From contig NZ_FOEE01000003.1 in the NCBI RefSeq assembly GCF_900110555.1, forward strand, positions 62,001 through 126,000: a stretch of DNA of 64,000 bases, read 5' to 3'. The notes beneath the pieces were generated by a model. The model ran no database searches, was not told the DNA's origin, and saw nothing but the letters and a program-made list of their open reading frames with translations. Of the stretch, positions 1-64,000 are shown one piece after another. The stretch comes from Trujillonella endophytica (GTDB lineage Bacteria; Actinomycetota; Actinomycetes; Mycobacteriales; Geodermatophilaceae). The position numbers were made by a program, and so were the translations under genes. Numbering within the stretch: position 1 is the first letter of the stretch; the number at the start of each line of letters is the position of its first letter.

Positions 1-1146
1 GTCGCCCTCGGAGGCACGAGCCTCACCGCCGAGCTGGGCGGCGCCGCCGACCTGGTCGCGCTGGCCTCGGCCGCGCACGGCCTGGGTGCGCCGCTGGTGC
101 TCACCGGCGACGCCGCGCACCTGGCCGACGCCGCCACCCGGCTGGTCGAGGGCGGGCTGCCCGGCAGCACGCCCGTGGTCGTCACCACCGCGGGTTCGAC
201 GACCGACCAGAAGAGCGTCGCCGCCAGGCTGGCCGCGGTGGCCGAGAAGACCGCCGGCCTCGACGCCGTCGGCGGCACGGTCGTGGCCACGGTCGGCACC
301 GTCGTCGACAAGCGCGGCAAGCTCTCCTGGTGGGAGAGCCGGCCGCTGTTCGGCTGGCGCGTGCTGGTGCCCCGCACCAAGGACCAGGCCGGCGACATGA
401 GCGACCGGCTGCGCGCCTACGGCGCCGTGCCGGTCGAGGTGCCGACGATCGCCGTCGAGCCGCCGCGCAGCCCCGCGCAGATGGACCGCGCGATCAAGGG
501 CCTGGTCACGGGCCGCTACGGCTGGATCGTGTTCACCTCGGTGAACGCCGTGAAGGCCGTCCGCGAGAAGTTCGCCGAGCTCGGCCTCGACGCCCGCGCC
601 TTCGCCGGCGTGAAGGTGGCCTGCGTGGGCGAGCAGACCGCCGAGGCGGTCCGCGCGTTCGGCATCGTGCCGGAGCTGCTGCCGTCGGGTGAGCAGTCCA
701 GCGAGGGCCTGCTGGCCGACTTCCCCGAGTACGACGACGTCCTGGACCCGATCGACCGGGTGCTGCTGCCCCGCGCCGACATCGCCACCGAGACCCTCGC
801 GGCCGGGCTCAAGGAGCGCGGCTGGGAGATCGACGACGTCACCGCCTACCGCACGGTCCGCGCCGCCCCGCCGCCGGCCGCGGTCCGCGAGGCGATCAAG
901 GGCGGCGGGTTCGACGCGGTGTGCTTCACCTCGTCCAGCACGGTGCGCAACCTCGTCGGCATCGCCGGCAAGCCGCACGCCCGCACCGTGGTCGCGGTGA
1001 TCGGCCCGCAGACGGCGGCGACCGCCCAGGAGTTCGGCCTGCGCGTCGACGTCCAGCCCGAGACCGCGGCCGTGGCGCCCCTGGTCGACGCGCTGGCCGC
1101 CTTCGCCGAGGCGCGTCGCGCCGAGGAGGAGGGCTCCGGGAAGTGA
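1..1146 (+). CDS. hemD: Uroporphyrinogen-III C-methyltransferase / uroporphyrinogen-III synthase fusion, 5' end outside window
   Basis: The frame is open from the first base, so the N-terminus is missing; 381 residues are visible. The first ~110 resemble the C-terminal part of an SAM-dependent uroporphyrinogen-III methyltransferase (CobA/SumT). After the linker WWESRPLFGWRVLVPRTK comes a complete HemD domain, which closes hydroxymethylbilane with inversion of ring D to give uroporphyrinogen III. HemD domains are divergent; the call rests on VLVPRTK, the WIVFTSVNAV and CFTSSSTVRNL segments, and the neighbour hemB. The fused arrangement is common in actinobacteria and joins the haem and sirohaem/cobalamin branch point on one chain. 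The stop overlaps the hemB start (GTGA). Confidence 0.88.
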   Translation, partial: VALGGTSLTAELGGAADLVALASAAHGLGAPLVLTGDAAHLADAATRLVEGGLPGSTPVVVTTAGSTTDQKSVAARLAAVAEKTAGLDAVGGTVVATVGTVVDKRGKLSWWESRPLFGWRVLVPRTKDQAGDMSDRLRAYGAVPVEVPTIAVEPPRSPAQMDRAIKGLVTGRYGWIVFTSVNAVKAVREKFAELGLDARAFAGVKVACVGEQTAEAVRAFGIVPELLPSGEQSSEGLLADFPEYDDVLDPIDRVLLPRADIATETLAAGLKERGWEIDDVTAYRTVRAAPPPAAVREAIKGGGFDAVCFTSSSTVRNLVGIAGKPHARTVVAVIGPQTAATAQEFGLRVDVQPETAAVAPLVDALAAFAEARRAEEEGSGK

Positions 1147-2132
1147 CCGGCGCCAGTCCCGGCTTCGCGCGCGGGCGTCGACTGCGGTCGACGCCCGCGC
1201 TGCGGCGGCTGACGGCCCAGACGCGGCTCTCGCCGGCGGACCTCGTGCTGCCGGTGTTCGTCAAGGAGGGCATCGACGCCCCCCAGCCGATCTCCTCCAT
1301 GCCCGGCGTCGTCCAGCACACGCAGGAGTCGCTGCGGAAGGCCGCCCACGAGGCCGCGGAGGCCGGCATCAGCGGGCTGATCCTGTTCGGGATCCCCGCG
1401 GACAAGGACCCGGTGGGCTCGCAGGCCGACGCCGCCGACGGCGTGGTGAACGTCGCGCTGCAGCAGCTGCTCGCCGATCTCGGCGACGAGCTGGTGCTCA
1501 TGGCCGACCTCTGCCTGTGCGAGTACACCGACCACGGCCACTGCGGCGTGGTCACCCCCGCAGGGCTGGTGGACAACGACCCGACGCTGGACCGCTATGC
1601 CTCCGTGGCGCTGGCCCAGGCGCAGGCCGGTGCCCACGTGATCGCCCCGAGCGGGATGATGGACGGCCAGGTCGCGGCGATCCGCCGGGCGCTGGACGGC
1701 AACGGGTACCCCGAGCTGCCGGTGCTGGCGTACGCGGCCAAGTACGCCTCGTGCTTCTACGGACCCTTCCGGGAGGCGGCCGAGGGCGCACCGCAGTTCG
1801 GCGACCGGTCGACCTACCAGATGGACCCGCCCAACGCCGACGAGGCGCTGCGGGAGGTCCGGCAGGACCTCGCCGAGGGGGCGGACGCCGTCATGGTCAA
1901 GCCCGCCCTGGCCTACCTCGACATCATCGCCCGTGTCGCCGACGAGGTCCGGGTGCCGGTGAGCGCCTACCAGGTCAGCGGCGAGTACGCGATGGTCGAG
2001 GCCGCCGCGGCGAACGGCTGGGTGGACCGCGAGCGGGCGATCCTGGAGACGCTGACCGCGATCCGGCGGGCCGGCGCGGGGTCGGTGCTCACCTACTGGG
2101 CGGTCGAGGCGGCCCGCCTCCTGCGCCGCTGA
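1143..2132 (+). CDS. hemB: Delta-aminolevulinic acid dehydratase (porphobilinogen synthase)
   Basis: Condenses two 5-aminolevulinate molecules into porphobilinogen in the cytosol. The protein has 329 residues, a normal length. The metal-site motif DLCLCEYTDHGHC gives Cys124, Cys126 and Cys134, so this looks like the zinc-type enzyme rather than the magnesium-only type. The two Schiff-base lysines are Lys200 (AYAAKYASCFYGPFR) and Lys253 (VMVKPALAYLDII). The GTG at 1143 was chosen because it overlaps the upstream stop and gives the usual short N-terminus; an earlier in-frame ATG would lie inside hemD. It belongs to a hemD-hemB-(unknown)-hemL series. Confidence 0.97.
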   Translation: MTGASPGFARGRRLRSTPALRRLTAQTRLSPADLVLPVFVKEGIDAPQPISSMPGVVQHTQESLRKAAHEAAEAGISGLILFGIPADKDPVGSQADAADGVVNVALQQLLADLGDELVLMADLCLCEYTDHGHCGVVTPAGLVDNDPTLDRYASVALAQAQAGAHVIAPSGMMDGQVAAIRRALDGNGYPELPVLAYAAKYASCFYGPFREAAEGAPQFGDRSTYQMDPPNADEALREVRQDLAEGADAVMVKPALAYLDIIARVADEVRVPVSAYQVSGEYAMVEAAAANGWVDRERAILETLTAIRRAGAGSVLTYWAVEAARLLRR

Positions 2133-2154
2133 GCGCGCAGGCCCCGCTGCACTG

Positions 2155-2691
2155 ATGGAGCACGTCGAGCCCGGGGGTTCCTGGCGGCCGTTCTGGCTGG
2201 TCGCCGGGGCCCTCGGGCTGCTGCTGGTCCTGGACGTGGCGCTGCCCGGCCCGGACGTGCCGCCGCTGCTGTGGGTGCTGTCGCTGGTCGCCGTCCTCGG
2301 CGTCGTCGCGGCCGGGGTGCTGTCGGCCAACCGGGTCTGGACGGTGCGCGTCGGCCGGACCGACGTCGGCGAGCCCGTCCTCTCGGTCGGCCGGGAGCGC
2401 GTGCTGGTGGCCGACGTCGACACCGCCCACCTCGAGGCCGTCCGCGAGGGTGCCGCCGGCGTCGACGCGGGCGCACCGGTGCTGGGCGGTGGCTGGTCGC
2501 TCCCGCGCGGCCGCACGGGCCTGCCGCTGCGGCTGACCGACGGCCGCACGGTCCTCGTGCCCACCCGCGACCCGGCCGCCCTCGCCCGGGCGCTGCTGGC
2601 CGCGGCACCGGCCCGCGGCGCCGTGCCGGGTGCCGGTGAGACGGGGGCCTCACCCGGCTCCCCCCGCACGGAGGGGACACTGGGGCCGTGA
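2155..2691 (+). CDS. Small membrane protein between hemB and hemL, possibly DUF3093-like
   Basis: A 178-residue protein with two N-terminal hydrophobic segments (about residues 14-30 and 37-56) followed by a soluble part rich in beta-type sequence ([32 protein letters not shown]). The two-helix anchor followed by a small domain ending in a 'DPAALARAL' helix recalls the actinobacterial DUF3093 family, but I cannot confirm this by search. It lies 22 bases after hemB, and its stop overlaps the hemL start, so it is cotranscribed with haem genes. A role in haem synthesis is suggested only by position. Confidence 0.72.
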
Positions 2692-4067
2692 CCTCGCTGG
2701 ACAGTTCTCCCTACCCCTACGAGGCCCCGGTCTCCGCCGAGCTCTTTGCGCGCGGGCTCCAGGTGACCCCCGGCGGGGTGAACAGCCCGGTCCGCGCCTT
2801 CCGGGCCGTCGGCGGCACCCCGCGCTTCATGGCCCAGGGCCAGGGGCCGTGGCTCACCGACGCCGACGGTCGCCGCTACGTCGACCTCGTGGCCTCGTGG
2901 GGCCCGCTCATCCTCGGCCACGCCCACCCCGAGGTCGTCGAGGCGATCACGGCCGCCGCCCGCCGCGGCACCTCGTTCGGCGCCCCCACCGAGGGCGAGC
3001 TCGACCTCGCCGACGAGATCATCGCCCGCATGCCGCCCGTCGAGCGGGTTCGGCTGGTCAACTCCGGCACCGAGGCCGTCCTCTCCGCCGTCCGGCTGGC
3101 CCGCGGCGCGACGGGGCGCCCGCTCGTGGTCAAGTTCGCCGGCTGCTACCACGGCCACGTCGACGCGCTGCTGGCCTCGGCCGGCTCGGGCGTGGCCACG
3201 CTCGGCCTGCCCGACACCCCGGGAGTGACCACCGGCGCCGCCGCGGACACGGTCGTCCTGCCCTACAACGACGTGGCCGCGGTCGAGGCCGTCTTCGCCG
3301 CCCGCGGGGCCGACATCGCCTGCGTGGTCAGCGAGGCCGCGCCCGGCAACATGGGCGTCGTCCCGCCGCTGTCGGGCTTCAACGCCGAGCTGCGCCGGAT
3401 CACCGCCGCGCACGGCGCGCTGCTGGTGCTCGACGAGGTCATGACCGGGTTCCGCGTGACCCGCTCCGGCTGGTACGGCCTGGACCCGGTGGACGCCGAC
3501 CTGTTCACCTTCGGCAAGGTCATGGGCGGCGGCCTGCCCGCCGCCGCGTTCGGCGGCCGCGCCGACCTCATGGACCAGCTGGCGCCGATCGGGCCGGTGT
3601 ACCAGGCCGGCACGCTGTCGGGGAACCCGGTCGCCGTGGCCGCGGGCCTGACCACGCTGCGGCTGTGCACCGACGAGGTGTACGCCCGCTGCGACGAGGT
3701 CGCGGTGACCCTGCGCGGCGCGGCCAGCGCGGCGCTGTTCGCCGCCGGGGTGTCGCACCGGGTGCAGCAGGCCGGGTCGATGTTCTCGGTGTTCTTCGTC
3801 CCCGACGAGCGGCAGGTGCGCGACTTCGACGACGCGCGCAGCCAGGAGGCGTTCCGCTACACCGCCTTCTTCCACGCCATGCTCGGCCGGGGCGTGTACC
3901 TCCCGCCGTCGGCGTTCGAGTCGTGGTTCGTCAGCGCCGCCCTGGACGACGCCGCGGTCGAGCACGTCCTCGACGCGCTGCCGGCCGCCGCCCGGGCCGC
4001 GGCCGCGGCCACGCCGGACGACGCGCCCCGGGCAACCGGTCAGGACCCGAGCGAGGTGAGCAGCTGA
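2688..4067 (+). CDS. hemL: Glutamate-1-semialdehyde 2,1-aminomutase
   Basis: A PLP enzyme of the class III aminotransferase fold that converts glutamate-1-semialdehyde to 5-aminolevulinate, the step before HemB. It has 459 residues, slightly long because of an Ala-rich C-terminal tail. Visible signatures are [10 protein letters not shown] near the N-terminus, [15 protein letters not shown] (PLP phosphate site), [11 protein letters not shown], and the Schiff-base Lys277 in [17 protein letters not shown]. The GTG start overlaps the stop of the preceding gene. C5-pathway 5-aminolevulinate synthesis fits actinobacteria. The stop overlaps the next ATG. Confidence 0.97.
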
Positions 4068-4714
4068 TGAGCGAGACGACCGTCGTCCACCTGCTGCGCC
4101 ACGGCGAGGTGCACAACCCGGCGAAGATCCTCTACGGCCGGCTGCCCGGCTACCGGCTGTCCACCGCCGGCGAGGAGATGGCCCGCGACGCCGCCCGCTG
4201 GTTCACCGGCGTGGCCGCCGACCCGCCGATCACGCACCTGGTGGCCAGCCCGCTCGAGCGCGCCCAGCAGACGGCCGCGCCGATCGCCGAGGCGCTCGGC
4301 CTGCCGATCACCACCGACGCGCGGCTGATCGAGGCGGCCAGCGACTTCGAGGGCCTGCGCGTCGCCGTCGGCGACGGCGCGCTGCGCGAGCCGCGGCACT
4401 GGTGGAAGCTGCGCAACCCCTTCCGGCCCTCGTGGGGCGAGCCCTACGTCGAGATCGCGGCCCGGATGCTGCTCGCGGTCGAGGCGGCGCGCGACGCCGC
4501 CCGCGGGTCCGCAGCGGTGTGCGTCAGCCACCAGTTGCCGATCTGGACGCTGCGGCTGCACCTGGAGGGCCGCAGCTACCTGCACGACCCGCGCCGCCGC
4601 GAGTGCGCGCTGGCCAGCGTCACCTCGGTGACCTACGCCGGCGACCGGGTCGCCGGCGTCACCTACGCCGAGCCCGCGGGCGCCACCGACCCCGACGCGG
4701 TGGCGGGCGCATGA
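4067..4714 (+). CDS. Histidine phosphatase family protein
   Basis: A 215-residue cytosolic phosphatase of the phosphoglycerate mutase-like fold. The catalytic motif LLRHGEVHNP sits near the N-terminus, followed by GYRLSTAGEE, SPLERAQQTAAPIA, and the second catalytic histidine in VCVSHQLPIW. The RHGE motif and small size suit a broad-specificity phosphatase or a cofactor-dependent mutase-like enzyme; the substrate cannot be read from sequence. It overlaps both hemL (ATGA) and the thioredoxin gene. This gene order (hemL, phosphatase, TlpA, CcdA, ResB, CcsB) is recurrent in actinobacteria, so it may serve the haem/cytochrome c pathway. Confidence 0.9.
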   Translation: MSETTVVHLLRHGEVHNPAKILYGRLPGYRLSTAGEEMARDAARWFTGVAADPPITHLVASPLERAQQTAAPIAEALGLPITTDARLIEAASDFEGLRVAVGDGALREPRHWWKLRNPFRPSWGEPYVEIAARMLLAVEAARDAARGSAAVCVSHQLPIWTLRLHLEGRSYLHDPRRRECALASVTSVTYAGDRVAGVTYAEPAGATDPDAVAGA

Positions 4715-5298
4715 CCACCCCCGGGAGCCGGTGGATCCCCGCCCTGCTGGGCGCGCTGCTGCTCACCGCCGGCTGCACGACCGGCGAGGGGTCCGCCGTC
4801 GACGTCAACAACGGCGGCGAGTTCCGCTTCGAGGCGGGCACCCCCTCCGGGGAGGTCATCCCCGTGGACGACCGGGCCACCGCGCCCGAGTTCAGCGGCG
4901 ACCTGCTGGGCGGGGGCGACTTCGACTCCGCCGACCTGTCCGGGGAGATCGTCGTCCTCAACTTCTGGGGTTCCTGGTGCGCGCCCTGCCGGGCCGAGTC
5001 GCCGGAGTTCCAGGAGGTCTACGCCGAGGTGCGCGACCGCGGGGTCGAGTTCGTCGGGCTCAACGTCAAGGACCCCGAGCAGCTCGCGCAGGCGTTCGTC
5101 GACACCCAGGGCATCGAGTTCCCGTCGGTCTTCGACCCGCGCGGCGAGGTGGCGCTGGCCTTCCGGGACTTCCCGGCCAACGCCATCCCGTCCACGATCG
5201 TGCTCGACCGCGAGTACCGGGTGGCCGCCGTGTACACCGCCCGGATCCCGCAGGAGGACCTGCGCACCGTGCTCGACCGGCTGCTCGAGGAGGGCTGA
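4711..5298 (+). CDS. TlpA/ResA-type thioredoxin lipoprotein
   Basis: A 195-residue exported thiol-disulphide oxidoreductase, likely the one that reduces apocytochrome c haem-binding cysteines outside the membrane. The ATG at 4711 gives a lipoprotein signal peptide with lipobox LTAGC (lipidated Cys22). The thioredoxin fold carries WCAPC (Cys90, Cys93) in NFWGSWCAPCRAESPEF and a later cis-Pro region (NAIPSTIVLD). It overlaps the preceding stop (ATGA) and stands one base before ccdA, which would supply its electrons. A longer in-frame extension upstream would hide the signal peptide and was not used. Confidence 0.94.
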   Translation: MTTPGSRWIPALLGALLLTAGCTTGEGSAVDVNNGGEFRFEAGTPSGEVIPVDDRATAPEFSGDLLGGGDFDSADLSGEIVVLNFWGSWCAPCRAESPEFQEVYAEVRDRGVEFVGLNVKDPEQLAQAFVDTQGIEFPSVFDPRGEVALAFRDFPANAIPSTIVLDREYRVAAVYTARIPQEDLRTVLDRLLEEG

Positions 5299-5299
5299 G

Positions 5300-6115
5300 G
5301 TGGGGGATACCTTCAGCGGCCTGGTCACCGACGGCCCGCTCCTCGTCGCCGCGGCCGTGGCGGCGCTGGTCGGGCTGATCAGCTTCGCCTCGCCCTGCGT
5401 GCTGCCGCTCGTGCCCGGCTACCTCTCCTACGTCGCCGGCCTGGCCGGGGGGACGGCGGAGCGCACCCCGGCCACCGGGAGCAGCGGCACGGGCACGGCC
5501 ACGGCGACCGCCGTCGACCGGCGCACCGGCCGCCGGCAGGTGGTGCTCGGCGCGGTGCTGTTCGTGCTCGGCTTCACCGCCGTCTTCGTCGCGCTCGGGA
5601 CGGCCGCGGGCTCGCTCGGCCGGCTGCTGCTGGTGCACCAGGACGTCATCACCCGGGTCATGGGCGTGGTGGTGATCGCGATCGGCCTGGGCTTCCTCGG
5701 CTGGCTGCCGCTGCTGCAGCGCACCAAGCGGCTGTCGGTGCGCCCCGCCACCGGGATCCTGGGCGCACCCCTGCTCGGCGTGGTGTTCGGCCTGGGCTGG
5801 ACGCCCTGCCTGGGGCCGACGCTCGGCGCCGTCCTCAGCCTCGCCTACGCCGAGGGCACCGCCGGGCGCGGGGCCTTCCTGTCCGTCGCCTACTGCGCGG
5901 GCCTCGGTGTGCCCTTCGTGCTGGTCGCCCTCGGCGCCCGCTGGGCGCTGGGCGCGACCTCGTTCCTGCGCCGGCACGCCCGCACGGTCACCGTGGTCGG
6001 CGGCGTCCTGCTCGTACTGGTCGGCCTGCTGCTGGTGACCGGGGCGTGGACCGAGATGATGCAGCAGCTGCGCTCCTGGCTCGCCACCACCGGGCTCGGG
6101 GAGTCCGCACTGTGA
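5300..6115 (+). CDS. ccdA: Cytochrome c biogenesis protein CcdA (transmembrane electron carrier)
   Basis: An integral membrane protein of 271 residues with about six hydrophobic helices that carries reducing power from cytosolic thioredoxin to the extracytoplasmic TlpA-like partner. The two redox cysteines are in the expected paired Pro-Cys motifs: Cys33 in FASPCVLPLVPGYLSYVAG and Cys170 in WTPCLGPTLGAVLSLA. A Thr/Gly/Ala-rich loop of about 25 residues lies between helices 1 and 2. The GTG start is one base after the thioredoxin stop. It is part of the System II cytochrome c maturation operon. Confidence 0.95.
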   Translation: MGDTFSGLVTDGPLLVAAAVAALVGLISFASPCVLPLVPGYLSYVAGLAGGTAERTPATGSSGTGTATATAVDRRTGRRQVVLGAVLFVLGFTAVFVALGTAAGSLGRLLLVHQDVITRVMGVVVIAIGLGFLGWLPLLQRTKRLSVRPATGILGAPLLGVVFGLGWTPCLGPTLGAVLSLAYAEGTAGRGAFLSVAYCAGLGVPFVLVALGARWALGATSFLRRHARTVTVVGGVLLVLVGLLLVTGAWTEMMQQLRSWLATTGLGESAL

Positions 6116-6188
6116 CCGAGCTCGCGAGGTCACAGCAGTGGCACAGCACCCCACGGCACGGCCTGGCCGAGCGTCAGCGAGGTCGGTC
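6113..6188 (+). repeat. Conserved-end 76-base intercistronic spacer (copy 1)
   Basis: This runs from the ccdA stop codon to the chosen resB start. It begins TGACCGAGCTCGCGAG and ends with CGAGCGTCAGCGAGG, which supplies the GCGAGG ribosome-binding site. The second copy, between nuoD and nuoE (27074-27149), has the same ends, the same total length and a different middle. Confidence 0.6.
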
Positions 6189-7835
6189 GTGACTGTGACC
6201 GCCCCGCCGCGCGAGGCCGCGGCGCCCCCGCCGCGGCCCGCCCCGCCGTCCGCGGGCCGGCGCGCGGCGACGCTGCTGCTGCGCTGGTGGCGCCGGCTGA
6301 CCGCCATGCGGACGGCGATCATCCTGCTGTTCCTGCTCGCGCTGGCCGCCATCCCCGGGTCGCTGCTGCCGCAGCGCTCGCTGTCGCAGACCAACGTCGC
6401 CCGCTACTTCGCCGACCACCCGGACCTCGCGCCGGTGCTGGACCGCCTCTACCTGTTCGACGTCTTCAGCTCGCCGTGGTTCGCCGCGGTGTACCTGCTG
6501 CTGTTCGTCTCCCTCGTCGGCTGCGTGCTGCCCCGGGCCCTGGAGCACGCGCGGGCGCTCCGCCGGCCCCCGCCGCCCGCGCCGCGCAACCTGCTGCGGC
6601 TGCCCGACGCCGCCCGGCTCGACAGCCCGCTCGAGGGGCCGGCCGCCCTCGACGCCGTCGAGGAGGAGCTGCGGGGCAAGCGCTACCGCGTCGTCCGCCG
6701 CGGCGGGGGAGCCGACGACGAACTGTCGGCCGAGAAGGGGTATGCCAAGGAGGCCGGCAACCTGCTGTTCCACCTCTCGCTCGTGGCGCTGCTCGTGGCG
6801 CTGGCCGGCGGGAAGCTCTGGGGGTACGAGGGCAGCATCCTCGTGACCGAGGGGCAGGGCTTCTGCAACGCCTTCCAGCAGTACGACACCTACTCCGCCG
6901 GCCCGCTCGTGGAGGGCGGTGACCTCACCCCGCTCTGCGTCGACCTCGAGGACTTCCGCGCCGAGTACGAGGACGACCTGACCGCGTCCTCGTTCCGCGC
7001 CGACATCTCCTACGGCGGGCCGGGCGAGGACGGGCGGCCGGAGACGATCGGGGTCAACGACCCGCTGCGCGTCGACGGCGCCCGCGTCTACCTGACCGGG
7101 CACGGCTACGCCCCCCGCTTCACCGTGGCCACCCCCGGCGGCACGACGCTCACCGACGTCTCCGCGCCGTTCCTGCCGACCAACCAGTCGACGATGGCCA
7201 GCGAGGGCGCCCTGAAGCTGCCCGACCTGGGCGCCGACGCCGAGTCCCAGCTCGCCCTGCAGGGCTTCTTCGCCCCGACCGGCGTGATCCGCGGCGGCAT
7301 CCTCACCAGCGTCGATCCGCGGCCGCTCGAGCCGCGGGTCGCGATCATCGCCTACCAGGGCTACCTCGGCCTGGACACCGGCCGGCCGCAGTCGGTGTAC
7401 GCGATCGACACCGAGCAGATCGCCCGCGGCGCGCTCGAGGAGGTCGGCTCGGCCAACCTGGCCGTGGGCGAGACGCTGACCCTGCCCGACGGCACCGCGA
7501 TCACGTTCACCGGCTACAGCCAGTTCGCCGCGCTCCAGCTCTCCCACGACCCCGGCCAGGGGTGGGTGCTGGGCGCGGCGATCGCGATCCTCGTCGGCCT
7601 GCTCGCGATGCTCCTGCTGCGCCGCGAGCGCGTGTTCGCCCGCGTCGGACCGGCCGCGGACGGCGCCGGTACCGTGCTGACCGTCGGCTCGCTGACGCGG
7701 GGCGGCGGTGAGGGCACGGAGCGCTTCGCCGGGCTGACCGACGACCTCCGGGCGGCCCTCGCCGCCCGCGCACCCGCACGACCCACCCCGCCGCCCGGCG
7801 GGGCAGATCCGGACCCGGAGGTCCCCACCCCGTGA
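6189..7835 (+). CDS. resB: Cytochrome c biogenesis protein ResB
   Basis: With CcsB it forms the System II cytochrome c synthetase that delivers and attaches haem outside the membrane. The protein has 548 residues. After a Pro-rich cytosolic N-terminus come three hydrophobic segments (IILLFLLALAAIPGSLLPQ; VYLLLFVSLVGCVL; LLFHLSLVALLVALAGG), a long extracytoplasmic domain and a last helix (VLGAAIAILVGLLAMLLL). The GTG at 6189 was chosen over an in-frame GTG at 6138 because GCGAGG precedes it and because the same spacer places nuoE's start identically. It is followed by ccsB with a GTGA overlap. Confidence 0.94.
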   Translation: MTVTAPPREAAAPPPRPAPPSAGRRAATLLLRWWRRLTAMRTAIILLFLLALAAIPGSLLPQRSLSQTNVARYFADHPDLAPVLDRLYLFDVFSSPWFAAVYLLLFVSLVGCVLPRALEHARALRRPPPPAPRNLLRLPDAARLDSPLEGPAALDAVEEELRGKRYRVVRRGGGADDELSAEKGYAKEAGNLLFHLSLVALLVALAGGKLWGYEGSILVTEGQGFCNAFQQYDTYSAGPLVEGGDLTPLCVDLEDFRAEYEDDLTASSFRADISYGGPGEDGRPETIGVNDPLRVDGARVYLTGHGYAPRFTVATPGGTTLTDVSAPFLPTNQSTMASEGALKLPDLGADAESQLALQGFFAPTGVIRGGILTSVDPRPLEPRVAIIAYQGYLGLDTGRPQSVYAIDTEQIARGALEEVGSANLAVGETLTLPDGTAITFTGYSQFAALQLSHDPGQGWVLGAAIAILVGLLAMLLLRRERVFARVGPAADGAGTVLTVGSLTRGGGEGTERFAGLTDDLRAALAARAPARPTPPPGGADPDPEVPTP

Positions 7836-8791
7836 CCGTCGACCAGACCCTCGAGGACCTGTCGAACGTCCTGTTCTCCGTCAGCGTCGGGCTGTACTCG
7901 CTGGCGGTCGTGGCGTTCTGCGCCCAGCTCGCCTTCGGCCGGCGCCCCGCCGCCGCGCGCGAGCTGGTCGGCGCCGGCGCGCCCGCGGAGCCGGCCCTTT
8001 CCGCCGCCCCGGCGGAGCCGATCACCGTCCGGCGCTACGGGATCGCCGCGATGGCGCTCACGATCCTGGGCGCGCTCACCCACGCCGGGGTCCTGCTCTT
8101 CCGCGGCCTGGCCACCGACCGGCTGCCGTGGGGCAACATGTACGAGTTCGCGACGGGCGTCGTGCTGGTCGCGGTCGTGGCGTTCGTCGTCCTGGCGGTG
8201 CGCCGGCCCGCGCTGCGCCACCTGGGTGTCTTCGTCCTGGCGCCCGTCGTCCTGGCGATGGTCGGGATCGGGCTCTTCCTCTACGCGGAGGCCGGCCCGC
8301 TGGTTGCGGCGCTGCGGTCGAGCTGGCTGGCCGTGCACGTGTCGACGGCGATCATGGGCTTCGGGATCTTCTTCGTCAGCGGCATCGCCAGCGTGCTGTA
8401 CCTCCTGCGGCTGCGCCACGACGCCCGCGTCGCCGCGGGCACGGCCGCCGAGGGCACCCTGCTGGGGCGGCTCCCCGGCGCGGCCGCGATCGACCGGGTC
8501 GCGCACCGCACCGCCGTCTTCGGCTTCCCGATCTGGACCTTCGCCGTCATCGCCGGGGCCATCTGGGCGGAGAGCGCGTGGGGCCGGTTCTGGGGCTGGG
8601 ACCCGAAGGAGACCTGGGCCTTCATCGCATGGGTCGTGTACGCCGCCTACCTGCACGCCCGCACGACGGCCGGCTGGCGCGGCAAGCCCGCCGCCTGGGT
8701 GAACGTCGTGGGTCTCGGCGTCATGATCTTCAACCTGCTCTACGTCAACATGGTCTCGACCGGGCTGCACAGCTACGCCGGCGTCGAGTGA
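7832..8791 (+). CDS. ccsB: c-type cytochrome biogenesis protein CcsB (ResC/CcsA family)
   Basis: The haem-handling partner of ResB: 319 residues and about eight membrane helices. The family's tryptophan-rich WWD-type motif is present as WGRFWGWDPKETWAFIAW near residues 250-270, and conserved histidines flank it (GALTHAGVL, VHVST, YLHAR, GLHSYAG) as expected for haem coordination. The GTG start overlaps the resB stop. It ends the haem/cytochrome c operon; an 11-bp inverted repeat follows. Confidence 0.96.
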   Translation: MTVDQTLEDLSNVLFSVSVGLYSLAVVAFCAQLAFGRRPAAARELVGAGAPAEPALSAAPAEPITVRRYGIAAMALTILGALTHAGVLLFRGLATDRLPWGNMYEFATGVVLVAVVAFVVLAVRRPALRHLGVFVLAPVVLAMVGIGLFLYAEAGPLVAALRSSWLAVHVSTAIMGFGIFFVSGIASVLYLLRLRHDARVAAGTAAEGTLLGRLPGAAAIDRVAHRTAVFGFPIWTFAVIAGAIWAESAWGRFWGWDPKETWAFIAWVVYAAYLHARTTAGWRGKPAAWVNVVGLGVMIFNLLYVNMVSTGLHSYAGVE

Positions 8792-8807
8792 GCGGGGGCC
8801 CTGCCGC

Positions 8808-8858
8808 CCGGGGTCCGCAACGGGGCCGGACTCGTCACTCCGGGTGAGCGGACCCCGG
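8808..8858 (+). terminator. Inverted repeat after ccsB
   Basis: Perfect 11-bp arms (8808-8818 and 8848-8858) separated by 29 bases, starting 16 bases after the ccsB stop. There is no T-run, as is usual for high-GC actinobacterial terminators; the long loop makes the call moderate. Confidence 0.5.
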
Positions 8859-8936
8859 TCGGGGGACGCCGGTTGATGACGGCACCCCCTCGCCCGTGCT
8901 GGGATGCAGGCATGGACAGGCGAAGGACTGGTCACG

Positions 8937-9227
8937 GTGGGTAGGCACGCGGCAGCGGTCGGCGCGGACGTCGACCCGCTCGTGGCCGCCGCGCTGGCCC
9001 GGCGGGAGACGGCCGGGCCCGGCCCGCAGCACGCGGGCGGCGCCGAGGAGCGGCGGGACGGCCCGGTCGGCTGGCCCGGTCGCGAGGACGAAGGGCCGGC
9101 GGGCTCTCCCCTGGGCTGGCCCGGCTCGACCGCGGAAGAGCCTGCCGAGCGGCCCGCGCCCCAGGCCGAACCCGAGCAGGAGCGCCCGCGGGGCTGGCGA
9201 CGGCTGTTCGGCGGCCGCGCGGCCTGA
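8937..9227 (+). CDS. Small hydrophilic protein of unknown function
   Basis: I do not recognise this 96-residue protein. It is rich in Gly, Pro, Glu and Arg, has no membrane segment and looks mostly disordered. It starts VGRHAAAVGADVDPLVAAALARR and ends in a basic PRGWRRLFGGRAA, which could be a membrane- or nucleic-acid-contacting tail (inference). The GTG at 8937 was chosen because GAAGGA stands nine bases before it; an ATG at 8904 in the same frame lacks such a site. It faces a small minus-strand gene across the 24-bp tandem repeats. Confidence 0.5.
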   Translation: MGRHAAAVGADVDPLVAAALARRETAGPGPQHAGGAEERRDGPVGWPGREDEGPAGSPLGWPGSTAEEPAERPAPQAEPEQERPRGWRRLFGGRAA

Positions 9228-9233
9228 CGCCCC

Positions 9234-9329
9234 GGGCAGAAGCGCGAAATTGCCCCGGCGCAGAAGCGCGAAATTGCCCCGGCGCAGGAGCGCGGAACTG
9301 CCCCGGCGCAGAAGCGCGGAATTGCACGG
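9234..9329. repeat. Four tandem copies of a 24-bp repeat
   Basis: Units at 9234-9257, 9258-9281, 9282-9305 and 9306-9329. Each has the core GCGCAGAAGCGCG and then AATTGCCCCG or a close variant. Copies 1 and 2 are nearly identical; 3 and 4 carry a few substitutions. They lie between two convergent small genes. There are no spacers, so this is not CRISPR. Confidence 0.9.
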
Positions 9330-9390
9330 GAGGTGCGGCGTCGCGGGCCGCGCTACCCGGGGTGGGGACGGCGCCCCGGGGGATGCGGGC

Positions 9391-9615
9391 TCAGGCGGGC
9401 GAGCCGTCGTCGCGCTTGGCGCGGCGCTCCAGCTCGCGCAGGAAGTCGGGATCGTCGTCCGGGGCGAGCGGGCGCGTGCTGCGCGGCGGCCGCGGACGGC
9501 GCGGCGCCTGCGGAGCACCCAGGCCGGGACCGCCGGCACCGCCGGACCGCTCCGCGGCACGCATGACGAGCACGACCACGGCGATCGAGACCACCAGGAA
9601 CACCAGGAACACCAT
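9391..9615 (-). CDS. Small single-pass membrane protein of unknown function
   Basis: A 74-residue protein with one N-terminal helix (MVFLVFLVVSIAVVVLVM) and a charged, Pro/Arg-rich cytosolic tail ending in DDDPDFLRELERRAKRDDG. The start is supported by GAGAGGTGG about six bases upstream on the minus strand. It is divergent from the AsnC-type regulator gene, so the two may share control elements. The family is not recognised; the 'DDDPDFLRELERR' tail is typical of short actinobacterial membrane proteins. Confidence 0.65.
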   Translation of the reverse strand: MVFLVFLVVSIAVVVLVMRAAERSGGAGGPGLGAPQAPRRPRPPRSTRPLAPDDDPDFLRELERRAKRDDGSPA

Positions 9616-9720
9616 GCGGCGCCACCTCTCCGTCTCCCCCTGCACGGACCACAGTACGTCCGCGGCGATACTCGGGGGGAGCGCCGGGGCCCCCGGAGCC
9701 GATCCGGGACGGAGGACGTC

Positions 9721-10158
9721 ATCGACGCGGTCGACCGCCGGCTCCTCGAGCTGCTGCAGGCCAACGGCCGGGCCAGCTACGCCGAACTGGCCCGCCAGGT
9801 GGGCCTCTCCGCGCCCGCGGTGCACGAGCGGGTCGGCAAGCTGGAGACGGCGGGGGTCATCACCGGCTACCGGGCGGTCGTCGACCCCATGGCGGTCGGG
9901 CTCGACGTCACCGCGCTGATCAGCGTCATCGAGAGCGACTCGGTCGACGAGACCGGTGTGGAGGCCGCGCTGGCCGCCATGCCGGAGGTCGAGGACTGCT
10001 GGCGGGTCGCGGGCAGCGAGGGGTACGTCCTGAAGGTCCGGGTGACCGACATCCCGGCACTGGAGCAGGCCATCAGCGCGTTGAACAGGATCAGAGGAGT
10101 CGCACGCACCCGGACGACCGTGGTGCTCTCGACCAAGTGGGAGGGCCGGCATGGCTGA
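9721..10158 (+). CDS. Lrp/AsnC family transcriptional regulator
   Basis: A 145-residue feast/famine regulator. The N-terminal winged helix-turn-helix (residues ~1-50) reads VDRRLLELLQANGRASYAELARQ then GLSAPAVHERVGKLE; the C-terminal RAM ligand-binding domain follows (VTALISVIESDSVDE, VEDCWRVAGSEGYVLKVRV). No ATG, GTG or TTG exists in frame between the upstream region and the conserved N-terminus. I place the start at ATC 9721, four bases after GGAGGA, where relatives would have ATG. A CTG at 9649 is the other option; a GTG at 9820 would cut off the DNA-binding helix. The last eight bases overlap the next gene. Confidence 0.85.
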   Translation: MDAVDRRLLELLQANGRASYAELARQVGLSAPAVHERVGKLETAGVITGYRAVVDPMAVGLDVTALISVIESDSVDETGVEAALAAMPEVEDCWRVAGSEGYVLKVRVTDIPALEQAISALNRIRGVARTRTTVVLSTKWEGRHG

Positions 10159-10477
10159 CGCGAGCGACCCGGCGACCCCGGGCTCCCCGACAGGCGGGCC
10201 GGCGACGCCGCCGTCGATCTGGCCGCCGCTGGTGCTCTACACCGTGGGCCGGCTGCTGATCACGGTCGCGCTGGTCGCGGTCATCTGGGTGGCGGGCCTG
10301 CCGGGCATCCCGGCGCTGCTGTTCGGGCTCCTGCTGTCGATGCCGGCCTCGTACCTGCTGCTGCGCGGCGTCCGCGACCGGCTGACCGAGGCCCTCGCCG
10401 CCCGCAGCATCGCCCGGCGGACGGCGAAGGAGGACCTGCGCGCCCGCCTGTCCGGCGACGCGGCCGACGAGGACTGA
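10151..10477 (+). CDS. DUF4229 domain-containing membrane protein
   Basis: A 108-residue protein with two close hydrophobic helices (VLYTVGRLLITVALVAVIW and ALLFGLLLSMPASYLLL) and a charged C-terminal helix (RDRLTEALAARSIARRTAKED), the layout of the actinobacterial DUF4229 family, whose function is unknown. It overlaps the end of the AsnC regulator gene, so the two are cotranscribed, and it converges on menA with 12 bases between stops. Confidence 0.78.
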   Translation: MADASDPATPGSPTGGPATPPSIWPPLVLYTVGRLLITVALVAVIWVAGLPGIPALLFGLLLSMPASYLLLRGVRDRLTEALAARSIARRTAKEDLRARLSGDAADED

Positions 10478-10489
10478 GGCCCGCGCGGC

Positions 10490-11359
10490 TCAGCTGAGGG
10501 CCAGGCCGGCGCCCAGCAGCACGCCGGTGGCCAGCGTCAGCTTGCCGGTGGCCTGCAGGCCGGCGATCAGCGCCGGCCCGCGGGCGCCGGAGAGCACCAG
10601 CCGCACCGGCGGCACGGCCAGCGGCGCGGCCAGCAGGGCGAGCAGCGCCCAGGGGCGGATCACGCCGATCGCGACGACGACGGCGAAGGCGAGGACCAGC
10701 AGCCCGGCGTAGGTGGCCCGGGTGCCGCGCTCGCCGAGCAACACGGCCAGCGTGCGCTTGCCGGCGACGGCGTCCCCGGCGATGTCGCGCAGGTTGTTGA
10801 CCACGAGCAGCGCGGTCGACATCAGGCCGATCGGCACCGAGGCGGCGAGCGCGAGGCCCTCCACGGCCCGGGTCTGCACGAAGGTCGTCCCCGCCACCGC
10901 GACCAGCCCGAAGAAGACGAAGACCATCACCTCGCCGAGTGCCCGGTACCCGTAGGGCAGCGGGCCGCCGGTGTAGGTCCAGGCGGCGGCGATGCAGACG
11001 GCGCCGACGGCGACCAGCCACCAGCTCGACAGCGCGGCCAGCCCGAGCCCGGCCACCCCGGCGACGGCGAAGGAGGCCAGCCCGGCCGCGAGGACCTGCC
11101 GCGGCGTCGCCGCCCCCGAGCCGACCAGTCGCATCGGTCCGACGCGGTCGGCATCGGTGCCGCGGCGGCCGTCGGAGTAGTCGTTGGCGTAGTTGACGGC
11201 CACCTGCAGGGCGAGCGCGACCAGCAGCGCCAGCAGGGCGGGTGCGGGCCGGAAGCCGTCGAGCGCGACGGCGGCCCCGGTGCCGACGAGCACCGGGGCG
11301 ACGGCGGCGGGCAGGGTGCGGGGGCGGGCGCCGGCCACCCACTGCGCGGGCGTGGCCAT
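10490..11359 (-). CDS. menA: 1,4-dihydroxy-2-naphthoate polyprenyltransferase
   Basis: A membrane prenyltransferase of the UbiA superfamily that attaches the polyprenyl tail to 1,4-dihydroxy-2-naphthoate. It has 289 residues and about eight to nine helices. The first Asp-rich motif is in NYANDYSDGRRGTDAD and the second in NNLRDIAGDAVAGKRTLAVLLG; both bind the prenyl diphosphate through magnesium. ARPRTLPAAVAPVLVGT is the typical MenA N-terminus. It overlaps the end of menE (TGATG), so menE-menA is a minus-strand pair. Confidence 0.96.
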   Translation of the reverse strand: MATPAQWVAGARPRTLPAAVAPVLVGTGAAVALDGFRPAPALLALLVALALQVAVNYANDYSDGRRGTDADRVGPMRLVGSGAATPRQVLAAGLASFAVAGVAGLGLAALSSWWLVAVGAVCIAAAWTYTGGPLPYGYRALGEVMVFVFFGLVAVAGTTFVQTRAVEGLALAASVPIGLMSTALLVVNNLRDIAGDAVAGKRTLAVLLGERGTRATYAGLLVLAFAVVVAIGVIRPWALLALLAAPLAVPPVRLVLSGARGPALIAGLQATGKLTLATGVLLGAGLALS

Positions 11360-12489
11360 CAGCGCGCGTCCCCGGTCACGGCGGCCGCGACGCCGCGGCG
11401 GTCGGGCTTGCCGGTGTGCAGGGTCGGGACGGCGGCGATGCGGTGCAGCTCGCGCGGCGCCGCGGCGACCCCGAGCCGGTCGGCGACCCACGGCCGGAGC
11501 TGCGCGAGCAGGGGGTCGGCGCCCGGCGCCGGGACGACGGCGGCCACCACCCGCTGCCCCCACTCCTCGTCGGGCCGGCCGAAGACCACAGCGTCGGCGA
11601 CCGCCGGGTGCTCGCGCAGCACCCCCTCCACGGCCTGCGGCGCGACGTTCACCCCGCCGGTCACCACGACGTCGTCCAGCCGGCCGGAGACCGTCAGCAC
11701 GCCGTCGACCAGTGCACCGGAGTCCCGGGTGTGGAACCAGCCGTCTCCGAACGCCTCGGCGGTCGCGGAAGGCTCCCCCCGGTACCCGAGCGCGAGCACC
11801 GGCCCCGCAACCGAGATGCCCCGCTCGTCGGCGCGCACCGAGACCCCGGCCAGCGGCACGCCGTCGTAGACGCAGCCGCCGGCGGTCTCGGTCATCCCGT
11901 AGGTGGTGACCACCGGCGCCCCCTCGGCGCGGGCGCGGGCCAGCAGGGCGGGGTCCGTGGCCGCGCCGCCGACCAGCACCGCGTCCAGGGCGCGCAGGGC
12001 GTCGGGCTCGCCGGCCAGGAACCGGCGCAGCTGGGTGGGCACCAGCGAGGCGTACCGCCGGCCCGGGGGCATGCGGTCGACCGCGGCGGACAGCGGCTCG
12101 TCGCGGCGCAGCACGGTCGGCTCGGTGCCGGCGAGCAGGGAGCGGCACAGCACCTGCAGCCCGGCGATCGCCGAGACGGGCAGGGCCAGCAGCCACGCGC
12201 CCGGCCCGCCCAGGCGCTCGTGCGTCGCCCGGCCGGAGGCCCGCAGCGCGGCGGCGGGCAGCAGGACGCCGCGGCCGCCGCCGGTCGAGCCCGAGGTGAC
12301 GACGACGAGGTCGGCACCCTCCTCCAGCGGCTCGCCGGGGCGCAGCGCGGCGCGGGCGGACGCGACCGTCGCCGGCGGCCCGGCCGGCAGCACGGCCAGC
12401 GGCGCGTTCCCCGCCAGGCAGGCGCGCAGCGGGTCCAGGAGCGCGCGGGGGTCCTCGGGCGCGGGCACGAGGGTCAGGTGCCGGGCCAC
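11359..12489 (-). CDS. menE: o-succinylbenzoate-CoA ligase
   Basis: An adenylate-forming ligase that activates o-succinylbenzoate to its CoA thioester. It has 376 residues, compact for the family. Motifs: phosphate loop TSGSTGGGRGV (Arg where Lys is usual), TYGMTETAGG, the hinge region DGWFHTRDSG, and the C-terminal catalytic Lys in HTGKPDRRG. The GTG at 12489 was chosen because TAGCCT lies eight bases before it on the minus strand, as in a leaderless start; an in-frame GTG at 12516 would add nine residues. It is divergent from menC. Confidence 0.93.
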   Translation of the reverse strand: MARHLTLVPAPEDPRALLDPLRACLAGNAPLAVLPAGPPATVASARAALRPGEPLEEGADLVVVTSGSTGGGRGVLLPAAALRASGRATHERLGGPGAWLLALPVSAIAGLQVLCRSLLAGTEPTVLRRDEPLSAAVDRMPPGRRYASLVPTQLRRFLAGEPDALRALDAVLVGGAATDPALLARARAEGAPVVTTYGMTETAGGCVYDGVPLAGVSVRADERGISVAGPVLALGYRGEPSATAEAFGDGWFHTRDSGALVDGVLTVSGRLDDVVVTGGVNVAPQAVEGVLREHPAVADAVVFGRPDEEWGQRVVAAVVPAPGADPLLAQLRPWVADRLGVAAAPRELHRIAAVPTLHTGKPDRRGVAAAVTGDAR

Positions 12490-12497
12490 GTTGTCCG

Positions 12498-12523
12498 AGG
12501 CTACTGCGCGGCTCACCTACGCT
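12498..12523. promoter_or_regulatory. Divergent leaderless promoters of menE and menC
   Basis: On the minus strand TAGCCT (12503-12498) lies eight bases before the menE GTG. On the plus strand TACGCT (12518-12523) lies six bases before the menC ATG. Both spacings place the transcript start at or next to the start codon. No -35 element is evident. Confidence 0.55.
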
Positions 12524-12529
12524 CGGGCC

Positions 12530-13483
12530 ATGGCGGACGGGGCGGGGATCGACGCCGTGTCCGTGTACTCGGTGCCGCTGCGCACCCGCTTCCGCGGCAT
12601 CGACGTCCGCGACGGCGTGCTGGTGCGCGGCCCGGCCGGCTGGGGCGAGTTCAGCCCGTTCTGGGACTACGACGTCGCCGAGAGCCGCCGCTGGTGGGCC
12701 GCCGCCCGGGAGGCCGCCCTCGAGGGCTGGCCACCGCCGGTGCGCGCGACGGTCCCGGTGAACGTGACCGTGCCCGCCGTCGGGCCGGAGCGGGCGCACG
12801 CGATCGTCGCGGCGTCGGGCTGCCGGACGGCGAAGGTGAAGGTGGCCGAGCCGGGACAGGCCGCGGCCGAGGACCTCGCCCGGGTCGAGGCGGTGCGCGC
12901 CGCGCTGGGGCCGGCCGGGGCGGTGCGGATCGACGCCAACGCGGCCTGGGACGTCGACACCGCCGTCGCCCGCCTGCGGGAGCTCGACGCCGCGGCCGGC
13001 GGGCTGGAGTACGCCGAGCAGCCCTGCGCGACCCTGCCGGAGCTGGCCGCGCTGCGCCGGCGCCTCGACGTGCGGATCGCCGTCGACGAGGGGGTCCGCC
13101 GCTCGGCCGACCCCCTGCGGGTGGACCTGCGCGCGGCCGCCGACGTCGTCGTCCTCAAGGTGCAGCCGCTCGGCGGCGTGCGGGCGGCGCTGCGGGTGGC
13201 CGAGGCGCACGGGCTGCCGTGCGTCGTCTCCTCGGCGCTGGAGAGCTCGGTCGGCATCGCCGCGGGGGTCGCGCTGGCCGCCGCGCTGCCCGACCTGCCC
13301 TTCGCCTGCGGCCTGGCCACCGTCGCGCTGTTCACCGGCGACGTCACCGCCGACCCCCTGCTGCCCGTGGCCGGGGAGCTGCCGGTGCGGGCCGTCGTCC
13401 CCGACCGGCTGGCCGAGCTCGCCGCTCCCGCGGACGTCGACGCCCGCTGGCGGGCGCGCCTGGCCGAGGTGGCGGCCGCGTGA
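12530..13483 (+). CDS. menC: o-succinylbenzoate synthase
   Basis: An enolase-superfamily dehydratase that makes o-succinylbenzoate from SHCHC in menaquinone synthesis. It has 317 residues. Catalytic features: the Lys pair in CRTAKVKVAE, metal ligands in RIDANAAWD, EYAEQP and IAVDEGVR, and the far-side Lys in VVVLKVQPLGG. The ATG at 12530 follows TACGCT by six bases, a probable leaderless start. It is divergent from menE, and its stop overlaps the menD GTG. Confidence 0.95.
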   Translation: MADGAGIDAVSVYSVPLRTRFRGIDVRDGVLVRGPAGWGEFSPFWDYDVAESRRWWAAAREAALEGWPPPVRATVPVNVTVPAVGPERAHAIVAASGCRTAKVKVAEPGQAAAEDLARVEAVRAALGPAGAVRIDANAAWDVDTAVARLRELDAAAGGLEYAEQPCATLPELAALRRRLDVRIAVDEGVRRSADPLRVDLRAAADVVVLKVQPLGGVRAALRVAEAHGLPCVVSSALESSVGIAAGVALAAALPDLPFACGLATVALFTGDVTADPLLPVAGELPVRAVVPDRLAELAAPADVDARWRARLAEVAAA

Positions 13484-15165
13484 ACCCCGCCACCGCGCTG
13501 GCCACCGTGCTGGTCGACGAGCTGCTGCGCGGTGGCGTGACCGACGCCGTCGTCGCGCCCGGGTCGCGGTCGGCCCCGGTCGCGCTGGCCCTGGCCGCCG
13601 CCGAGCGGGACGGCCGGCTCGCCCTGCACGTGCGGGTCGACGAGCGGACGGCGGCCTTCCTCGCCCTCGGCCTGGCCCGCGCCTCGGGCCGGCCGGTACC
13701 GGTGCTCACCACCTCCGGGACGGCGACCGCGCACCTGCACGCCGCGGTCCTGGAGGCCGATGCGAGCGGGGTGCCGCTGCTGGCGCTGACCGCGGACCGC
13801 CCGCCGGAGCTGCGGGCCACCGGTGCCAACCAGACGATCGACCAGCCCGGCCTCTACGGCGGCGCGGTCCGGTTCGCGGCCGACGTCGGCGTCCCCGAGG
13901 CCGGTCGCGAGGAGCCGCAGAACCGCTACTGGCGCGCCCTGGTGGCCCGCGCGCTGCTGGTGGCCCGCGGTGTCGTGTCCGGCGACCCCGGGCCGGTGCA
14001 CCTGAACCTGCAGTTCCGCGAGCCGCTGCTCCCCGACGGGCCGGCCCTCGCCACCGGCGCCTGGGCCGGTCGCGCCGACGGCTCGCCGTGGACGGCCGGC
14101 GCCCCCGGAACGCCGGACCCCGCGCCGCTGCCGGCCGGCCCCGCCCGCACGGTCGTCGTCGCCGGCGACGCCCCGGCCGCACTCGGCCGGGCCGCCGCGG
14201 AGCTGGCCCGGCGGCAGGGCTGGCCCGTCGTGGCCGAGCCCAGCAGCGGCGCGTGGGGCGCCGGCCTGCGCGGCGGGGCGCTGCTGCTCGGCGCGGCCGA
14301 CTGGCTGGCCGCGCACCGCCCGGAGCGGGTGCTCGTGGTCGGCCGGCCGACGCTGTCCCGCCCGGTCGCCGCGCTGCTGGCCGACCCCGCGGTGCGGGTG
14401 GAGGTCGTGCCCGCCGGCTCCCGCTGGGCCGACGCCGGGCGCAGCGCGAGCGCCGTCGGTGGCCTGCCCGTGGCCGGTGGCCCGGTCGACGCCGGCTGGG
14501 CCGCGGCGTGGACGGCGGCCGCCGACCGGGTCGGTGCGGCCGTGGACGCGGTGCTCGCGCGGGCGCCCGCCACGGCCGCCGGTCTGGCCCGCGACCTCGT
14601 GGCCGCCGCGCCCGCCGGCGGTCTGCTGGTGCTCGGCTCGTCCACCCCGGTGCGCGACGTGGACCGGCTGGCGGTGCCGCGGGGGGACCTGGCCGTGCTG
14701 GCCAACCGCGGCGTCGCGGGCATCGACGGCACCGTCTCCACCGCCGTGGGCGCGGCGCTGGCGCACCGGCGGTCGGGGCGCGGGCCGACCACGGCGCTGC
14801 TGGGCGACCTGACGTTCCTGCACGACCTGACCGGCCTGCTGCTCGGCGAGGGGGAGTCCGCGCCGGATCTCACGCTCGTGGTCCCGGACAACGACGGCGG
14901 CGGCATCTTCGCCCAGCTCGAGCCGGGCCGACCCCAGTACGCGGCGGACTACCGCCGGGTGTTCGGCACCCCGCACGGCCGGAACCTGCTCACCGTGGCC
15001 CGCGCCCTGGGCTGGGCGGCCGACGCGGTCCCGGACGCGGCGTCGCTCCCGGCCGCGCTGGTCGCCGGCGGGCCGCGGGTGCTCGTGGTCCGGACCGACC
15101 AGGGTGCCGAGGCCGAGCTCGCCGGCCGGCTGCGGGAGGCGGCCGCGGCGGCGCTGCGGGAGTAA
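13480..15165 (+). CDS. menD: 2-succinyl-5-enolpyruvyl-6-hydroxy-3-cyclohexene-1-carboxylate synthase
   Basis: A thiamine diphosphate enzyme that joins isochorismate and 2-oxoglutarate, the first committed menaquinone step. It has 561 residues. The N-terminal domain shows VAPGSRSAPVALALA and the cofactor-activating Glu in VDERTAAFLALGLA. The C-terminal TPP/Mg motif is GDLTFLHDLTGLLLGE followed by NDGGGIF. The GTG start overlaps the menC stop, so the two are translationally coupled. Confidence 0.97.
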   Translation: MNPATALATVLVDELLRGGVTDAVVAPGSRSAPVALALAAAERDGRLALHVRVDERTAAFLALGLARASGRPVPVLTTSGTATAHLHAAVLEADASGVPLLALTADRPPELRATGANQTIDQPGLYGGAVRFAADVGVPEAGREEPQNRYWRALVARALLVARGVVSGDPGPVHLNLQFREPLLPDGPALATGAWAGRADGSPWTAGAPGTPDPAPLPAGPARTVVVAGDAPAALGRAAAELARRQGWPVVAEPSSGAWGAGLRGGALLLGAADWLAAHRPERVLVVGRPTLSRPVAALLADPAVRVEVVPAGSRWADAGRSASAVGGLPVAGGPVDAGWAAAWTAAADRVGAAVDAVLARAPATAAGLARDLVAAAPAGGLLVLGSSTPVRDVDRLAVPRGDLAVLANRGVAGIDGTVSTAVGAALAHRRSGRGPTTALLGDLTFLHDLTGLLLGEGESAPDLTLVVPDNDGGGIFAQLEPGRPQYAADYRRVFGTPHGRNLLTVARALGWAADAVPDAASLPAALVAGGPRVLVVRTDQGAEAELAGRLREAAAAALRE

Positions 15166-15184
15166 CCCGCTGGACGCCACGGGT

Positions 15185-15190
15185 TAGGGT
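15185..15190 (+). promoter_or_regulatory. Possible -10 hexamer ahead of the ABC exporter
   Basis: TAGGGT, 42 bases before the CTG start, in the 61-base gap after menD. No convincing -35 element is present. If it works, the exporter pair has its own promoter with a short leader that carries the GAGGAGG ribosome-binding site. Confidence 0.3.
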
Positions 15191-15226
15191 GCCCTGACCT
15201 GATCGTCCGGCTGCCGAGGAGGAGCC

Positions 15227-16912
15227 CTGCCTCCCACGGCCCGCACCCTGCTGCGCCGCGCCCTGCGCCGGCACCCGCGCCGGCTGGCTGCCTCGGTTCT
15301 CCTGCTGTCGCTGCACCAGACCTGCGAGGCGCTCGTCCCGGTCGCCATCGGCCTGACGATCGACCGCGCGGTGGCCACCGGCGACGTGCCGGCGCTGGCG
15401 ATCGCGCTGCTGGCCACCGGCCTGCTGTTCGTCGTCCTGTCGCAGGCCTACCGGTTCGGCGCCCGGGCCGTCGTGGCGGCCTGGTGGGAGGAGACCCACC
15501 TGCTGCGGGTGGAGCTCACCGAGCGGGTGCTGGACCCGCGCGGGCTGACCGACCCGCCCGCGTCGGGCGAGCTGCTGTCGACCGCGACCTCCGACACCGA
15601 CCGGGTCGGCCGGGTGCTCGAGGCCGCCTCGCTGGTCGTGGCCGGCACCGCCGCCCTCGTCGTCGCGGCCGCCTCGCTGCTCGTGGTGCACGTCCCGCTG
15701 GGCGTGGCCGTGCTCGTCGGCGCCCCGCTGCTGGTCGGCGCGCTGCAGCTGCTGGCGCCGCTGCTGACCCGCCGCACCGCCGCGCAGCAGGAGGACGTCG
15801 CCCGCACCGCCGGGCTGGCCACCGACCTCGTGCAGGGCGTCCGCGCCCTGCGGGGGATCGGCGCCGAGGACGCGGCCACCGAGCGCTACCGGCGGACCAG
15901 CGGCACGGCGCTGGCCTCGACGCTGCACGCGGCGCGCGCCGTCGGCGTCTACCGCGGCGTCACCACGCTGGGCAGCGGCCTGTTCCTCGCCGGCGTCGCC
16001 GGGTTCGCCGGGGCCCTGGCCTTCGACGGCGAGCTCAGCATCGGCGAGCTCGTCACCGTGGTCGGTCTCGCCCAGTTCGTCGCCGAGCCGATCGGCCTGC
16101 TCGGCTTCGCCGGTCAGAAGTTCGCCGAGGCGAGGGCGTCCGCGGCCCGGATCGCCGAGGTGCTGGCGCGGCCGGTGCTCACCTCGGGCGGTGCCGCCCG
16201 GACGCCCGGGGGCGAGGGCCGGCTGGAGCTGCGCGCGGTCACGACCGGCCCGCTGACCGGGCTGTCGCTGACCGCGGCGCCGGGGGAGCTGCTCGGCGTC
16301 GTCGCCCCCGACCCCCGCGACGCCGAGGCGCTGGTCGCGCTCGTCGCCGGGCGGGTGGCCGCCGAGGAGGTGCGCGGCGAGGTCCTCGTCGACGGCGTCG
16401 ACGCGCGCGACCTCGACCCGGCCGCCGCCCGCCGCGCGGTGCTGGTCGAGCCGCACGCGGTGGTGCTGTTCGAGGGCACCGTCCGGACGGCGGTCGACCC
16501 CACCGGCGCCGCCTCCGACGAGCGCTTCGCCGCCGCCGTGACGGCCGCGGCGGCCGACGACGTCCTCACCGGGCACCCCGACGGCGAGCGGCGCGCGATC
16601 GCCGACCGCGGGCGCACCCTCTCCGGCGGCCAGCGGCAGCGGATCGCGCTCGCCCGGGCGCTGCTGACCGACCCGCCGGTGCTCGTGCTGCACGACCCCA
16701 CCACGGCCGTCGACGCCGTCACCGAGGAGGCCATCGCCGCCGGGCTGGCGGCGCTGCGCCGCGGCCGGACGACGGTGCTGGTCACCAGCAGCCCCGCGCT
16801 GCTGGGCCGCTGCGGCCGGGTGCTCCTAATCGACGGCGGCCGCGTGGTCGCCGAGGGCACGCACGCGGAGCTGTCCGCGGCCGACGCCTACCGGACGGCG
16901 GTGCTGCGATGA
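15227..16912 (+). CDS. ABC exporter, degenerate-site subunit (membrane domain fused to ATPase)
   Basis: A 561-residue half-transporter with an N-terminal six-helix domain and a C-terminal nucleotide-binding domain. The ATPase keeps a perfect signature, LSGGQ at 465-469, but has lost its own Walker A (GVVAPDPRDAEALVALVAG, no GK[ST]), has Asp-Pro instead of Asp-Glu in Walker B (VLVLHDPTTAVD) and Ser for the switch His (VLVTSSPALL). The CTG at 15227 is the only near-start after in-frame stops at 15185 and 15200, sits behind GAGGAGG, and restores the first helix; the first ATG/GTG-type start (15371) would delete it. It overlaps the next subunit (ATGA). Confidence 0.88.
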   Translation: MPPTARTLLRRALRRHPRRLAASVLLLSLHQTCEALVPVAIGLTIDRAVATGDVPALAIALLATGLLFVVLSQAYRFGARAVVAAWWEETHLLRVELTERVLDPRGLTDPPASGELLSTATSDTDRVGRVLEAASLVVAGTAALVVAAASLLVVHVPLGVAVLVGAPLLVGALQLLAPLLTRRTAAQQEDVARTAGLATDLVQGVRALRGIGAEDAATERYRRTSGTALASTLHAARAVGVYRGVTTLGSGLFLAGVAGFAGALAFDGELSIGELVTVVGLAQFVAEPIGLLGFAGQKFAEARASAARIAEVLARPVLTSGGAARTPGGEGRLELRAVTTGPLTGLSLTAAPGELLGVVAPDPRDAEALVALVAGRVAAEEVRGEVLVDGVDARDLDPAAARRAVLVEPHAVVLFEGTVRTAVDPTGAASDERFAAAVTAAAADDVLTGHPDGERRAIADRGRTLSGGQRQRIALARALLTDPPVLVLHDPTTAVDAVTEEAIAAGLAALRRGRTTVLVTSSPALLGRCGRVLLIDGGRVVAEGTHAELSAADAYRTAVLR

Positions 16913-18708
16913 CCGCCGAGGCGACCGCCCCCGAGGCGACCGCGGCGGGACCGTCGACCGCCGCCGCTGCCCCGCCGTCGGACCTGCTGCCGACGGCGAC
17001 CGGCCGGCGCGCGGCGCGGGTCGTCGGTCGCTACGCCCGGGAGCGCCCCGGGCTGGCGGTCGCGGCGCTCGCCGTGAGCATCGCCTCGGCCGCCGCCGGC
17101 CTGATCGCCCCGGCCGTCCTCGGCGCGCTCGTGGATGCGGTGGCCGAGGGCGGGTCGATCGGCGGCTTCCTGCTCGCGCTCGCCGGCGCGGCGCTGCTGG
17201 CCGCCCTCCTCACCGGGCTCGCGGCGGTGGCCGTCAGCCGGCTCGGGGAGACGCTGCTGGCACGCGTGCGCGAGGCCGTCGTCGCCCGCGTGCTGCACCT
17301 GCACACCGCCACGCTGGACCGGGTGCGCCCCGGCGACCTGCTGTCCCGGGTCGGCGACGACGTCGCCCGGGTCAGCGAGTCGGTGACCACGGGCCTGCCC
17401 GAGGTGATCAACGCCGCGCTCGCCGTGCTGCTCACCCTGCTCGGCCTCGGCGTGCTCGACTGGCGGCTCGCGGTGGCCGGCCTGCTCGCGCTGCCGGCCT
17501 ACGTCCTCGCCCTGCGCTGGTACCTGCCGCGGTCGGCGCCGATGTACGCCCGGGAGCGGCTGGTCGTCGCCGAGCGCGCGGACGGCCTGCTCGGCGCGGT
17601 CCAGGGCGCCGAGACCATCCGCGCCTACGCGCGCAGCGGCCCGCACGCGGCGGAGGTCGCCCGGCGGTCGGCGGTCGCCCGCGACGTCGGCGTCGGCGTG
17701 TTCCGGCTCTACACCGACTTCGGCTGGCGGATGAACCGCTCGGAGTTCGTCGGCCTGGCCGCCGTCCTCGGCATCGGGTTCCTGCTGGTGCGCGGCGGCG
17801 GGGCCACCGTGGGAGAGGTGACGACGGCGGCACTGCTGTTCCACCGGCTGTTCGGCCCGCTGGGCACCCTGCTGTTCTCCTTCGACGAGGTGCAGGCCGC
17901 GGGCGCGGCGCTGGTGCGGCTCGTCGGCGTCGTCGACCTGCCCGACACCGAGGTGCCCGCTCAGCGCCCGGATGGCTCGCACCGCCCCGCCGTCGAGTTG
18001 CGCGGGATCGGGCACGCCTACGGCGACGGGCCGCCGGTGCTGGCCGACGTGGACCTGCGCCTGGCCCCCGGCGAGCGGGTGGCCCTGGTCGGCGCCAGCG
18101 GGGCGGGGAAGACGACGCTGGCCGCCGTCCTCGCCGGCGCGCTCGACCCCACTGCGGGCGAGGTGCTCGTCGACGGGGTGCCGGCCGCCGGGCTGCCGGG
18201 CCGGGGCCTGCGCGACGTGGTGGCCCTGGTCAGCCAGGAGGTGCACGTCTTCGCCGGCACGCTCGCCGACGACCTCCGGCTCGCCCGCCCCGACGCCACC
18301 GACGACGACGTCGAGGCGGCGCTGCGGCTGGTCGGCGCCCGCTGGGTGGCCGCGCTCCCCGGGGGGACGGCGACGCTCGTGGGGGAGGGCGGCACCGCGC
18401 TCACCCCGGCCCAGGCACAGCAGGTCGCCCTGGCCCGGCTGGTCCTGGCCGACCCGCCGATCGCCGTCCTCGACGAGGCCACGGCCGAGGCGGGCAGCTC
18501 CGGCGCCCGCGAGCTGGAGGAGGGGGCGTTCGCCGCGACGGCCGGCCGCACCACCCTCGTCGTGGCCCACCGGCTGACGCAGGCCGTGCGCGCGGACCGC
18601 GTCGTCGTCCTCCACGCCGGCCGGGTGGTCGAGGAGGGCACCCACGCCGACCTGGTCGCCGCCGGCGGTCGCTACGCCACCCTGTGGACGGCCTGGCGCG
18701 GCCGCTGA
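16909..18708 (+). CDS. ABC exporter, ATP-hydrolysing subunit (membrane domain fused to ATPase)
   Basis: A 599-residue half-transporter that pairs with the preceding gene. It has an Ala/Pro-rich N-terminus, six helices, then an ATPase with intact Walker A (GASGAGKTTLA), Q-loop, Walker B with catalytic Glu (IAVLDEATAEAG) and switch His (LVVAHRLTQA). Its signature motif is broken: ALTPAQAQQVALAR replaces LSGGQ. The heterodimer should therefore have one good composite site (this Walker A plus the partner's LSGGQ) and one dead site. The substrate is unknown. Its place among men genes is shared by some actinobacteria and may be incidental. Confidence 0.92.
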   Translation: MTAEATAPEATAAGPSTAAAAPPSDLLPTATGRRAARVVGRYARERPGLAVAALAVSIASAAAGLIAPAVLGALVDAVAEGGSIGGFLLALAGAALLAALLTGLAAVAVSRLGETLLARVREAVVARVLHLHTATLDRVRPGDLLSRVGDDVARVSESVTTGLPEVINAALAVLLTLLGLGVLDWRLAVAGLLALPAYVLALRWYLPRSAPMYARERLVVAERADGLLGAVQGAETIRAYARSGPHAAEVARRSAVARDVGVGVFRLYTDFGWRMNRSEFVGLAAVLGIGFLLVRGGGATVGEVTTAALLFHRLFGPLGTLLFSFDEVQAAGAALVRLVGVVDLPDTEVPAQRPDGSHRPAVELRGIGHAYGDGPPVLADVDLRLAPGERVALVGASGAGKTTLAAVLAGALDPTAGEVLVDGVPAAGLPGRGLRDVVALVSQEVHVFAGTLADDLRLARPDATDDDVEAALRLVGARWVAALPGGTATLVGEGGTALTPAQAQQVALARLVLADPPIAVLDEATAEAGSSGARELEEGAFAATAGRTTLVVAHRLTQAVRADRVVVLHAGRVVEEGTHADLVAAGGRYATLWTAWRGR

Positions 18709-18802
18709 GCCGTTCACCCGGGAGTGGACGGCGGGCCGGGCCGGGTCAGCCGATCGGGCGGGCGTACCCGCGCGGCGGCGACGCCGCCCGATCCACCGGG
18801 CC

Positions 18803-18808
18803 TAGCGT
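18803..18808 (+). promoter_or_regulatory. Leaderless -10 hexamer
   Basis: TAGCGT ends seven bases before the GTG at 18816, so transcription should begin at or near the start codon. Confidence 0.5.
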
Positions 18809-18815
18809 CCGTGGC

Positions 18816-19493
18816 GTGACCCAACCGCCCGGCCCGCCCGGACCCTATGGCCAGCAGCCCCCCGGTCAGCCCCCCTACGGGCAACAGCCCCCGTACGGCC
18901 AGCAGCCCCCGTACGGCCAGCAGCCCCCGTACGGCCAGCAGTCGCCGTACGGCCCGCAGTACGGGCAGCCGCCGTACGGGCAGCCGCCCCGCAAGAACCG
19001 CACCGGCCTGATCGCGGCCATCGTGGCCGCCGTGGTGCTCGTCGCGGCCGGCGTCGTCACGTTCCTCCTGCTGAGCCAGGACGACGACGAGGACGGCGGG
19101 AGCAGCGCGACGAGCTCCAGCAGCAGCTCCAACTCCGGCTCCAGTTCCGGCTCCAGCTCCAGCTCCGGCTCCGGGGGCGACGAGGACGCCCTCGAGGCGG
19201 CCTGCGAGGTCGTCATCCCGGCGGTGGCGGAGGCCGGCGAGATGCTCAGCGACGACACCGACCTCGACACGGGCCTGGAGACGATCGAGCAGCTGGTGTC
19301 CACCATCCGGGGCGAGCTGGACCCCCTGCCGGAGCCGCAGCGCGGCCACATGGCGGACCTGGCCGACACCTACGAGCGCGCGGCGGCGCAGGCGAGCGGC
19401 GCCGAGCCCGCGGACGACGAGATCTCGGAGCAGATCTACGACGCCGAGGTGCTGGTGGCGCAGGACTGCGCCGAGGTGGGCGTGACGGCCTGA
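18816..19493 (+). CDS. Membrane-anchored protein with PPYGQQ repeats and Ser-rich linker
   Basis: I do not recognise a named family. The 225 residues comprise a cytosolic N-terminus with PPYGQQ repeats, a basic RKNR stop, one helix (LIAAIVAAVVLVAAGVVTFLLL), an acidic DDDED patch, a Ser/Gly linker and an outer helical domain of ~100 residues with two cysteines (AACEVVIP and AQDCAEVG) that may form a disulphide. Tyr/Gln/Pro/Gly-rich N-termini are common in actinobacterial membrane proteins. The GTG at 18816 is supported by TAGCGT seven bases upstream. It stands alone between the exporter and menF. Confidence 0.8.
   Translation: MTQPPGPPGPYGQQPPGQPPYGQQPPYGQQPPYGQQPPYGQQSPYGPQYGQPPYGQPPRKNRTGLIAAIVAAVVLVAAGVVTFLLLSQDDDEDGGSSATSSSSSSNSGSSSGSSSSSGSGGDEDALEAACEVVIPAVAEAGEMLSDDTDLDTGLETIEQLVSTIRGELDPLPEPQRGHMADLADTYERAAAQASGAEPADDEISEQIYDAEVLVAQDCAEVGVTA
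18891..18944 (+). repeat. In-gene 18-bp tandem repeat (three copies)
   Basis: Three consecutive 18-bp units coding PYGQQP, each beginning CCGTACGGCCAGCAG; the last unit ends TCG instead of CCC. More diverged copies flank them. They encode the low-complexity N-terminus of the host protein. Confidence 0.85.
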
Positions 19494-19500
19494 TCGACGG

Positions 19501-19544
19501 CCCGCCGCGTCCCGCCACCCATGCGTGGTCCGGGGCGCGGCGGG
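19501..19544 (+). terminator. Inverted repeat after the PPYGQQ-repeat gene
   Basis: Nine-bp perfect GC-only arms (19501-19509, 19536-19544) enclose a smaller CCAC/GTGG hairpin. It begins seven bases after the stop codon. There is no T-run. Confidence 0.55.
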
Positions 19545-19614
19545 TAGGGCGTCGGGGACGGGCTCATCGGGGCCGCGGACTCCGCGGCGGGCGCCCGGTG
19601 GAGGAGGTTCCGTC

Positions 19615-19782
19615 GTGACGTGGGTGTGGATCGTGGTCGCCGTCGTGGTGATCGGTGGGCTGCTGGGCGCGTGGATCGCCAACGCGGCCCGGCTGGCGCG
19701 GCGGAACGGTCAGCTGGAGCGCCGGAGCCCGACCATGCGCGAGAGGGCCGAGAAGATCGAGCGCGGCCAGGACGACCGGTAG
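19615..19782 (+). CDS. Small single-helix membrane protein
   Basis: A 55-residue protein with one N-terminal helix (WIVVAVVVIGGLLGAWIA) and a basic, charged cytosolic tail (RLARRNGQLERR...RERAEKIERGQDD). The GTG is preceded by GAGGAGG at 19601-19607, a strong ribosome-binding site seven bases away, which supports translation of this very short gene. The family is not recognised. It converges on menF, with only seven bases between stops. Confidence 0.6.
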   Translation: MTWVWIVVAVVVIGGLLGAWIANAARLARRNGQLERRSPTMRERAEKIERGQDDR

Positions 19783-19789
19783 CGCCGGC

Positions 19790-21052
19790 TCAGCCCTCGA
19801 GCGCGGCCTGGAACGCGGCGAACTTGGACTGAGTCTCGGCCAGCTCGGCGGCCGGGTCGGAGCCGGCGACGATGCCGCAGCCGGCGAACAGCCGGGCGCT
19901 CGCCGGGTCGTCGGGGGAGAGCTGCGCGCACCGCAGCGCCAGGCCGAACTCGCCGTCCCCGCGGGTGTCGAGCCAGCCGACCGGTCCGGCGTAGCGGCCG
20001 CGGTCCATCCCCTCCAGCTCGGCGATCAGTGCCGCGGCCCGGTCGGGCGGGGTGCCGCAGACGGCGGCGGTCGGGTGGACGGCGGCGACCAGGTCCAGCA
20101 GGCCCGCGCTGCCGCGTCGGCCCGACCGGCGCTGGGTCCCGGTGACGTCGGTGGCCAGGTGGCGCACGTTGGCCAGCGTCAGGAGGGAGGGCTCCGCGGG
20201 GGCGTCCAGCTCGCCGCAGTACGGCTCCAGCGCGCGGACCAGCGAGTCGACGGCGAGGGCGTGCTCGGCGCGGTCCTTGGCCGAGCCGAGCAGGGCGGCG
20301 GCCAGCCGCTGGTCCTCGGCCCCCGCGCCGCGCGGCGCCGTTCCGGCCAGCACGCGCGAGGACAGCTCCCGGCCGGTGCGGCGCAGCAGCAGCTCCGGCG
20401 TTGCGCCCAGCAGGCCGTCGACGGCGAAGGTCCAGCAGTCGGGGAAGCGGTCGGACAGCCGGTCCAGCAGCCGGCGGGGGTCCAGCGGCACGTCGGCGGT
20501 GACGAGCAGGTCCCGCGCGAGCACCACCTTGGCCAGCTCGTCGTCGCCGATCCGGTGCACCGCCGCGGCCACCGCGGCGCACCACGAGGCAGGGTCCAGC
20601 GCGCCGTCGGCGTAGCGCAGCCGCCCCGGGGCCGCGCCCGGCTCGGTGCGCACGGGCAGGGGAGGCGGATCGCCGATCCTGGTCATCCAGGCAACGCCGT
20701 CGCGGCGGCCGACGACGACCTCCGGGACGACGAAGACCGACGTCCCCGCCGCGGGGTCGAAGGCCACGCTCGCGAAGGCGACCGCCCCCGAGCCGGGGAC
20801 GCCGACCGGGTCCGGCGCCGACAGCTGCCCGGACAGGTCGTCCCACCAGGCGGCGGCCTCGGCCAGCGCCCGCGGGCCGGAGACCTCCAGTCGCGCGGCC
20901 TCGCCCCAGCCGACGAGGCCCTCGCCGCGGCGCACCCACGACAGGCCGCCGTCGGCCGGCAGCAGGCGCAGCAGGTCGGGGGAGTCGGGCAGCTCGACCG
21001 TGGTGACCGCGGACGCGGCGGTGTTCCGCGAGGTCACGGCCGCTGCTGTCAC
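19790..21052 (-). CDS. menF: Isochorismate synthase
   Basis: Converts chorismate to isochorismate, feeding MenD. It has 420 residues with the chorismate-binding fold in the C-terminal two thirds: the general-base Lys in [35 protein letters not shown], and the metal-binding region [12 protein letters not shown] with later [17 protein letters not shown]. Isochorismate synthase is preferred over anthranilate or salicylate enzymes because the other men genes are adjacent. The GTG at 21052 is six bases from TACTCT on the minus strand, indicating a leaderless message. It is divergent from menG. Confidence 0.93.
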
Positions 21053-21058
21053 GGCTCC

Positions 21059-21106
21059 AGAGTAGGCAGCCGGGGGGCCGGGCCGCCGTGGAAGGCTCTG
21101 TAACGT
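21059..21106. promoter_or_regulatory. Divergent leaderless promoters of menF and menG
   Basis: On the minus strand TACTCT (21064-21059) ends six bases before the menF GTG. On the plus strand TAACGT (21101-21106) ends eight bases before the menG GTG at 21115. A G-rich stretch lies between them. Confidence 0.55.
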
Positions 21107-21114
21107 CAGTCGCC

Positions 21115-21831
21115 GTGGGAGACCGGCGAGACGACGCACACGGCCCCGGGCGGGCCGGGCTCGACAAGGCGCCCGCCGAGGTCGCGGCCATGTTCGACGG
21201 CGTCGCCCGCCGCTACGACCTCACCAACACGGTCCTCTCCGGCGGTCGGGACGCCGGCTGGCGGCGGGCCACCCGCGAGGCGGTCCGCGCCCGCCCGGGG
21301 CAGACGGTGCTCGACGTGGCCGCCGGCACCGCCGTCTCCACGGTCGAACTGGCCGCCGGCGGGGTGACCGCGATCGCCTGCGACTTCTCCCAGGGGATGC
21401 TGCGCGCCGGCGCGGCCCGCGCGGTGCCCAAGGTGGCCGGCGACGCCATGGCGCTGCCCCTGGCCGACGCGAGCGTCGACGCCGTCGTCATCTCCTTCGG
21501 GCTGCGCAACGTCGCCGACCCCGACGCGGCCCTGCGCGAGTTCCTCCGGGTGACCCGCCCCGGCGGCACGCTGGTGGTCTGCGAGTTCTCCAGCCCCACG
21601 TGGACGCCCTTCCGGACCGTCTACCTCGAGTACCTGATGCGGGCCCTGCCGCGGATCGCCCGCGCGGTCAGCAGCAACCCCGACGCCTACGTCTACCTCG
21701 CGGAGTCGATCCGCGCCTGGCCGGACCAGCCGACGCTCGCCGGGCGCATCCAGGGTGCGGGATGGGACGACGTCGCCTGGCGGAACCTGACCGGCGGCAT
21801 CGTCGCCCTGCACCGAGCCCGCCGCCCGTAG
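21115..21831 (+). CDS. menG: Demethylmenaquinone methyltransferase
   Basis: An SAM-dependent C-methyltransferase for the last ring step of menaquinone synthesis. It has 238 residues. The SAM loop is [16 protein letters not shown], followed by the family motifs [27 protein letters not shown] (given in part: FGLRNVAD) and LVVCEFSSP. The UbiE/MenG N-terminus [12 protein letters not shown] is present. The GTG at 21115 follows TAACGT by eight bases; an upstream in-frame GTG at 21088 would place the promoter inside the gene. It is divergent from menF. Confidence 0.95.
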
Positions 21832-21855
21832 TCCCACCGCGTGCCACGCTGGGGC

Positions 21856-22509
21856 ATGCGCTTCGCCGACCGCGCCGCAGCCGGTCGGGCGCTCGCCGTC
21901 GAGCTGTCCGGTCGGGGGCTCGACGGCGCGGTGGTGCTCGGGCTCCCCCGCGGCGGGGTCGTCGTCGCGGCGCCCGTCGCCGCCGCCCTGGGCGCCCCGC
22001 TGGACGTGCTCGTCGTCCGCAAGCTCGGCCTGCCCGGGCGGCCGGAGCTGGCCATGGGCGCGATCGCGGCGGTCGGCGACGCCGTCGAGACGATCCGCAA
22101 CCCGGAGGTCCTCGAGGCGGCCCGGGTGGACGAGGCCGCCTTCGCCGCCGTGCGCGCCCGGGAGCTCGTCGAGCTGCGCCGCCGGGTCGAGGCCTACCGC
22201 ACCGGGCGGCCGCCGGTCCCGGTCCGCGGCCGCACCGTCGTGCTGGTGGACGACGGCCTGGCCACCGGGTCGACCGTGCGCGCAGCCCTGGCCGCCCTGC
22301 GCTCGCAGCAGCCGGCCCGGGTGGTCGTCGCCGTCCCTGTCGGCTCGCCGCACGTGGTCGCGGAGCTGGCCGCGGAGGTCGACGCGCTGGTCTGCCTCGC
22401 CGCGCCCGCCGGCTTCCGCGCGGTCGGTCAGGTCTACGCCGACTTCTCGCCCACCGAGGACGACGCCGTGCGCGCCGCGCTGACCGGCGGGCCGCAGCAG
22501 CCGACGTGA
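21856..22509 (+). CDS. Phosphoribosyltransferase family protein
   Basis: A 217-residue type I phosphoribosyltransferase fold protein. The PRPP-binding loop is VVLVDDGLATGSTVRAAL, with the usual two acidic residues. The N-terminus MRFADRAAAGRALAVEL is characteristic of stand-alone actinobacterial members often annotated as putative phosphoribosyltransferases, whose substrates are unknown. I chose the ATG at 21856; a GTG at 21841 in frame adds five residues. It lies 24 bases after menG and may be cotranscribed with it, with no known pathway link. Confidence 0.88.
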   Translation: MRFADRAAAGRALAVELSGRGLDGAVVLGLPRGGVVVAAPVAAALGAPLDVLVVRKLGLPGRPELAMGAIAAVGDAVETIRNPEVLEAARVDEAAFAAVRARELVELRRRVEAYRTGRPPVPVRGRTVVLVDDGLATGSTVRAALAALRSQQPARVVVAVPVGSPHVVAELAAEVDALVCLAAPAGFRAVGQVYADFSPTEDDAVRAALTGGPQQPT

Positions 22510-22526
22510 GCCTCGTCACGGGGGGC

Positions 22527-22557
22527 TTGTTCCCTGGCTCACACGCCAGCGTAGGCT
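22527..22557 (+). promoter_or_regulatory. Probable promoter of menJ-nuo
   Basis: TTGTTC (22527-22532) and TAGGCT (22552-22557) with a 19-base spacer; the start would be near 22564. This places the Rex-type operator immediately downstream of transcription initiation. Confidence 0.45.
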
Positions 22558-22571
22558 CGGACCCGGCGACT

Positions 22572-22589
22572 TCGTGAAAATGTTCACAA
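22572..22589. promoter_or_regulatory. Rex-type redox operator
   Basis: TCGTGAAAATGTTCACAA matches the actinobacterial Rex consensus TTGTGAA-N4-TTCACAA at 13 of 14 fixed positions. Rex represses respiratory genes when NADH/NAD is low and releases them when NADH is high; in Streptomyces coelicolor it is known to control cyd, nuo and hem genes. Here the site lies just after the predicted start of transcription and before menJ and nuoA-N. Confidence 0.7.
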
Positions 22590-22620
22590 GCGCACCGGGA
22601 ACCGGCGAAGGGGGATCGAC

Positions 22621-23904
22621 GTGCCGAGCACGCTCGTCGAGGCGCCGCGCGGGGCCGGCCTGCGGGCCGACGTCGTCGTGGTCGGCACCGGGCCCGCCGG
22701 GTCGTCCGCGGCCCGGACGCTGGCGGCGGCGGGCCTCGACGTCGTGGTCCTCGAGAAGGCCGACTTCCCGCGCGAGAAGGTCTGCGGCGACGGCCTGACG
22801 CCGCGCGGGGTCAAGGCGCTCGACGACCTCGGGGTCGACACCACGGGCTGGGTGCGCCATCGGGGGCTGCGGGTCTTCGGCGGCGGCGAGGTGGTCGAGG
22901 TCGACTGGCCGCAGCTGCGGTCCTGGCCCTCCTACGGGCTCATCCGCACCCGCAGCGACCTGGACACCGTGCTGGCCGACCACGCGGCGGCCGCGGGCGC
23001 CCGCGTGCACACCGGCGTCCAGGTGACCGATCCGCACCTCGACGACGCGGGCCGCGTGATCGGCGTCCGTGCTCTCGTCGGCCCCGGTCGCGAGCCCGCC
23101 ACCTGGCTCGCGCCGCTGGTCGTCTCCGCCGAGGGCACGTCCGGCCGGCTGGCCAAGTCGCTGGGGCTGGTCCGCCGCGAGGACCGGCCGCTCGGCGTCG
23201 CCGTCCGCCGGTACGTGCGCACGCCGCGCGCCACCGACCCCTACCTCGACATCTCCTTCGACCTCTCCGCGGCGGGGCCCAGCGCGGACTCGATGCCGGG
23301 CTACGGCTGGTCGTTCGGCATGGGCGACGGCACCGCCAACGTCGGCTTCGGCCTGCTCGACACCCGGCGGGGCAGCGGCGCGGAGCCGCGGGCGGTGCTG
23401 CGCCGGTGGCTGGCGACGCTGCCGCCGGAGTGGCAGCTCGGCGAGGAGTACGCCGTCACCCCGCTGCGCGGCGCGGGGCTGCCGATGGCGCTGCACCGCG
23501 GCCCGGCCTACACCCGCGGGCTGCTGCTGGCCGGTGACACCGCCGGCACGGTGAACCCGTTCAACGGCGAGGGCATCAGCTACGCGCTGGAGACCGGCCG
23601 GATGGCCGCCGAGGCGGCCGTCGCGGCGCTCGCGCTGCCCGAGGGCCCCGCGCGGGAGGCGGCGCTGCGCCGCTACCCGGCCCGGCTGCGCGAGGAGTAC
23701 GGCTCCCACCACCGGCTGGGCATGGGCTTCCTGGCACTGCTCGCCCGCCCCGAGGTGGTCCGCTTCGCCACCGCGCACGGCCTCCGGCGCCCCGCACTGG
23801 TGCACCGGGCGCTGCGGCTGATGGGCAACCTCTCCGACGGCCGCGACGGCGACCGGTTCGACCGGGCGCTGGCCGTCCTGACCCGACTGACCCCGGCAGC
23901 GTGA
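22621..23904 (+). CDS. menJ: Geranylgeranyl reductase family flavoprotein, likely menaquinone reductase
   Basis: A 427-residue FAD enzyme. The N-terminal dinucleotide fold is DVVVVGTGPAGSSAARTLA with the ribose-binding Glu in VVVLEKADFPREKVCGDGLTP; the second FAD motif is GLLLAGDTAGTVNPFNGEGI. Mycobacterial MenJ, which reduces one isoprene unit of the menaquinone tail, belongs to this family, and neighbouring men and nuo genes favour that role over archaeal-type lipid reduction. The GTG start has AAGGGGG about seven bases upstream. A Rex-type operator precedes the gene. Confidence 0.86.
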   Translation: MPSTLVEAPRGAGLRADVVVVGTGPAGSSAARTLAAAGLDVVVLEKADFPREKVCGDGLTPRGVKALDDLGVDTTGWVRHRGLRVFGGGEVVEVDWPQLRSWPSYGLIRTRSDLDTVLADHAAAAGARVHTGVQVTDPHLDDAGRVIGVRALVGPGREPATWLAPLVVSAEGTSGRLAKSLGLVRREDRPLGVAVRRYVRTPRATDPYLDISFDLSAAGPSADSMPGYGWSFGMGDGTANVGFGLLDTRRGSGAEPRAVLRRWLATLPPEWQLGEEYAVTPLRGAGLPMALHRGPAYTRGLLLAGDTAGTVNPFNGEGISYALETGRMAAEAAVAALALPEGPAREAALRRYPARLREEYGSHHRLGMGFLALLARPEVVRFATAHGLRRPALVHRALRLMGNLSDGRDGDRFDRALAVLTRLTPAA

Positions 23905-23978
23905 GGTCGACATGACGATCCGATACCGAATGACCACCGAACGTCCGCGACACGCGCGGGCCGTGATGGCCGTCACCG

Positions 23979-23984
23979 TAGGCT
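23979..23984 (+). promoter_or_regulatory. Leaderless -10 hexamer of nuoA
   Basis: TAGGCT ends seven bases before the nuoA ATG, suggesting an internal promoter for the nuo operon in addition to any read-through from menJ. No clear second Rex site lies in the 87-base gap. Confidence 0.5.
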
Positions 23985-23991
23985 GCCGCTG

Positions 23992-24354
23992 ATGCTGTCG
24001 TCCTACGTGCCGATCGTCGGCCTGTTCGCCCTGGCCGCGGCGTTCGCATTCTTCTCCGTCGCGGCGGCCCCGTTCATCGGCCCGCGCCGCTACAACCGGG
24101 CCAAGCTGCAGGCCTACGAGTGCGGCATCGAACCGGTCGACCAGTCGCTGCACGGCGGCCGCTTCCCGGTGAAGTACTACCTCGTCGCGATGCTCTTCAT
24201 CATCTTCGACATCGAGATCGTCTTCCTCTACCCGTGGGCGGTCGCGAACGACGCGCTCGGCGTCTTCGGGCTGGTCGAGATGGTCGTGTTCATCGCGACC
24301 GTGTTCATCGCCTACGCATACGTGTGGCGGCGTGGGGGGTTGGAATGGGACTGA
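23992..24354 (+). CDS. nuoA: NADH-quinone oxidoreductase subunit A
   Basis: A small membrane subunit of complex I: 120 residues and three helices. The conserved loop [22 protein letters not shown] and the second-helix [15 protein letters not shown] are diagnostic. It begins the 14-gene nuo operon and is probably leaderless. The gap before nuoB is 22 bases. Confidence 0.98.
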
Positions 24355-24376
24355 GCGTGGGACTGGCGGTTCGATA

Positions 24377-25057
24377 ATGGGTCTCGAGGAGAAGCTGCCC
24401 TCCGGCGTCCTGCTGACGTCGGTGGAGAAGCTCGTCAACTGGACGCGCAAGTCGTCGTTCTGGCCGGCCACCTTCGGCCTGGCCTGCTGTGCCATCGAGA
24501 TGATGGCCACGGGCGCCGGGCGCTACGACCTGGCCCGCTTCGGCATGGAGGTCTTCCGGGCCTCGCCGCGGCAGGCCGACCTGATGATCGTGGCCGGCCG
24601 GGTGAGCCAGAAGATGGCGCCGGTGCTGCGGCAGATCTACGACCAGATGCCCGAGCCGCGGTGGGTGCTCGCCATGGGCGTGTGCGCCAGCTCCGGAGGG
24701 ATGTTCAACAACTACGCGATCGTGCAGGGCGTCGACCACGTCGTCCCGGTGGACATGTACCTGCCCGGCTGCCCGCCGCGGCCGGAGATGCTGATGGACG
24801 CGATCCTCAAGCTGCACTACAAGATCCAGCACGAGCCGCTCGGTCCGAAGCGGGAGAAGGCGCTGGCTCGCGCCCGGGAGGACGGCACGGCGCCGGACCT
24901 GCTGGTGGAGATGCCCTCCAGCGTGCGCGCCGACAAGGCGGCCCGGCGGGCCTACGAGCAGGCCGCGGCCGAGGGCCGCGCCGGCCAGTTCGCGATCGAT
25001 CAGCGCGGCGGCAACGCGGTGCTGCTGCCCGAGCCGTACGTGCGGGGCCGGTCGTGA
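24377..25057 (+). CDS. nuoB: NADH-quinone oxidoreductase subunit B
   Basis: The peripheral-arm subunit that binds cluster N2, the last iron-sulphur centre before quinone. It has 226 residues. The four ligands are in [19 protein letters not shown] and LPGCPPRPE. The ATG at 24377 gives [13 protein letters not shown], the usual actinobacterial N-terminus. A C-terminal extension of ~50 residues follows the core, as is typical in actinobacteria. The stop overlaps the nuoC GTG. Confidence 0.98.
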
Positions 25058-25743
25058 CCAGCGACGACGGCTTCCGGCGCGGCGCGTTCGGCGTCAGCGG
25101 CAGCGGCGACACCTCCGGGTTCGGCGGTCTCGTCCGGGTCGAGCCCGGCGGGGCGGTCGCCCTGCACTCCACCGACCGGCCCTACGGCGGCTGGTTCGAC
25201 GAGATCACCGACGTGCTGATCGAGGCGGTGGGGGAGGCCACCTACGCCGCCGCCGTGCAGCGGGTGCTGGTCGACCGCGGCGAGATCACCTACTTCGTGG
25301 CGCGCGAGCACCTGCCGACCCTGGTCCAGGCGCTCCGGGACGACGACGCGCTGCGCTTCGAGCTGCTGAGCAGCCTCTCCGGCGTCGACTACCTCGACAG
25401 CGGTGGCCCCGAGGTCACCCCCGGCCGGCCGCGGCTGCACGTCGTCTACCACCTGACGTCGATGACCTACCGCCGGCGCATCCGCCTCGAGGTGGCCGTG
25501 ACCGCGGAGGACCCGCACGTGCCGTCGGTGACGGGCGTCTACCCGACGGCGGACTGGCACGAGCGGGAGGCCTACGACATGTTCGGCATCGTCTTCGACG
25601 GCCACCCCTCGCTGACCCGGATCCTCATGCCCGACGACTGGGACGGCTTCCCCCAGCGCAAGGACTACCCGCTCGGCGGCGTCCCGGTGGAGTACCACGA
25701 CGCCACCATCCCGCCGCCCGACACCCGCCGCGCCTACCGGTGA
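25054..25743 (+). CDS. nuoC: NADH-quinone oxidoreductase subunit C
   Basis: A soluble complex I subunit of 229 residues. The conserved region [17 protein letters not shown] and the final RKDYPLGG are diagnostic for the 30-kDa subunit. It has a Gly/Ser-rich N-terminal extension of about 30 residues. It is separate from nuoD, not fused as in Escherichia coli. The GTG start overlaps the nuoB stop. Confidence 0.97.
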
Positions 25744-25753
25744 GGGGCATCGC

Positions 25754-27076
25754 ATGACCACCACACAGGACCCGTACGCCGGCTCCCGCGAGACCACCGA
25801 GGGCCGGGTCTACACCGTCACCGGCGGCGACTGGGACCAGACCTTCGGCGCCGACCGCGGCGGCGAGGAGCGTCTCGTCGTCAACATGGGCCCGCAGCAC
25901 CCCTCCACGCACGGCGTGCTCCGGCTGATCCTCGACCTCGAGGGCGAGACGGTCACGAAGGCCCGGGTGACCATCGGCTACCTGCACACCGGCATCGAGA
26001 AGAACACCGAGTACCGCAACTGGACCCAGGGCACGACCTTCGTGACCCGCATGGACTACCTGGCCCCGCTCTACAACGAGGCCGGCTACTGCATGGCCGT
26101 GGAGAAGCTGCTCGGCATCGAGATCCCGCAGCGCGCGCAGACCATCCGCGTCCTCGTGATGGAGATCAACCGGATCGCCTCGCACCTGGTCGGCCTGGCC
26201 ACCGGGGGCATGGAGCTCGGCGCCCTCACCGCGATGACCAACGGCTTCCGCGAGCGCGAGCTGTGCCTGGACCTCCTCGAGGAGATCACCGGCCTGCGGA
26301 TGAACCACGCCTACATCCGCCCCGGCGGGCTGGCGCAGGACCTCCCGCCCGGCGCGGTGGAGTCCATCCGCGAGTGGCTGACGATCATGCCCAAGCGCCT
26401 GGCGGAGTACCACAAGCTGCTCACCGGTCAGCCGATCTGGCAGCGCCGGCTCAAGGACGTCGGCTACCTCGACGTCACCGGCTGCGTCGCCCTCGGCGTG
26501 ACCGGCCCGATCCTGCGCGCCGCCGGCCTGCCGTGGGACCTGCGCAAGGTGCAGCCCTACCTGGGCTACGAGACCTACGACTTCGAGGTGCCCACCGCCG
26601 ACACCTCCGACGCCTGGGGCCGCTACCTGGTCCGGATGGCCGAGATGCAGGAGTCGCTGAAGATCGTCGCCCAGGCGCTGGACCGGCTCGAGCCCGGGCC
26701 GGTCATGGTCGCGGACAAGAAGATCGCCTGGCCGGCCCAGCTCTCGCTCGGCGCCGACGGCATGGGCAACTCGCACGAGCACGTCCAGCACATCATGGCC
26801 GGCTCGATGGAGTCCCTGATCCACCACTTCAAGCTGGTCACCGAGGGCTTCCGGGTCCCGGCCGGGCAGGTGTACGTGCCCGTGGAGTCCCCGCGCGGCG
26901 AGCTCGGCTACCACGTCGTCAGCGACGGCAGCACCCGCCCGTGGCGCGTCCACGTGCGCGACCCCAGTTTCGTGAACCTGCAGGCCACGGCCGCCATGAG
27001 CGAGGGCGGCATGATCGCCGACGTCATCGCTGCGGTCGCCTCGATCGACCCCGTGATGGGAGGTGTCGACCGGTGA
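25754..27076 (+). CDS. nuoD: NADH-quinone oxidoreductase subunit D
   Basis: The 49-kDa subunit that, with NuoB, forms the quinone-binding cavity. It has 440 residues. Signatures include [40 protein letters not shown] and the C-terminal [12 protein letters not shown]-type end (here [12 protein letters not shown]). The quinone-contacting His is in PQHPSTHG. The ATG is preceded by GAGGGG. The stop leads straight into the 76-base spacer before nuoE. Confidence 0.98.
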
Positions 27077-27149
27077 GCGAGCTCGCGAGCCACCCCGGAG
27101 ACACAGCAGCGCCGCGAGCGACGGCGACGAGCGCCAGCGAGGAGACGAC
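27074..27149 (+). repeat. Conserved-end 76-base intercistronic spacer (copy 2)
   Basis: It begins at the nuoD stop (TGAGCGAGCTCGCGAG, 15 of 16 bases shared with copy 1 at 6113) and ends with CGAGCGCCAGCGAGG (14 of 15 shared) before the nuoE GTG. The middle differs. The end carries the ribosome-binding GCGAGGAG. Confidence 0.6.
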
Positions 27150-28148
27150 GTGAGCGCACTCCCCGGATCGGCGGAGGGCACGGCGGTGACCGGGCTGGAC
27201 TCCAGCCCGGTGGACTCCTCGCCCGAGACACTGGCCGACCTGCCGCCGCTGACCGAGCAGACCCGGCTCGAGGCGCGGGAGATCATGGCCCGCTACCCGC
27301 AGGCCCGCTCGGCGCTGCTGCCGATGCTGCACCTGGTCCAGTCCGTGCAGGGCTACGTCTCGCCCGAGGGCGTGACGCTGTGCGCCGAGGAGCTCGGCCT
27401 GACCAAGGCCGAGGTCGGCGCGGTCGCGACGTTCTACACGATGTACAAGCGCAGCCCGACCGGCCGGCACCTGGTCAGCGTCTGCACCAACACGCTGTGC
27501 AACGTGCTCGGCGGCCAGCGGATCATGGACGCCCTGAGCGCCGACCTCGGCGTGCACCACAACGAGACCGCGCCGGACGGCTCGGTCACCCTCGAGCACG
27601 CCGAGTGCCTCGCGGCCTGCGACTACGCGCCCGTGGTGACCGTCGACTACGAGTTCTACGACCAGCAGGACGTCGAGAGCGCGCGCGAGCTGGTGGCCGC
27701 CCTGCGGCGCGGCGAGAAGCCGCACCCCACCCGGGGTGCGCCGCTGAGCGACTTCCGCGGCATCTCCCGGCAGCTGGCCGGCTTCTCCCAGTGGGCGGAC
27801 GCCGGCGCCGAGGCAGCCGCCGTCGACGCCCCGTGGTCGGCCGGCCCCACGCTGATCGGCGTCCACCTCGCCGACGAGCGCGGCGAGGCGGCTCCGCCCA
27901 TGCCCCGCGCGTCGGCGACCTCCTCCTCCGGCGGGGAGGCCGCGGAGGCGGCGGGGATCGAGTCCGCCCAGCGCGGCGCCCCGGAGCCGTCCGGGCGCTC
28001 CCTCGCCGACGCGAACGACGGCACCGACACCCCCGCGGGGACCGAGCCGGGCACGAGTGGCCAGGGCCCCGCCGCCCGCCCCCGGTCCGCCCCGGGCCCC
28101 GCCACCCGCCCCCGGTCCGCCCCGGGCCCCGCCACCGGGAAGGCCTGA
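27150..28148 (+). CDS. nuoE: NADH-quinone oxidoreductase subunit E with long C-terminal extension
   Basis: The thioredoxin-fold [2Fe-2S] (N1a) subunit of the NADH dehydrogenase module. Ligands are in [13 protein letters not shown] and [11 protein letters not shown]. The 332 residues exceed the usual ~170-250: the core ends near residue 195, after which an Ala/Gly/Ser/Pro-rich tail of about 120 residues contains [10 protein letters not shown] repeats and no visible fold. The GTG at 27150 has GCGAGGAG upstream, provided by the conserved spacer. An earlier in-frame start at 27063 would overlap nuoD and add low-complexity residues. Confidence 0.95.
28061..28136 (+). repeat. 30-bp tandem repeat in the nuoE tail
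   Basis: Two near-exact 30-bp units (28081-28110, 28111-28136 plus diverged end) preceded by a partial copy; each codes [10 protein letters not shown]. The sequence is almost only G and C and is prone to slippage. Confidence 0.8.
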
Positions 28149-28151
28149 CCG

Positions 28152-29480
28152 ATGCCCCTCACCCCCGTCCTCACCTCGCGCTGGGGCGCCGACCAGCCCT
28201 GGAAGCTGGCCACCTACGAGTCGCTGGAGGGCTACGCCGCGCTGCGCACCGCGCTGACGATGGAGCCCGACGAGCTGGTCACCCTGGTCAAGGACTCAGG
28301 CCTGCGCGGGCGCGGCGGCGCGGGGTTCCCGACGGGCATGAAGTGGAGCTTCATCCCGCAGCCCAAGCCGGGGGAGACCCCGACCGGCCCGGCGGCCAAG
28401 CCCAAGTACCTCGTGGTCAACGCCGACGAGGGCGAGCCGGGCACGTGCAAGGACCTGCCGCTGATGATGACCGACCCGCACTCGCTGGTGGAGGGCGTGA
28501 TCATCTCCGCGTACGCCATCCGCTGCCACTACGCGGTCATCTACGTCCGCGGCGAGGCCGTGCACGCCCACCGCCGGCTGGTCGCGGCCGTGCAGGAGGC
28601 CTACGCCGCCGGCTACCTCGGTACCGACGTCCTGGGCTCGGGCTACGACCTCGAGCTGGTGGTGCACGCCGGCGCCGGGGCCTACATCTGCGGCGAGGAG
28701 ACGGCGCTGCTGGACTCCCTCGAGGGCTACCGCGGGCAGCCGCGGCTCAAGCCACCGTTCCCCGCGGTCGCCGGCCTCTACGGCGCCCCGACGGTGATCA
28801 ACAACGTCGAGACGCTGGCCAGCGTGCCCTTCGTCGTCCGGGGCGGGGCCGACTGGTTCAAGGCCTTCGGCCCGGAGAAATCGCCCGGTCCGAAGATCTA
28901 CTCGCTGTCGGGCCGGGTCGTGCGTCCCGGCCAGTACGAGGCCCCCATGGGGACGACGATGCGCGAGCTGCTGGAGATGGCCGGCGGCATCCGCCCGGGC
29001 CACGAGCTCAAGTTCTGGACCCCCGGCGGCTCGTCGACGCCGTACTTCACCGCCGAGCACCTCGACGTGCCGCTGGACTTCGACTCGGTCGCCGCCGCGG
29101 GCTCGATGCTGGGCACCACCGCGCTCATGGTGTTCGACGAGACCGACTCGATCGTCGAGGCCACCCTGCGGTTCACCGAGTTCTACGCGCACGAGAGCTG
29201 CGGCAAGTGCACCCCCTGCCGGGAGGGCACGTACTGGCTGGTCCAGATCCTGGAGCGGCTGGTCGAGGGGCGCGGCACCGCCACCGACCTCGACCTGCTG
29301 ACCGACACCTGCGACAACATCCTCGGCCGCTCGTTCTGCGCCCTCGGCGACGGCGCGACCAGCTGCATCGCCAGCTCGCTGAAGTACTTCCGGGACGAGT
29401 ACATCGCGCTGCTGCCCCCCGAGGAGCAGGCGCGTCTGGGCCGTTCCCTCCGCCTCGAGCCCGTCGGAGCCGCCTCGTGA
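28152..29480 (+). CDS. nuoF: NADH-quinone oxidoreductase subunit F
   Basis: The NADH- and FMN-binding subunit with cluster N3. It has 442 residues. The glycine-rich NADH site is [16 protein letters not shown], the FMN region [12 protein letters not shown], a second site [19 protein letters not shown], and the [4Fe-4S] ligands [12 protein letters not shown] plus a later Cys in DTCDNI. The ATG is three bases after the nuoE stop. The stop overlaps the nuoG GTG. Confidence 0.98.
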
Positions 29481-31954
29481 CCCTCACGCCGACCTCTCCG
29501 GAGCCGGCCGCGGCGATCCCGCCCGGCGCCCCGGGCCCGCACACCCCGCCCGACGCCGTCCGCTGCACGATCGACGGCTTCGACGTCGCGGTGCCCAAGG
29601 GGACGCTGATCATCCGCGCGGCCGAGCAGATCGGCGTGCAGATCCCCCGGTTCTGCGACCACCCGCTGCTCGAGCCGGTCGGCGCGTGCCGCCAGTGCCT
29701 GGTCGAGGTGGAGGGCCAGCGCAAGCCGGTGGCCTCCTGCACCATGCCGGTGACCGAGGGCATGGTGGTGCAGACGCAGCTGACCAGCCCGGTCGCCGAC
29801 AAGGCCCAGCAGGGCACCATGGAGCTGCTGCTGATCAACCACCCGCTGGACTGCCCGGTCTGCGACAAGGGCGGCGAGTGCCCCCTGCAGAACCAGGCGA
29901 TGAGCAACGGGCGCGCCGAGAGCCGGTTCGTCGACGTCAAGCGGACCTACCCCAAGCCGCTGCCCATCAGCAGCGAGGTGCTGCTGGACCGCGAGCGCTG
30001 CGTGCTGTGCGCGCGCTGCACCCGGTTCTCCCAGCAGGTCGCCGGCGACCCCTTCATCGAGCTGTTCGAGCGCGGCGCGCTGGAGCAGGTGGCGATCTAC
30101 CAGGACGAGCCCTTCGAGTCCTACTTCTCGGGCAACACCACCCAGATCTGCCCGGTGGGCGCGCTCACCAGCGCCCAGTACCGGTTCCGCTCCCGCCCGT
30201 TCGACCTGCGCAGCGAGGACAGCGTCTGCGAGCACTGCGCGTCGGGCTGCGCCCAGCGCACCGACTACCGCCGCGGCCGGGTGCTGCGCCGGCTGGCCGG
30301 TGACGACCCGCAGGTCAACGAGGAGTGGAACTGCGACAAGGGTCGCTGGGCGTTCCGGTACGCCACCGCCACCGAGCGGTTCACGACGCCGCTGGTGCGG
30401 CGCGACGGCGTGCTGCAGCCGGCCTCCTGGCCCGAGGCGTGGGCGGCGGCCGCCGCCGGGCTCGCGGCCGCCCGCGCCGCCGGCGGGGTCGGCGTGCTCC
30501 CGGGCGGGCGGCTGACCGTCGAGGACGCCTACGCCTACGCCAAGTTCGCCCGCGTGGCCCTCCGCACGGCCGACGTCGACGCCCGCGCCCGCGCGCACTC
30601 GGCCGAGGAGGAGGCCTTCCTCGCCGCCCGGGTCGCCGGCCGGTTCCCGGGGGCCGGCGCGGTCACCTACGACGAGCTGGGCGAGGCCCCGGCGGTGCTG
30701 CTGGCCGGCTTCGAGCCGGAGGAGGAGTCGCCGATCGTCTTCCTCCGCCTGCGCCGCGCGGTCCGCACCCGCGGGCTGCCCGTGTTCGACCTCGCCCCGT
30801 TCGCCACGCGCGCGGCCGTGAAGCTGCAGGCCACCGTGCTGGGCACGCTGCCGGGCACCGAGGCCCGGTCGCTGGCCGCGCTGGCCGCCGGCACCTGGGG
30901 CGGACCGGCGGTCGAGGCGCTGCGGAAGCCGGGAGCCGTCGTGCTCGCCGGCGAGCGGCTGGCCGAGGTCCCCGGCGCGTTCAGCGCACTGACCGAGCTC
31001 GCCCGCGTCACCGGCGCCCGCGTGGCGTGGGTGCCCCGTCGGGCGGGTGAGCGCGGGGCGGTGGAGGCCGGCGCCCTGCCCGGCCTGCTGCCCGGCGGCC
31101 GCGTCGTCGCCGACGCCACGCACCGGGGCGAGGTCGCCGCGCTGTGGGGGCTGGCCCCCGACGCGCTGGCCACCGCTCCCGGACGGGACACCACCGGCAT
31201 CCTCACCGCCGCCCGCGACGGCGAGCTCGGCGGCCTGCTGGTCGGCGCCGTCGACCCCGCGGACCTGCCCGACCCCCGGCTCGCCGAGGCGGCACTGGCC
31301 TCGGCCGGGTTCGTGGTCAGCCTGGAGCTGCTGCCCAGCGCGGTCACCGACCACGCCGACGTCGTCCTGCCGGTCGCCGCGGCGCCGGAGAAGGCCGGCA
31401 GCTACCTCGACTGGGAGGGCCGGGTGCGGTCCTTCGACGCCACGCTGCACGGCAGCGGCCAGCTTCCCGACGGCCGGGTCCTGCACGGGCTGGCCGAGGC
31501 CATGGGCGTGGACCTCGGCCTGCCCGACGTCGGGGCCGCGCGGGCGGAGCTGGGCCGGCTCGGCCTCCCCGCCACCCAGGCGCCGGTCACCGGCCTGGAC
31601 GTCGCCCCCGCCCCCGACGCGGAGCTCGGGGAGGGCGACGCGGTGCTCGCCTCCTGGCGGCAGCTGATCGACATCGGCACCCTGCAGCGCGACGAGCCCG
31701 AGCTGGCCGGCACGGCCCGCCCGCCGGTCGCCCGGATCGGCCGGGAGGCCGCGGCCCGGCTCGGACTGACCGACGGCGACCGCCTCACGGTGACCGGCGC
31801 GGCAGGGTCCCTGACGCTCCCGGTCCGGGTCACCGAGATGCCCGACCGGGTGGTCTGGTTGCCGATGCGCTCGCCGGGCAGCGAGGTCCGCACCGGGCTC
31901 GGCACCGCCCCCGGCGGCGTCGTCCGTCTCTCGGCCGCCGGAGGTGCCGCGTGA
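29477..31954 (+). CDS. nuoG: NADH-quinone oxidoreductase subunit G
   Basis: The largest peripheral subunit, 825 residues, carrying several iron-sulphur clusters. In order: an N-terminal [2Fe-2S] ferredoxin domain ([21 protein letters not shown]), a His/Cys cluster segment ([17 protein letters not shown]), a ferredoxin-like segment ([25 protein letters not shown]), then a molybdopterin-oxidoreductase-like domain beginning [12 protein letters not shown] that could hold cluster N7, and a C-terminal beta domain ([16 protein letters not shown]). The molybdopterin fold binds no cofactor in NuoG. The GTG start overlaps the nuoF stop. Confidence 0.97.
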
Positions 31955-33486
31955 GCCTGCTGGCCAGCCCCGAGCAGCCGACCCTCGAGGACTTCGGCAC
32001 CGACGTCTGGTGGATCGTCCTCATCAAGGTCGTCGGCGTCTTCGTCGTCCTCGTGGTGATGACGCTGTTCGCGATCGTCTTCGAGCGCAAGGTCGTCTCG
32101 CGGATGCAGCAGCGGATCGGCCCCAACCGGGTCGGCCCCCGCGGCTACCTGCAGAGCCTGGCCGACGGCCTCAAGCTCGCGTTCAAGGAAGACATCATGC
32201 CGGCGCTGGCCGACAAGCCGGTGTACTTCCTGGCCCCGGTGATCGCCGCCGTCCCGGCGTTCCTCGCGTTCTCGGTCATCCCGATGGGCCCGTCCGTCAG
32301 CATCTTCGGCGAGCGCACCCCGCTCCAGCTCACCGACGCCCCCATCGGGGTGCTGATCGTCCTGGCCTGCTCGGCGATGGGCGTCTACGGCATCGTGCTG
32401 GCCGGCTGGGCCTCCGGCTCGACCTATCCGCTGCTCGGTGGCCTGCGCAGCGCCGCGCAGATGGTCAGCTACGAGATCGCGATGGGGCTGTCGATCGTCG
32501 CCGTCTTCCTCTACGCGGGGTCGATGTCCACCTCGGAGATCGTCGCCGCCCAGGCGAACGGCAACGAGGTCTCCTTCTTCGGCTGGGAGTTCACCGGCCC
32601 GAGCTGGTTCGCCGTGCTGCTCCCGGTCAGCTTCGTCATCTACGCCATCGCGGTGGTGGGGGAGACCAACCGGGCGCCGTTCGACCTGCCCGAGGCCGAG
32701 AGCGAGCTGGTCGGCGGCTTCCACACCGAGTACTCGTCGCTGAAGTTTGCGCTGTTCTTCCTGGCCGAGTACATCAACATGGTCACCGTCTCCGCGCTGG
32801 CCGCGACGCTGTTCCTCGGCGGCTGGCGGGCCCCGTGGCCGCTGTCGATCTGGGACGGCGCCAACTCCGGCTGGTGGCCGATGCTGTGGTTCTTCCTCAA
32901 GGTCGTCGTCGCGCTCTTCGTGTTCATCTGGCTCCGCGGCACGCTCCCCCGGCTGCGCTACGACCAGTTCATGCGGTTCGGCTGGAAGGTGCTGGTCCCG
33001 ACCGCGCTGGTCTGGATCCTCGCCGTCGCCACCATGCGCACCGTGTCCCGCGAGGCCGACCTGTCCACCGGCCAGGTGGCGCTGTTCGTCGGCGTGCCGA
33101 TCGCCCTGCTGGTGCTGGGCGGCCTGTGGATGTTCGGCCGGGCGGAGAACAGCACCACCCGGATCGCGGCGGAGAAGGCCACCGCCGGCGCGATCCGGGC
33201 CACCGAGCCCGAACCCGAGGTGCTGGCCCCGGCCGGGCCGCGGCGCCGTCCGGCGCAGCGGACCGGGCCGATCCGGGCCGAGGGCGGCTTCCCCGTCCCG
33301 CCGATGGACCTCGTCGTCCCGCCGTCGCCGCGGCTGCGCCGCGCCGAGCCGGTGGGTGCGGCCGCCCGCGCCGACGGCGGCCTGGTGGCCACCGGCCGCC
33401 GCGGCGGCCGTGCCCACGACCCCAGCGGTGCGGCGCTCCCCGCCGACGCACGCAGCCCCGAAGCACAGGAGGACGGCGATGCCTGA
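31951..33486 (+). CDS. nuoH: NADH-quinone oxidoreductase subunit H with C-terminal extension
   Basis: The membrane subunit that links the quinone site to the proton channels. The eight-helix core (~400 residues) shows [20 protein letters not shown], the [10 protein letters not shown] loop, [20 protein letters not shown] (quinone-site acidic residues) and FFLAEYIN. The protein has 511 residues, longer than the usual ~330-430, because of a Pro/Arg/Ala-rich cytosolic tail of ~100 residues. The GTG start overlaps the nuoG stop, and its 3' end overlaps the nuoI start by eight bases. Confidence 0.97.
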
Positions 33487-34126
33487 CCGTGCACCCGATC
33501 GCGCGCCGGCCACGAGCGGCGGCGAGAAGGGTCTCGCGCAGGCGTCCCGGGGCGGCGAGGTCGAGCGGTCCGCCGGCCGGTCCGCCGCCCCGGCGCCCGC
33601 GGGCCGCCGCAGCCTGCTCCCCGCCCCCGGGCAGGGCTTCGGCGTCACCTTCGCGCAGATCTTCCGCAAGGTGACGACCGAGGAGTACCCGGAGGTCCCC
33701 AAGGTGACCAAGCCGCGCTACCACGGGCGGCACGTGCTCAACCGGCATCCCGACGGCCTGGAGAAGTGCGTCGGCTGCGAGCTGTGCGCCTGGGCGTGCC
33801 CGGCCGACGCCATCTACGTCGAGGGCGGGGACAACACCGAGGACGCCCGCTTCTCGCCCGGCGAGCGGTACGGGCGCGTCTACCAGATCAACTACCTGCG
33901 CTGCATCTTCTGCGGGCTGTGCATCGAGGCCTGCCCGACCCGCTCGCTGACGATGAGCAACGACTTCGAGCTGGCCGACGACAACCGACGGGACCTGATC
34001 TACACCAAGGAGCAGCTCATGGCCCCGCTGCTGCCGGGCATGGAGTCGCCGCCGCACCCCATGCGCCTGGGCGAGGACGAGAAGGACTACTACCTGGCCG
34101 CCACCCAGCGCGGCGAGACGCCGTGA
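33479..34126 (+). CDS. nuoI: NADH-quinone oxidoreductase subunit I
   Basis: The ferredoxin-like subunit with clusters N6a and N6b. It has 215 residues. Two CxxCxxCxxxCP motifs are visible: [12 protein letters not shown] and [12 protein letters not shown]. An Ala/Arg-rich N-terminal extension of ~45 residues precedes the core. The ATG at 33479 lies inside the end of nuoH and is preceded by AGGAGG, so the pair is translationally coupled. The stop overlaps the nuoJ GTG. Confidence 0.97.
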
Positions 34127-34959
34127 CGGCGCTGGCCGCGGCGGCGGACACGGGCGTGTCCCTGGGCACGGGCGAGGCCGTCGTCTTCTGGATCCTCGGG
34201 CCCCTGGCACTGGCCGGGGCGCTGGGGATGGTGTTCTCGCGCAACGCCGTCCACTCGGCGCTGTGGCTGGTCACCACGATGCTCTCGCTCGGCGTCTTCT
34301 ACGTCGTCCAGGAGGCGCCGTTCCTCGGCGCGGTGCAGATCATCGTCTACACCGGCGCGATCATGATCCTGTTCCTCTTCGTGCTCATGATGGTCGGCCG
34401 GGACTCCTCCGACTCGGTCGTGGAGACCCTGCGCGGCCAGCGGATCGCGGCCATCGTGTTCGGCGTCGGCTTCGCCGGACTGGTCGGCGCCGGGATCGCC
34501 CGGGCCACGCAGGACCTCTCCGCCGAGGGCCTGGACGCCGTCCAGGGCGGGGAGACCAGCAACATCGAGGCGATCGCCGAGCTGCTGTTCACCCGGTACC
34601 TGCTGGCCTTCGAGGTGACCAGCGCGCTGCTGATCACCGCGGCCCTCGGCGCGATGGTGCTCGCCCACATCGAGCGCGAGCCCGGGACCCGGCTCACCCA
34701 GAAGGAGCTCTCGCGGGCCCGGTTCCTCACCACCGACCGGCCGCAGACGCTGCCCGGCCCCGGTGTCTTCGCCCGCGCCAACTCGGTCGCGACCCCCGCG
34801 CTGCTGCCCGACGGGACCCTGGCCGAGGACAGCTTCGCCACCGGTATCGAGCCCGCGGAGGTGGACCAGATGCCACATCCCACGGGCCGGCCGCAGCTGG
34901 GCGGCCCGGACGACGCGCTGGGCACCCGGGACGGCGCCTCGGGGGGGAACCGCTCGTGA
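34123..34959 (+). CDS. nuoJ: NADH-quinone oxidoreductase subunit J with C-terminal extension
   Basis: A membrane subunit with five helices, 278 residues against ~160-200 for simple homologues. Core signatures are [22 protein letters not shown] and the third-helix [20 protein letters not shown] with its conserved pi-bulge region. The final ~85 residues are a soluble, Pro/Asp-rich tail found in many actinobacterial NuoJ proteins. The GTG start overlaps nuoI, and the stop overlaps nuoK. Confidence 0.96.
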
Positions 34960-35255
34960 CCCTGGCCCACTACCTGGTGCTCGCCGCGATGCTGTTCACG
35001 ATCGGCGCCGTCGGCGTCCTCGTGCGGCGCAACGCGATCGTCGTGTTCATGTGCGTGGAGCTGATGCTCAACTCGGTGAACCTGACGCTGGTCACCTTCG
35101 CCCGCGCCACCGGCACCGTCGACGGCCAGATCATGGCCTTCTTCGTGATGGTCGTGGCCGCCGCCGAGGTCGTGGTCGGGCTCGCGATCATCATGTCGAT
35201 CTACCGGACCCGCCGGTCGGCGTCGGTCGACGACGCCAACCTCCTCAAGTACTGA
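34956..35255 (+). CDS. nuoK: NADH-quinone oxidoreductase subunit K
   Basis: A 99-residue, three-helix membrane subunit. The two conserved intramembrane Glu residues are in [11 protein letters not shown] and [11 protein letters not shown]; both are in the proton path. The GTG start overlaps nuoJ (GTGA). The gap to nuoL is 22 bases. Confidence 0.98.
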
Positions 35256-35277
35256 CGAAGACGGGGATCCCGGACAC

Positions 35278-37191
35278 ATGGACACCGTGCCCGCCGACGG
35301 GCTGCTGTCGGCCTCCTGGCTGCTGATCGCCCTCCCGCTCGCGGGTGCCGCGGTGCTGCTGCTCGGAGGCCGGCGCACCGACCGCTGGGGCCACCTGCTG
35401 GGCACCGCCACCGTGGCGATCGCCTTCGTCATCGCGCTGGCCTGCGCGTTCTCCCTCGACGACCGGCAGGTCGCCGTCCACCTGTTCACCTTCATCGACA
35501 CCGGCTCGCTGGAGGTCGACGCGGGGCTGCTGTTCGATCCGCTGTCGGCGGTCTTCGCGCTGCTGATCACCGGCGTGGGCGCGCTGATCCACGTCTACTC
35601 GATCGGCTACATGGCGCACGACCCGCGCCGGCGGCGGTTCTTCGCCTACCTGAACCTCTTCGTCGCGGCGATGCTCCTGCTGGTGCTCGGCGACAACTAC
35701 GTCGCCCTGTACGTCGGCTGGGAGGGCGTGGGCCTGGCCTCCTACCTGCTCATCGCCTTCTGGCACGAGCGCCCGGCAGCGGCCACGGCGGCCAAGAAGG
35801 CGTTCATCATGAACCGGGTCGGCGACGTCGGCCTGGCCCTGGCGATCTTCGTGATGTTCGCCCAGCTGGGCACCGTCACCTACGAGGGCGTCTTCGGCTC
35901 CGTCGGCCTGCTCGCCGGTGGCACCGTGACCGCGATCGGGCTGCTGCTGCTCCTCGGCGCCTGCGGCAAGTCCGGCCAGTTCCCGCTGCAGGCCTGGCTG
36001 CCCGACGCCATGGAGGGCCCGACGCCGGTCTCGGCCCTCATCCACGCGGCGACCATGGTGACCGCGGGCGTCTACCTGATCGCCCGGTCGGCGCCGATCT
36101 ACGACCTGACCGAGACGGCCCGCACCGTCGTCCTGGTCGTCGGCGCGGTCACGCTGATGATCGGCGCGATCGCCGGCTGCGCCTACGACGACATCAAGAA
36201 GGTGCTGGCCTACTCGACGGTCAGCCAGATCGGCTACATGTTCCTGGCCGTCGGACTCGGCCCGGTCGGCTACGCCGCCGCCATCGCCCACCTGCTGACC
36301 CACGGGTTCTTCAAGGCCGGCCTGTTCCTCGGCGCCGGGTCGGTCATGCACGCCATGGACGACCAGGTGGACATGCGCCGCTTCGGCGGGCTGGCCAGGA
36401 AGCTGCCGATCACCTTCGTCACCTTCGGGCTGGGCTACCTGGCCCTGATCGGCTTCCCGTTCCTGTCCGGCTACTGGACCAAGGACGCGATCATCGAGGC
36501 CGCGCTCGACCGCGGCGGGGTGTCGGGCTGGGTGCTGGGCGGCGTCGCCGTCCTCGGCGCCGGGCTCACCGCCTTCTACATGACCCGGCTCATGCTCATG
36601 ACCTTCTTCGGCCGGGCGCGCTGGGCGCCCTCGGCCCCCGGCCGGCCCGCGCCGCACCCGCACGAGTCGCCGTCGGTCATGACGGTGCCGATGGTCGTGC
36701 TCTCCGTCGGCTCGGTCGCGGCCGGCTTCCTGCTCGTGCAGGTCTTCCCGCTCGACGAGTGGCTGGCCCCGGTGTTCGGTGAGCCGCACGAGGCCGAGCA
36801 CGTCATCGCGCCCGCCGTGGTCGCGACCGTCGTCACCGCCGTGATGGTCCTCGGGGTGCTGGCCGCCTGGCTGTTCGTCGGCCGGCGCGAGGTGCCCGTG
36901 GTGGCGCCCGAGCGGGTCTCGGTGGTCACCCGCGCAGCGCGCAAGGCGCTGTACGCCGACGCGATCAACGAGTCGCTGTTCATGCGCCCGGGCCAGTGGC
37001 TGACCCGCGCGCTGGTGTGGGTGGACAACCGCGGGGTGGACGGCGCGGTCAACGGGCTCGCGGCCGGGCTGGGCGGCTCCTCGTCCCGGCTGGGCCGCGC
37101 CCAGACCGGCTTCGTGCGCACCTACGCGATGGGGATGCTCGGCGGCGCGGTGCTGGTCGCGGGCGCGCTGCTGGCGGTGACGGCCGGATGA
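35278..37191 (+). CDS. nuoL: NADH-quinone oxidoreductase subunit L
   Basis: The distal antiporter-like proton-pumping subunit, 637 residues and about 15-16 helices. Key segments: the Glu of helix 5 in [15 protein letters not shown], Lys in [31 protein letters not shown] (given as [17 protein letters not shown]), and the long C-terminal helix region. A Pro/His-rich loop ([11 protein letters not shown]) is inserted before the last helices. The ATG is 23 bases after nuoK. An 87-base gap with no gene follows. Confidence 0.97.
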
Positions 37192-37278
37192 GCGGACAGC
37201 CGAGCACTGCGCGCGGGACGACGACCGGCCGAGAACGTGCCCACCGTGGCGGGCGAGCCGTAGCTTGCGGAGGCGACC

Positions 37279-38934
37279 ATGAGTGACTTCCCGTTCCTGC
37301 TGCTCATGATCGCGGTGCCCGCGGTCGGGGCGGCCGTCGTCGCGGCGCTCCCGAGGGGGCGCGACCTGCTGGCCAAGCAGATCTCCCTCGGCGTCAGCCT
37401 CGTGGTGCTGCTGCTGGCCGTCCTGGCCACCGTGGCGTTCGACGCCGGCGGCGACCGGTTCCAGCTGACCAGTTCGGTCTCCTGGATCGAGGACTTCGGG
37501 GTGTCCTTCGCCCTGGGCGTCGACGGCATCGCCCTGGTGATGCTGCTCCTGATCGGCGTCCTCGTGCCAGTGGTGATCGGGGCCTCGTGGGACGACGAGC
37601 CGGTCGGCACGCGGTCGATGACGGTGTTCTTCGCCTGGATCCTGCTGCTCGAGGCGCTGATGGTCGGGGTCTTCGCCGCGACCGACGTCTTCCTGTTCTA
37701 CGTCTTCTTCGAGGCGATGCTCGTCCCGATGTACTTCCTGATCGGCAGCTTCGGCGGTCCGCGACGGCAGTACGCGGCGGTCAAGTTCTTCCTGTACAGC
37801 CTGGTCGGCGGCCTGATCATGCTGGCCGCGGTGATCGGCCTGTACGTGGTCAGCGCGAACCAGGGCGAGGGCAGCTTCGCCTTCGAGGTGCTGAACGCCA
37901 TCGACATCGACCCCGACGTGCAGAAGCTGCTGTTCCTCGGCTTCTTCGTCGCGTTCGCGATCAAGGCGCCGCTGGTGCCCTTCCACACCTGGCTGCCCGA
38001 CGCCGGTGCCGAGGCCCCGGTCGGGGGAGCGGTGCTGCTGGTCGGCGTCCTGGACAAGGTGGGCACGTTCGGCTTCCTGCGCTACTGCCTGCCGCTGTTC
38101 CCCGACGCCTCGCGCGACTTCGCGCCGTACGTGCTCGCCCTCGCCGTCGCCGGGGTGCTGTACGCGGCGCTGCTGGCGATGGGGCAGAGCGACATGAAGC
38201 GGCTGGTGTCCTACACGTCGGTCGCCCACTTCGGGTTCATCGCGCTCGGGATCTTCGTGTTCACCACCGAGGCCGCCACCGGCGCGGTGCTCTACATGGT
38301 CAACCACGGCCTCGCGACCGGCCTGCTGTTCCTCGTGGTCGGCATGCTCATCGCCCGCGGCGGCTCCCGGCGCATCTCCGACTACGGCGGCGTGGCCGCG
38401 CAGGCCCCCGTGCTGGCCGGTGTCTTCCTCGTCGCCGGACTCGCCTCGCTGGCCCTGCCCGGCACCAACAGCTTCGTGAGCGAGTTCCTGGTGCTCGTCG
38501 GCTCCTACCCCAGCCGCCCGGTGTTCACGATCGTGGCCACCGTCGGCATCATCCTGGCCGCGCTCTACGTGCTGCTCATGTACCAGCGCACCATGCACGG
38601 CCCGGCCCGCGGGCTGATGGGCGGGCACGACCTGGCGACGCCGGACGGCGGGGAACCGGCCGGTCCCGCCGGGGACACCGGCGGCGCGACCGCCACCGCC
38701 ACGGTGACCGCCGCGCCCGCGACGGCCCGGCGGGTCCCCGACCTCAGCCGCCGGGAGATCGCCGTGGCGTCCCCCCTCGTGGCGCTGATCATCGTGCTCG
38801 GCGTCTACCCGCAGCCGCTGATCGACCTGATCGAGCCGGCCGTCGCCGCGACGATCTCCGACGTCGGCGGCGACCCGGGCGGCGCCGAGCCGCAGGCCGA
38901 CACCGACGCTGCCCGGACGGAGGCGGGGAACTGA
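37279..38934 (+). CDS. nuoM: NADH-quinone oxidoreductase subunit M
   Basis: The second antiporter-like subunit: 551 residues and about 14 helices. Signatures include FFEAMLVPMYFLIGSFGG (helix-5 Glu), KAPLVPFHTWLPDAGAEAP, and the Lys-containing DMKRLVSYTSVAHFGF. A Gly/Thr-rich cytosolic loop of ~40 residues is inserted before the last helix. The ATG has GGAGG upstream at 37269. The stop overlaps the nuoN ATG. Confidence 0.97.
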   Translation: MSDFPFLLLMIAVPAVGAAVVAALPRGRDLLAKQISLGVSLVVLLLAVLATVAFDAGGDRFQLTSSVSWIEDFGVSFALGVDGIALVMLLLIGVLVPVVIGASWDDEPVGTRSMTVFFAWILLLEALMVGVFAATDVFLFYVFFEAMLVPMYFLIGSFGGPRRQYAAVKFFLYSLVGGLIMLAAVIGLYVVSANQGEGSFAFEVLNAIDIDPDVQKLLFLGFFVAFAIKAPLVPFHTWLPDAGAEAPVGGAVLLVGVLDKVGTFGFLRYCLPLFPDASRDFAPYVLALAVAGVLYAALLAMGQSDMKRLVSYTSVAHFGFIALGIFVFTTEAATGAVLYMVNHGLATGLLFLVVGMLIARGGSRRISDYGGVAAQAPVLAGVFLVAGLASLALPGTNSFVSEFLVLVGSYPSRPVFTIVATVGIILAALYVLLMYQRTMHGPARGLMGGHDLATPDGGEPAGPAGDTGGATATATVTAAPATARRVPDLSRREIAVASPLVALIIVLGVYPQPLIDLIEPAVAATISDVGGDPGGAEPQADTDAARTEAGN

Positions 38935-40493
38935 TGATCGAGGCACCCGATCTCGACTACGCGGCCCTGGCGCCGCTGCTCTTCCTGTTCGGCGCGGCCT
39001 GCATCGGCGTGCTCGTCGAGGCGTTCGCGCGGCGCGAGGTCCGCCACCCGGTGCAGCTCGCCGTGGCGCTCGTCGGCACCGTGGGCGGCTTCCTCAGCGC
39101 GATCCTGCTGGCCAGCACCCGCGAGCTGTCCGGCGACGGCGCGGACGTGACCGCGGGCGATGCCCTGGCCGTCGACGGTGCCGGGATCTTCCTGCAGGCC
39201 ACCATCGCCGGCCTGGGCGCCCTGTCGATCCTGCTGTTCGCCGAGCGCGCGCTGGACCCGGCGCGGTCGTCGTTCGTCGCCGCGGCCGCCGTCCCTGCGG
39301 GCAGCCCGCGCGACCGGGAGCTGCTCACCTCCGAGCGGGTGCAGACCGAGGTCTACCCGCTGGCCACCTTCGCGCTCGGCGGGATGATGCTGTTCGTCGC
39401 GGCCAACGACCTGCTGGTCATGTTCGTCGCGCTCGAGGTGCTCAGCCTGCCGCTGTACCTGATGTGCGGCCTCGCCCGCCGCCGCCGGCTGCTCTCCCAG
39501 GAGGCGGCCGTCAAGTACTTCCTGCTGGGCGCCTTCGCCTCGGCCTTCTTCCTGTACGGCCTCGCCCTCGTCTACGGCGCCACCGGCAGCGTGCGGCTGT
39601 CCGCGGTCCAGGAGGCGGTGACCGACGGCGGCGGCGACACCCTGCTGGTCCTGGGGCTGGCGCTGCTGATCGTCGGGCTGATGTTCAAGGCCAGCGTCGC
39701 GCCGTTCCACACCTGGACGCCGGACGTCTACCAGGGCGCGCCCACCCCCGTCACCGCCTTCATGGCGGCCTGCACGAAGGTGGCCGCCTTCGGCGCCATC
39801 CTGCGGCTGCTCTACGTCGGCTTCGGCACCGACGAGTGGACGTGGCGGCCGCTGATCTACGGCATCGCGATCGTCTCGATGATCGTGGGCGCGGTGCTGG
39901 GCCTCACCCAGACCGACCTCAAGCGGATGCTGGCGTACTCCTCGATCGCGCACGCGGGTTTCCTGCTCACCGGTGTCCTCGGCTTCGACGCGACCGGCGA
40001 CAGCCCGGGCCTGTCGGCCACGATGTTCTACCTGCTGGTGTACGGGCTCACGACGATCGGCGCGTTCGCCGTCCTCACCATGATCCGGGACGGCGACGGC
40101 GAGGCCACCCACCTCTCCTCCTGGGCGGGGCTGGCGCAGCGGTCGCCGGTGATCGCCGCCGTCATGACGCTGTTCCTCCTGGCGCTGGCGGGGATCCCGC
40201 TCACGAGCGGCTTCACCGGGAAGTTCGCGGTGTTCCGTGCCGCCATCGACGACGGCGCCTGGCCGCTGGTCGTCGTGGCGCTCCTGACCAGCGCCGTGGC
40301 GGCGTTCTTCTACCTGCGGGTCGTCGTCCTCATGTACTTCTCCGAGCCGGCGCCCGACGGCCCGACGGTCGGCGTCCCCGGCCTGCCGACGACCATCGTG
40401 CTCGCGGTGACGGCCGCGGCGACCCTGGTACTGGGGGTCGTGCCCGGGTCGGTGCTCGACCTCGCAGGCCAGGCGGCTAATCTCGTCGGCTGA
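38934..40493 (+). CDS. nuoN: NADH-quinone oxidoreductase subunit N
   Basis: The third antiporter-like subunit: 519 residues and about 14 helices. Signatures include FVALEVLSLPLYLMCGL (helix-5 Glu), FKASVAPFHTWTPDVYQGAP and TDLKRMLAYSSIAHAGF. The ATG at 38934 overlaps the nuoM stop. The stop in turn overlaps the polyprenyl synthase ATG, so quinone-tail synthesis is tied to the end of the complex I operon. Confidence 0.97.
   Translation: MIEAPDLDYAALAPLLFLFGAACIGVLVEAFARREVRHPVQLAVALVGTVGGFLSAILLASTRELSGDGADVTAGDALAVDGAGIFLQATIAGLGALSILLFAERALDPARSSFVAAAAVPAGSPRDRELLTSERVQTEVYPLATFALGGMMLFVAANDLLVMFVALEVLSLPLYLMCGLARRRRLLSQEAAVKYFLLGAFASAFFLYGLALVYGATGSVRLSAVQEAVTDGGGDTLLVLGLALLIVGLMFKASVAPFHTWTPDVYQGAPTPVTAFMAACTKVAAFGAILRLLYVGFGTDEWTWRPLIYGIAIVSMIVGAVLGLTQTDLKRMLAYSSIAHAGFLLTGVLGFDATGDSPGLSATMFYLLVYGLTTIGAFAVLTMIRDGDGEATHLSSWAGLAQRSPVIAAVMTLFLLALAGIPLTSGFTGKFAVFRAAIDDGAWPLVVVALLTSAVAAFFYLRVVVLMYFSEPAPDGPTVGVPGLPTTIVLAVTAAATLVLGVVPGSVLDLAGQAANLVG
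40478..40483 (+). promoter_or_regulatory. Possible internal -10 hexamer for the polyprenyl synthase
   Basis: TAATCT inside the last codons of nuoN, nine bases before the next ATG. It is a close match to the -10 consensus and could give a near-leaderless transcript independent of nuo. Confidence 0.35.
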
Positions 40494-41551
40494 TGACCGG
40501 AGCCCGCGCCGCAGTCGACGCAACGCCATCCGTCCAGGCCTGGCACCGCGCGTCCACCCCGGCGTCCACGATCGGTGCCTGGCTCCCCGAGGGCGCCCTC
40601 GGGGACTCCCTCGCGGAGGGGCTGGCCGGCGTGGAGACGGCGCTGACGGCGTCGGTCGACAGCCCGCATCCCTTCGTGCGGGAGGCGGCCGGACACCTCA
40701 TGGCCGCCGGCGGCAAGCGGTTCCGGCCCATGCTGGCGCTGCTGGCCGCGCAGCTCGGAGACCCGGCGGCGCCCGAGGTGACGGCGTCGGCGGTGGTCTG
40801 CGAGCTGACCCACCTGGCGACGCTGTACCACGACGACGTCATGGACGAGGCCCCCGTCCGCCGCGGTGCCCCGAGCGCCAACACCCGCTGGACCAACAGC
40901 GTCGCGATCCTCACCGGCGACTTCCTGTTCGCCCGCGCCTCCGACCTCCTGGCCGGCCTGGGCCCGGAGGCGGTCCGCGTGCAGGCGCGCACCTTCGAGC
41001 GGCTGGTCACCGGTCAGATCCGGGAGACCGTCGGCCCCGCGCCCGGCGACGACCCCGTCGACCACTATCTCGAGGTGCTGGCCGACAAGACCGGCTCCCT
41101 GGTGGCCACCGCCGCCCGGTTCGGCGCCACGTTCGCCGGGGTCGACGCCGCGCTCGTCGAGGCGCTCACGGAGTTCGGCGAGGAGGTGGGCGTCGCCTTC
41201 CAGATCTCCGACGACCTCCTCGACATCGTCAGCGAGGCCGGCACCTCCGGGAAGTCGCCGGGCACCGATCTGCGGGAGGGCATCGCCACCCTGCCGGTGC
41301 TGTTCGTGCTCGCCGGGGACGACCCCGCCGAGGCGCGGCTGCGCGAGCTGGTCGCCGCGCCGGTGACCGACGACGCCGAGCACGCCGAGGCCCTGGGCCT
41401 CCTGCGGTCCTCGGCGTCGCTGGAGCGCGCCACGGCGGTCCTGCGGGAGTACGCGGATCGGGCCCGCGAGCGCCTGGCGGAGGTGCCGCCCGGTGACGTC
41501 CGCGAGGCGCTGTCCGCGCTCTGCGACTACGTCGTGACCCGCACCAGCTGA
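40493..41551 (+). CDS. Polyprenyl diphosphate synthase (likely for the menaquinone side chain)
   Basis: A trans-prenyltransferase of 352 residues. The first Asp-rich motif is LYHDDVMDEAPVRRG, the second FQISDDLLDIV; GGKRFRPML near residue 75 and ANTRWTN, GDFLFARA are also typical. Long-chain synthases of this type (HepT, GrcC) make the C40-C45 tail used by MenA. The chain length cannot be read from sequence. The ATG overlaps the nuoN stop. The position directly behind nuoN is common in actinobacteria. Confidence 0.93.
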   Translation: MTGARAAVDATPSVQAWHRASTPASTIGAWLPEGALGDSLAEGLAGVETALTASVDSPHPFVREAAGHLMAAGGKRFRPMLALLAAQLGDPAAPEVTASAVVCELTHLATLYHDDVMDEAPVRRGAPSANTRWTNSVAILTGDFLFARASDLLAGLGPEAVRVQARTFERLVTGQIRETVGPAPGDDPVDHYLEVLADKTGSLVATAARFGATFAGVDAALVEALTEFGEEVGVAFQISDDLLDIVSEAGTSGKSPGTDLREGIATLPVLFVLAGDDPAEARLRELVAAPVTDDAEHAEALGLLRSSASLERATAVLREYADRARERLAEVPPGDVREALSALCDYVVTRTS

Positions 41552-41559
41552 GTGACCCC

Positions 41560-42759
41560 GTGCCCCCCACCGCGCGCGCGTCGGCGGCGGGGGTGCTGAT
41601 GCTGGCGCTGCTCGCCGCCTGCACGGGCGGGGGCGACGACGCCCCCGCGGCCGCCCGTCCGCCGGAGGGGGCGCCCGCGCTGGAGGTCACCGTCGTGCTC
41701 GACGGGCTCGACCACCCGTGGGACGTCGCCCAGGCGCCCGACGGCACCCTCCTGGTCGACGAGCGGGCCGGCGGGCTGACCGCCGTCCTGCCCGACGGCA
41801 CCGTCCGGGAGGTGGCCGCCGACTTCGGGGACCTCTTCGCCGAGGGCGAGACCGGCCTGATGGGGCTGGCGCTGGACCCGGCGTTCGGCCGGGCGCCGGA
41901 TCCGGCATCGGGGGAGAGCCGCCGCTTCTACACCTGCCAGGGCGCGCGGGACGGCACCGCGGCCGGCATCGAGGTCGTCGCGTGGACCATGGCCGAGGAC
42001 TGGTCGACGGCCACGCGGGTGGCCGATCCCCTGATCGGCGGCATCCCGGCGAACGAGCGGTCGGGCCGGCACGGCGGCTGCCGCCTCGCGTTCGCCGCCG
42101 ACGGCGCGCTGCTGGTGGGCACCGGCGACAACGCCGTCGGCACCAATCCGCAGGACCTGACCACCCTGGCCGGCAAGGTGCTACGGGCCGATCCGGCGAC
42201 CGGCGCGGCCCTGCCCGACAACCCCTTCGTCGGCTCCGGTGACGGCGCGCAGGACCTGATCTGGACCTTCGGGCACCGCAACGTCCAGGGGCTCGCGCTG
42301 CGTCCCGGCAGCGGGCAGGTGTTCTCGGTCGAGCACGGCCCCGACCGCGACGACGAGGTCAACCTCCTGCGGCCGGGAGCCAACTACGGCTGGGACCCGG
42401 ACGGCGGCGGCAGCTACGACGAGACCGTCCCCATGACCGACCCGGACCTCCCCGGCGCCGTCGGCGCGGTGTGGAGCTCCGGGCGCCCGACGATCGCCAC
42501 CTCCGGCGGCACGTTCCTGACCGGCGGCCGCTGGGGTGCCTACGAGGGGCTGCTGGTCGTCGGAGTCCAGAAGGACACCGGCCTGCTGGCGCTACGGCTG
42601 GACGCGGACGGTGTCCTGGTGGATCAGTTCCGCGTCCCCGAGCTCGAGGACGTCCACGGGCGGCTCCGCAGCCCGCGGCTGGGCACCGACGGCGCCCTCT
42701 ACGTGACCACCGACAACGGCGGCGGCGACGACGTGCTCCTCCGCGTGACCGCGGCGTAG
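41560..42759 (+). CDS. PQQ-dependent sugar dehydrogenase-like lipoprotein (glucose/sorbosone dehydrogenase family)
   Basis: A 399-residue exported six-bladed beta-propeller of the soluble glucose dehydrogenase family. The lipoprotein signal has lipobox LLAAC near residue 21, followed by a Gly/Asp-rich linker. Family motifs are DGLDHPWDVAQAPDGTLLV, GLMGLALDPAF, GHRNVQGLALRPGSGQVFSVEHGP (in part) and NYGWDPDGG. It probably oxidises a sugar outside the membrane if PQQ is available; some family members act on other ligands, and no PQQ genes are in view. The GTG start is eight bases after the synthase stop. Confidence 0.87.
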   Translation: MPPTARASAAGVLMLALLAACTGGGDDAPAAARPPEGAPALEVTVVLDGLDHPWDVAQAPDGTLLVDERAGGLTAVLPDGTVREVAADFGDLFAEGETGLMGLALDPAFGRAPDPASGESRRFYTCQGARDGTAAGIEVVAWTMAEDWSTATRVADPLIGGIPANERSGRHGGCRLAFAADGALLVGTGDNAVGTNPQDLTTLAGKVLRADPATGAALPDNPFVGSGDGAQDLIWTFGHRNVQGLALRPGSGQVFSVEHGPDRDDEVNLLRPGANYGWDPDGGGSYDETVPMTDPDLPGAVGAVWSSGRPTIATSGGTFLTGGRWGAYEGLLVVGVQKDTGLLALRLDADGVLVDQFRVPELEDVHGRLRSPRLGTDGALYVTTDNGGGDDVLLRVTAA

Positions 42760-42764
42760 GAACG

Positions 42765-42803
42765 CCGCAGGGCCCGCCCCCCAGCGGGAGACGGGCCCTG
42801 CGG
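42765..42803. terminator. Bidirectional terminator between sugar dehydrogenase and korB
   Basis: A perfect 12-bp stem (42765-42776 with 42792-42803) and a 15-base loop, sited between the two convergent stop codons. It could serve both strands. Confidence 0.75.
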
Positions 42804-42815
42804 GACGGTCCGCCC

Positions 42816-43907
42816 TCAGGCGGAGATGGTCCAGGTGTCGTTGCCGGCCAGCAGCGCGTCGAGGTCGGCGGACCCCTCCGCCGCGGCGACGTCGAGCTGC
42901 TCGGCCATCATCGCGTCGTAGGTCGGCTTCTGCACCGAGCGGAAGACGCCCATCGGCGTGTAGCGCAGGTCCTGGCTCGAGAGCCGGGACAGCGCGAACG
43001 CGTACGCCGGGTCGGCCCGGTGCGCGTCGTGGACGACGATCTCCTCGGGCCGGACCTGGTTGGTCTCGGCGATCCGCAGACCACCGACGTCGTCGCGGAC
43101 GACGCAGGCGGCACCCTCGGGCCCGAAGACCAGCGGCTCGCCGTGGACCAGCGGGATCGACCACTGCACGCCGGTAGTCGGGTCCTTGAGCAGGTCGAAC
43201 GCGCCGTCGTTGAAGATGTTGCAGTTCTGGTAGATCTCCACCAGCGCGGTGCCCTGGTGCTCGGCCGCCTGCCGCAGCACGTCGGTGAGCCCCTTGCGGT
43301 CGGAGTCCATCGCCCGGCCGACGAAGGTCGCCTCCGCGCCGAGGGCCAGCGAGACCGGGTTGAACGGGTGGTCCAGCGAGCCCATCGGGGTGGACTTGGT
43401 GACCTTCCCGACCTCCGAGGTCGGCGAGTACTGGCCCTTGGTCAGCCCGTAGATCCGGTTGTTGAACAGCAGGATCGTGATGTTGACGTTGCGGCGCAGC
43501 GCGTGGATGAGGTGGTTGCCGCCGATCGACAGCGAGTCGCCGTCGCCGGTCACGACCCACACCGACAGGTCGGGACGGGAGGCGGCCAGGCCGGTGGCGA
43601 TCGCCGGCGCGCGGCCGTGGATCGAGTGCATCCCGTAGGTGTTCATGTAGTACGGGAACCGCGAGGAGCAGCCGATCCCGGACACGATCACCATGTCCTC
43701 GCGGGCGATGCCGAGCGAGGGCAGGAAGCTCTGGACCGCGTTGAGGATGACGTAGTCACCGCACCCGGGGCACCAGCGCACCTCCTGGTCGGTCTTGAAG
43801 TCCTTCGCCTTGAGGGCGGTCTGCTTCTCGCCCTGCGACGCCACCGAGGAGGTGATGGCGTCGGCGATCGGACCCTCGAGGGGCATGCCGAGGTCGATGG
43901 TGCTCAT
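42816..43907 (-). CDS. korB: 2-oxoacid:ferredoxin oxidoreductase subunit beta
   Basis: The thiamine diphosphate-binding subunit, 363 residues. Iron-sulphur/TPP signatures: RWCPGCGDYVIL, SGIGCSSRFPYYMNTYG, HGRAPAIATGL, VVTGDGDSLSIGGNH. With KorA it oxidises a 2-oxoacid, most likely 2-oxoglutarate, to the acyl-CoA with ferredoxin as acceptor. In mycobacteria the KorAB pair supports a CoA-dependent TCA variant. The ATG at 43907 overlaps the korA stop. Confidence 0.94.
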   Translation of the reverse strand: MSTIDLGMPLEGPIADAITSSVASQGEKQTALKAKDFKTDQEVRWCPGCGDYVILNAVQSFLPSLGIAREDMVIVSGIGCSSRFPYYMNTYGMHSIHGRAPAIATGLAASRPDLSVWVVTGDGDSLSIGGNHLIHALRRNVNITILLFNNRIYGLTKGQYSPTSEVGKVTKSTPMGSLDHPFNPVSLALGAEATFVGRAMDSDRKGLTDVLRQAAEHQGTALVEIYQNCNIFNDGAFDLLKDPTTGVQWSIPLVHGEPLVFGPEGAACVVRDDVGGLRIAETNQVRPEEIVVHDAHRADPAYAFALSRLSSQDLRYTPMGVFRSVQKPTYDAMMAEQLDVAAAEGSADLDALLAGNDTWTISA

Positions 43908-45853
43908 TCCGCGCCTCCGGTGGGGTCCGCGGCGAGTTCTGCGCCGCTGGTGGAGTCGATGACGTCCTGCAGCACGGCGGCGAGCTCGGCGGCCCGGAAG
44001 GGCAGCCCCCGCACCTGCGTGTGGCTCTGGACGTCGACGAGGTACTTCGCCCGCAGCAGCAGCGCGAGCTGGCCGAGGTTCATCTCCGGGCAGACCACCC
44101 GGTCGTAGCGCCGCAGGACCTCGCCCAGATCGGCCGGGAACGGGTTGAGGTGACGCAGGTGGATCTGCGCCACCTTGCGGCCGGAGCGGCGGACCCGCCG
44201 GCAGCCGGCACCGATGGGCCCGTACGTGGAACCCCAGCCGATCACGGCCACCCGGGCGTCGCCGTCCGGGTCGTCGACCTCGGTGGCGGGGATCGACGCG
44301 GCGATGCCGTCGATCTTCGCCTGCCGGGTGCGGACCATGAAGTCGTGGTTCTCCGGGTCGTAGGAGATGTTGCCGGTCCCGTCGGCCTTCTCCAGCCCAC
44401 CCACGCGGTGCTGCATGCCCGCCGTCCCCGGGATCGCCCACGGGCGGGCGAGGGTCTCCGGGTTGCGCAGGTAGGGCAGGAACTCGCCGTCGGCACCGTT
44501 GGGCTCGGTCGCGAAACCGACCGCCCCGGTGAGGTCCGGGAGGTCCGCGCCGGCCGGCACCGCCCACGGCTCGGAGCCGTTGGCCAGGTAGCCGTCGGAC
44601 AGCAGGATCACCGGCGTCCGGTAGGTGAGCGCGATGCGCGCGGCCTCGATGGCGGCGTCGAAGCAGTCACCGGGGGAGCGTGGCGCGATCACCGGCAGCG
44701 GCGCCTCGCCGTTGCGCCCGAACATCGACTGCAGCAGGTCCGACTGCTCGGTCTTGGTGGGCAGGCCGGTCGAGGGCCCGCCGCGCTGCACGTCGACGAC
44801 GATCAGCGGCAGCTCGATCATCACCGCCAGGGCGATCGCCTCGGACTTCAGCGAGACACCCGGCCCGGACGTCGTCGTGATGCCGAGCGCGCCGCCGAAG
44901 GATGCGCCGATCGCCGACGCCACGCCGGCGATCTCGTCCTCGGCCTGGAACGTCCGGATGCCGAAGGCCTTGTGCTTGGACAGCTCGTGCAGGATGTCCG
45001 ACGCCGGCGTGATCGGGTAGGCGCCGAGGAAGATCGGCAGCCCGGAGCGCTGGCCGGCCGCCACGAGGCCCAGCGACAGCGCCTGGTTGCCGGAGATGTT
45101 GCGGTACTTCCCCGGGGCCATCGGGGCCGGCTTGATCTCGTAGGAGACCGCGAACGCCTCGGTGGTCTCGCCGTAGTTGTAGCCCGCGCGGAAGGCCGCG
45201 ATGTTGGCCGCCGCGATGTCGGGCTTGCGGCGGAACTGGCGCTCGAGGAAGCGGACCGTGCCCTCGGTCGGGCGGTGGTACATCCACGACAGCAGCCCGA
45301 GCGTGAACATGTTCTTGCTCCGCTCGGCCTCCTTCTTGCCCAGGCCGGAGTGGGCGAGCGCCTCCAGCGTCATGCTGGTCAGCGGCACGGCGACGGTCTG
45401 CCAGCCCTCCAGCGACCCGTCCTCGAGCGGGTTGGCCGCGTAGCCGACCTTCGCCAGGTTGCGCGAGGTGAACTCGTCGGAGTCGACGATCAGCAGCCCG
45501 CCGCCGGGAAGGTCGGCGAGGTTGGCCTTCAGCGCCGCCGGGTTCATCGCCACGAGGACGTCGGGGGCGTCGCCCGGCGTCATGATGTCGTGGTCGGCGA
45601 AGTGCAGCTGGAAGCTGCTGACCCCCGGCAGGGTCCCCGTAGGTGCCCGGATCTCCGCGGGGAAGTTGGGCAGCGTCGACAGGTCGTTGCCGAAGGACGC
45701 GGTCTCGCTCGTGAACCGGTTTCCGGTCAGCTGCATGCCGTCGCCGGAGTCACCGGCGAGCCGGATCACCACGCGGTCGAGCTCGACGACGCTCTTCACG
45801 AGGCCACCAGGCGCAGAGCTGCCCGCCGTCACGGCCGGGTCGGTCGCAGTCAT
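43904..45853 (-). CDS. korA: 2-oxoacid:acceptor oxidoreductase subunit alpha (gamma-alpha fusion)
   Basis: A 649-residue fused subunit. The N-terminal gamma domain has RLAGDSGDGMQLTG; the central pyrimidine-binding alpha domain has FLGAYPITPASDI, TFQAEDEIAGVASAIGA and TTSGPGVSLKSEA; the C-terminal transketolase-like domain ends near VCPEMNLGQLALLLRAKY. The ATG at 45853 has GGAGGT nine bases upstream on the minus strand. An in-frame extension to 45919 would swallow that site and was rejected. It forms an operon with korB. Confidence 0.94.
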   Translation of the reverse strand: MTATDPAVTAGSSAPGGLVKSVVELDRVVIRLAGDSGDGMQLTGNRFTSETASFGNDLSTLPNFPAEIRAPTGTLPGVSSFQLHFADHDIMTPGDAPDVLVAMNPAALKANLADLPGGGLLIVDSDEFTSRNLAKVGYAANPLEDGSLEGWQTVAVPLTSMTLEALAHSGLGKKEAERSKNMFTLGLLSWMYHRPTEGTVRFLERQFRRKPDIAAANIAAFRAGYNYGETTEAFAVSYEIKPAPMAPGKYRNISGNQALSLGLVAAGQRSGLPIFLGAYPITPASDILHELSKHKAFGIRTFQAEDEIAGVASAIGASFGGALGITTTSGPGVSLKSEAIALAVMIELPLIVVDVQRGGPSTGLPTKTEQSDLLQSMFGRNGEAPLPVIAPRSPGDCFDAAIEAARIALTYRTPVILLSDGYLANGSEPWAVPAGADLPDLTGAVGFATEPNGADGEFLPYLRNPETLARPWAIPGTAGMQHRVGGLEKADGTGNISYDPENHDFMVRTRQAKIDGIAASIPATEVDDPDGDARVAVIGWGSTYGPIGAGCRRVRRSGRKVAQIHLRHLNPFPADLGEVLRRYDRVVCPEMNLGQLALLLRAKYLVDVQSHTQVRGLPFRAAELAAVLQDVIDSTSGAELAADPTGGAE

Positions 45854-45876
45854 CAGTGCATTACCTCCACCGGGCG

Positions 45877-45882
45877 AGGTTA
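45877..45882 (-). promoter_or_regulatory. korA -10 hexamer
   Basis: TAACCT on the minus strand, 23 bases before the korA ATG, leaving a short leader that holds the GGAGGT ribosome-binding site. Confidence 0.45.
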
Positions 45883-45909
45883 CGTGGGTGTGACGAACCA
45901 GTGCTGTGG

Positions 45910-45945
45910 GATCGCACACTCGGGGGAACGTGAGGGTGTGCGATC
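45910..45945. promoter_or_regulatory. 10-bp inverted repeat in the korA-htpX intergenic region
   Basis: GATCGCACAC (45910-45919) and its exact complement GTGTGCGATC (45936-45945), 16 bases apart, lie upstream of both divergent genes. This could be an operator pair. It is far from both stop codons, so it is not a terminator. Confidence 0.5.
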
Positions 45946-46075
45946 GCCCGCCGTCGGACGTCGTGGCCGCGGCTCCCGCGCATCAGAAACCCCTCGGCCC
46001 GCGGTCCATCGTGCCGTGGCGCAACCGGTCCGGGGGCGTGGGGAACGGCGCCCCCCGGAGCCGCGTTGACCGGGC

Positions 46076-46948
46076 GTGCACCGCTGGACCAACGCCGTGA
46101 AGACGGCCCTGCTGCTGGGCCTGATGGGCGGGCTCATCCTCGCGGCGGGTGCGCTCATCGGCGGCCGGGGCGGGCTCGCCGTCGCCCTGGTGGTCGCGCT
46201 GGCCGTCAACGGGTTCGCGTACTTCAACTCCGACAAGCTCGCGCTGCGGGCGATGCGGGCGTTCCCCGTCACCGAGACCCAGGCCCCGCAGCTGTACGCG
46301 ATGGTGCGCGACCTGGCGACCGAGGCGCGCCAGCCCATGCCCCGGCTGTACGTCAGCCCGACCGAGCAGCCGAACGCCTTCGCCACCGGCCGCAATCCGC
46401 GCCGGGCCGCCGTGTGCTGCACCCAGGGCATCCTCGAGCTGCTCGACCGCCGCGAGCTGCGCGGCGTCCTGGCCCACGAGCTGTCCCACGTCTACAACCG
46501 CGACATCCTGATCAGCTCGGTGGCGGCCGCGATGGCCACGGTGATCACCTACCTGGCGCACATGGCGATGTTCGCCTCCCTGTTCGGCGGCCGGGCCGGC
46601 GACGACCGCGGGGGTGGCAACGCGCTCGGCGCCCTCCTGCTGGTCGTCCTCGGCCCGGTGGCCGCCGGACTGGTGCAGCTGGCGGTCAGCCGCAGCCGCG
46701 AGTACCAGGCCGACGCCACGGGCGCGCAGCTGTCGGGCGACCCGCTCGCGCTCGCGTCGGCGCTGCGCAAGATCGAACGCGGGGCGGGCGCCCGGCCACT
46801 GCCGCAGGAGGACCGGCTGGTCGCCCAGAGCCACCTGATGATCGCCAACCCGTTCCGCGGCCGGGGGCTGGCCACGTGGTTCGCCACCCATCCGCCGATG
46901 GCCGAGCGCATCGCCCGGCTGGAGCAGATGGCCGTGGACCGGTCCTAG
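46076..46948 (+). CDS. htpX: Zinc metalloprotease HtpX
   Basis: A membrane M48 protease for quality control of membrane proteins. It has 290 residues with two N-terminal helices ([36 protein letters not shown]), the zinc motif HELSH at residues 134-138, two more hydrophobic segments, and the third ligand in [26 protein letters not shown] is typical of HtpX. The GTG at 46076 gives the standard length. It is divergent from korA across a 222-base gap. Confidence 0.95.
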
Positions 46949-46951
46949 GCT
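46946..46951 (+). promoter_or_regulatory. Leaderless -10 hexamer overlapping the htpX stop
   Basis: TAGGCT begins with the htpX stop codon TAG and ends eight bases before the next GTG. Confidence 0.5.
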
Positions 46952-46959
46952 CGCCTCCC

Positions 46960-47757
46960 GTGCGGACGGGAAGCGGTGCGGTGCGGTTCGTGGCGGTGGG
47001 GGACAGCTTCACCGAGGGGGTCGGCGACGAGCTGGCCGACGGCGCGGTCCGTGGCTGGGCCGACCTGGTCGCCGGCGGGCTCGCCGCGGCCACCGACGGT
47101 CCGGTGCAGTACGCGAATCTCGCCGTCCGCGGCCGGCTGCTGGCACCGATCGTCACCGAGCAGGTCCCGGCGGCGCTGGGTCTGGCCCCGGCGCCCACGC
47201 TCCTCACCCTCAACGGCGGCGGCAACGACATCATGCGGCCCGGGGTCGACGCGCGGCGCCTGCTGGGGCTGACCGAGCAGGCGGTGGGCCGGGTCGTCGA
47301 GTCGGGCGTGCAGCTGGTGCTCATCAGCGGGGCGGACCCGTCGGGCCGGCTGCCGTTCGGCGCCACGATGCACCGCCGTGCCGCGCAGCTGACCGTCGCG
47401 CTGGAGGAGATCGCCGCCCGGCACGGCGCGACCTTCGTCAACGCCTTCGCCGACGCCGAGCTCCGCCGCGCCGGCTACTGGTCGCCCGACCGGCTCCACC
47501 TCGGCCCGGCCGGGCACCGGCGCGTGGCGTCGCTGGTGCTGGCGACGCTGGGCCACGACGTCGCCGCCGCGGCCGTCGACCCGGGGCCCGAGACCCCGCG
47601 CCGGCTGCGCGCCGAGGTCCGCTACTACCGCGAGCACGTGCTGCCGTGGCTGGGCCGCCACCTGCGCGGCCGCTCCTCCGGCGACGCGCGCACCGGCAAG
47701 CACCTGGACTGGGTGCCGGTCACGCCGGCCCCCGCGGGCACGGCTCCGCTGGCCTGA
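46960..47757 (+). CDS. SGNH/GDSL-family hydrolase
   Basis: A 265-residue esterase-fold protein. Block I is FVAVGDSFTEGVGDE (catalytic Ser), block III LNGGGNDIMRPG, and block V SPDRLHLGPAGHRRVA (catalytic Asp and His). No signal peptide is evident, so it is probably cytosolic. The substrate is unknown. A C-terminal ~60 residues (RRLRAEVRYYREHVLPWLGRH) is typical of actinobacterial members. The GTG at 46960 sits eight bases after TAGGCT; a GTG at 46981 is the alternative. Confidence 0.9.
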   Translation: MRTGSGAVRFVAVGDSFTEGVGDELADGAVRGWADLVAGGLAAATDGPVQYANLAVRGRLLAPIVTEQVPAALGLAPAPTLLTLNGGGNDIMRPGVDARRLLGLTEQAVGRVVESGVQLVLISGADPSGRLPFGATMHRRAAQLTVALEEIAARHGATFVNAFADAELRRAGYWSPDRLHLGPAGHRRVASLVLATLGHDVAAAAVDPGPETPRRLRAEVRYYREHVLPWLGRHLRGRSSGDARTGKHLDWVPVTPAPAGTAPLA

Positions 47758-47782
47758 GTCGCGCTTCCTGGGTCGTCGCGGC

Positions 47783-48208
47783 TCAGCCCAGCCGGTCGAG
47801 GACGTCCCGCGGGATCGGTGGGCCGAGCGGAACCACGGCGGGGACCGGCCGCAGGGCCCAGGGCGGCGGCTCGGTGCCGCGCGCCTCGGCGGCCATCCGG
47901 GCGAACTGGCGCTCGAACCCGGCCGGGGTGCACACCAGCAGGTACCGCGCGGGGGCGTCGCGGCGGTTCGCGAGCGCGTGCGCGGCGCCGCGCGGGGCGA
48001 AGGCCAGCTGCCCGGGGGTCCGGACGACCAGGTCCTCGCCCACACGGAACACCAGCTCACCGTCCAGGACGTAGAAGGCCTCATCGAAGTCGTGCCGGTG
48101 CAGCGGCGGTCCTGCGCTGCGCGGCGGGACGACGTTCTCGACGAGGGACACGGCGCCGCCGGTCTCCTCGCTGCGCAGGAGGACGGTGCTGCGGAGATCG
48201 TGAGTCAC
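47783..48208 (-). CDS. Cupin domain-containing protein
   Basis: A 141-residue single-domain cupin. Motif 1 is PPLHRHDFDEAFYVLDGELVFRVG (in part: LHRHDFDEAFYVLDGE), with two His and a Glu for metal binding; motif 2 is PRGAAHALANRRD. The rest is a C-terminal helix pair. Enzyme or sensor cannot be told apart. The GTG start at 48208 is divergent from an ECF sigma factor gene 110 bases away, so it may belong to that regulon (inference). Confidence 0.85.
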   Translation of the reverse strand: MTHDLRSTVLLRSEETGGAVSLVENVVPPRSAGPPLHRHDFDEAFYVLDGELVFRVGEDLVVRTPGQLAFAPRGAAHALANRRDAPARYLLVCTPAGFERQFARMAAEARGTEPPPWALRPVPAVVPLGPPIPRDVLDRLG

Positions 48209-48318
48209 GGGAGGTCCTGTCGGCGGGGGTCGGCGGCCGGCCGGGCACCGGCCGCCCGGACGGGCTCGACGGCGTCGCCGTCATCCCTTCGACGGAACGC
48301 GGCAGGAGGATGTGACGG

Positions 48319-49203
48319 GTGACCGAGGACGCGGCGCGGGCCGACCTGCTCCTGGCCGAGCGCTTCGAGGCCCACCGCCGGCACCTGCGAGCGGTCGCCC
48401 AGCGGCTGCTCGGGTCCGCGGACGAGGCGGACGACGCCGTCCAGGAGGCCTGGCTGCGCCTGCAGCGGACCGGTGCGGCCGGCGTCGACAACCTGGGTGC
48501 CTGGCTGACCGCGGTCGTCGGGCGGATCTGCCTCGACGAGCTCCGGCGCCGGGCCGCCCGACGCGAGGAGTCGCTGGAGGCACGGGGGTCGGACCCCGGC
48601 GGCGGCCGCGAGCCGGAGGCCGAGGCCGTGCTCGTCGACGCCGTCGGCGGCGCGCTGCTCGTCGTGCTCGACACGCTGGCGCCACCGGAGCGGCTCGCCT
48701 TCGTGCTGCACGACCTCTTCGCCGTCCCGTTCGACGAGGTCGCCGTGGTGCTCGACCGCACGCCGGCCGCGGCCCGTCAGCTGGCCAGCCGTGCCCGGCG
48801 CCGTGTGCGGGACGCTGCGCCGGGCGCGACCGCGGTCGCGGACGCCGGGCGTCGCCGGGAGGTGGTGCAGGCGTTCCTGGCCGCCGCTCGCGGAGGCGAC
48901 CTGACGCGGCTGCTGGCCGTGCTGGACCCGGACGTCGTGGTCCGCGCCGACGCCCCGGTCGCGGCGCTGGGGGGCGTCGATCGGCTCGACGGCCGCGACG
49001 CGGTCGCTCGTGCCTTCCTCGGTGAGGCGCATGCAGCGCGCGCCGCGCTGGTCGACGGGGTCCCCGGGGCCGTGGTCGTGTCGGCCGGCCGGGTGCGCGC
49101 GGCGCTGGAGTTCACCGTCTCCGGCGGTCGGGTGATCGCCGTCGAGGTCGTCTCCGACCCGGTCGCGGTGGTCGCCCTCGACGTCGTCCTGCTGGAGCAC
49201 TGA
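48319..49203 (+). CDS. ECF sigma factor with SnoaL-like C-terminal domain
   Basis: A 294-residue sigma-70-family factor of the SigJ/ECF41-like type. Region 2 is HRRHLRAVAQRLLGSADEADDAVQEAWLRL, region 4 is LAPPERLAFVLHDLFAVPFDEVAVVLDRTPAAARQLASRARRRV (given in part), and a C-terminal SnoaL-like domain (residues ~180-294) replaces a separate anti-sigma factor in such proteins. No anti-sigma gene is adjacent. The GTG has AGGAGG about nine bases upstream. The partner across the divergent gap is a cupin. Confidence 0.9.
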   Translation: MTEDAARADLLLAERFEAHRRHLRAVAQRLLGSADEADDAVQEAWLRLQRTGAAGVDNLGAWLTAVVGRICLDELRRRAARREESLEARGSDPGGGREPEAEAVLVDAVGGALLVVLDTLAPPERLAFVLHDLFAVPFDEVAVVLDRTPAAARQLASRARRRVRDAAPGATAVADAGRRREVVQAFLAAARGGDLTRLLAVLDPDVVVRADAPVAALGGVDRLDGRDAVARAFLGEAHAARAALVDGVPGAVVVSAGRVRAALEFTVSGGRVIAVEVVSDPVAVVALDVVLLEH

Positions 49204-49238
49204 CCCGGGAGCCCCGCCGTCGTGCGCGGCTCCCGGGT
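49203..49238. terminator. Bidirectional terminator between sigma factor and yajQ
   Basis: A perfect 11-bp stem (49203-49213 with 49228-49238) and a 14-base loop, overlapping the sigma gene stop. It lies between convergent genes. Confidence 0.75.
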
Positions 49239-49246
49239 GCGCCGGC

Positions 49247-49738
49247 TCAGCGGTAGTTGTCGAACTGCAGGGCGACGTCGAGGTCGGCGCCGCGCAGCAG
49301 CTGCTGCACCGCCTGGAGGTCGTCCCGCTTCTTGCCGCTGACCCGGAGCTGGTCGCCCTGGATCTGGGCCTGCACGCCCTTGGGGCCCTCGTCGCGGATC
49401 AGCTTGGCGAGCTTCTTGGCGACGTCGGACTCGATCCCCTGCTTGATGCGGGCGGAGATCTTGTACGACCGGCCGGAGGCCTGCGGCTCGTCGGCGTCGA
49501 GGGCCTTCAGCGAGATGCTCCGCTTGATCAGCTTCTCCTTGAACACCTCCAGCGCGGCGCTGACCCGCTCCTCGGTGTCGGCGCTGAGGGTGACCCCCTC
49601 CTCGCCGGCCCAGGCGATCGAGGCGTTGGTGCCCCGGAAGTCGAACCGCTGGGACAGCTCCTTGGCCGCCTGGTTCAGCGCGTTGTCCACCTCCTGCCGG
49701 TCGACCTTGCTGACGACGTCGAAGGACGAGTCGGCCAC
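49247..49738 (-). CDS. YajQ family nucleotide-binding protein
   Basis: A 163-residue protein, the standard YajQ length. The N-terminal [19 protein letters not shown] and C-terminal [30 protein letters not shown] (in part) are diagnostic. YajQ proteins have two RNA-recognition-like folds; a Xanthomonas member binds cyclic di-GMP. That is of note because a GGDEF/EAL gene lies 1.3 kb away, though YajQ is near-universal and the link is weak. The GTG at 49738 has a GAGAGGTGGGG site upstream. Confidence 0.95.
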
Positions 49739-49806
49739 GTCCCCACCTCTCTCCTGCGGCCCGCGGTCCACCGGTGGGGTCCGGCGGACGGACGGAGCCC
49801 GTCTTG

Positions 49807-49812
49807 TACTCT
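49807..49812 (+). promoter_or_regulatory. -10 hexamer of tRNA-Tyr
   Basis: TACTCT, 17 bases before the tRNA 5' end. The -35 region is not obvious. Confidence 0.45.
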
Positions 49813-49829
49813 TCCCCGGGTACCACCAC

Positions 49830-49911
49830 GGCGGGTTGCCCGAGTGGCCAATGGGAGCGGACTGTAAATCCGTCGGCTTAGCCTACGAAGGTTCGAATCC
49901 TTCACCCGCCA
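49830..49911 (+). tRNA. tRNA-Tyr (anticodon GTA)
   Basis: An 82-nt class II tRNA. The acceptor stem GGCGGGT (49830-49836) pairs with ACCCGCC (49904-49910); the discriminator is A. The anticodon loop is CTGTAAA, giving GTA, and the variable arm is long as expected for tyrosine. GGTTCGAATCC forms the T arm. CCA is not encoded. Confidence 0.97.
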
Positions 49912-49922
49912 CCGGTACATCG

Positions 49923-49952
49923 ACGGCCCCCGACCTCGCGGTCGGGGGCCGT
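49923..49952. terminator. Terminator after tRNA-Tyr
   Basis: A perfect 13-bp stem (49923-49935 with 49940-49952) with loop TCGC. It lies between tRNA-Tyr and the convergent TadE/TadG-like gene, so it can serve both. Confidence 0.8.
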
Positions 49953-49979
49953 TCGCCGTCCGGGGCCGCTCGAGCCCGC

Positions 49980-50417
49980 TCAGGGGACGGTCGGGGCCCG
50001 GGCTCCGGCGACGGCGGTGCGCTCCAGCGGCTGCCCGCCGAGGAACAGCCAGCCGAAGGCGATCTCGACGTGCCGGGTGCAGCGCACCGTCACCTCGGCG
50101 CCGTCGGTCTCCGCCGACCAGGAGTCCAGGGTGGTGCCGCCGTCGGCCAGCGAGTCGGCGACCGCCGCCTGCGCCCCGGCCCGCGTGAGCGGCAGCGTGC
50201 CGTCGGGGATCCCGCCCGCGTAGACGGCGGCCTCGTCGGCCTGGTTCGCCGCGGCCAGGGCCGCCGCGTCGCACACCGACTGCAGGGACTGCTGCTCGAG
50301 GAAGGCGTCGGAGGCGGCCACCGCACCGAGCGCCATCAGCGCGGCGACGAGCCAGCAGACCAGCACCAGGGGCAGGGACGAACCCCGTTCGGTCGCCGAC
50401 CCGTCAGTCTCCCGCAC
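49980..50417 (-). CDS. TadE/TadG-like (Flp pilus assembly-type) membrane protein
   Basis: A 145-residue protein. A short charged N-terminus (ETDGSATERGSS) precedes one helix (LPLVLVCWLVAALMALGAVA) and the segment QQSLQSVCDAAALAAANQADEA, which is the typical start of the Flp-pilus TadE/TadG-like family; the rest is extracytoplasmic. In a full locus such proteins accompany tadA, tadB and tadC, but none is in view. The GTG at 50417 lies seven bases after TACGCT on the minus strand, a leaderless arrangement. Confidence 0.75.
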   Translation of the reverse strand: MRETDGSATERGSSLPLVLVCWLVAALMALGAVAASDAFLEQQSLQSVCDAAALAAANQADEAAVYAGGIPDGTLPLTRAGAQAAVADSLADGGTTLDSWSAETDGAEVTVRCTRHVEIAFGWLFLGGQPLERTAVAGARAPTVP

Positions 50418-50761
50418 GCGGCGCAGCGTAGGTGGCCGTCCACCGGTTGTGGACAGGGCTGGGGACGGGTGTGGACGACGGACCTCGTACCCGCGCGTCC
50501 CATGGGCACCACCTGTGGACGGTGCGCCAGATCCCAAAGGCCCCGTTCGTCACGCAAATGGATGACCCACACGTGAACTTCTGTGACACACCGTAACGAC
50601 ATAACGGTTCGTCACTCTCTCGTGATTGTCGGTGCTTGCCCCGTTCGGGTGACGGGAAGCAATGTCCCGGGTGCGGTCCGTACACCGAATGACGCTCTGT
50701 CCCCGCGCCCCGGGTGCCAGCCCGCATCGAAGAAACAGTTCTTCATGCCTGAGGAGGCGTC
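50418..50761. other. Intergenic region with AT-richer segment upstream of the GRGTMW peptide
   Basis: These 344 bases carry no gene I can support. The minus-strand TACGCT of the TadE-like gene is at 50425-50430. A segment at about 50545-50625 is visibly richer in A and T than its surroundings and contains TAACG steps, the likely place for a plus-strand promoter. GAGGAGG at 50752-50758 is the ribosome-binding site of the peptide. Confidence 0.5.
50425..50430 (-). promoter_or_regulatory. Leaderless -10 hexamer of the TadE/TadG-like gene
   Basis: TACGCT on the minus strand, seven bases before the GTG. Confidence 0.5.
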
Positions 50762-50872
50762 ATGAGCACGCAGCGTGGAACGGGTCGCGGGACGATGTGG
50801 GGTCGCGGGACGATGTGGGGCCGCGGGACGATGTGGGGCCGCGGCACCATGTGGGGTCGCCAGGCGGGCTGA
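50762..50872 (+). CDS. 36-residue peptide with four GRGTMW repeats
   Basis: A short gene: the first eight residues are MSTQRGTG-like (MSTQRGT then G of the first repeat), followed by GRGTMW four times and a GRQAG end. The ATG follows GAGGAGG by three bases plus a short spacer (50752-50758). The four 18-base units differ from one another only at third codon positions (GGT/GGC, GGG/GGC, ACG/ACC), always silently, which supports translation. The peptide is basic, rich in Gly, Arg, Thr, Met and Trp, and has no signal peptide or leader. I do not recognise the family. Two strong hairpins follow, so it is probably a separate transcript from the EAL gene. Confidence 0.6.
   Translation: MSTQRGTGRGTMWGRGTMWGRGTMWGRGTMWGRQAG
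50783..50854 (+). repeat. 18-bp tandem repeat, four copies, coding GRGTMW
   Basis: Units 50783-50800, 50801-50818, 50819-50836 and 50837-50854. Copies 1 and 2 are identical; copy 3 has one silent change and copy 4 has three. Confidence 0.92.
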
Positions 50873-50877
50873 GCGCT

Positions 50878-50903
50878 CGCCGGGGGGGTGTCTCCCCCCG
50901 GCG
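50878..50903 (+). terminator. First hairpin after the GRGTMW peptide
   Basis: A perfect 10-bp stem (50878-50887 with 50894-50903) and a six-base loop, beginning five bases after the stop codon. Confidence 0.7.
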
Positions 50904-50912
50904 CCTCGAGCT

Positions 50913-50941
50913 GGGGTGGTCGGCCCGGTGCCGACCACCCC
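50913..50941 (+). terminator. Second hairpin after the GRGTMW peptide
   Basis: A perfect 12-bp stem (50913-50924 with 50930-50941) and a five-base loop; a small CCCC-TTC-GGGG hairpin overlaps its end. The stacked hairpins should separate the peptide from the downstream EAL gene. Confidence 0.65.
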
Positions 50942-51010
50942 CTTCGGGGTGCTCACGTTCCCCGGCGTGCTCACGCGCTGTTAGCCTCGGCGCCGCTCTA
51001 GTCCCTCCAA

Positions 51011-53563
51011 GTGAGTCGGGTGCCGGTGACCATCTCCGAGGCTGCGCGCGCGGGATCAGCGAGGCCTCTCCCGCTGCCCGCCGTCGCCCTGGTGGGCGGG
51101 TCGCTGGCCGCCGTGCTGGCCGCCCTCGTCTTCCCCTTCGCGCCGGCCGGGCTGCAGTGGATGCCGCTGCTGCTCGTCACCGTCGCGTTCGTGATCACGG
51201 AGAGTGTCCAGCTCCGGTTCGACTTCCGGCAGCAGACCGTCCGCTGCTCGGTCAGCGAGCTCGGCCTGGCCATCGGCCTGGTGCACCTCGGCGGCGTCTG
51301 GATCGCCGTCGCCCGGATCCTGGCCCTCGCCGTCACCTTCGTCCTGCGGCCGTACTCCCCGGTCAAGGCCTGCTACAACGCCGCGGTCGCGGTCGTGGAG
51401 GCCGCCGTCGCCGTCGCCGTCCTGGCGCTCCTTCCCTTCCCGGCGCTGACCGAGCCGGTGGCGTGGGTGTCGCTCGCGGTCGCCGTCCTCGTCGGCGACA
51501 TCGCCAGCGCCTCGATGGTCGGCCTGGCCATCCGCCTCACCGGCGGCCGGCCGGGGCGGCAGTACTGGCAGGAGCAGCTGCTGCCGATGGTCGCCGTCGG
51601 CCCCTTCGCAGTCTCCGTCGCCATCGTCGCCATGCTGCTGGTGCCCCTCACCGCGTGGGCCGCGGTGCTCATGCTCCCGGTCGCCGCCGCGGTCGTGCTG
51701 CTGTTCCGGCGGTTCGCCGCGGTCTCGCACGAGCGGCGCACCGTCGAGCAGGTCTACGACTTCGCTCGCCGGATCGAGGGCCTGAGCCCCGACGCCGCCG
51801 GCACCCACGAGCTGGTCGCCGCCGTGCGGGAGCTGCTGAACGCCGAGCGGGTCGCCCTGTGGCTGCCGCCGTACCTGGACCAGGAGCCGCGCCTGGTCGT
51901 CGACGCGGAGGACGGCGTGGCCTGGTACGACGGCCCCGGCGACCCCGAGGACCTGATCCGCCGGCGCGCCGTGGACCCGGGGGCCGTGGGCCCCGTCCTC
52001 GTCGCCGCGACCCGCGCGGACGGTGCCGAGCAGGCGGCGCTGGGCCGCCGCGGCGCCCACGAGGTGCTCGGTGCGCCCGTGGCGACCGCCGCCGGCGAGC
52101 CCGGCTACCTCGAGGTGTGCGACCGGCGCAGCGACCTGGTCAGCTTCGCCGACGACGAGCGCGCCGCCCTCGACTCGATGCTCACGCACGTCAACGCGGC
52201 GATCCGGCAGCAGCAGCTGCTCACCCAGATCCGCTACGACGCCGACCACGACCGGCTCACCGGCCTGCCCAACCGGCAGCGGCTGGTGGCCGAGATCGAT
52301 CAGCTGCTGGCGGCCGATCCCGCCACTACGCGCGCGGGGCTGATCCTCGCCTCGCTGGCCAACCACACGGAGATCGTCGACACCCTGGGGCACGCCGCCA
52401 GCGACGAACTGCTGCTGGTGACGGCGGGGCTCCTGCGCGAGCACGCGCCGCCCCAGGCCGTGCTGGCCCGGATGGAGGGCGAGCAGTTCGCGGTCCTGCT
52501 GCCCGGGCTGTCCCTGGCCGCCACCGAGCGGGCCGCCCGGCGGCTGCGCGAGGCGACCTCCACCCGCGCCCGGGTGGCCGGCCTGGACCTCGAGGTCTCG
52601 CTGACCATCGGCGTCGCCGCCGCTCCGGTGCACGGCATGGATTCCGGAACGCTGATGCAGCGGGCCGACGTCGCGCTGCTCGCGGGCGCCGCGGGCAAGG
52701 GCGTGGCCAGCTACCACCCGGTGCTGGACCAGCAGAGCCTGCGTCGCCTGCAGCTGGGCACGGAGATCGAGCAGGCCATGGCCGACGGCCAGATCACCGT
52801 GGTGTTCCAGCCGATCATCGACGCCCGGACATCCGACATCGTCTCCGTGGAGACGCTCGTGCGGTGGGCCCATCCCCGCTACGGCGCCGTGGCCCCGGAC
52901 GAGTTCATCCACCTCGCCGAGCAGATCGGCCGCATCGGGCCGCTCACCGACCACGTCCTGGACCTCGCCCTGGCGCGCTGCCGGCGCTGGCTGGACCAGG
53001 ACATCTCGCTGTCGGTGTCGGTCAACCTCTCCGCGCGCTGCCTGACCGAGCCCGACCTGGTCGAGCGGGTGGCGCGTGCCCTGCGCCGGCACGGCGTGCC
53101 GGGGGAGCTGCTGATCCTGGAGCTGACCGAGGGCAGCGTGGTCGACGACTCGGTCCGCAGCAGCACGGTCCTCGCCGACCTGCACGCCCTCGGGCTGCGG
53201 CTGTCGATGGACGACTTCGGCACCGGCTACTCGTCCCTGTCCCAGCTGAGGCAGCTGCCGATCGACGAGGTGAAGATCGACAAGTCCTTCGTGCTCGGCA
53301 TGTCCACGAGCCAGGGCGAGTCCTTCATCGCCCGGTCGATCATCGAGCTGGCCCACAACCTCGGCCTGCGGGTGGTGGCCGAGGGCGTCGAGGACGAGCT
53401 CACGCGCAACGCGCTGGCCGAGATGGGGTGCGACAAGCTGCAGGGCTTCCTGGTCAGTCGCCCGCTGGCCGACGACCGGCTGGAGAGCTGGCTGCTGACG
53501 CGGGCGGGCGTCCGGTCGGCGGCGCCCGGGGCCACCCACCGGCGGCTGTTCGTCCGCGCGTGA
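51011..53563 (+). CDS. Membrane GGDEF/EAL protein, probable cyclic di-GMP phosphodiesterase
   Basis: An 850-residue protein. Residues ~20-240 form about seven to eight helices (MASE-like sensor), ~250-400 a GAF-like soluble domain, ~405-570 a GGDEF domain starting DADHDRLTGLPNR, and ~595-830 an EAL domain. The cyclase signature is degenerate (RMEGEQF in place of GGDEF). The phosphodiesterase signature is ETLVRWAHP with other key residues intact: NLSARCL, ELTEGS, DDFGTGYSSL, KIDKSFV and AEGVED. It likely degrades cyclic di-GMP and may bind GTP without making it. The GTG at 51011 has no clear ribosome-binding site; GTG 51020 or 51026 are alternatives. Confidence 0.92.
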   Translation: MSRVPVTISEAARAGSARPLPLPAVALVGGSLAAVLAALVFPFAPAGLQWMPLLLVTVAFVITESVQLRFDFRQQTVRCSVSELGLAIGLVHLGGVWIAVARILALAVTFVLRPYSPVKACYNAAVAVVEAAVAVAVLALLPFPALTEPVAWVSLAVAVLVGDIASASMVGLAIRLTGGRPGRQYWQEQLLPMVAVGPFAVSVAIVAMLLVPLTAWAAVLMLPVAAAVVLLFRRFAAVSHERRTVEQVYDFARRIEGLSPDAAGTHELVAAVRELLNAERVALWLPPYLDQEPRLVVDAEDGVAWYDGPGDPEDLIRRRAVDPGAVGPVLVAATRADGAEQAALGRRGAHEVLGAPVATAAGEPGYLEVCDRRSDLVSFADDERAALDSMLTHVNAAIRQQQLLTQIRYDADHDRLTGLPNRQRLVAEIDQLLAADPATTRAGLILASLANHTEIVDTLGHAASDELLLVTAGLLREHAPPQAVLARMEGEQFAVLLPGLSLAATERAARRLREATSTRARVAGLDLEVSLTIGVAAAPVHGMDSGTLMQRADVALLAGAAGKGVASYHPVLDQQSLRRLQLGTEIEQAMADGQITVVFQPIIDARTSDIVSVETLVRWAHPRYGAVAPDEFIHLAEQIGRIGPLTDHVLDLALARCRRWLDQDISLSVSVNLSARCLTEPDLVERVARALRRHGVPGELLILELTEGSVVDDSVRSSTVLADLHALGLRLSMDDFGTGYSSLSQLRQLPIDEVKIDKSFVLGMSTSQGESFIARSIIELAHNLGLRVVAEGVEDELTRNALAEMGCDKLQGFLVSRPLADDRLESWLLTRAGVRSAAPGATHRRLFVRA

Positions 53564-53603
53564 CCCGCCCGCCCCCCTGCGGCGTCGCCCGGAACGAGTC
53601 GGG

Positions 53604-53609
53604 TAGAGT
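53604..53609 (+). promoter_or_regulatory. -10 hexamer of tRNA-Thr
   Basis: TAGAGT, 20 bases before the tRNA-Thr 5' end. Confidence 0.45.
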
Positions 53610-53629
53610 TCTCGACGGCTCCGGCCACC

Positions 53630-53702
53630 GCCCCTTTAGCTCAGTCGGCAGAGCGTCTCCATGGTAAGGAGAAGGTCTACGGTTCGATTCCGTAAAGGGG
53701 CT
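53630..53702 (+). tRNA. tRNA-Thr (anticodon GGT)
   Basis: A 73-nt tRNA. The acceptor stem GCCCCTT (53630-53636) pairs with AAGGGGC (53695-53701); the discriminator is T. The anticodon stem TCTCC/GGAGA encloses ATGGTAA, giving GGT for ACC/ACU codons. The T arm carries GGTTCGATTCC. CCA is not encoded. Confidence 0.97.
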
Positions 53703-53757
53703 CGTACCAATCAGTGACCACCGGTCCGGTCGCGAGACCGGGCCGCACGGTCATCCC

Positions 53758-53831
53758 GGCGGTGTAGCTCAGCCTGGTAGAGCAAGCGGCTCATAATCGC
53801 TGTGTCACCGGTTCAAGTCCGGTCACCGCTA
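53758..53831 (+). tRNA. tRNA-Met (anticodon CAT)
   Basis: A 74-nt tRNA. The acceptor stem GGCGGTG (53758-53764) pairs with CACCGCT (53824-53830), with a G-T first pair; the discriminator is A. The anticodon loop is CTCATAA. The acceptor and the absence of the initiator-type GGG/CCC anticodon stem indicate an elongator Met tRNA. The order tRNA-Thr, tRNA-Met, rpmG is conserved in actinobacteria. Confidence 0.95.
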
Positions 53832-53836
53832 CTCAT

Positions 53837-53862
53837 GACGGACCCCGTGCCAGGGGTCCGTC
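53837..53862 (+). terminator. Hairpin after tRNA-Met
   Basis: A perfect 10-bp stem (53837-53846 with 53853-53862) and a six-base loop, six bases after the tRNA. It may terminate or attenuate read-through into rpmG. Confidence 0.65.
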
Positions 53863-53928
53863 GTCGTGTGGGCAGACCGCCCGCACCCGGGCCCCCGGGC
53901 CCGTCCCACAAGGCTAGGAGAAGCACCC

Positions 53929-54093
53929 ATGGCAGCCACCGACGTCCGTCCGAAGATCACCCTGGCCTGCCAGGAGTGCAAGAACCGCAACTACATCACC
54001 CGCAAGAACCGGCGCAACGACCCCGACCGGCTCGAGCTGAAGAAGTACTGCCCGCACGACCGCAAGCACACCGTGCACCGCGAGACGCGCTGA
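53929..54093 (+). CDS. rpmG: 50S ribosomal protein L33
   Basis: A 54-residue ribosomal protein beginning [22 protein letters not shown] and ending HRETR (given in part). It has the first zinc-ribbon pair CQEC, but the second pair, CxxC in most actinobacterial L33, is CPHDRKH here, so only three cysteines remain and a His or Asp may be the fourth ligand. The ATG has AGGAG nine bases upstream. It sits ahead of hadA, as in mycobacteria. Confidence 0.97.
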
Positions 54094-54132
54094 CCGGGTA
54101 GCTCGCAGGCAGACGCCGAGAGGGCGGGGAGC

Positions 54133-54579
54133 ATGACGCTGGACGCAGGACTGGTCGGGCGCAGCTACCCGCCCTCCGCCGTCTACGAGGTCGGCCGGGT
54201 GGCGATCGCCGCGTTCGCGGCCGCCCTGGGGTCGGCCGATCCGGTGCACCTCGACGCGGAGGCGGCCCGCGCGGCCGGGCACCCCGACGTGATCGCCCCG
54301 CCGACGTTCGCCATCGCGCTCACGCTCGCCGCGGCCGGTGTCGTGGTCGAGGACCCCGAGGTCGACCTGGACTACAGCCGCGTGGTCCACGGGGAGCAGC
54401 GGTTCGTCCACCACCGGCCGATCCGGGCCGGGGACCGGCTGGTCGCGACGCCCTCGATCGAGGCCGTCCGCAGCGTCGCCGGCAGCGACCTGCTGACCAC
54501 GCGCGTCGACGTCGCCACCGAGGACGGCGAGCCGGTGTGCTCGGCCACCTCCCTGCTGGTCGCCCGGGGCGCCTCGTGA
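54133..54579 (+). CDS. hadA: MaoC-type dehydratase N-terminal domain protein, HadA-like
   Basis: A 148-residue hot-dog-fold protein resembling the regulatory/structural half of a (3R)-hydroxyacyl dehydratase: LVGRSYPPSAVYEVGR, DPVHLDAEAARAAGHPDVIAPPTFA (in part) and FVHHRPIRAGDRL. In mycobacteria HadA pairs with catalytic HadB in the FAS-II cycle and sits in the same place after rpmG. The ATG follows GGCGGGGAGC. The stop overlaps hadB. The native substrate in a lineage without mycolates is unknown. Confidence 0.9.
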   Translation: MTLDAGLVGRSYPPSAVYEVGRVAIAAFAAALGSADPVHLDAEAARAAGHPDVIAPPTFAIALTLAAAGVVVEDPEVDLDYSRVVHGEQRFVHHRPIRAGDRLVATPSIEAVRSVAGSDLLTTRVDVATEDGEPVCSATSLLVARGAS

Positions 54580-54998
54580 CCGTGCGCGCGGCCGACGTCG
54601 TCGTCGGCACCGAGCTGCCCGAGCGCACGTTCGCGGTCACCCGCGCCGACCTGGTCCGCTACGCGGGCGCCTCCGGGGACTTCAACCCGATCCACTGGAG
54701 CGACCGGATCGCCGCCTCCGTCGGGCTGCCCGGTGTCATCGCCCACGGGATGCTGACGATGGGCCTGGCCGGGCGCGCGGTCACCGACTGGACCGGGGAC
54801 CCGGCCGCCCTGGTCGAGTACCAGGTCCGCTTCGGCCGGCCCGTGGTGGTGCCCGACGACGACGCCGGCGTCGAGGTCACCGTCCGCGGCCGGGTCGCCG
54901 CCCTCCTGGACGAGGGGCGCGCCCGGGTCGACCTGACCGTGACCAGCGGCGGCGAGAAGGTCCTGTCGCTGGCCCGGGCCGTCGTCCGCCTGCCCTGA
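54576..54998 (+). CDS. hadB: MaoC-type (3R)-hydroxyacyl dehydratase, HadB-like
   Basis: A 140-residue hot-dog-fold hydratase/dehydratase. The catalytic Asp and His are in GASGDFNPIHWSD, followed by GVIAHGMLTMGL. It should form a heterodimer with the HadA-like partner; no hadC follows. The GTG at 54576 overlaps the hadA stop; the longer frame upstream would lie inside hadA. tRNA-Trp comes next, as in the mycobacterial locus. Confidence 0.92.
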   Translation: MTVRAADVVVGTELPERTFAVTRADLVRYAGASGDFNPIHWSDRIAASVGLPGVIAHGMLTMGLAGRAVTDWTGDPAALVEYQVRFGRPVVVPDDDAGVEVTVRGRVAALLDEGRARVDLTVTSGGEKVLSLARAVVRLP

Positions 54999-55061
54999 GT
55001 CCGCGGCGGCTCGCGCGCCCGATCGGGACCGGGGCGTTCGCCCCCCGTCCGGCCGGTCCCG

Positions 55062-55067
55062 TACACT
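55062..55067 (+). promoter_or_regulatory. Probable -10 hexamer for tRNA-Trp/secE/nusG
   Basis: TACACT in the 187-base gap after hadB, about 120 bases before tRNA-Trp. No strong -35 element was seen. Confidence 0.4.
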
Positions 55068-55185
55068 CGACGTCCTGGGGTGTTCGACCCCGCCACCGGC
55101 GTGCCCCGGATCCCCTCGGGGACCCGGTGCCCGCGCGAGGCGAGGCGCCCCCCGGGCCCAGCTCAGGGCAGTCGTCCCGGGCACT

Positions 55186-55258
<73 letters not shown>

Positions 55259-55403
55259 CCCGTGCCGCCGGCGACCTGGCCGGCGACCAGCACGCACAGG
55301 TTCCACGCACGAACGACCAGGCACGGCACCACGGCACCACACCGGTCCAGCACACCGGCCGCTCCCCGCGGCCGGGGCCACCACGACGAGGCAGCGAGGC
55401 GCA

Positions 55404-55955
55404 GTGAGCGACGAGAAGCGCGGACGCGAGGACGACCCCCGCCCCGCCTCCGACGCGACCGACGAGCAGCTCGACGCCGAGGCCCCCGGGGTCGAGGACG
55501 CCGGTGAGCTGGAGGCCGCCGAGGACGCGATCGCCGAGGAGGCCGAGTCCGCCGAGGACAAGGTCGTCTCCCGTCCCGCGCGCCGTCGCGGCGGCCGCAT
55601 CACGGCCGACGACGAGGACGAGGACGACGACGAGCCGGTCGCGCCCCGCACCCGCCGCCCCGCCCGCGAGCGGAGCTCCACCCGGCCCGCCGGCCGCGAC
55701 CGCTCCACCGAGGGGTCGGGCACCCGCTCCCGGGCAGCCGCCGAGCGGGCCCGCGCCTCGGAGCTGCGCGAGCGCCGCAGCCTCCGGCGCTTCCTCCGCG
55801 AGGTCGTGGCCGAGCTGCGCAAGGTCATCTGGCCGGGCCGGCGCGAGCTGATCACCTACACGACCGTCGTGATCGTCTTCGTGGCGTTCATGGTGGCCCT
55901 GGTCGCCGGCCTCGACCTCCTCTTCGCGCAGGGCGTGCTCGCCGTCTTCGGCTGA
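55404..55955 (+). CDS. secE: Preprotein translocase subunit SecE
   Basis: The small membrane subunit of SecYEG. The conserved part is C-terminal: [27 protein letters not shown] and one helix ([19 protein letters not shown]). The 183 residues are long for SecE because of a ~120-residue acidic and then Arg-rich N-terminal extension, common in actinobacteria. The GTG at 55404 is 145 bases after tRNA-Trp; nothing else is seen in that gap. nusG follows after 40 bases. Confidence 0.96.
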
Positions 55956-55995
55956 CCGACCCCGCCCGCCGCACACGACGCAAAGGAAGCAATTC

Positions 55996-56862
55996 GTGAC
56001 CGACCCCCGCGAGTCCATCGAGATCGACAGCGCCGTCCCGTCCATCGACCTGGACGACGAGCGCGTCGGCGAGTTCGGCAGCGTGGACACCGAGACCGGC
56101 GCCGGCGAGACCGGTGCGGCGGAGGGCAGCTCGGACACCGTCGACCAGGACGCGGCGCCCGAGGCCGCCGACGAGGCCCCCGACGTCGAGGGCGACGACC
56201 CCGATGCCGTTGCCGCCGACGCGCCGGCCGCGGAGCCGGAGGAGGACGCGGACCCGATCGAGGCGCTGCGCAACCGGCTGAAAAGCCAGTTCGGCGACTG
56301 GTACGTCATCCACTCCTACGCCGGCTACGAGAACAAGGTGAAGACCAACCTCGAGTCGCGCATCCAGTCGCTGGACATGGAGGACTACATCTTCCAGATC
56401 GAGGTGCCCACCGAGGAGGTCACCGAGATCAAGAACGGCAAGCGCACCCAGGTCAACCGGAAGAAGCTGCCCGGTTACCTGCTGGTGCGCATGGACCTCA
56501 ACGACGAGTCCTGGGGCGCGGTGCGCAACACCCCCGGCGTGACCGGGTTCGTCGGCGCCACCTCGCGGCCCTCGCCGCTGTCGATCGACGACGTCGTCAA
56601 GCTGCTCGCCCCGCCCGCGACGCCGCAGACGGCCAAGGTGGCCGAGCCGGGTGCCACCGGCGCCGCCGCGACCGCAGCCCCCACCACCCTCGTGGACTTC
56701 GAGGTCGGCGAGTCGGTCACCGTCATGGACGGGCCGTTCGCCACGCTGCCGGCCACCATCAACGAGATCAACGCCGAGCAGCAGAAGCTGCAGGTGCTGG
56801 TCTCCATCTTCGGGCGCGAGACGCCCGTCGAGCTGTCGTTCACCCAGGTCAGCAAGTTGTAG
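55996..56862 (+). CDS. nusG: Transcription termination/antitermination protein NusG
   Basis: A 288-residue RNA polymerase-binding elongation factor. Residues ~1-90 are an acidic Asp/Glu/Ala extension; the NGN domain starts at [19 protein letters not shown]; the C-terminal KOW domain contains [15 protein letters not shown] and ends TQVSKL. A Pro/Ala/Thr-rich linker separates the two. The GTG has AAGGAAG upstream. It forms an operon with secE. Confidence 0.97.
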
Positions 56863-56959
56863 GTGGAGGACCCCCCGCCCCCCGCGCTCGGCGCGGGACC
56901 TGCGAGGGGGCCTTCCAGCCGAGATCCACCGCCCCACGTCACGACGAAGAAGGAATGTC

Positions 56960-57391
56960 ATGCCCCCCAGGAAGCGGTTGACCGCGGTCATCAAGCTCCA
57001 GATCAACGCCGGTGCGGCCACCCCCGCGCCGCCCGTCGGTCCGGCGCTCGGCCAGCACGGCGTCAACATCATGGAGTTCTGCAAGGCGTACAACGCCGCG
57101 ACCGAGTCGCAGCGCGGCAACGTCGTCCCGGTCGAGATCTCGGTCTTCGAGGACCGCTCGTTCACCTTCATCACCAAGACCCCGCCGGCGGCGCGCATGC
57201 TGCTCAAGGCCGCGGGCGTCGAGAAGGGTTCCGGCGAGCCGCACAAGACCAAGGTCGCCACGGTCACCCGTGACCAGGTCCGCGAGATCGCGCAGACCAA
57301 GATGGCCGACCTCAACGCCAACGACCTGGACGAGGCCGAGAAGATCATCGCCGGCACCGCCCGGTCGATGGGCATCACCGTCCAGTACTAG
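56960..57391 (+). CDS. rplK: 50S ribosomal protein L11
   Basis: A 143-residue protein of the GTPase-associated centre. Signatures are [23 protein letters not shown], the [10 protein letters not shown] segment and the C-terminal rRNA-binding domain with [25 protein letters not shown] (in part). The ATG at 56960 has AAGGA about six bases upstream. It is the first gene of the rplK-rplA pair. Confidence 0.99.
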
Positions 57392-57534
57392 GACCCCGCT
57401 GCCCCCCGGTCCACGCTCCGCGCGGACCGGGTCCCTGCACCGGGAAAGCTCCAGCACGTCACCACCGTGGGAGGGCCTCGCCAGGCCCGTTCACCACGCG
57501 ATCCCCGCCACCCGCGCGGGCGAGAGGAACCACC

Positions 57535-58254
57535 ATGGCGAAGCACGGCAAGAAGTACCGCGAGGCGGCCTCGAAGGTCGACCGCGACAGTCTGTACAGC
57601 CCGCTGCAGGCGGCCGGCCTGGCGAAGGAGACGTCGCCGACCAGCTACGACGCCACCGTCGAGGTGGCCATGCGGCTGGGCGTCGACCCCCGCAAGGCCG
57701 ACCAGATGGTCCGCGGCACCGTCAACCTGCCCCACGGCACCGGCAAGACCGCCCGCGTCATCGTGTTCGCGACCGGTGACAAGGCCGCCGAGGCCGAGGC
57801 CGCCGGCGCCGACGTCGTCGGTTCCGACGACCTGATCGAGCGCATCCAGGGCGGCTTCCTGGACTTCGACGCCGCGATCGCGACGCCGGACCAGATGGCC
57901 AAGGTCGGCCGGATCGCCCGCATCCTCGGCCCTCGTGGCCTGATGCCGAACCCGAAGACCGGCACCGTGACCCCCGACGTCACCAAGGCCGTCAACGACA
58001 TCAAGGGCGGAAAGATCAACTTCCGCGTCGACAAGCAGGCCAACCTGCACCTGGTGATCGGCAAGGCGTCCTTCGACGAGGCCAAGCTGGTCGAGAACTA
58101 CGCGGCCGCCCTCGACGAGGTGCTGCGGGCCAAGCCCTCGTCCGCCAAGGGTCGCTACCTGCGCAAGGTGACCATCTCGACCACCATGGGCCCCGGCATC
58201 CCCGTCGACCCGAACCGCACCCGCAACCTGACGGTGGACGAGCCCACCGCCTGA
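57535..58254 (+). CDS. rplA: 50S ribosomal protein L1
   Basis: A 239-residue protein of the L1 stalk, which in many bacteria also represses its own operon by binding mRNA. Signatures are [28 protein letters not shown] and [16 protein letters not shown]. The ATG has GAGAGGAACC upstream. The 143-base gap from rplK has no gene. Confidence 0.99.
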
Positions 58255-58265
58255 CGAAGGACCCC

Positions 58266-58346
58266 GTCCAGGCTCACCCCGCGCACGCTCGGAGTGAGCC
58301 TCTGGACAGGGCCACCGGGGCCCCGCCGCGCGATGCGCGGCGGGGC
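58266..58346 (+). terminator. Two successive hairpins after rplA
   Basis: The first (58266-58277 with 58294-58307) has 12 pairs and a two-base bulge. The second (58320-58331 with 58335-58346) is a perfect 12-bp GC stem with loop GAT, a very stable terminator without a T-run. Confidence 0.75.
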
Positions 58347-58414
58347 TCCTGCGCGTCCGGGCGCGGGAGGACCGCCGGCCGCGGACCCGGCCGGGGGGTA
58401 GCGCGCGGCGCGTG

Positions 58415-58420
58415 TACGCT
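58415..58420 (+). promoter_or_regulatory. Probable -10 hexamer of rplJ-rplL
   Basis: TACGCT downstream of the rplA terminators and 223 bases before the rplJ GTG. Confidence 0.5.
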
Positions 58421-58643
58421 GGTGCCCGTTCCCCCCACGACCGCTGGTCGTCGCACGTCCGCGTGCGATCGAAGGTCCCGGATCCGCCGGGCGCCCGCGC
58501 AGGAGGACGGTTCGATCGCCGGGCGCCGTGCGCCCAGCCTCGCCCCGTGCGCCCTGCGCCGGGGCGTTCGTCGTCTCCAGGCCCCTCGTTCGTCCGTCGT
58601 CGTGCACCGTCCGGTGGTCACCCGACAGACGAGAGGAGGCCCC

Positions 58644-59270
58644 GTGCCCACACCGGCCAAGGCCGCGGTGATCGACGAGATCACCGAGCGGTTCCAGAAG
58701 TCCAGTGCGGCAGTGCTCACCGAGTACCGCGGGCTCACCGTGGCGCAGCTGACCCAGCTGCGCCGTTCCCTCGGTGCGGGCAGCAGCTACGCCGTCGTCA
58801 AGAACACCCTGACGAAGCGGGCGGCGGACTCGGTCGGTCACACCGACCTGGGCCCGCTGCTGAACGGCCCGACCGCCATCGCCTTCATCGAGGGCGATGT
58901 CGTCGAGGCCGCCAAGGCCATCCGTGACTTCGCGCGCGCCAACCCGATGCTCGTCGTCAAGGGCGGCGTCGTCGAGGGCCGCACGGTCACGCCCGCCGAG
59001 GTCACCGCGCTCGCGGACGTCGAGCCGCGCGAGGTGCTCCTGGCCAAGCTGGCCGGCGCGATGAAGGGCAACCTGACCAAGGCCGCCGGCCTGTTCCAGG
59101 CCCCGCTGTCGCAGGTCGCCCGCCTGGCCGCCGCCCTGCAGGAGAAGAAGGAGTCCGCCGAGGGCTCCGCCGCTCCTGCCGCCGACGCACCTGCTGCTGA
59201 CACCACCACGGCCGACCCGGCCACCACCGACACCGCTGACGCCGCTGACGCCGCGGCCAGCACCGACTGA
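58644..59270 (+). CDS. rplJ: 50S ribosomal protein L10
   Basis: The base of the ribosomal stalk, 208 residues. The N-terminal domain reads [19 protein letters not shown] then [17 protein letters not shown] and [10 protein letters not shown]; the C-terminal helix binds L7/L12 dimers. An Ala/Thr/Asp-rich tail of ~35 residues is added. The GTG at 58644 is preceded by GAGAGGAGG. rplL follows 16 bases later. Confidence 0.98.
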
Positions 59271-59286
59271 CCAGAAGGAGACGACC

Positions 59287-59679
59287 ATGGCCAAGCTTTC
59301 CACCACGGACCTGCTCGACGCGTTCAAGGAGATGACGCTGCTCGAGCTGTCCGAGTTCGTGAAGCAGTTCGAGGAGACCTTCGAGGTCACCGCGGCTGCT
59401 CCGGTCGCCGTCGCGGCCGCCCCGGCCGCCGGTGGCGGCGGCGGTGGCGCCGAGGAGGCTGCCGAGCAGGACGAGTTCGACGTCATCCTCGAGAGCGCCG
59501 GCGACAAGAAGATCCAGGTCATCAAGGAGGTGCGCGGTCTGACCTCGCTCGGCCTCAAGGAGGCCAAGGACCTGGTCGACGGCGCGCCGAAGCCGGTCCT
59601 GGAGAAGGTCGCCAAGGACGCCGCCGAGAAGGCCAAGGCCGCTCTCGAGGGCGCCGGCGCCACCGTCACCGTCAAGTGA
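59287..59679 (+). CDS. rplL: 50S ribosomal protein L7/L12
   Basis: A 130-residue stalk protein. An N-terminal dimer domain ([22 protein letters not shown]) and an Ala/Gly hinge lead to the C-terminal factor-binding domain ([21 protein letters not shown]). The ATG has GAAGGAG upstream. A strong terminator follows. Confidence 0.99.
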
Positions 59680-59723
59680 CCCCCGCCCGGCGCACCGTCG
59701 CCGGGTAGCACCACCGCAGCACC

Positions 59724-59762
59724 GCAGAGGCCGTCCTCCCCCACGGGGAGGGCGGCCTCTGC
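59724..59762 (+). terminator. Terminator after rplL
   Basis: An 18-pair stem (59724-59741 with 59745-59762; one T-G wobble at 59734/59752) and a three-base loop, 44 bases after the rplL stop. Confidence 0.88.
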
Positions 59763-59964
59763 GCGTTCGGGTGAACGCCCCGATACCCGCGCCACGGTCG
59801 GCCCGTGACGTACGTAACCTCTCGCCGGGCCGCTCGTTACTCGCTGGTAGGTCCGGGCCTCGGGGCTCTGACGTGCGGGAAGTCCGGCAGGACCGCAGAA
59901 TTCCGGAGCCCGCGCCGATCTTGGGCGGTGACCGGCAACGGAGCTGGGGAACGGGAGGGTCGAC
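59763..59964 (+). other. Upstream region of the Mce ATPase gene
   Basis: No gene is seen. GCGTTC-N4-GAACGC (59763-59778) is a perfect 6-bp palindrome next to the rplL terminator. Two -10-like hexamers, TAACCT (near 59815) and TAGGTC (near 59848), are possible promoters. A GGGAGGG site lies just before the GTG at 59965. Confidence 0.4.
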
Positions 59965-61089
59965 GTGGGCGTCGAGGTCCGGGTCGAGGGGCTGACGAAG
60001 TCGTTCGGCAGTCAGAACATCTGGAGCGACGTCACGCTCACCCTGCCGCCCGGCGAGATCTCGGTGCTGCTCGGTCCCTCGGGGACCGGCAAGTCGGTCT
60101 TCCTCAAGTCGCTGGTCGGGCTGCTCAAGCCCGAGCGGGGTTCGATCGTCATCAAGGACACCGACATCGTCCGGACCAGCGAGCACCGCCTCTACGAGGT
60201 GCGGAAGCTGTTCGGTGTGCTGTTCCAGGACGGCGCGCTGTTCGGCTCGATGAACCTGTTCGACAACATCGCCTTCCCGCTGCGCGAGCACACCAGGAAG
60301 AGCGAGAGCGACATCCGCTGGATCGTGCTCGAGAAGATGGACATGGTCGGCCTGCAGGGCGCCGAGGGGAAGCTGCCGGGAGAGATCTCCGGCGGGATGC
60401 GCAAGCGGGCCGGCCTGGCGCGGGCGCTCGTGCTGGACCCGGAGATCATCCTGTTCGACGAGCCGGACTCCGGGCTGGACCCGGTCCGCGTCGCGTACCT
60501 GAACCAGCTCATCGTCGACCTGAACGCCCAGATCGACGCCACGTTCCTCATCGTCACGCACGACATCGGGACCGCCCGCACCGTGCCGGACAACCTCGGC
60601 CTGCTCTTCCGCCGGCACCTGGCCATGTTCGGCCCGCGCGAGCAGCTGCTGACCAGCCAGGAGCCGGTGGTACGCCAGTTCCTCAACGGCCGGCGCGAGG
60701 GCCCGATCGGCATGAGCGAGGAGAAGGACGTCGCCCAGGTCGAGGCCGAGATGGCGGCCCTGGAGGCGCGCGGCGGCGACCAGCACAACGGCGTCGGGCC
60801 CAAGGGCGCCTCCGGTGGGGACGCCGTCCCGCCCCAGCTCGAGCCCTCCCCGGGGCTGCCCGAGCGGCAGGCGCAGCGGCGGCGGCAGGAGCGCGTGGCG
60901 CGGATGCTGCACGAGTTCGACCCGGCGACCGCCCAGGCCATCCGCGCCAGCCTGCCCGAGGACCTGCTGGCCCAGGCCGACGCGGGCGTCTTCGCCCCGA
61001 CCCCGCTCGCGGGCGGCCGGCACTGGGCCGCGGAGTCGGCGCCGGCCGGGGGCGCCGCCGTGCTGCCCGGGCCGCGGGGCCGGTCGTGA
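59965..61089 (+). CDS. Mce-system ABC transporter ATP-binding protein (Mkl/MceG family)
   Basis: A 374-residue ATPase that energises Mce lipid importers. Walker A is GPSGTGKSVFLKSL, the Q-loop lies in GVLFQDGALFGSMNLFDN, the signature is EISGGMRKRAGLARAL and Walker B IILFDEPDSGLDP; the switch His is in VTHDIGTA. A ~130-residue C-terminal extension follows the core, as in mycobacterial MceG. The order rplJ-rplL-mkl is also seen in mycobacteria. The stop overlaps the next GTG. Confidence 0.92.
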   Translation: MGVEVRVEGLTKSFGSQNIWSDVTLTLPPGEISVLLGPSGTGKSVFLKSLVGLLKPERGSIVIKDTDIVRTSEHRLYEVRKLFGVLFQDGALFGSMNLFDNIAFPLREHTRKSESDIRWIVLEKMDMVGLQGAEGKLPGEISGGMRKRAGLARALVLDPEIILFDEPDSGLDPVRVAYLNQLIVDLNAQIDATFLIVTHDIGTARTVPDNLGLLFRRHLAMFGPREQLLTSQEPVVRQFLNGRREGPIGMSEEKDVAQVEAEMAALEARGGDQHNGVGPKGASGGDAVPPQLEPSPGLPERQAQRRRQERVARMLHEFDPATAQAIRASLPEDLLAQADAGVFAPTPLAGGRHWAAESAPAGGAAVLPGPRGRS

Positions 61090-61901
61090 CGGACGGCGAG
61101 AAGCCGAAGGCGCCGGGCCTCCTCGACGGGAAGCTCTCGCCCCTGCGGCCGCTGCGGGCCAGCGGCAACCTGTTCGCCTTCGCCCTGGACGTGGCGCGGT
61201 CCCTGCCCCGGCGGCCGTTCCAGTTCCGGGAGTTCGTCCAGCAGACCTGGTTCGTCGCCAGCGTCACGATCCTGCCGACCGCGCTCGTCGCGATCCCCTT
61301 CGGCGCGGTCATCGCGCTGCAGCTGGGCTCGCTCACCCGACAGCTGGGTGCCGAGTCGTTCACCGGGTCGGCGTCGGTGCTCGCCGTGCTACGGGAGGCC
61401 AGCCCGATCGTCACGGCGCTGCTCATCGCCGGCGCCGGGGGGTCGGCCATCTGCGCCGACCTGGGCGCCCGCAAGATCCGCGACGAGATCGACGCCATGG
61501 AAGTGCTGGGCATCAGCCCCATCCAGCGCCTCGTCGTGCCGCGCGTGCTCGCCGCGATGGTCGTGGCCACCCTGCTCAACGGGCTGGTGAGCGTCGTCGG
61601 CGTCGCCGGTGGCTACTTCTTCAACGTCGTCCTGCAGGGCGGGACGCCGGGCGCCTACCTGGCCTCGTTCGGGGCGCTGGCGCAGGTCGAGGACTTCTGG
61701 TCCGGTGAGGTCAAGGCGCTGGTGTTCGGGCTGATCGCCGGCATCGTCGCCTCCTACAAGGGCCTGAACGCCGGGGGCGGGCCCAAGGGCGTGGGCGACG
61801 CGGTCAACCAGTCGGTGGTCATCACGTTCCTGCTGCTGTTCGCGGTCAACTTCGTCATGACGGCCGTGTACTTCCAGCTCGTCCCGCCGAAGGGGCAGTG
61901 A
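61086..61901 (+). CDS. MlaE/YrbE family ABC transporter permease (first)
   Basis: A 271-residue permease of the Mce lipid import system with five to six helices. Family motifs are QLGAESFTGSASVLAVLREASPIVTALLIAGAGGSA (in part) and the coupling-region IRDEIDAMEVLGISPIQRLVVPR (in part). The GTG at 61086 overlaps the ATPase stop. A longer open frame upstream lies inside the ATPase gene and was not used. It should pair with the next permease. Confidence 0.94.
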   Translation: MTDGEKPKAPGLLDGKLSPLRPLRASGNLFAFALDVARSLPRRPFQFREFVQQTWFVASVTILPTALVAIPFGAVIALQLGSLTRQLGAESFTGSASVLAVLREASPIVTALLIAGAGGSAICADLGARKIRDEIDAMEVLGISPIQRLVVPRVLAAMVVATLLNGLVSVVGVAGGYFFNVVLQGGTPGAYLASFGALAQVEDFWSGEVKALVFGLIAGIVASYKGLNAGGGPKGVGDAVNQSVVITFLLLFAVNFVMTAVYFQLVPPKGQ

Positions 61902-62773
61902 CGGTGGCGCTGCTGAGCCCCGTCGACCGGATCCGCGTCGGCGTCCGCAAGGCGGTCCGCGGGATCTACCGGCGGCCGCTGGACACCCTCGACGACCTCG
62001 GCGACCAGCTGGGCTTCTACGGGCGGGCGCTCGCCTGGACGCCGCGCACGCTGCGCCGGTACAAGAAGGAGGTCGCCCGGCTGCTGGCCGAGGTGACGTT
62101 CGGGACCGGCGCGCTGGCGGTCATCGGCGGCACGGTCGGCGTGATCGCCTTCCTGTCCTTCTTCACCGGCACCGAGGTGGGCCTGCAGGGGTACGCGGCC
62201 CTGGACCAGTTGGGCACCTCGGCGTTCACCGGCTTCCTCTCGGCCTACTTCAACACCCGGGAGATCGCGCCCCTGGTCGCCGGCCTGGCCCTGTCGGCCA
62301 CCGTCGGCTGCGGCTTCACCGCCCAGATCGGCGCCATGCGGATCAACGAGGAGATCGACGCCCTCGAGGTCATGGGCGTCCCGTCCCTGCCGTTCCTGGT
62401 GACCACCCGGATCGTCGCCGGCTTCATCGCCGTCGTCCCGCTCTACGTGATCGGGCTGCTCAGCAGCTACTTCGCCACGCGCACGATCACCACCCAGGCC
62501 TACGCCCAGTCCGCGGGCACCTACGACCACTACTTCAACCTGTTCCTGCCGCCGCAGGACGTCCTGTGGTCGTTCGTCAAGGTCCTCGTGTTCGCCGTCG
62601 TGATCATCCTGAGCCACTGCTACTACGGCTACCGCGCCGCCGGCGGCCCGGCCGGGGTGGGCCTGGCCGTGGGCCGCGCCGTGCGGTTCTCCATCGTGGC
62701 CGTGATGGTCATCGACCTGTTCCTGTCCCTGGCCATCTGGGGCTCCACGACGACCGTCCGGATCGCGGGGTGA
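61898..62773 (+). CDS. MlaE/YrbE family ABC transporter permease (second)
   Basis: A 291-residue permease, partner of the preceding one. Motifs are AYFNTREIAPLVAGLALSATVG, then MRINEEIDALEVMGVPSLPFLV and a C-terminal SHCYYGYRAAGGPAGVG. An N-terminal cytosolic helix of ~60 residues precedes the membrane part, as in YrbEB proteins. The GTG start overlaps the first permease stop, and the stop overlaps the Mce gene. Confidence 0.94.
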   Translation: MTVALLSPVDRIRVGVRKAVRGIYRRPLDTLDDLGDQLGFYGRALAWTPRTLRRYKKEVARLLAEVTFGTGALAVIGGTVGVIAFLSFFTGTEVGLQGYAALDQLGTSAFTGFLSAYFNTREIAPLVAGLALSATVGCGFTAQIGAMRINEEIDALEVMGVPSLPFLVTTRIVAGFIAVVPLYVIGLLSSYFATRTITTQAYAQSAGTYDHYFNLFLPPQDVLWSFVKVLVFAVVIILSHCYYGYRAAGGPAGVGLAVGRAVRFSIVAVMVIDLFLSLAIWGSTTTVRIAG

Positions 62774-64000
62774 GCGGCATGTCGCGGGCGGCGGTCGTCC
62801 GCCGGCGCCTGCAGGGGCTGGCCTTCCTCGTCGTCCTGGCCCTCCTGCTCGGGCTGACGGTCGCGCTCTACACCAAGGCGTTCGTCGATGTCGCGCGCGT
62901 GACGCTGGAGACCGACACCGTGGGCAACCAGCTGCGGGAGGCCTCCGACGTCAAGGTGCGCGGCATGATCGTCGGCGAGGTGCGCGAGGTGGAGGCGAGC
63001 ACCGACGGCGCGCGGATCGAGCTCGCCATCCGGCCCCAGTACCTCGAGCAGATCCCGGCCGACGTCTCTGCCCGGCTGCTGCCCAAGACCCTGTTCGGCG
63101 AGCGGTACGTCTCCCTCGTCCTGCCCGAGGAGCCCTCCGCCGAGCGCCTCGCCGACGGCGACGTGATCGGCCAGGACCGCACGGAGAACGCGATCGAGCT
63201 CCAGCGGGTGATCGACGACCTGCTGCCGCTGCTGCAGGCGGTGCAGCCGCAGGACCTGAGCTACACCCTCGCCGCCGTCGCCGACTCGCTGCGCGGCCGG
63301 GGGGAGCGCCTCGGCGAGAACCTCGTCGCGGTGGGCGAGTACGCCCAGGAGATCACCACCGCGCTGCCGCAGTTGCAGGCCGACATCTCCGCCCTCGCCG
63401 ACTTCGCCGACACCTACCGGTCGGCCGCCGACGACCTGCTCGCCGTGCTCGACAACCTCTCGGTCACCGCCGACACCCTCGTCGACCAGTCCGAGCAGCT
63501 GCGCCGCACCTTCGCGGTGGTGGACGGCGCGTCGACCACGGCCGCGGAGTTCCTCGAGCGCAACGAGGCCAACCTGATCTCGCTCGCCGCCACCTCGCGG
63601 CCGGTCCTCGGGTTGTTCGCCGAGTACTCGCCGATCTACCCGTGCGTGCTGAACGGGCTCTCCCGGTTCAACCCGATGATCACCGAGGCCTTCGGCGGGG
63701 ACGGCGACCCGTCGCTGAACCTGAACATCGTGGTGACCCTCCCGCCGCGCAATCCGTACCAGCCCGGCGACCAGCCGGCGTACCTCGACAGCTCCGGCCC
63801 CGACTGCCAGGGCCTGGACGACATCGACGGGCTCATCGCCGCCGCCGAGCGGGGGGAGTACTACTGCCCGGCCCCGCCGGACGACGGCGTGGACTCGGTG
63901 GACAACCCCTACACGGGCAACCCGGCCTGCCTCGGCGGCCGCGGGCCCGACGACATCCCCGCGGGGGCAGGGGACCCCAACCCCGGCGCGGCGGCCGGCG
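62770..64000 (+). CDS. MCE family protein, 3' end outside window
   Basis: The first lipid-binding Mce subunit of the operon; 410 codons are visible and the frame is still open at the window end. It has one N-terminal helix (GLAFLVVLALLLGLTVALY), then the MCE/MlaD domain (NQLREASDVKVRGMIVGEV, ARLLPKTLFGERYVSL), a long helical region (~residues 130-260) that would form the lipid tunnel, and a Pro/Asp/Cys-rich tail. The GTG at 62770 overlaps the permease stop; an ATG at 62779 is the alternative. Confidence 0.93.
   Translation, partial: MSGMSRAAVVRRRLQGLAFLVVLALLLGLTVALYTKAFVDVARVTLETDTVGNQLREASDVKVRGMIVGEVREVEASTDGARIELAIRPQYLEQIPADVSARLLPKTLFGERYVSLVLPEEPSAERLADGDVIGQDRTENAIELQRVIDDLLPLLQAVQPQDLSYTLAAVADSLRGRGERLGENLVAVGEYAQEITTALPQLQADISALADFADTYRSAADDLLAVLDNLSVTADTLVDQSEQLRRTFAVVDGASTTAAEFLERNEANLISLAATSRPVLGLFAEYSPIYPCVLNGLSRFNPMITEAFGGDGDPSLNLNIVVTLPPRNPYQPGDQPAYLDSSGPDCQGLDDIDGLIAAAERGEYYCPAPPDDGVDSVDNPYTGNPACLGGRGPDDIPAGAGDPNPGAAAG

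Follow-up and report, generated by a model that had tools for sequence, protein, structure and literature searches.

The window, meaning the whole stretch of 64,000 nt analysed here, was taken from Trujillonella endophytica (assembly GCF_900110555.1, contig NZ_FOEE01000003.1, positions 62,001 to 126,000 of the forward strand). A short open reading frame for a tryptophan-repeat (W-repeat) peptide lies between a structured leader and a GGDEF/EAL gene. The following features were assigned, all on the plus strand:

50636..50665 (+), promoter-like element, TTGCCC (50636-50641), 18-nt spacer and CAATGT (50660-50665), from conserved alignment columns
50670..50709 (+), first block of the 5' leader, with the stem GCGG/CCGC (50673-50676 with 50703-50706), from alignments
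50710..50744 (+), second hairpin region of the 5' leader, from covarying arms in relatives
50745..50760 (+), small hairpin ATGCCT-GAGG-AGGCGT holding the Shine-Dalgarno sequence GAGGAGG (50751-50757), from the sequence and leader comparison
50762..50872 (+), open reading frame of the W-repeat peptide, 36 residues, from translation and orthologues in relatives
50786..50857 (+), four identical units RGTMWG, from the sequence and a tandem-repeat scan
50878..50903 (+), terminator-like 10-bp hairpin, arms 50878-50887/50894-50903, from the sequence
50913..50941 (+), terminator-like 12-bp hairpin, arms 50913-50924/50930-50941, from the sequence
50979..50988 (+), promoter-like TGTTAGCCTC of the GGDEF/EAL gene, from a motif conserved in relatives
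51011..53563 (+), protein with a membrane S-component-like domain, GAF, degenerate GGDEF and EAL, the proposed receptor and effector of the peptide, from Pfam, structure prediction and catalytic residues
51092..51841 (+), N-terminal sensor domain of that protein (residues 28-277), co-variable with the peptide units, from co-variation and structure prediction

The reading frame at 50762-50872 (+) is translated as MSTQRGTGRGTMWGRGTMWGRGTMWGRGTMWGRQAG followed by a stop, and its 18-nt tandem array at 50786-50857 had a TRF score of 130. A preliminary description of this DNA had reported four 18-base units differing only silently, a ribosome-binding site, two perfect stems after the stop, and a TadE-like and an EAL gene as neighbours, and all of this was confirmed. 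Every difference between the units is silent as read from the sequence, GAGGAGG precedes the ATG, the 10-bp and 12-bp stems are both in place, and Pfam identified a divergent Tad gene (PF13400) and the downstream GGDEF/EAL gene. Among the window proteins scanned, one flank held Cupin, sigma-70-type, DUF520/YajQ and the divergent Tad gene, plus a tRNA; on the other flank, the membrane-GAF-GGDEF-EAL gene was followed by tRNAs, ribosomal protein L33, two MaoC-type genes, SecE and NusG. Two of the 12 proteins scanned had no Pfam match, namely the peptide itself and the product of 46945-48081. The peptide and its leader matched no Pfam, NCBIfam or Rfam model. In addition, the window contained a 24-nt tandem array at 9229-9325 (4.1 copies, score 159) and an 18-nt array at 18867-18959 (5.2 copies, score 144).

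Orthologous loci were collected by searches of relatives and a named scan, mostly of Blastococcus, Geodermatophilus, Modestobacter and Klenkia. The orthologous GGDEF/EAL gene was present in 146 loci, duplicates between collections included; the peptide was present in 141, which reduced to 96 distinct loci. The five without a scripted peptide were L086 and L087 (other W-repeat proteins), L088 and L212 (contig edge near), and L089 (another EAL gene). Two to five tandem W-hexamers, R-x-x-[K/R]-W-x, stood directly 5' of the GGDEF/EAL gene in 92 of the 96 distinct loci. The script read one hexamer in the other four; by eye, L072 and L219 have a 7-residue and a 6-residue unit, and L081 and L082 are degenerate. 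A search upstream of the orthologous EAL gene, which the preliminary description had proposed as a check, found the reading frame kept throughout. The peptide had at most 42 residues in 95/96 loci, L231 being a 59-residue reading with a probably wrong start. Length differences were whole units, save one extra residue in L064, four in L124 and, in L072, L074, L077, L192 and L219, a first unit of 7 residues. A ribosome-binding site and a TGA stop were each found in 95/96 loci. L33 lay downstream in 89/96 (53/53 where the sequence was long enough), the divergent Tad gene upstream in 59/96 (54/67 where at least 2.5 kb was available upstream) and YajQ upstream in 48/96 (44/67 on the same basis). 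Judged by these comparisons, the peptide gene is real and the conservation of its repeat is beyond chance.

Several candidates were rejected. Many matches of a first protein search (74/96 genomes, E 1) were chance or antisense readings of the locus. Furthermore, the out-of-family matches read from a hexamer-family HMM, run on 397 order and 394 class genomes, were apparent chance frames (L148-L150, L152-L155, L157-L165), that is, alternative frames of GC-rich ORFs. Three loci or groups were unusual. A contig titled 'UNVERIFIED_ORG: Bacillus sp. AZ43' (L204) held a typical Geodermatophilaceae locus, and the name looks wrong; one MAG (G023) had two homologous GGDEF/EAL loci with the units RNGRWG and RAGRWG (L085/L176 and L090/L177); and in a deep MAG genus (g8; L086-L088, L166, L173-L175) the Tad-like gene was downstream, not upstream, of GGDEF/EAL.

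We infer from conserved alignment columns that the element at 50636-50665 acts as the promoter of the peptide gene, with a putative start site. Partly conserved GTGAC/GTCAC-type motifs occur at 50580-50640, in the upstream region shared by the Tad and peptide genes, and may be a regulator site. The interior of the first leader block was strongly conserved (ACGCTCTGYCCCC), and the leader motif GCTCTGYCCCYGCR was found in 91/96 loci. The arms of the second hairpin covary in relatives (GACTGC/GCAGTC, GACAGC/GCTGTC, GGCTG/CAGCC), and the best stem in this region of the window itself differs from them. The best leader stem exceeded the shuffled mean in 75 of the 93 leaders scored. For the leader and gene, Rfam gave no match at gathering scores and, at E 10, just weak chance-like matches on hairpins. 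The sequence of the terminator-like hairpins was not conserved among relatives. Past them, a loose TGYTA-type motif within 327 nt of the stop was found in 94/96 loci and the stricter CTGYTAGCST in 68/96, both counted with no shuffle control. Because of the terminator-like hairpins and the separate promoter-like motif of the EAL gene, the peptide mRNA is probably monocistronic.

GRGTMW as such, on which the preliminary description had centred, did not hold among relatives; the R...W frame was kept, and 56 different hexamers were found among species. In the first unit, W was present in 92/92 peptides and R in 88/92, residue 4 was K in 52, R in 36, S in 3 and M in 1, and residue 3 was any of 14 amino acids. 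Within one peptide, all units were identical in 86/92. The 300 within-peptide unit pairs contained 432 silent and 13 replacement codon changes (pS 0.43, pN 0.0055), and 51 of them were identical over 15 nt. The earlier proposal that the peptide itself is under selection was thus upheld, with a pN/pS between units of about 0.013. On these sequences, the gene is under selection and conserved in position, and its units match each other though silently diverged. Such matched repeats make a clear example in which to study how selection may keep units identical.

The unit number followed the nature of residue 3. Peptides with more units had a less hydrophobic residue 3 (Spearman rho 0.66, p 6e-13, 92 loci); the correlation over 39 unit types gave p 5e-6, and the nearest contrasting pairs were 29 to 8. 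By script, two-unit peptides had W, F, L, I or V at residue 3, except one S with I at residue 2, and four- and five-unit peptides had T, G, A, N, S and one V. This trade-off, together with the steady Trp count, would fit a fixed total affinity.

Residues 28-277 of the partner protein were modelled by AlphaFold2, with a pLDDT of 91.2. VIA-align ranks 1-21 for the predicted domain were all ECF S/M components, and the best Foldseek match was RibU (probability 1.00, E 0.015), no PDB match being below E 0.001 by Foldseek alone. The N-terminal domain is therefore predicted to have the fold of an ECF S-component, a ligand-binding membrane protein. None of 61 members matched Pfam 5TMR_LYT (PF07694) at E 0.01, and one weakly matched ECF_trnsprt (PF12822).

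W-repeats were also found beside this type of domain elsewhere. With one script, a W-repeat was found within 2 kb upstream of 13/20 genes with a homologous N-terminal domain, compared with 0/20 other GGDEF/EAL genes; six of the 13 (L258, L259, L261, L263, L264, L265) were already known to carry it, and 6 positives were among the 8 paralogous Geodermatophilaceae loci that were new to the analysis. A class-wide search matched 54/394 genomes at E 1e-115, some in the catalytic half alone. The W-repeat was present in 12 of the 30 loci returned, three of them known positives (L293, L312, L316), and 5 of the other 18 had less than 300 nt upstream. Scripted positives of both screens span the family labels f1, f9, f23, f27, f28, f43 and f46. 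Three forms were distinguished: a leaderless peptide, a peptide with a signal peptide, and a subtilase with a W-repeat tail. Leaderless peptides in other families carry DGGSWTFA four times and DGNTWTFV five times (L167, L168), L169 has GALWG twice upstream of a homologous GGDEF/EAL gene, and deep Geodermatophilaceae MAGs have GVSWN and TAWNG repeats in the same place. Signal-peptide repeat versions occur in L087 and L315, the latter ending in GTRWGSADRGTRWG, near the unit of the window and uncounted by the script; the signal-peptide proteins of L170 and L171 contain one W motif each, and L172 has no such protein. The S8 proteins, with signal-like N-termini by eye, end in GLRWN, GSSWR, GAGWR, SGVSW or SARTWRDDSW repeats. 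As judged from these sequences, W-repeats associate with the sensor domain in several actinobacterial families, and the window peptide is the smallest form of a wider family upstream of one GGDEF/EAL subtype. No W-repeat subtilase was returned for the genome of the window itself (one query, E 1e-10), and such an empty answer proves no absence.

The relation between unit and sensor domain was analysed with YajQ as the divergence clock (44 loci), in place of the catalytic half, which is too conserved. In 14 independent pairs with different cores, divergence was 49% for residues 64-250, 22% for GAF, 11% for GGDEF and 7% for EAL, and in 7 same-core pairs it was 12%, 7%, 5% and 3%, respectively. 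Different-unit pairs were somewhat more distant by YajQ (0.247 vs 0.145 at 4-fold sites), and the excess over YajQ gave p 0.0014 for the N-terminal part and p 0.36 for the catalytic part. Mosaics, defined by N-terminal divergence of at least 40% with catalytic halves differing by at most 4%, made up 64/87 different-hexamer pairs and 0/14 same-hexamer pairs. Nucleotide identity was profiled in hand-chosen pairs, 11 mosaic and 7 same-unit, with one same-unit pair skipped by the script. In the mosaic pairs it was 0.73 and 0.81 in the upstream sequence and 0.90 in the leader, fell to 0.56-0.68 over the stretch running from the peptide to residue 250, and rose again to 0.80 in GAF and to 0.93-0.95 in the catalytic half; for the same-unit pairs the corresponding values were 0.76 and 0.84, 0.95, 0.85-0.89, 0.92 and 0.92-0.95. 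In the GGDEF/EAL protein, about 250 residues at the N-terminus change in concert with the peptide unit: unit type and sensor domain are exchanged jointly, and the leader and the catalytic half remain similar. Moreover, the 8 least N-terminally diverged different-hexamer pairs (<0.22) differed by conservative unit changes (I/L, K/R, S/T). Some cases speak against a strict code: a hexamer can be common to species of different genera whose domains are dissimilar, and L071/L070 and L106/L122 share a hexamer at an N-terminal divergence of 0.33-0.39. Single-residue co-variation of peptide with receptor was borderline or confounded by phylogeny.

These results bear on two suggestions in the preliminary description. 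Its suggested role in cyclic di-GMP physiology gained support in that the peptide is tied to a c-di-GMP gene; the EAL neighbour is probably not incidental, because the peptide co-varies with the sensor domain and W-repeats lie beside homologues in several families. Binding of nucleic acids or nucleotides found no support in the analyses run.

Few signals controlling c-di-GMP enzymes are known; in this case a comparison of genomes is by itself enough to suggest a ligand and the receptor domain of such an enzyme. We give about even credence to the reading that the short peptide and the membrane sensor domain are a co-inherited ligand and receptor controlling c-di-GMP breakdown. The gene would yield a short, cationic, multivalent W-repeat peptide, and this would be the cognate ligand that physically binds the membrane sensor domain of the adjacent GGDEF/EAL protein. 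Binding would set the c-di-GMP phosphodiesterase activity, raising or lowering it; the peptide would act from one side of the membrane, possibly after export, and several units would give avidity. Allelic types ('pherotypes') presumably arise because cells respond to their own unit alone. The main difficulty for this ligand-receptor reading is that the Geodermatophilaceae peptides have no evident signal peptide; no hydrophobic leader was seen in them by eye. A wider form of the proposal is more tentative, and we lean somewhat against it as a whole: soil and stone actinobacteria would use a species-specific recognition code, in which W-units, whether borne by a very small peptide, by a secreted one or by the tail of a subtilase, act as multivalent ligands of an S-component-like receptor directly controlling c-di-GMP breakdown, the units and the receptor half being swapped as a polymorphic cassette and the unit number being tuned against hydrophobicity.

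Units that are alike inside a species and unlike between species might also come from a multi-copy precursor, cleaved to release each unit as a copy of the same short signal peptide of a pheromone or RiPP-like kind. The signal-peptide versions in L087 and L315 and the exported subtilase linked in other loci agree with such processing. It is nevertheless unlikely, since no peptide-modifying enzyme (RiPP enzymes included), maturation protease or peptide exporter was found by Pfam among the 12 window proteins, the peptide has no evident signal peptide, and a precursor has no need of the trade-off between hydrophobicity and unit number.

Rather improbable is a minisatellite homogenized by slippage and conversion alone, for which R...W spacing would suffice and unit identity would be a by-product. 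Repeat number does vary, unit-index retention across different-unit sister species was not significant by permutation (96/161 vs 93.3 expected, p 0.29), and with 18 sister pairs silent divergence within a peptide was barely above that between sisters (128/193 vs 55/94). Against this, silent R and G codon positions within a peptide were near saturation (0.532 vs 0.60-0.68), and in the 7 closest different-unit species pairs silent divergence was 44/60 within the peptide and 17/36 between same-index units of sisters, as though the units of a peptide had all altered in step and not by copying. Ser TCN and AGY codons were also mixed within L101 and L125 (position 3) and L079 and L080 (position 6), and concerted evolution leaves the co-variation with the sensor domain unexplained. 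Given the silent divergence within peptides, the weak 18-pair contrast and the null permutation, selection for matching units is likely, and short conversion is a live alternative.

A net charge of at least +4 in 95/96 peptides, three or four Trp in 84/96 and the trade-off between hydrophobicity and unit number would also suit an antimicrobial-like peptide of the cationic Trp/Arg type, for which the membrane domain would be sensor or immunity protein, and antagonistic diversification as in bacteriocin-immunity pairs could produce the co-variation. We consider this improbable, as neither an export gene nor a signal peptide was seen, the membrane domain is part of a fusion with a c-di-GMP phosphodiesterase, and the gene is kept in nearly all examined loci of one family. 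A leader peptide of a transcription attenuator of the EAL gene, acting by its Trp/Arg codons or by stalling of the nascent chain, the hairpins serving as terminator and antiterminator, would suit the upstream position, the terminator-like hairpins and the structured conserved leader, and is hardly probable given the separate promoter-like motif past the hairpins, unit residues that vary between species, W-repeats that elsewhere are tails of exported proteases, and hairpins that are not conserved in sequence.

Turning back to the ligand-receptor reading, the comparisons suggest a peptide-and-receptor pair so far undescribed; among the literature matches listed (titles and abstract starts), there was no description of the peptide, the W-repeat subtilases or a W-repeat/GGDEF-EAL link. 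The Geodermatophilaceae offer ready-made natural variants for swaps, and the W-repeat subtilases point to a wider actinobacterial module.

As a sequence family, the peptide matches no model of the three databases searched, and by analogy it may work like known peptide-receptor pairs. In the sections of PMC4008528 used here, ComP is described with a highly variable N-terminal membrane domain and a conserved cytoplasmic part. As in ComQXPA (ComX/ComP), a small peptide gene adjoins the gene of its putative membrane receptor, and the peptide and the membrane half vary together while the catalytic half is conserved (PMC4008528). The likeness is one of pattern alone, and no homology is claimed. The system differs in several respects: the scan of the neighbours found no counterpart of the modifying enzyme ComQ, the W-units are repeated in tandem and match one another, a signal peptide is not evident, and the output is a c-di-GMP enzyme rather than a histidine kinase. 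Fusions of GGDEF and EAL with receptor domains that resemble S-components have been described (PMC11109136), and the predicted S-component fold on GAF-GGDEF-EAL resembles the 5TMR-LYT type (PF07694); the present domain differs by the absence of a PF07694 match noted above, and by a linked variable peptide, none being mentioned in the sections of PMC11109136 used here. The third link is with Peptidase_S8 (PF00082). In nine S8 proteins searched with Pfam and seven with NCBIfam, the listed matches miss the tail, save a GETHR pentapeptide-repeat match in L259. In L251, L252, L254-L261 and L263, which comprise paralogous loci of Geodermatophilaceae and loci in another family (f43), S8 subtilases with exact or near-exact W-repeat tails stand directly upstream of S-component-type GGDEF/EAL genes. 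There the W-repeat is the tail of a subtilase next to the homologous gene, whereas the main loci of Geodermatophilaceae hold the repeat peptide alone.
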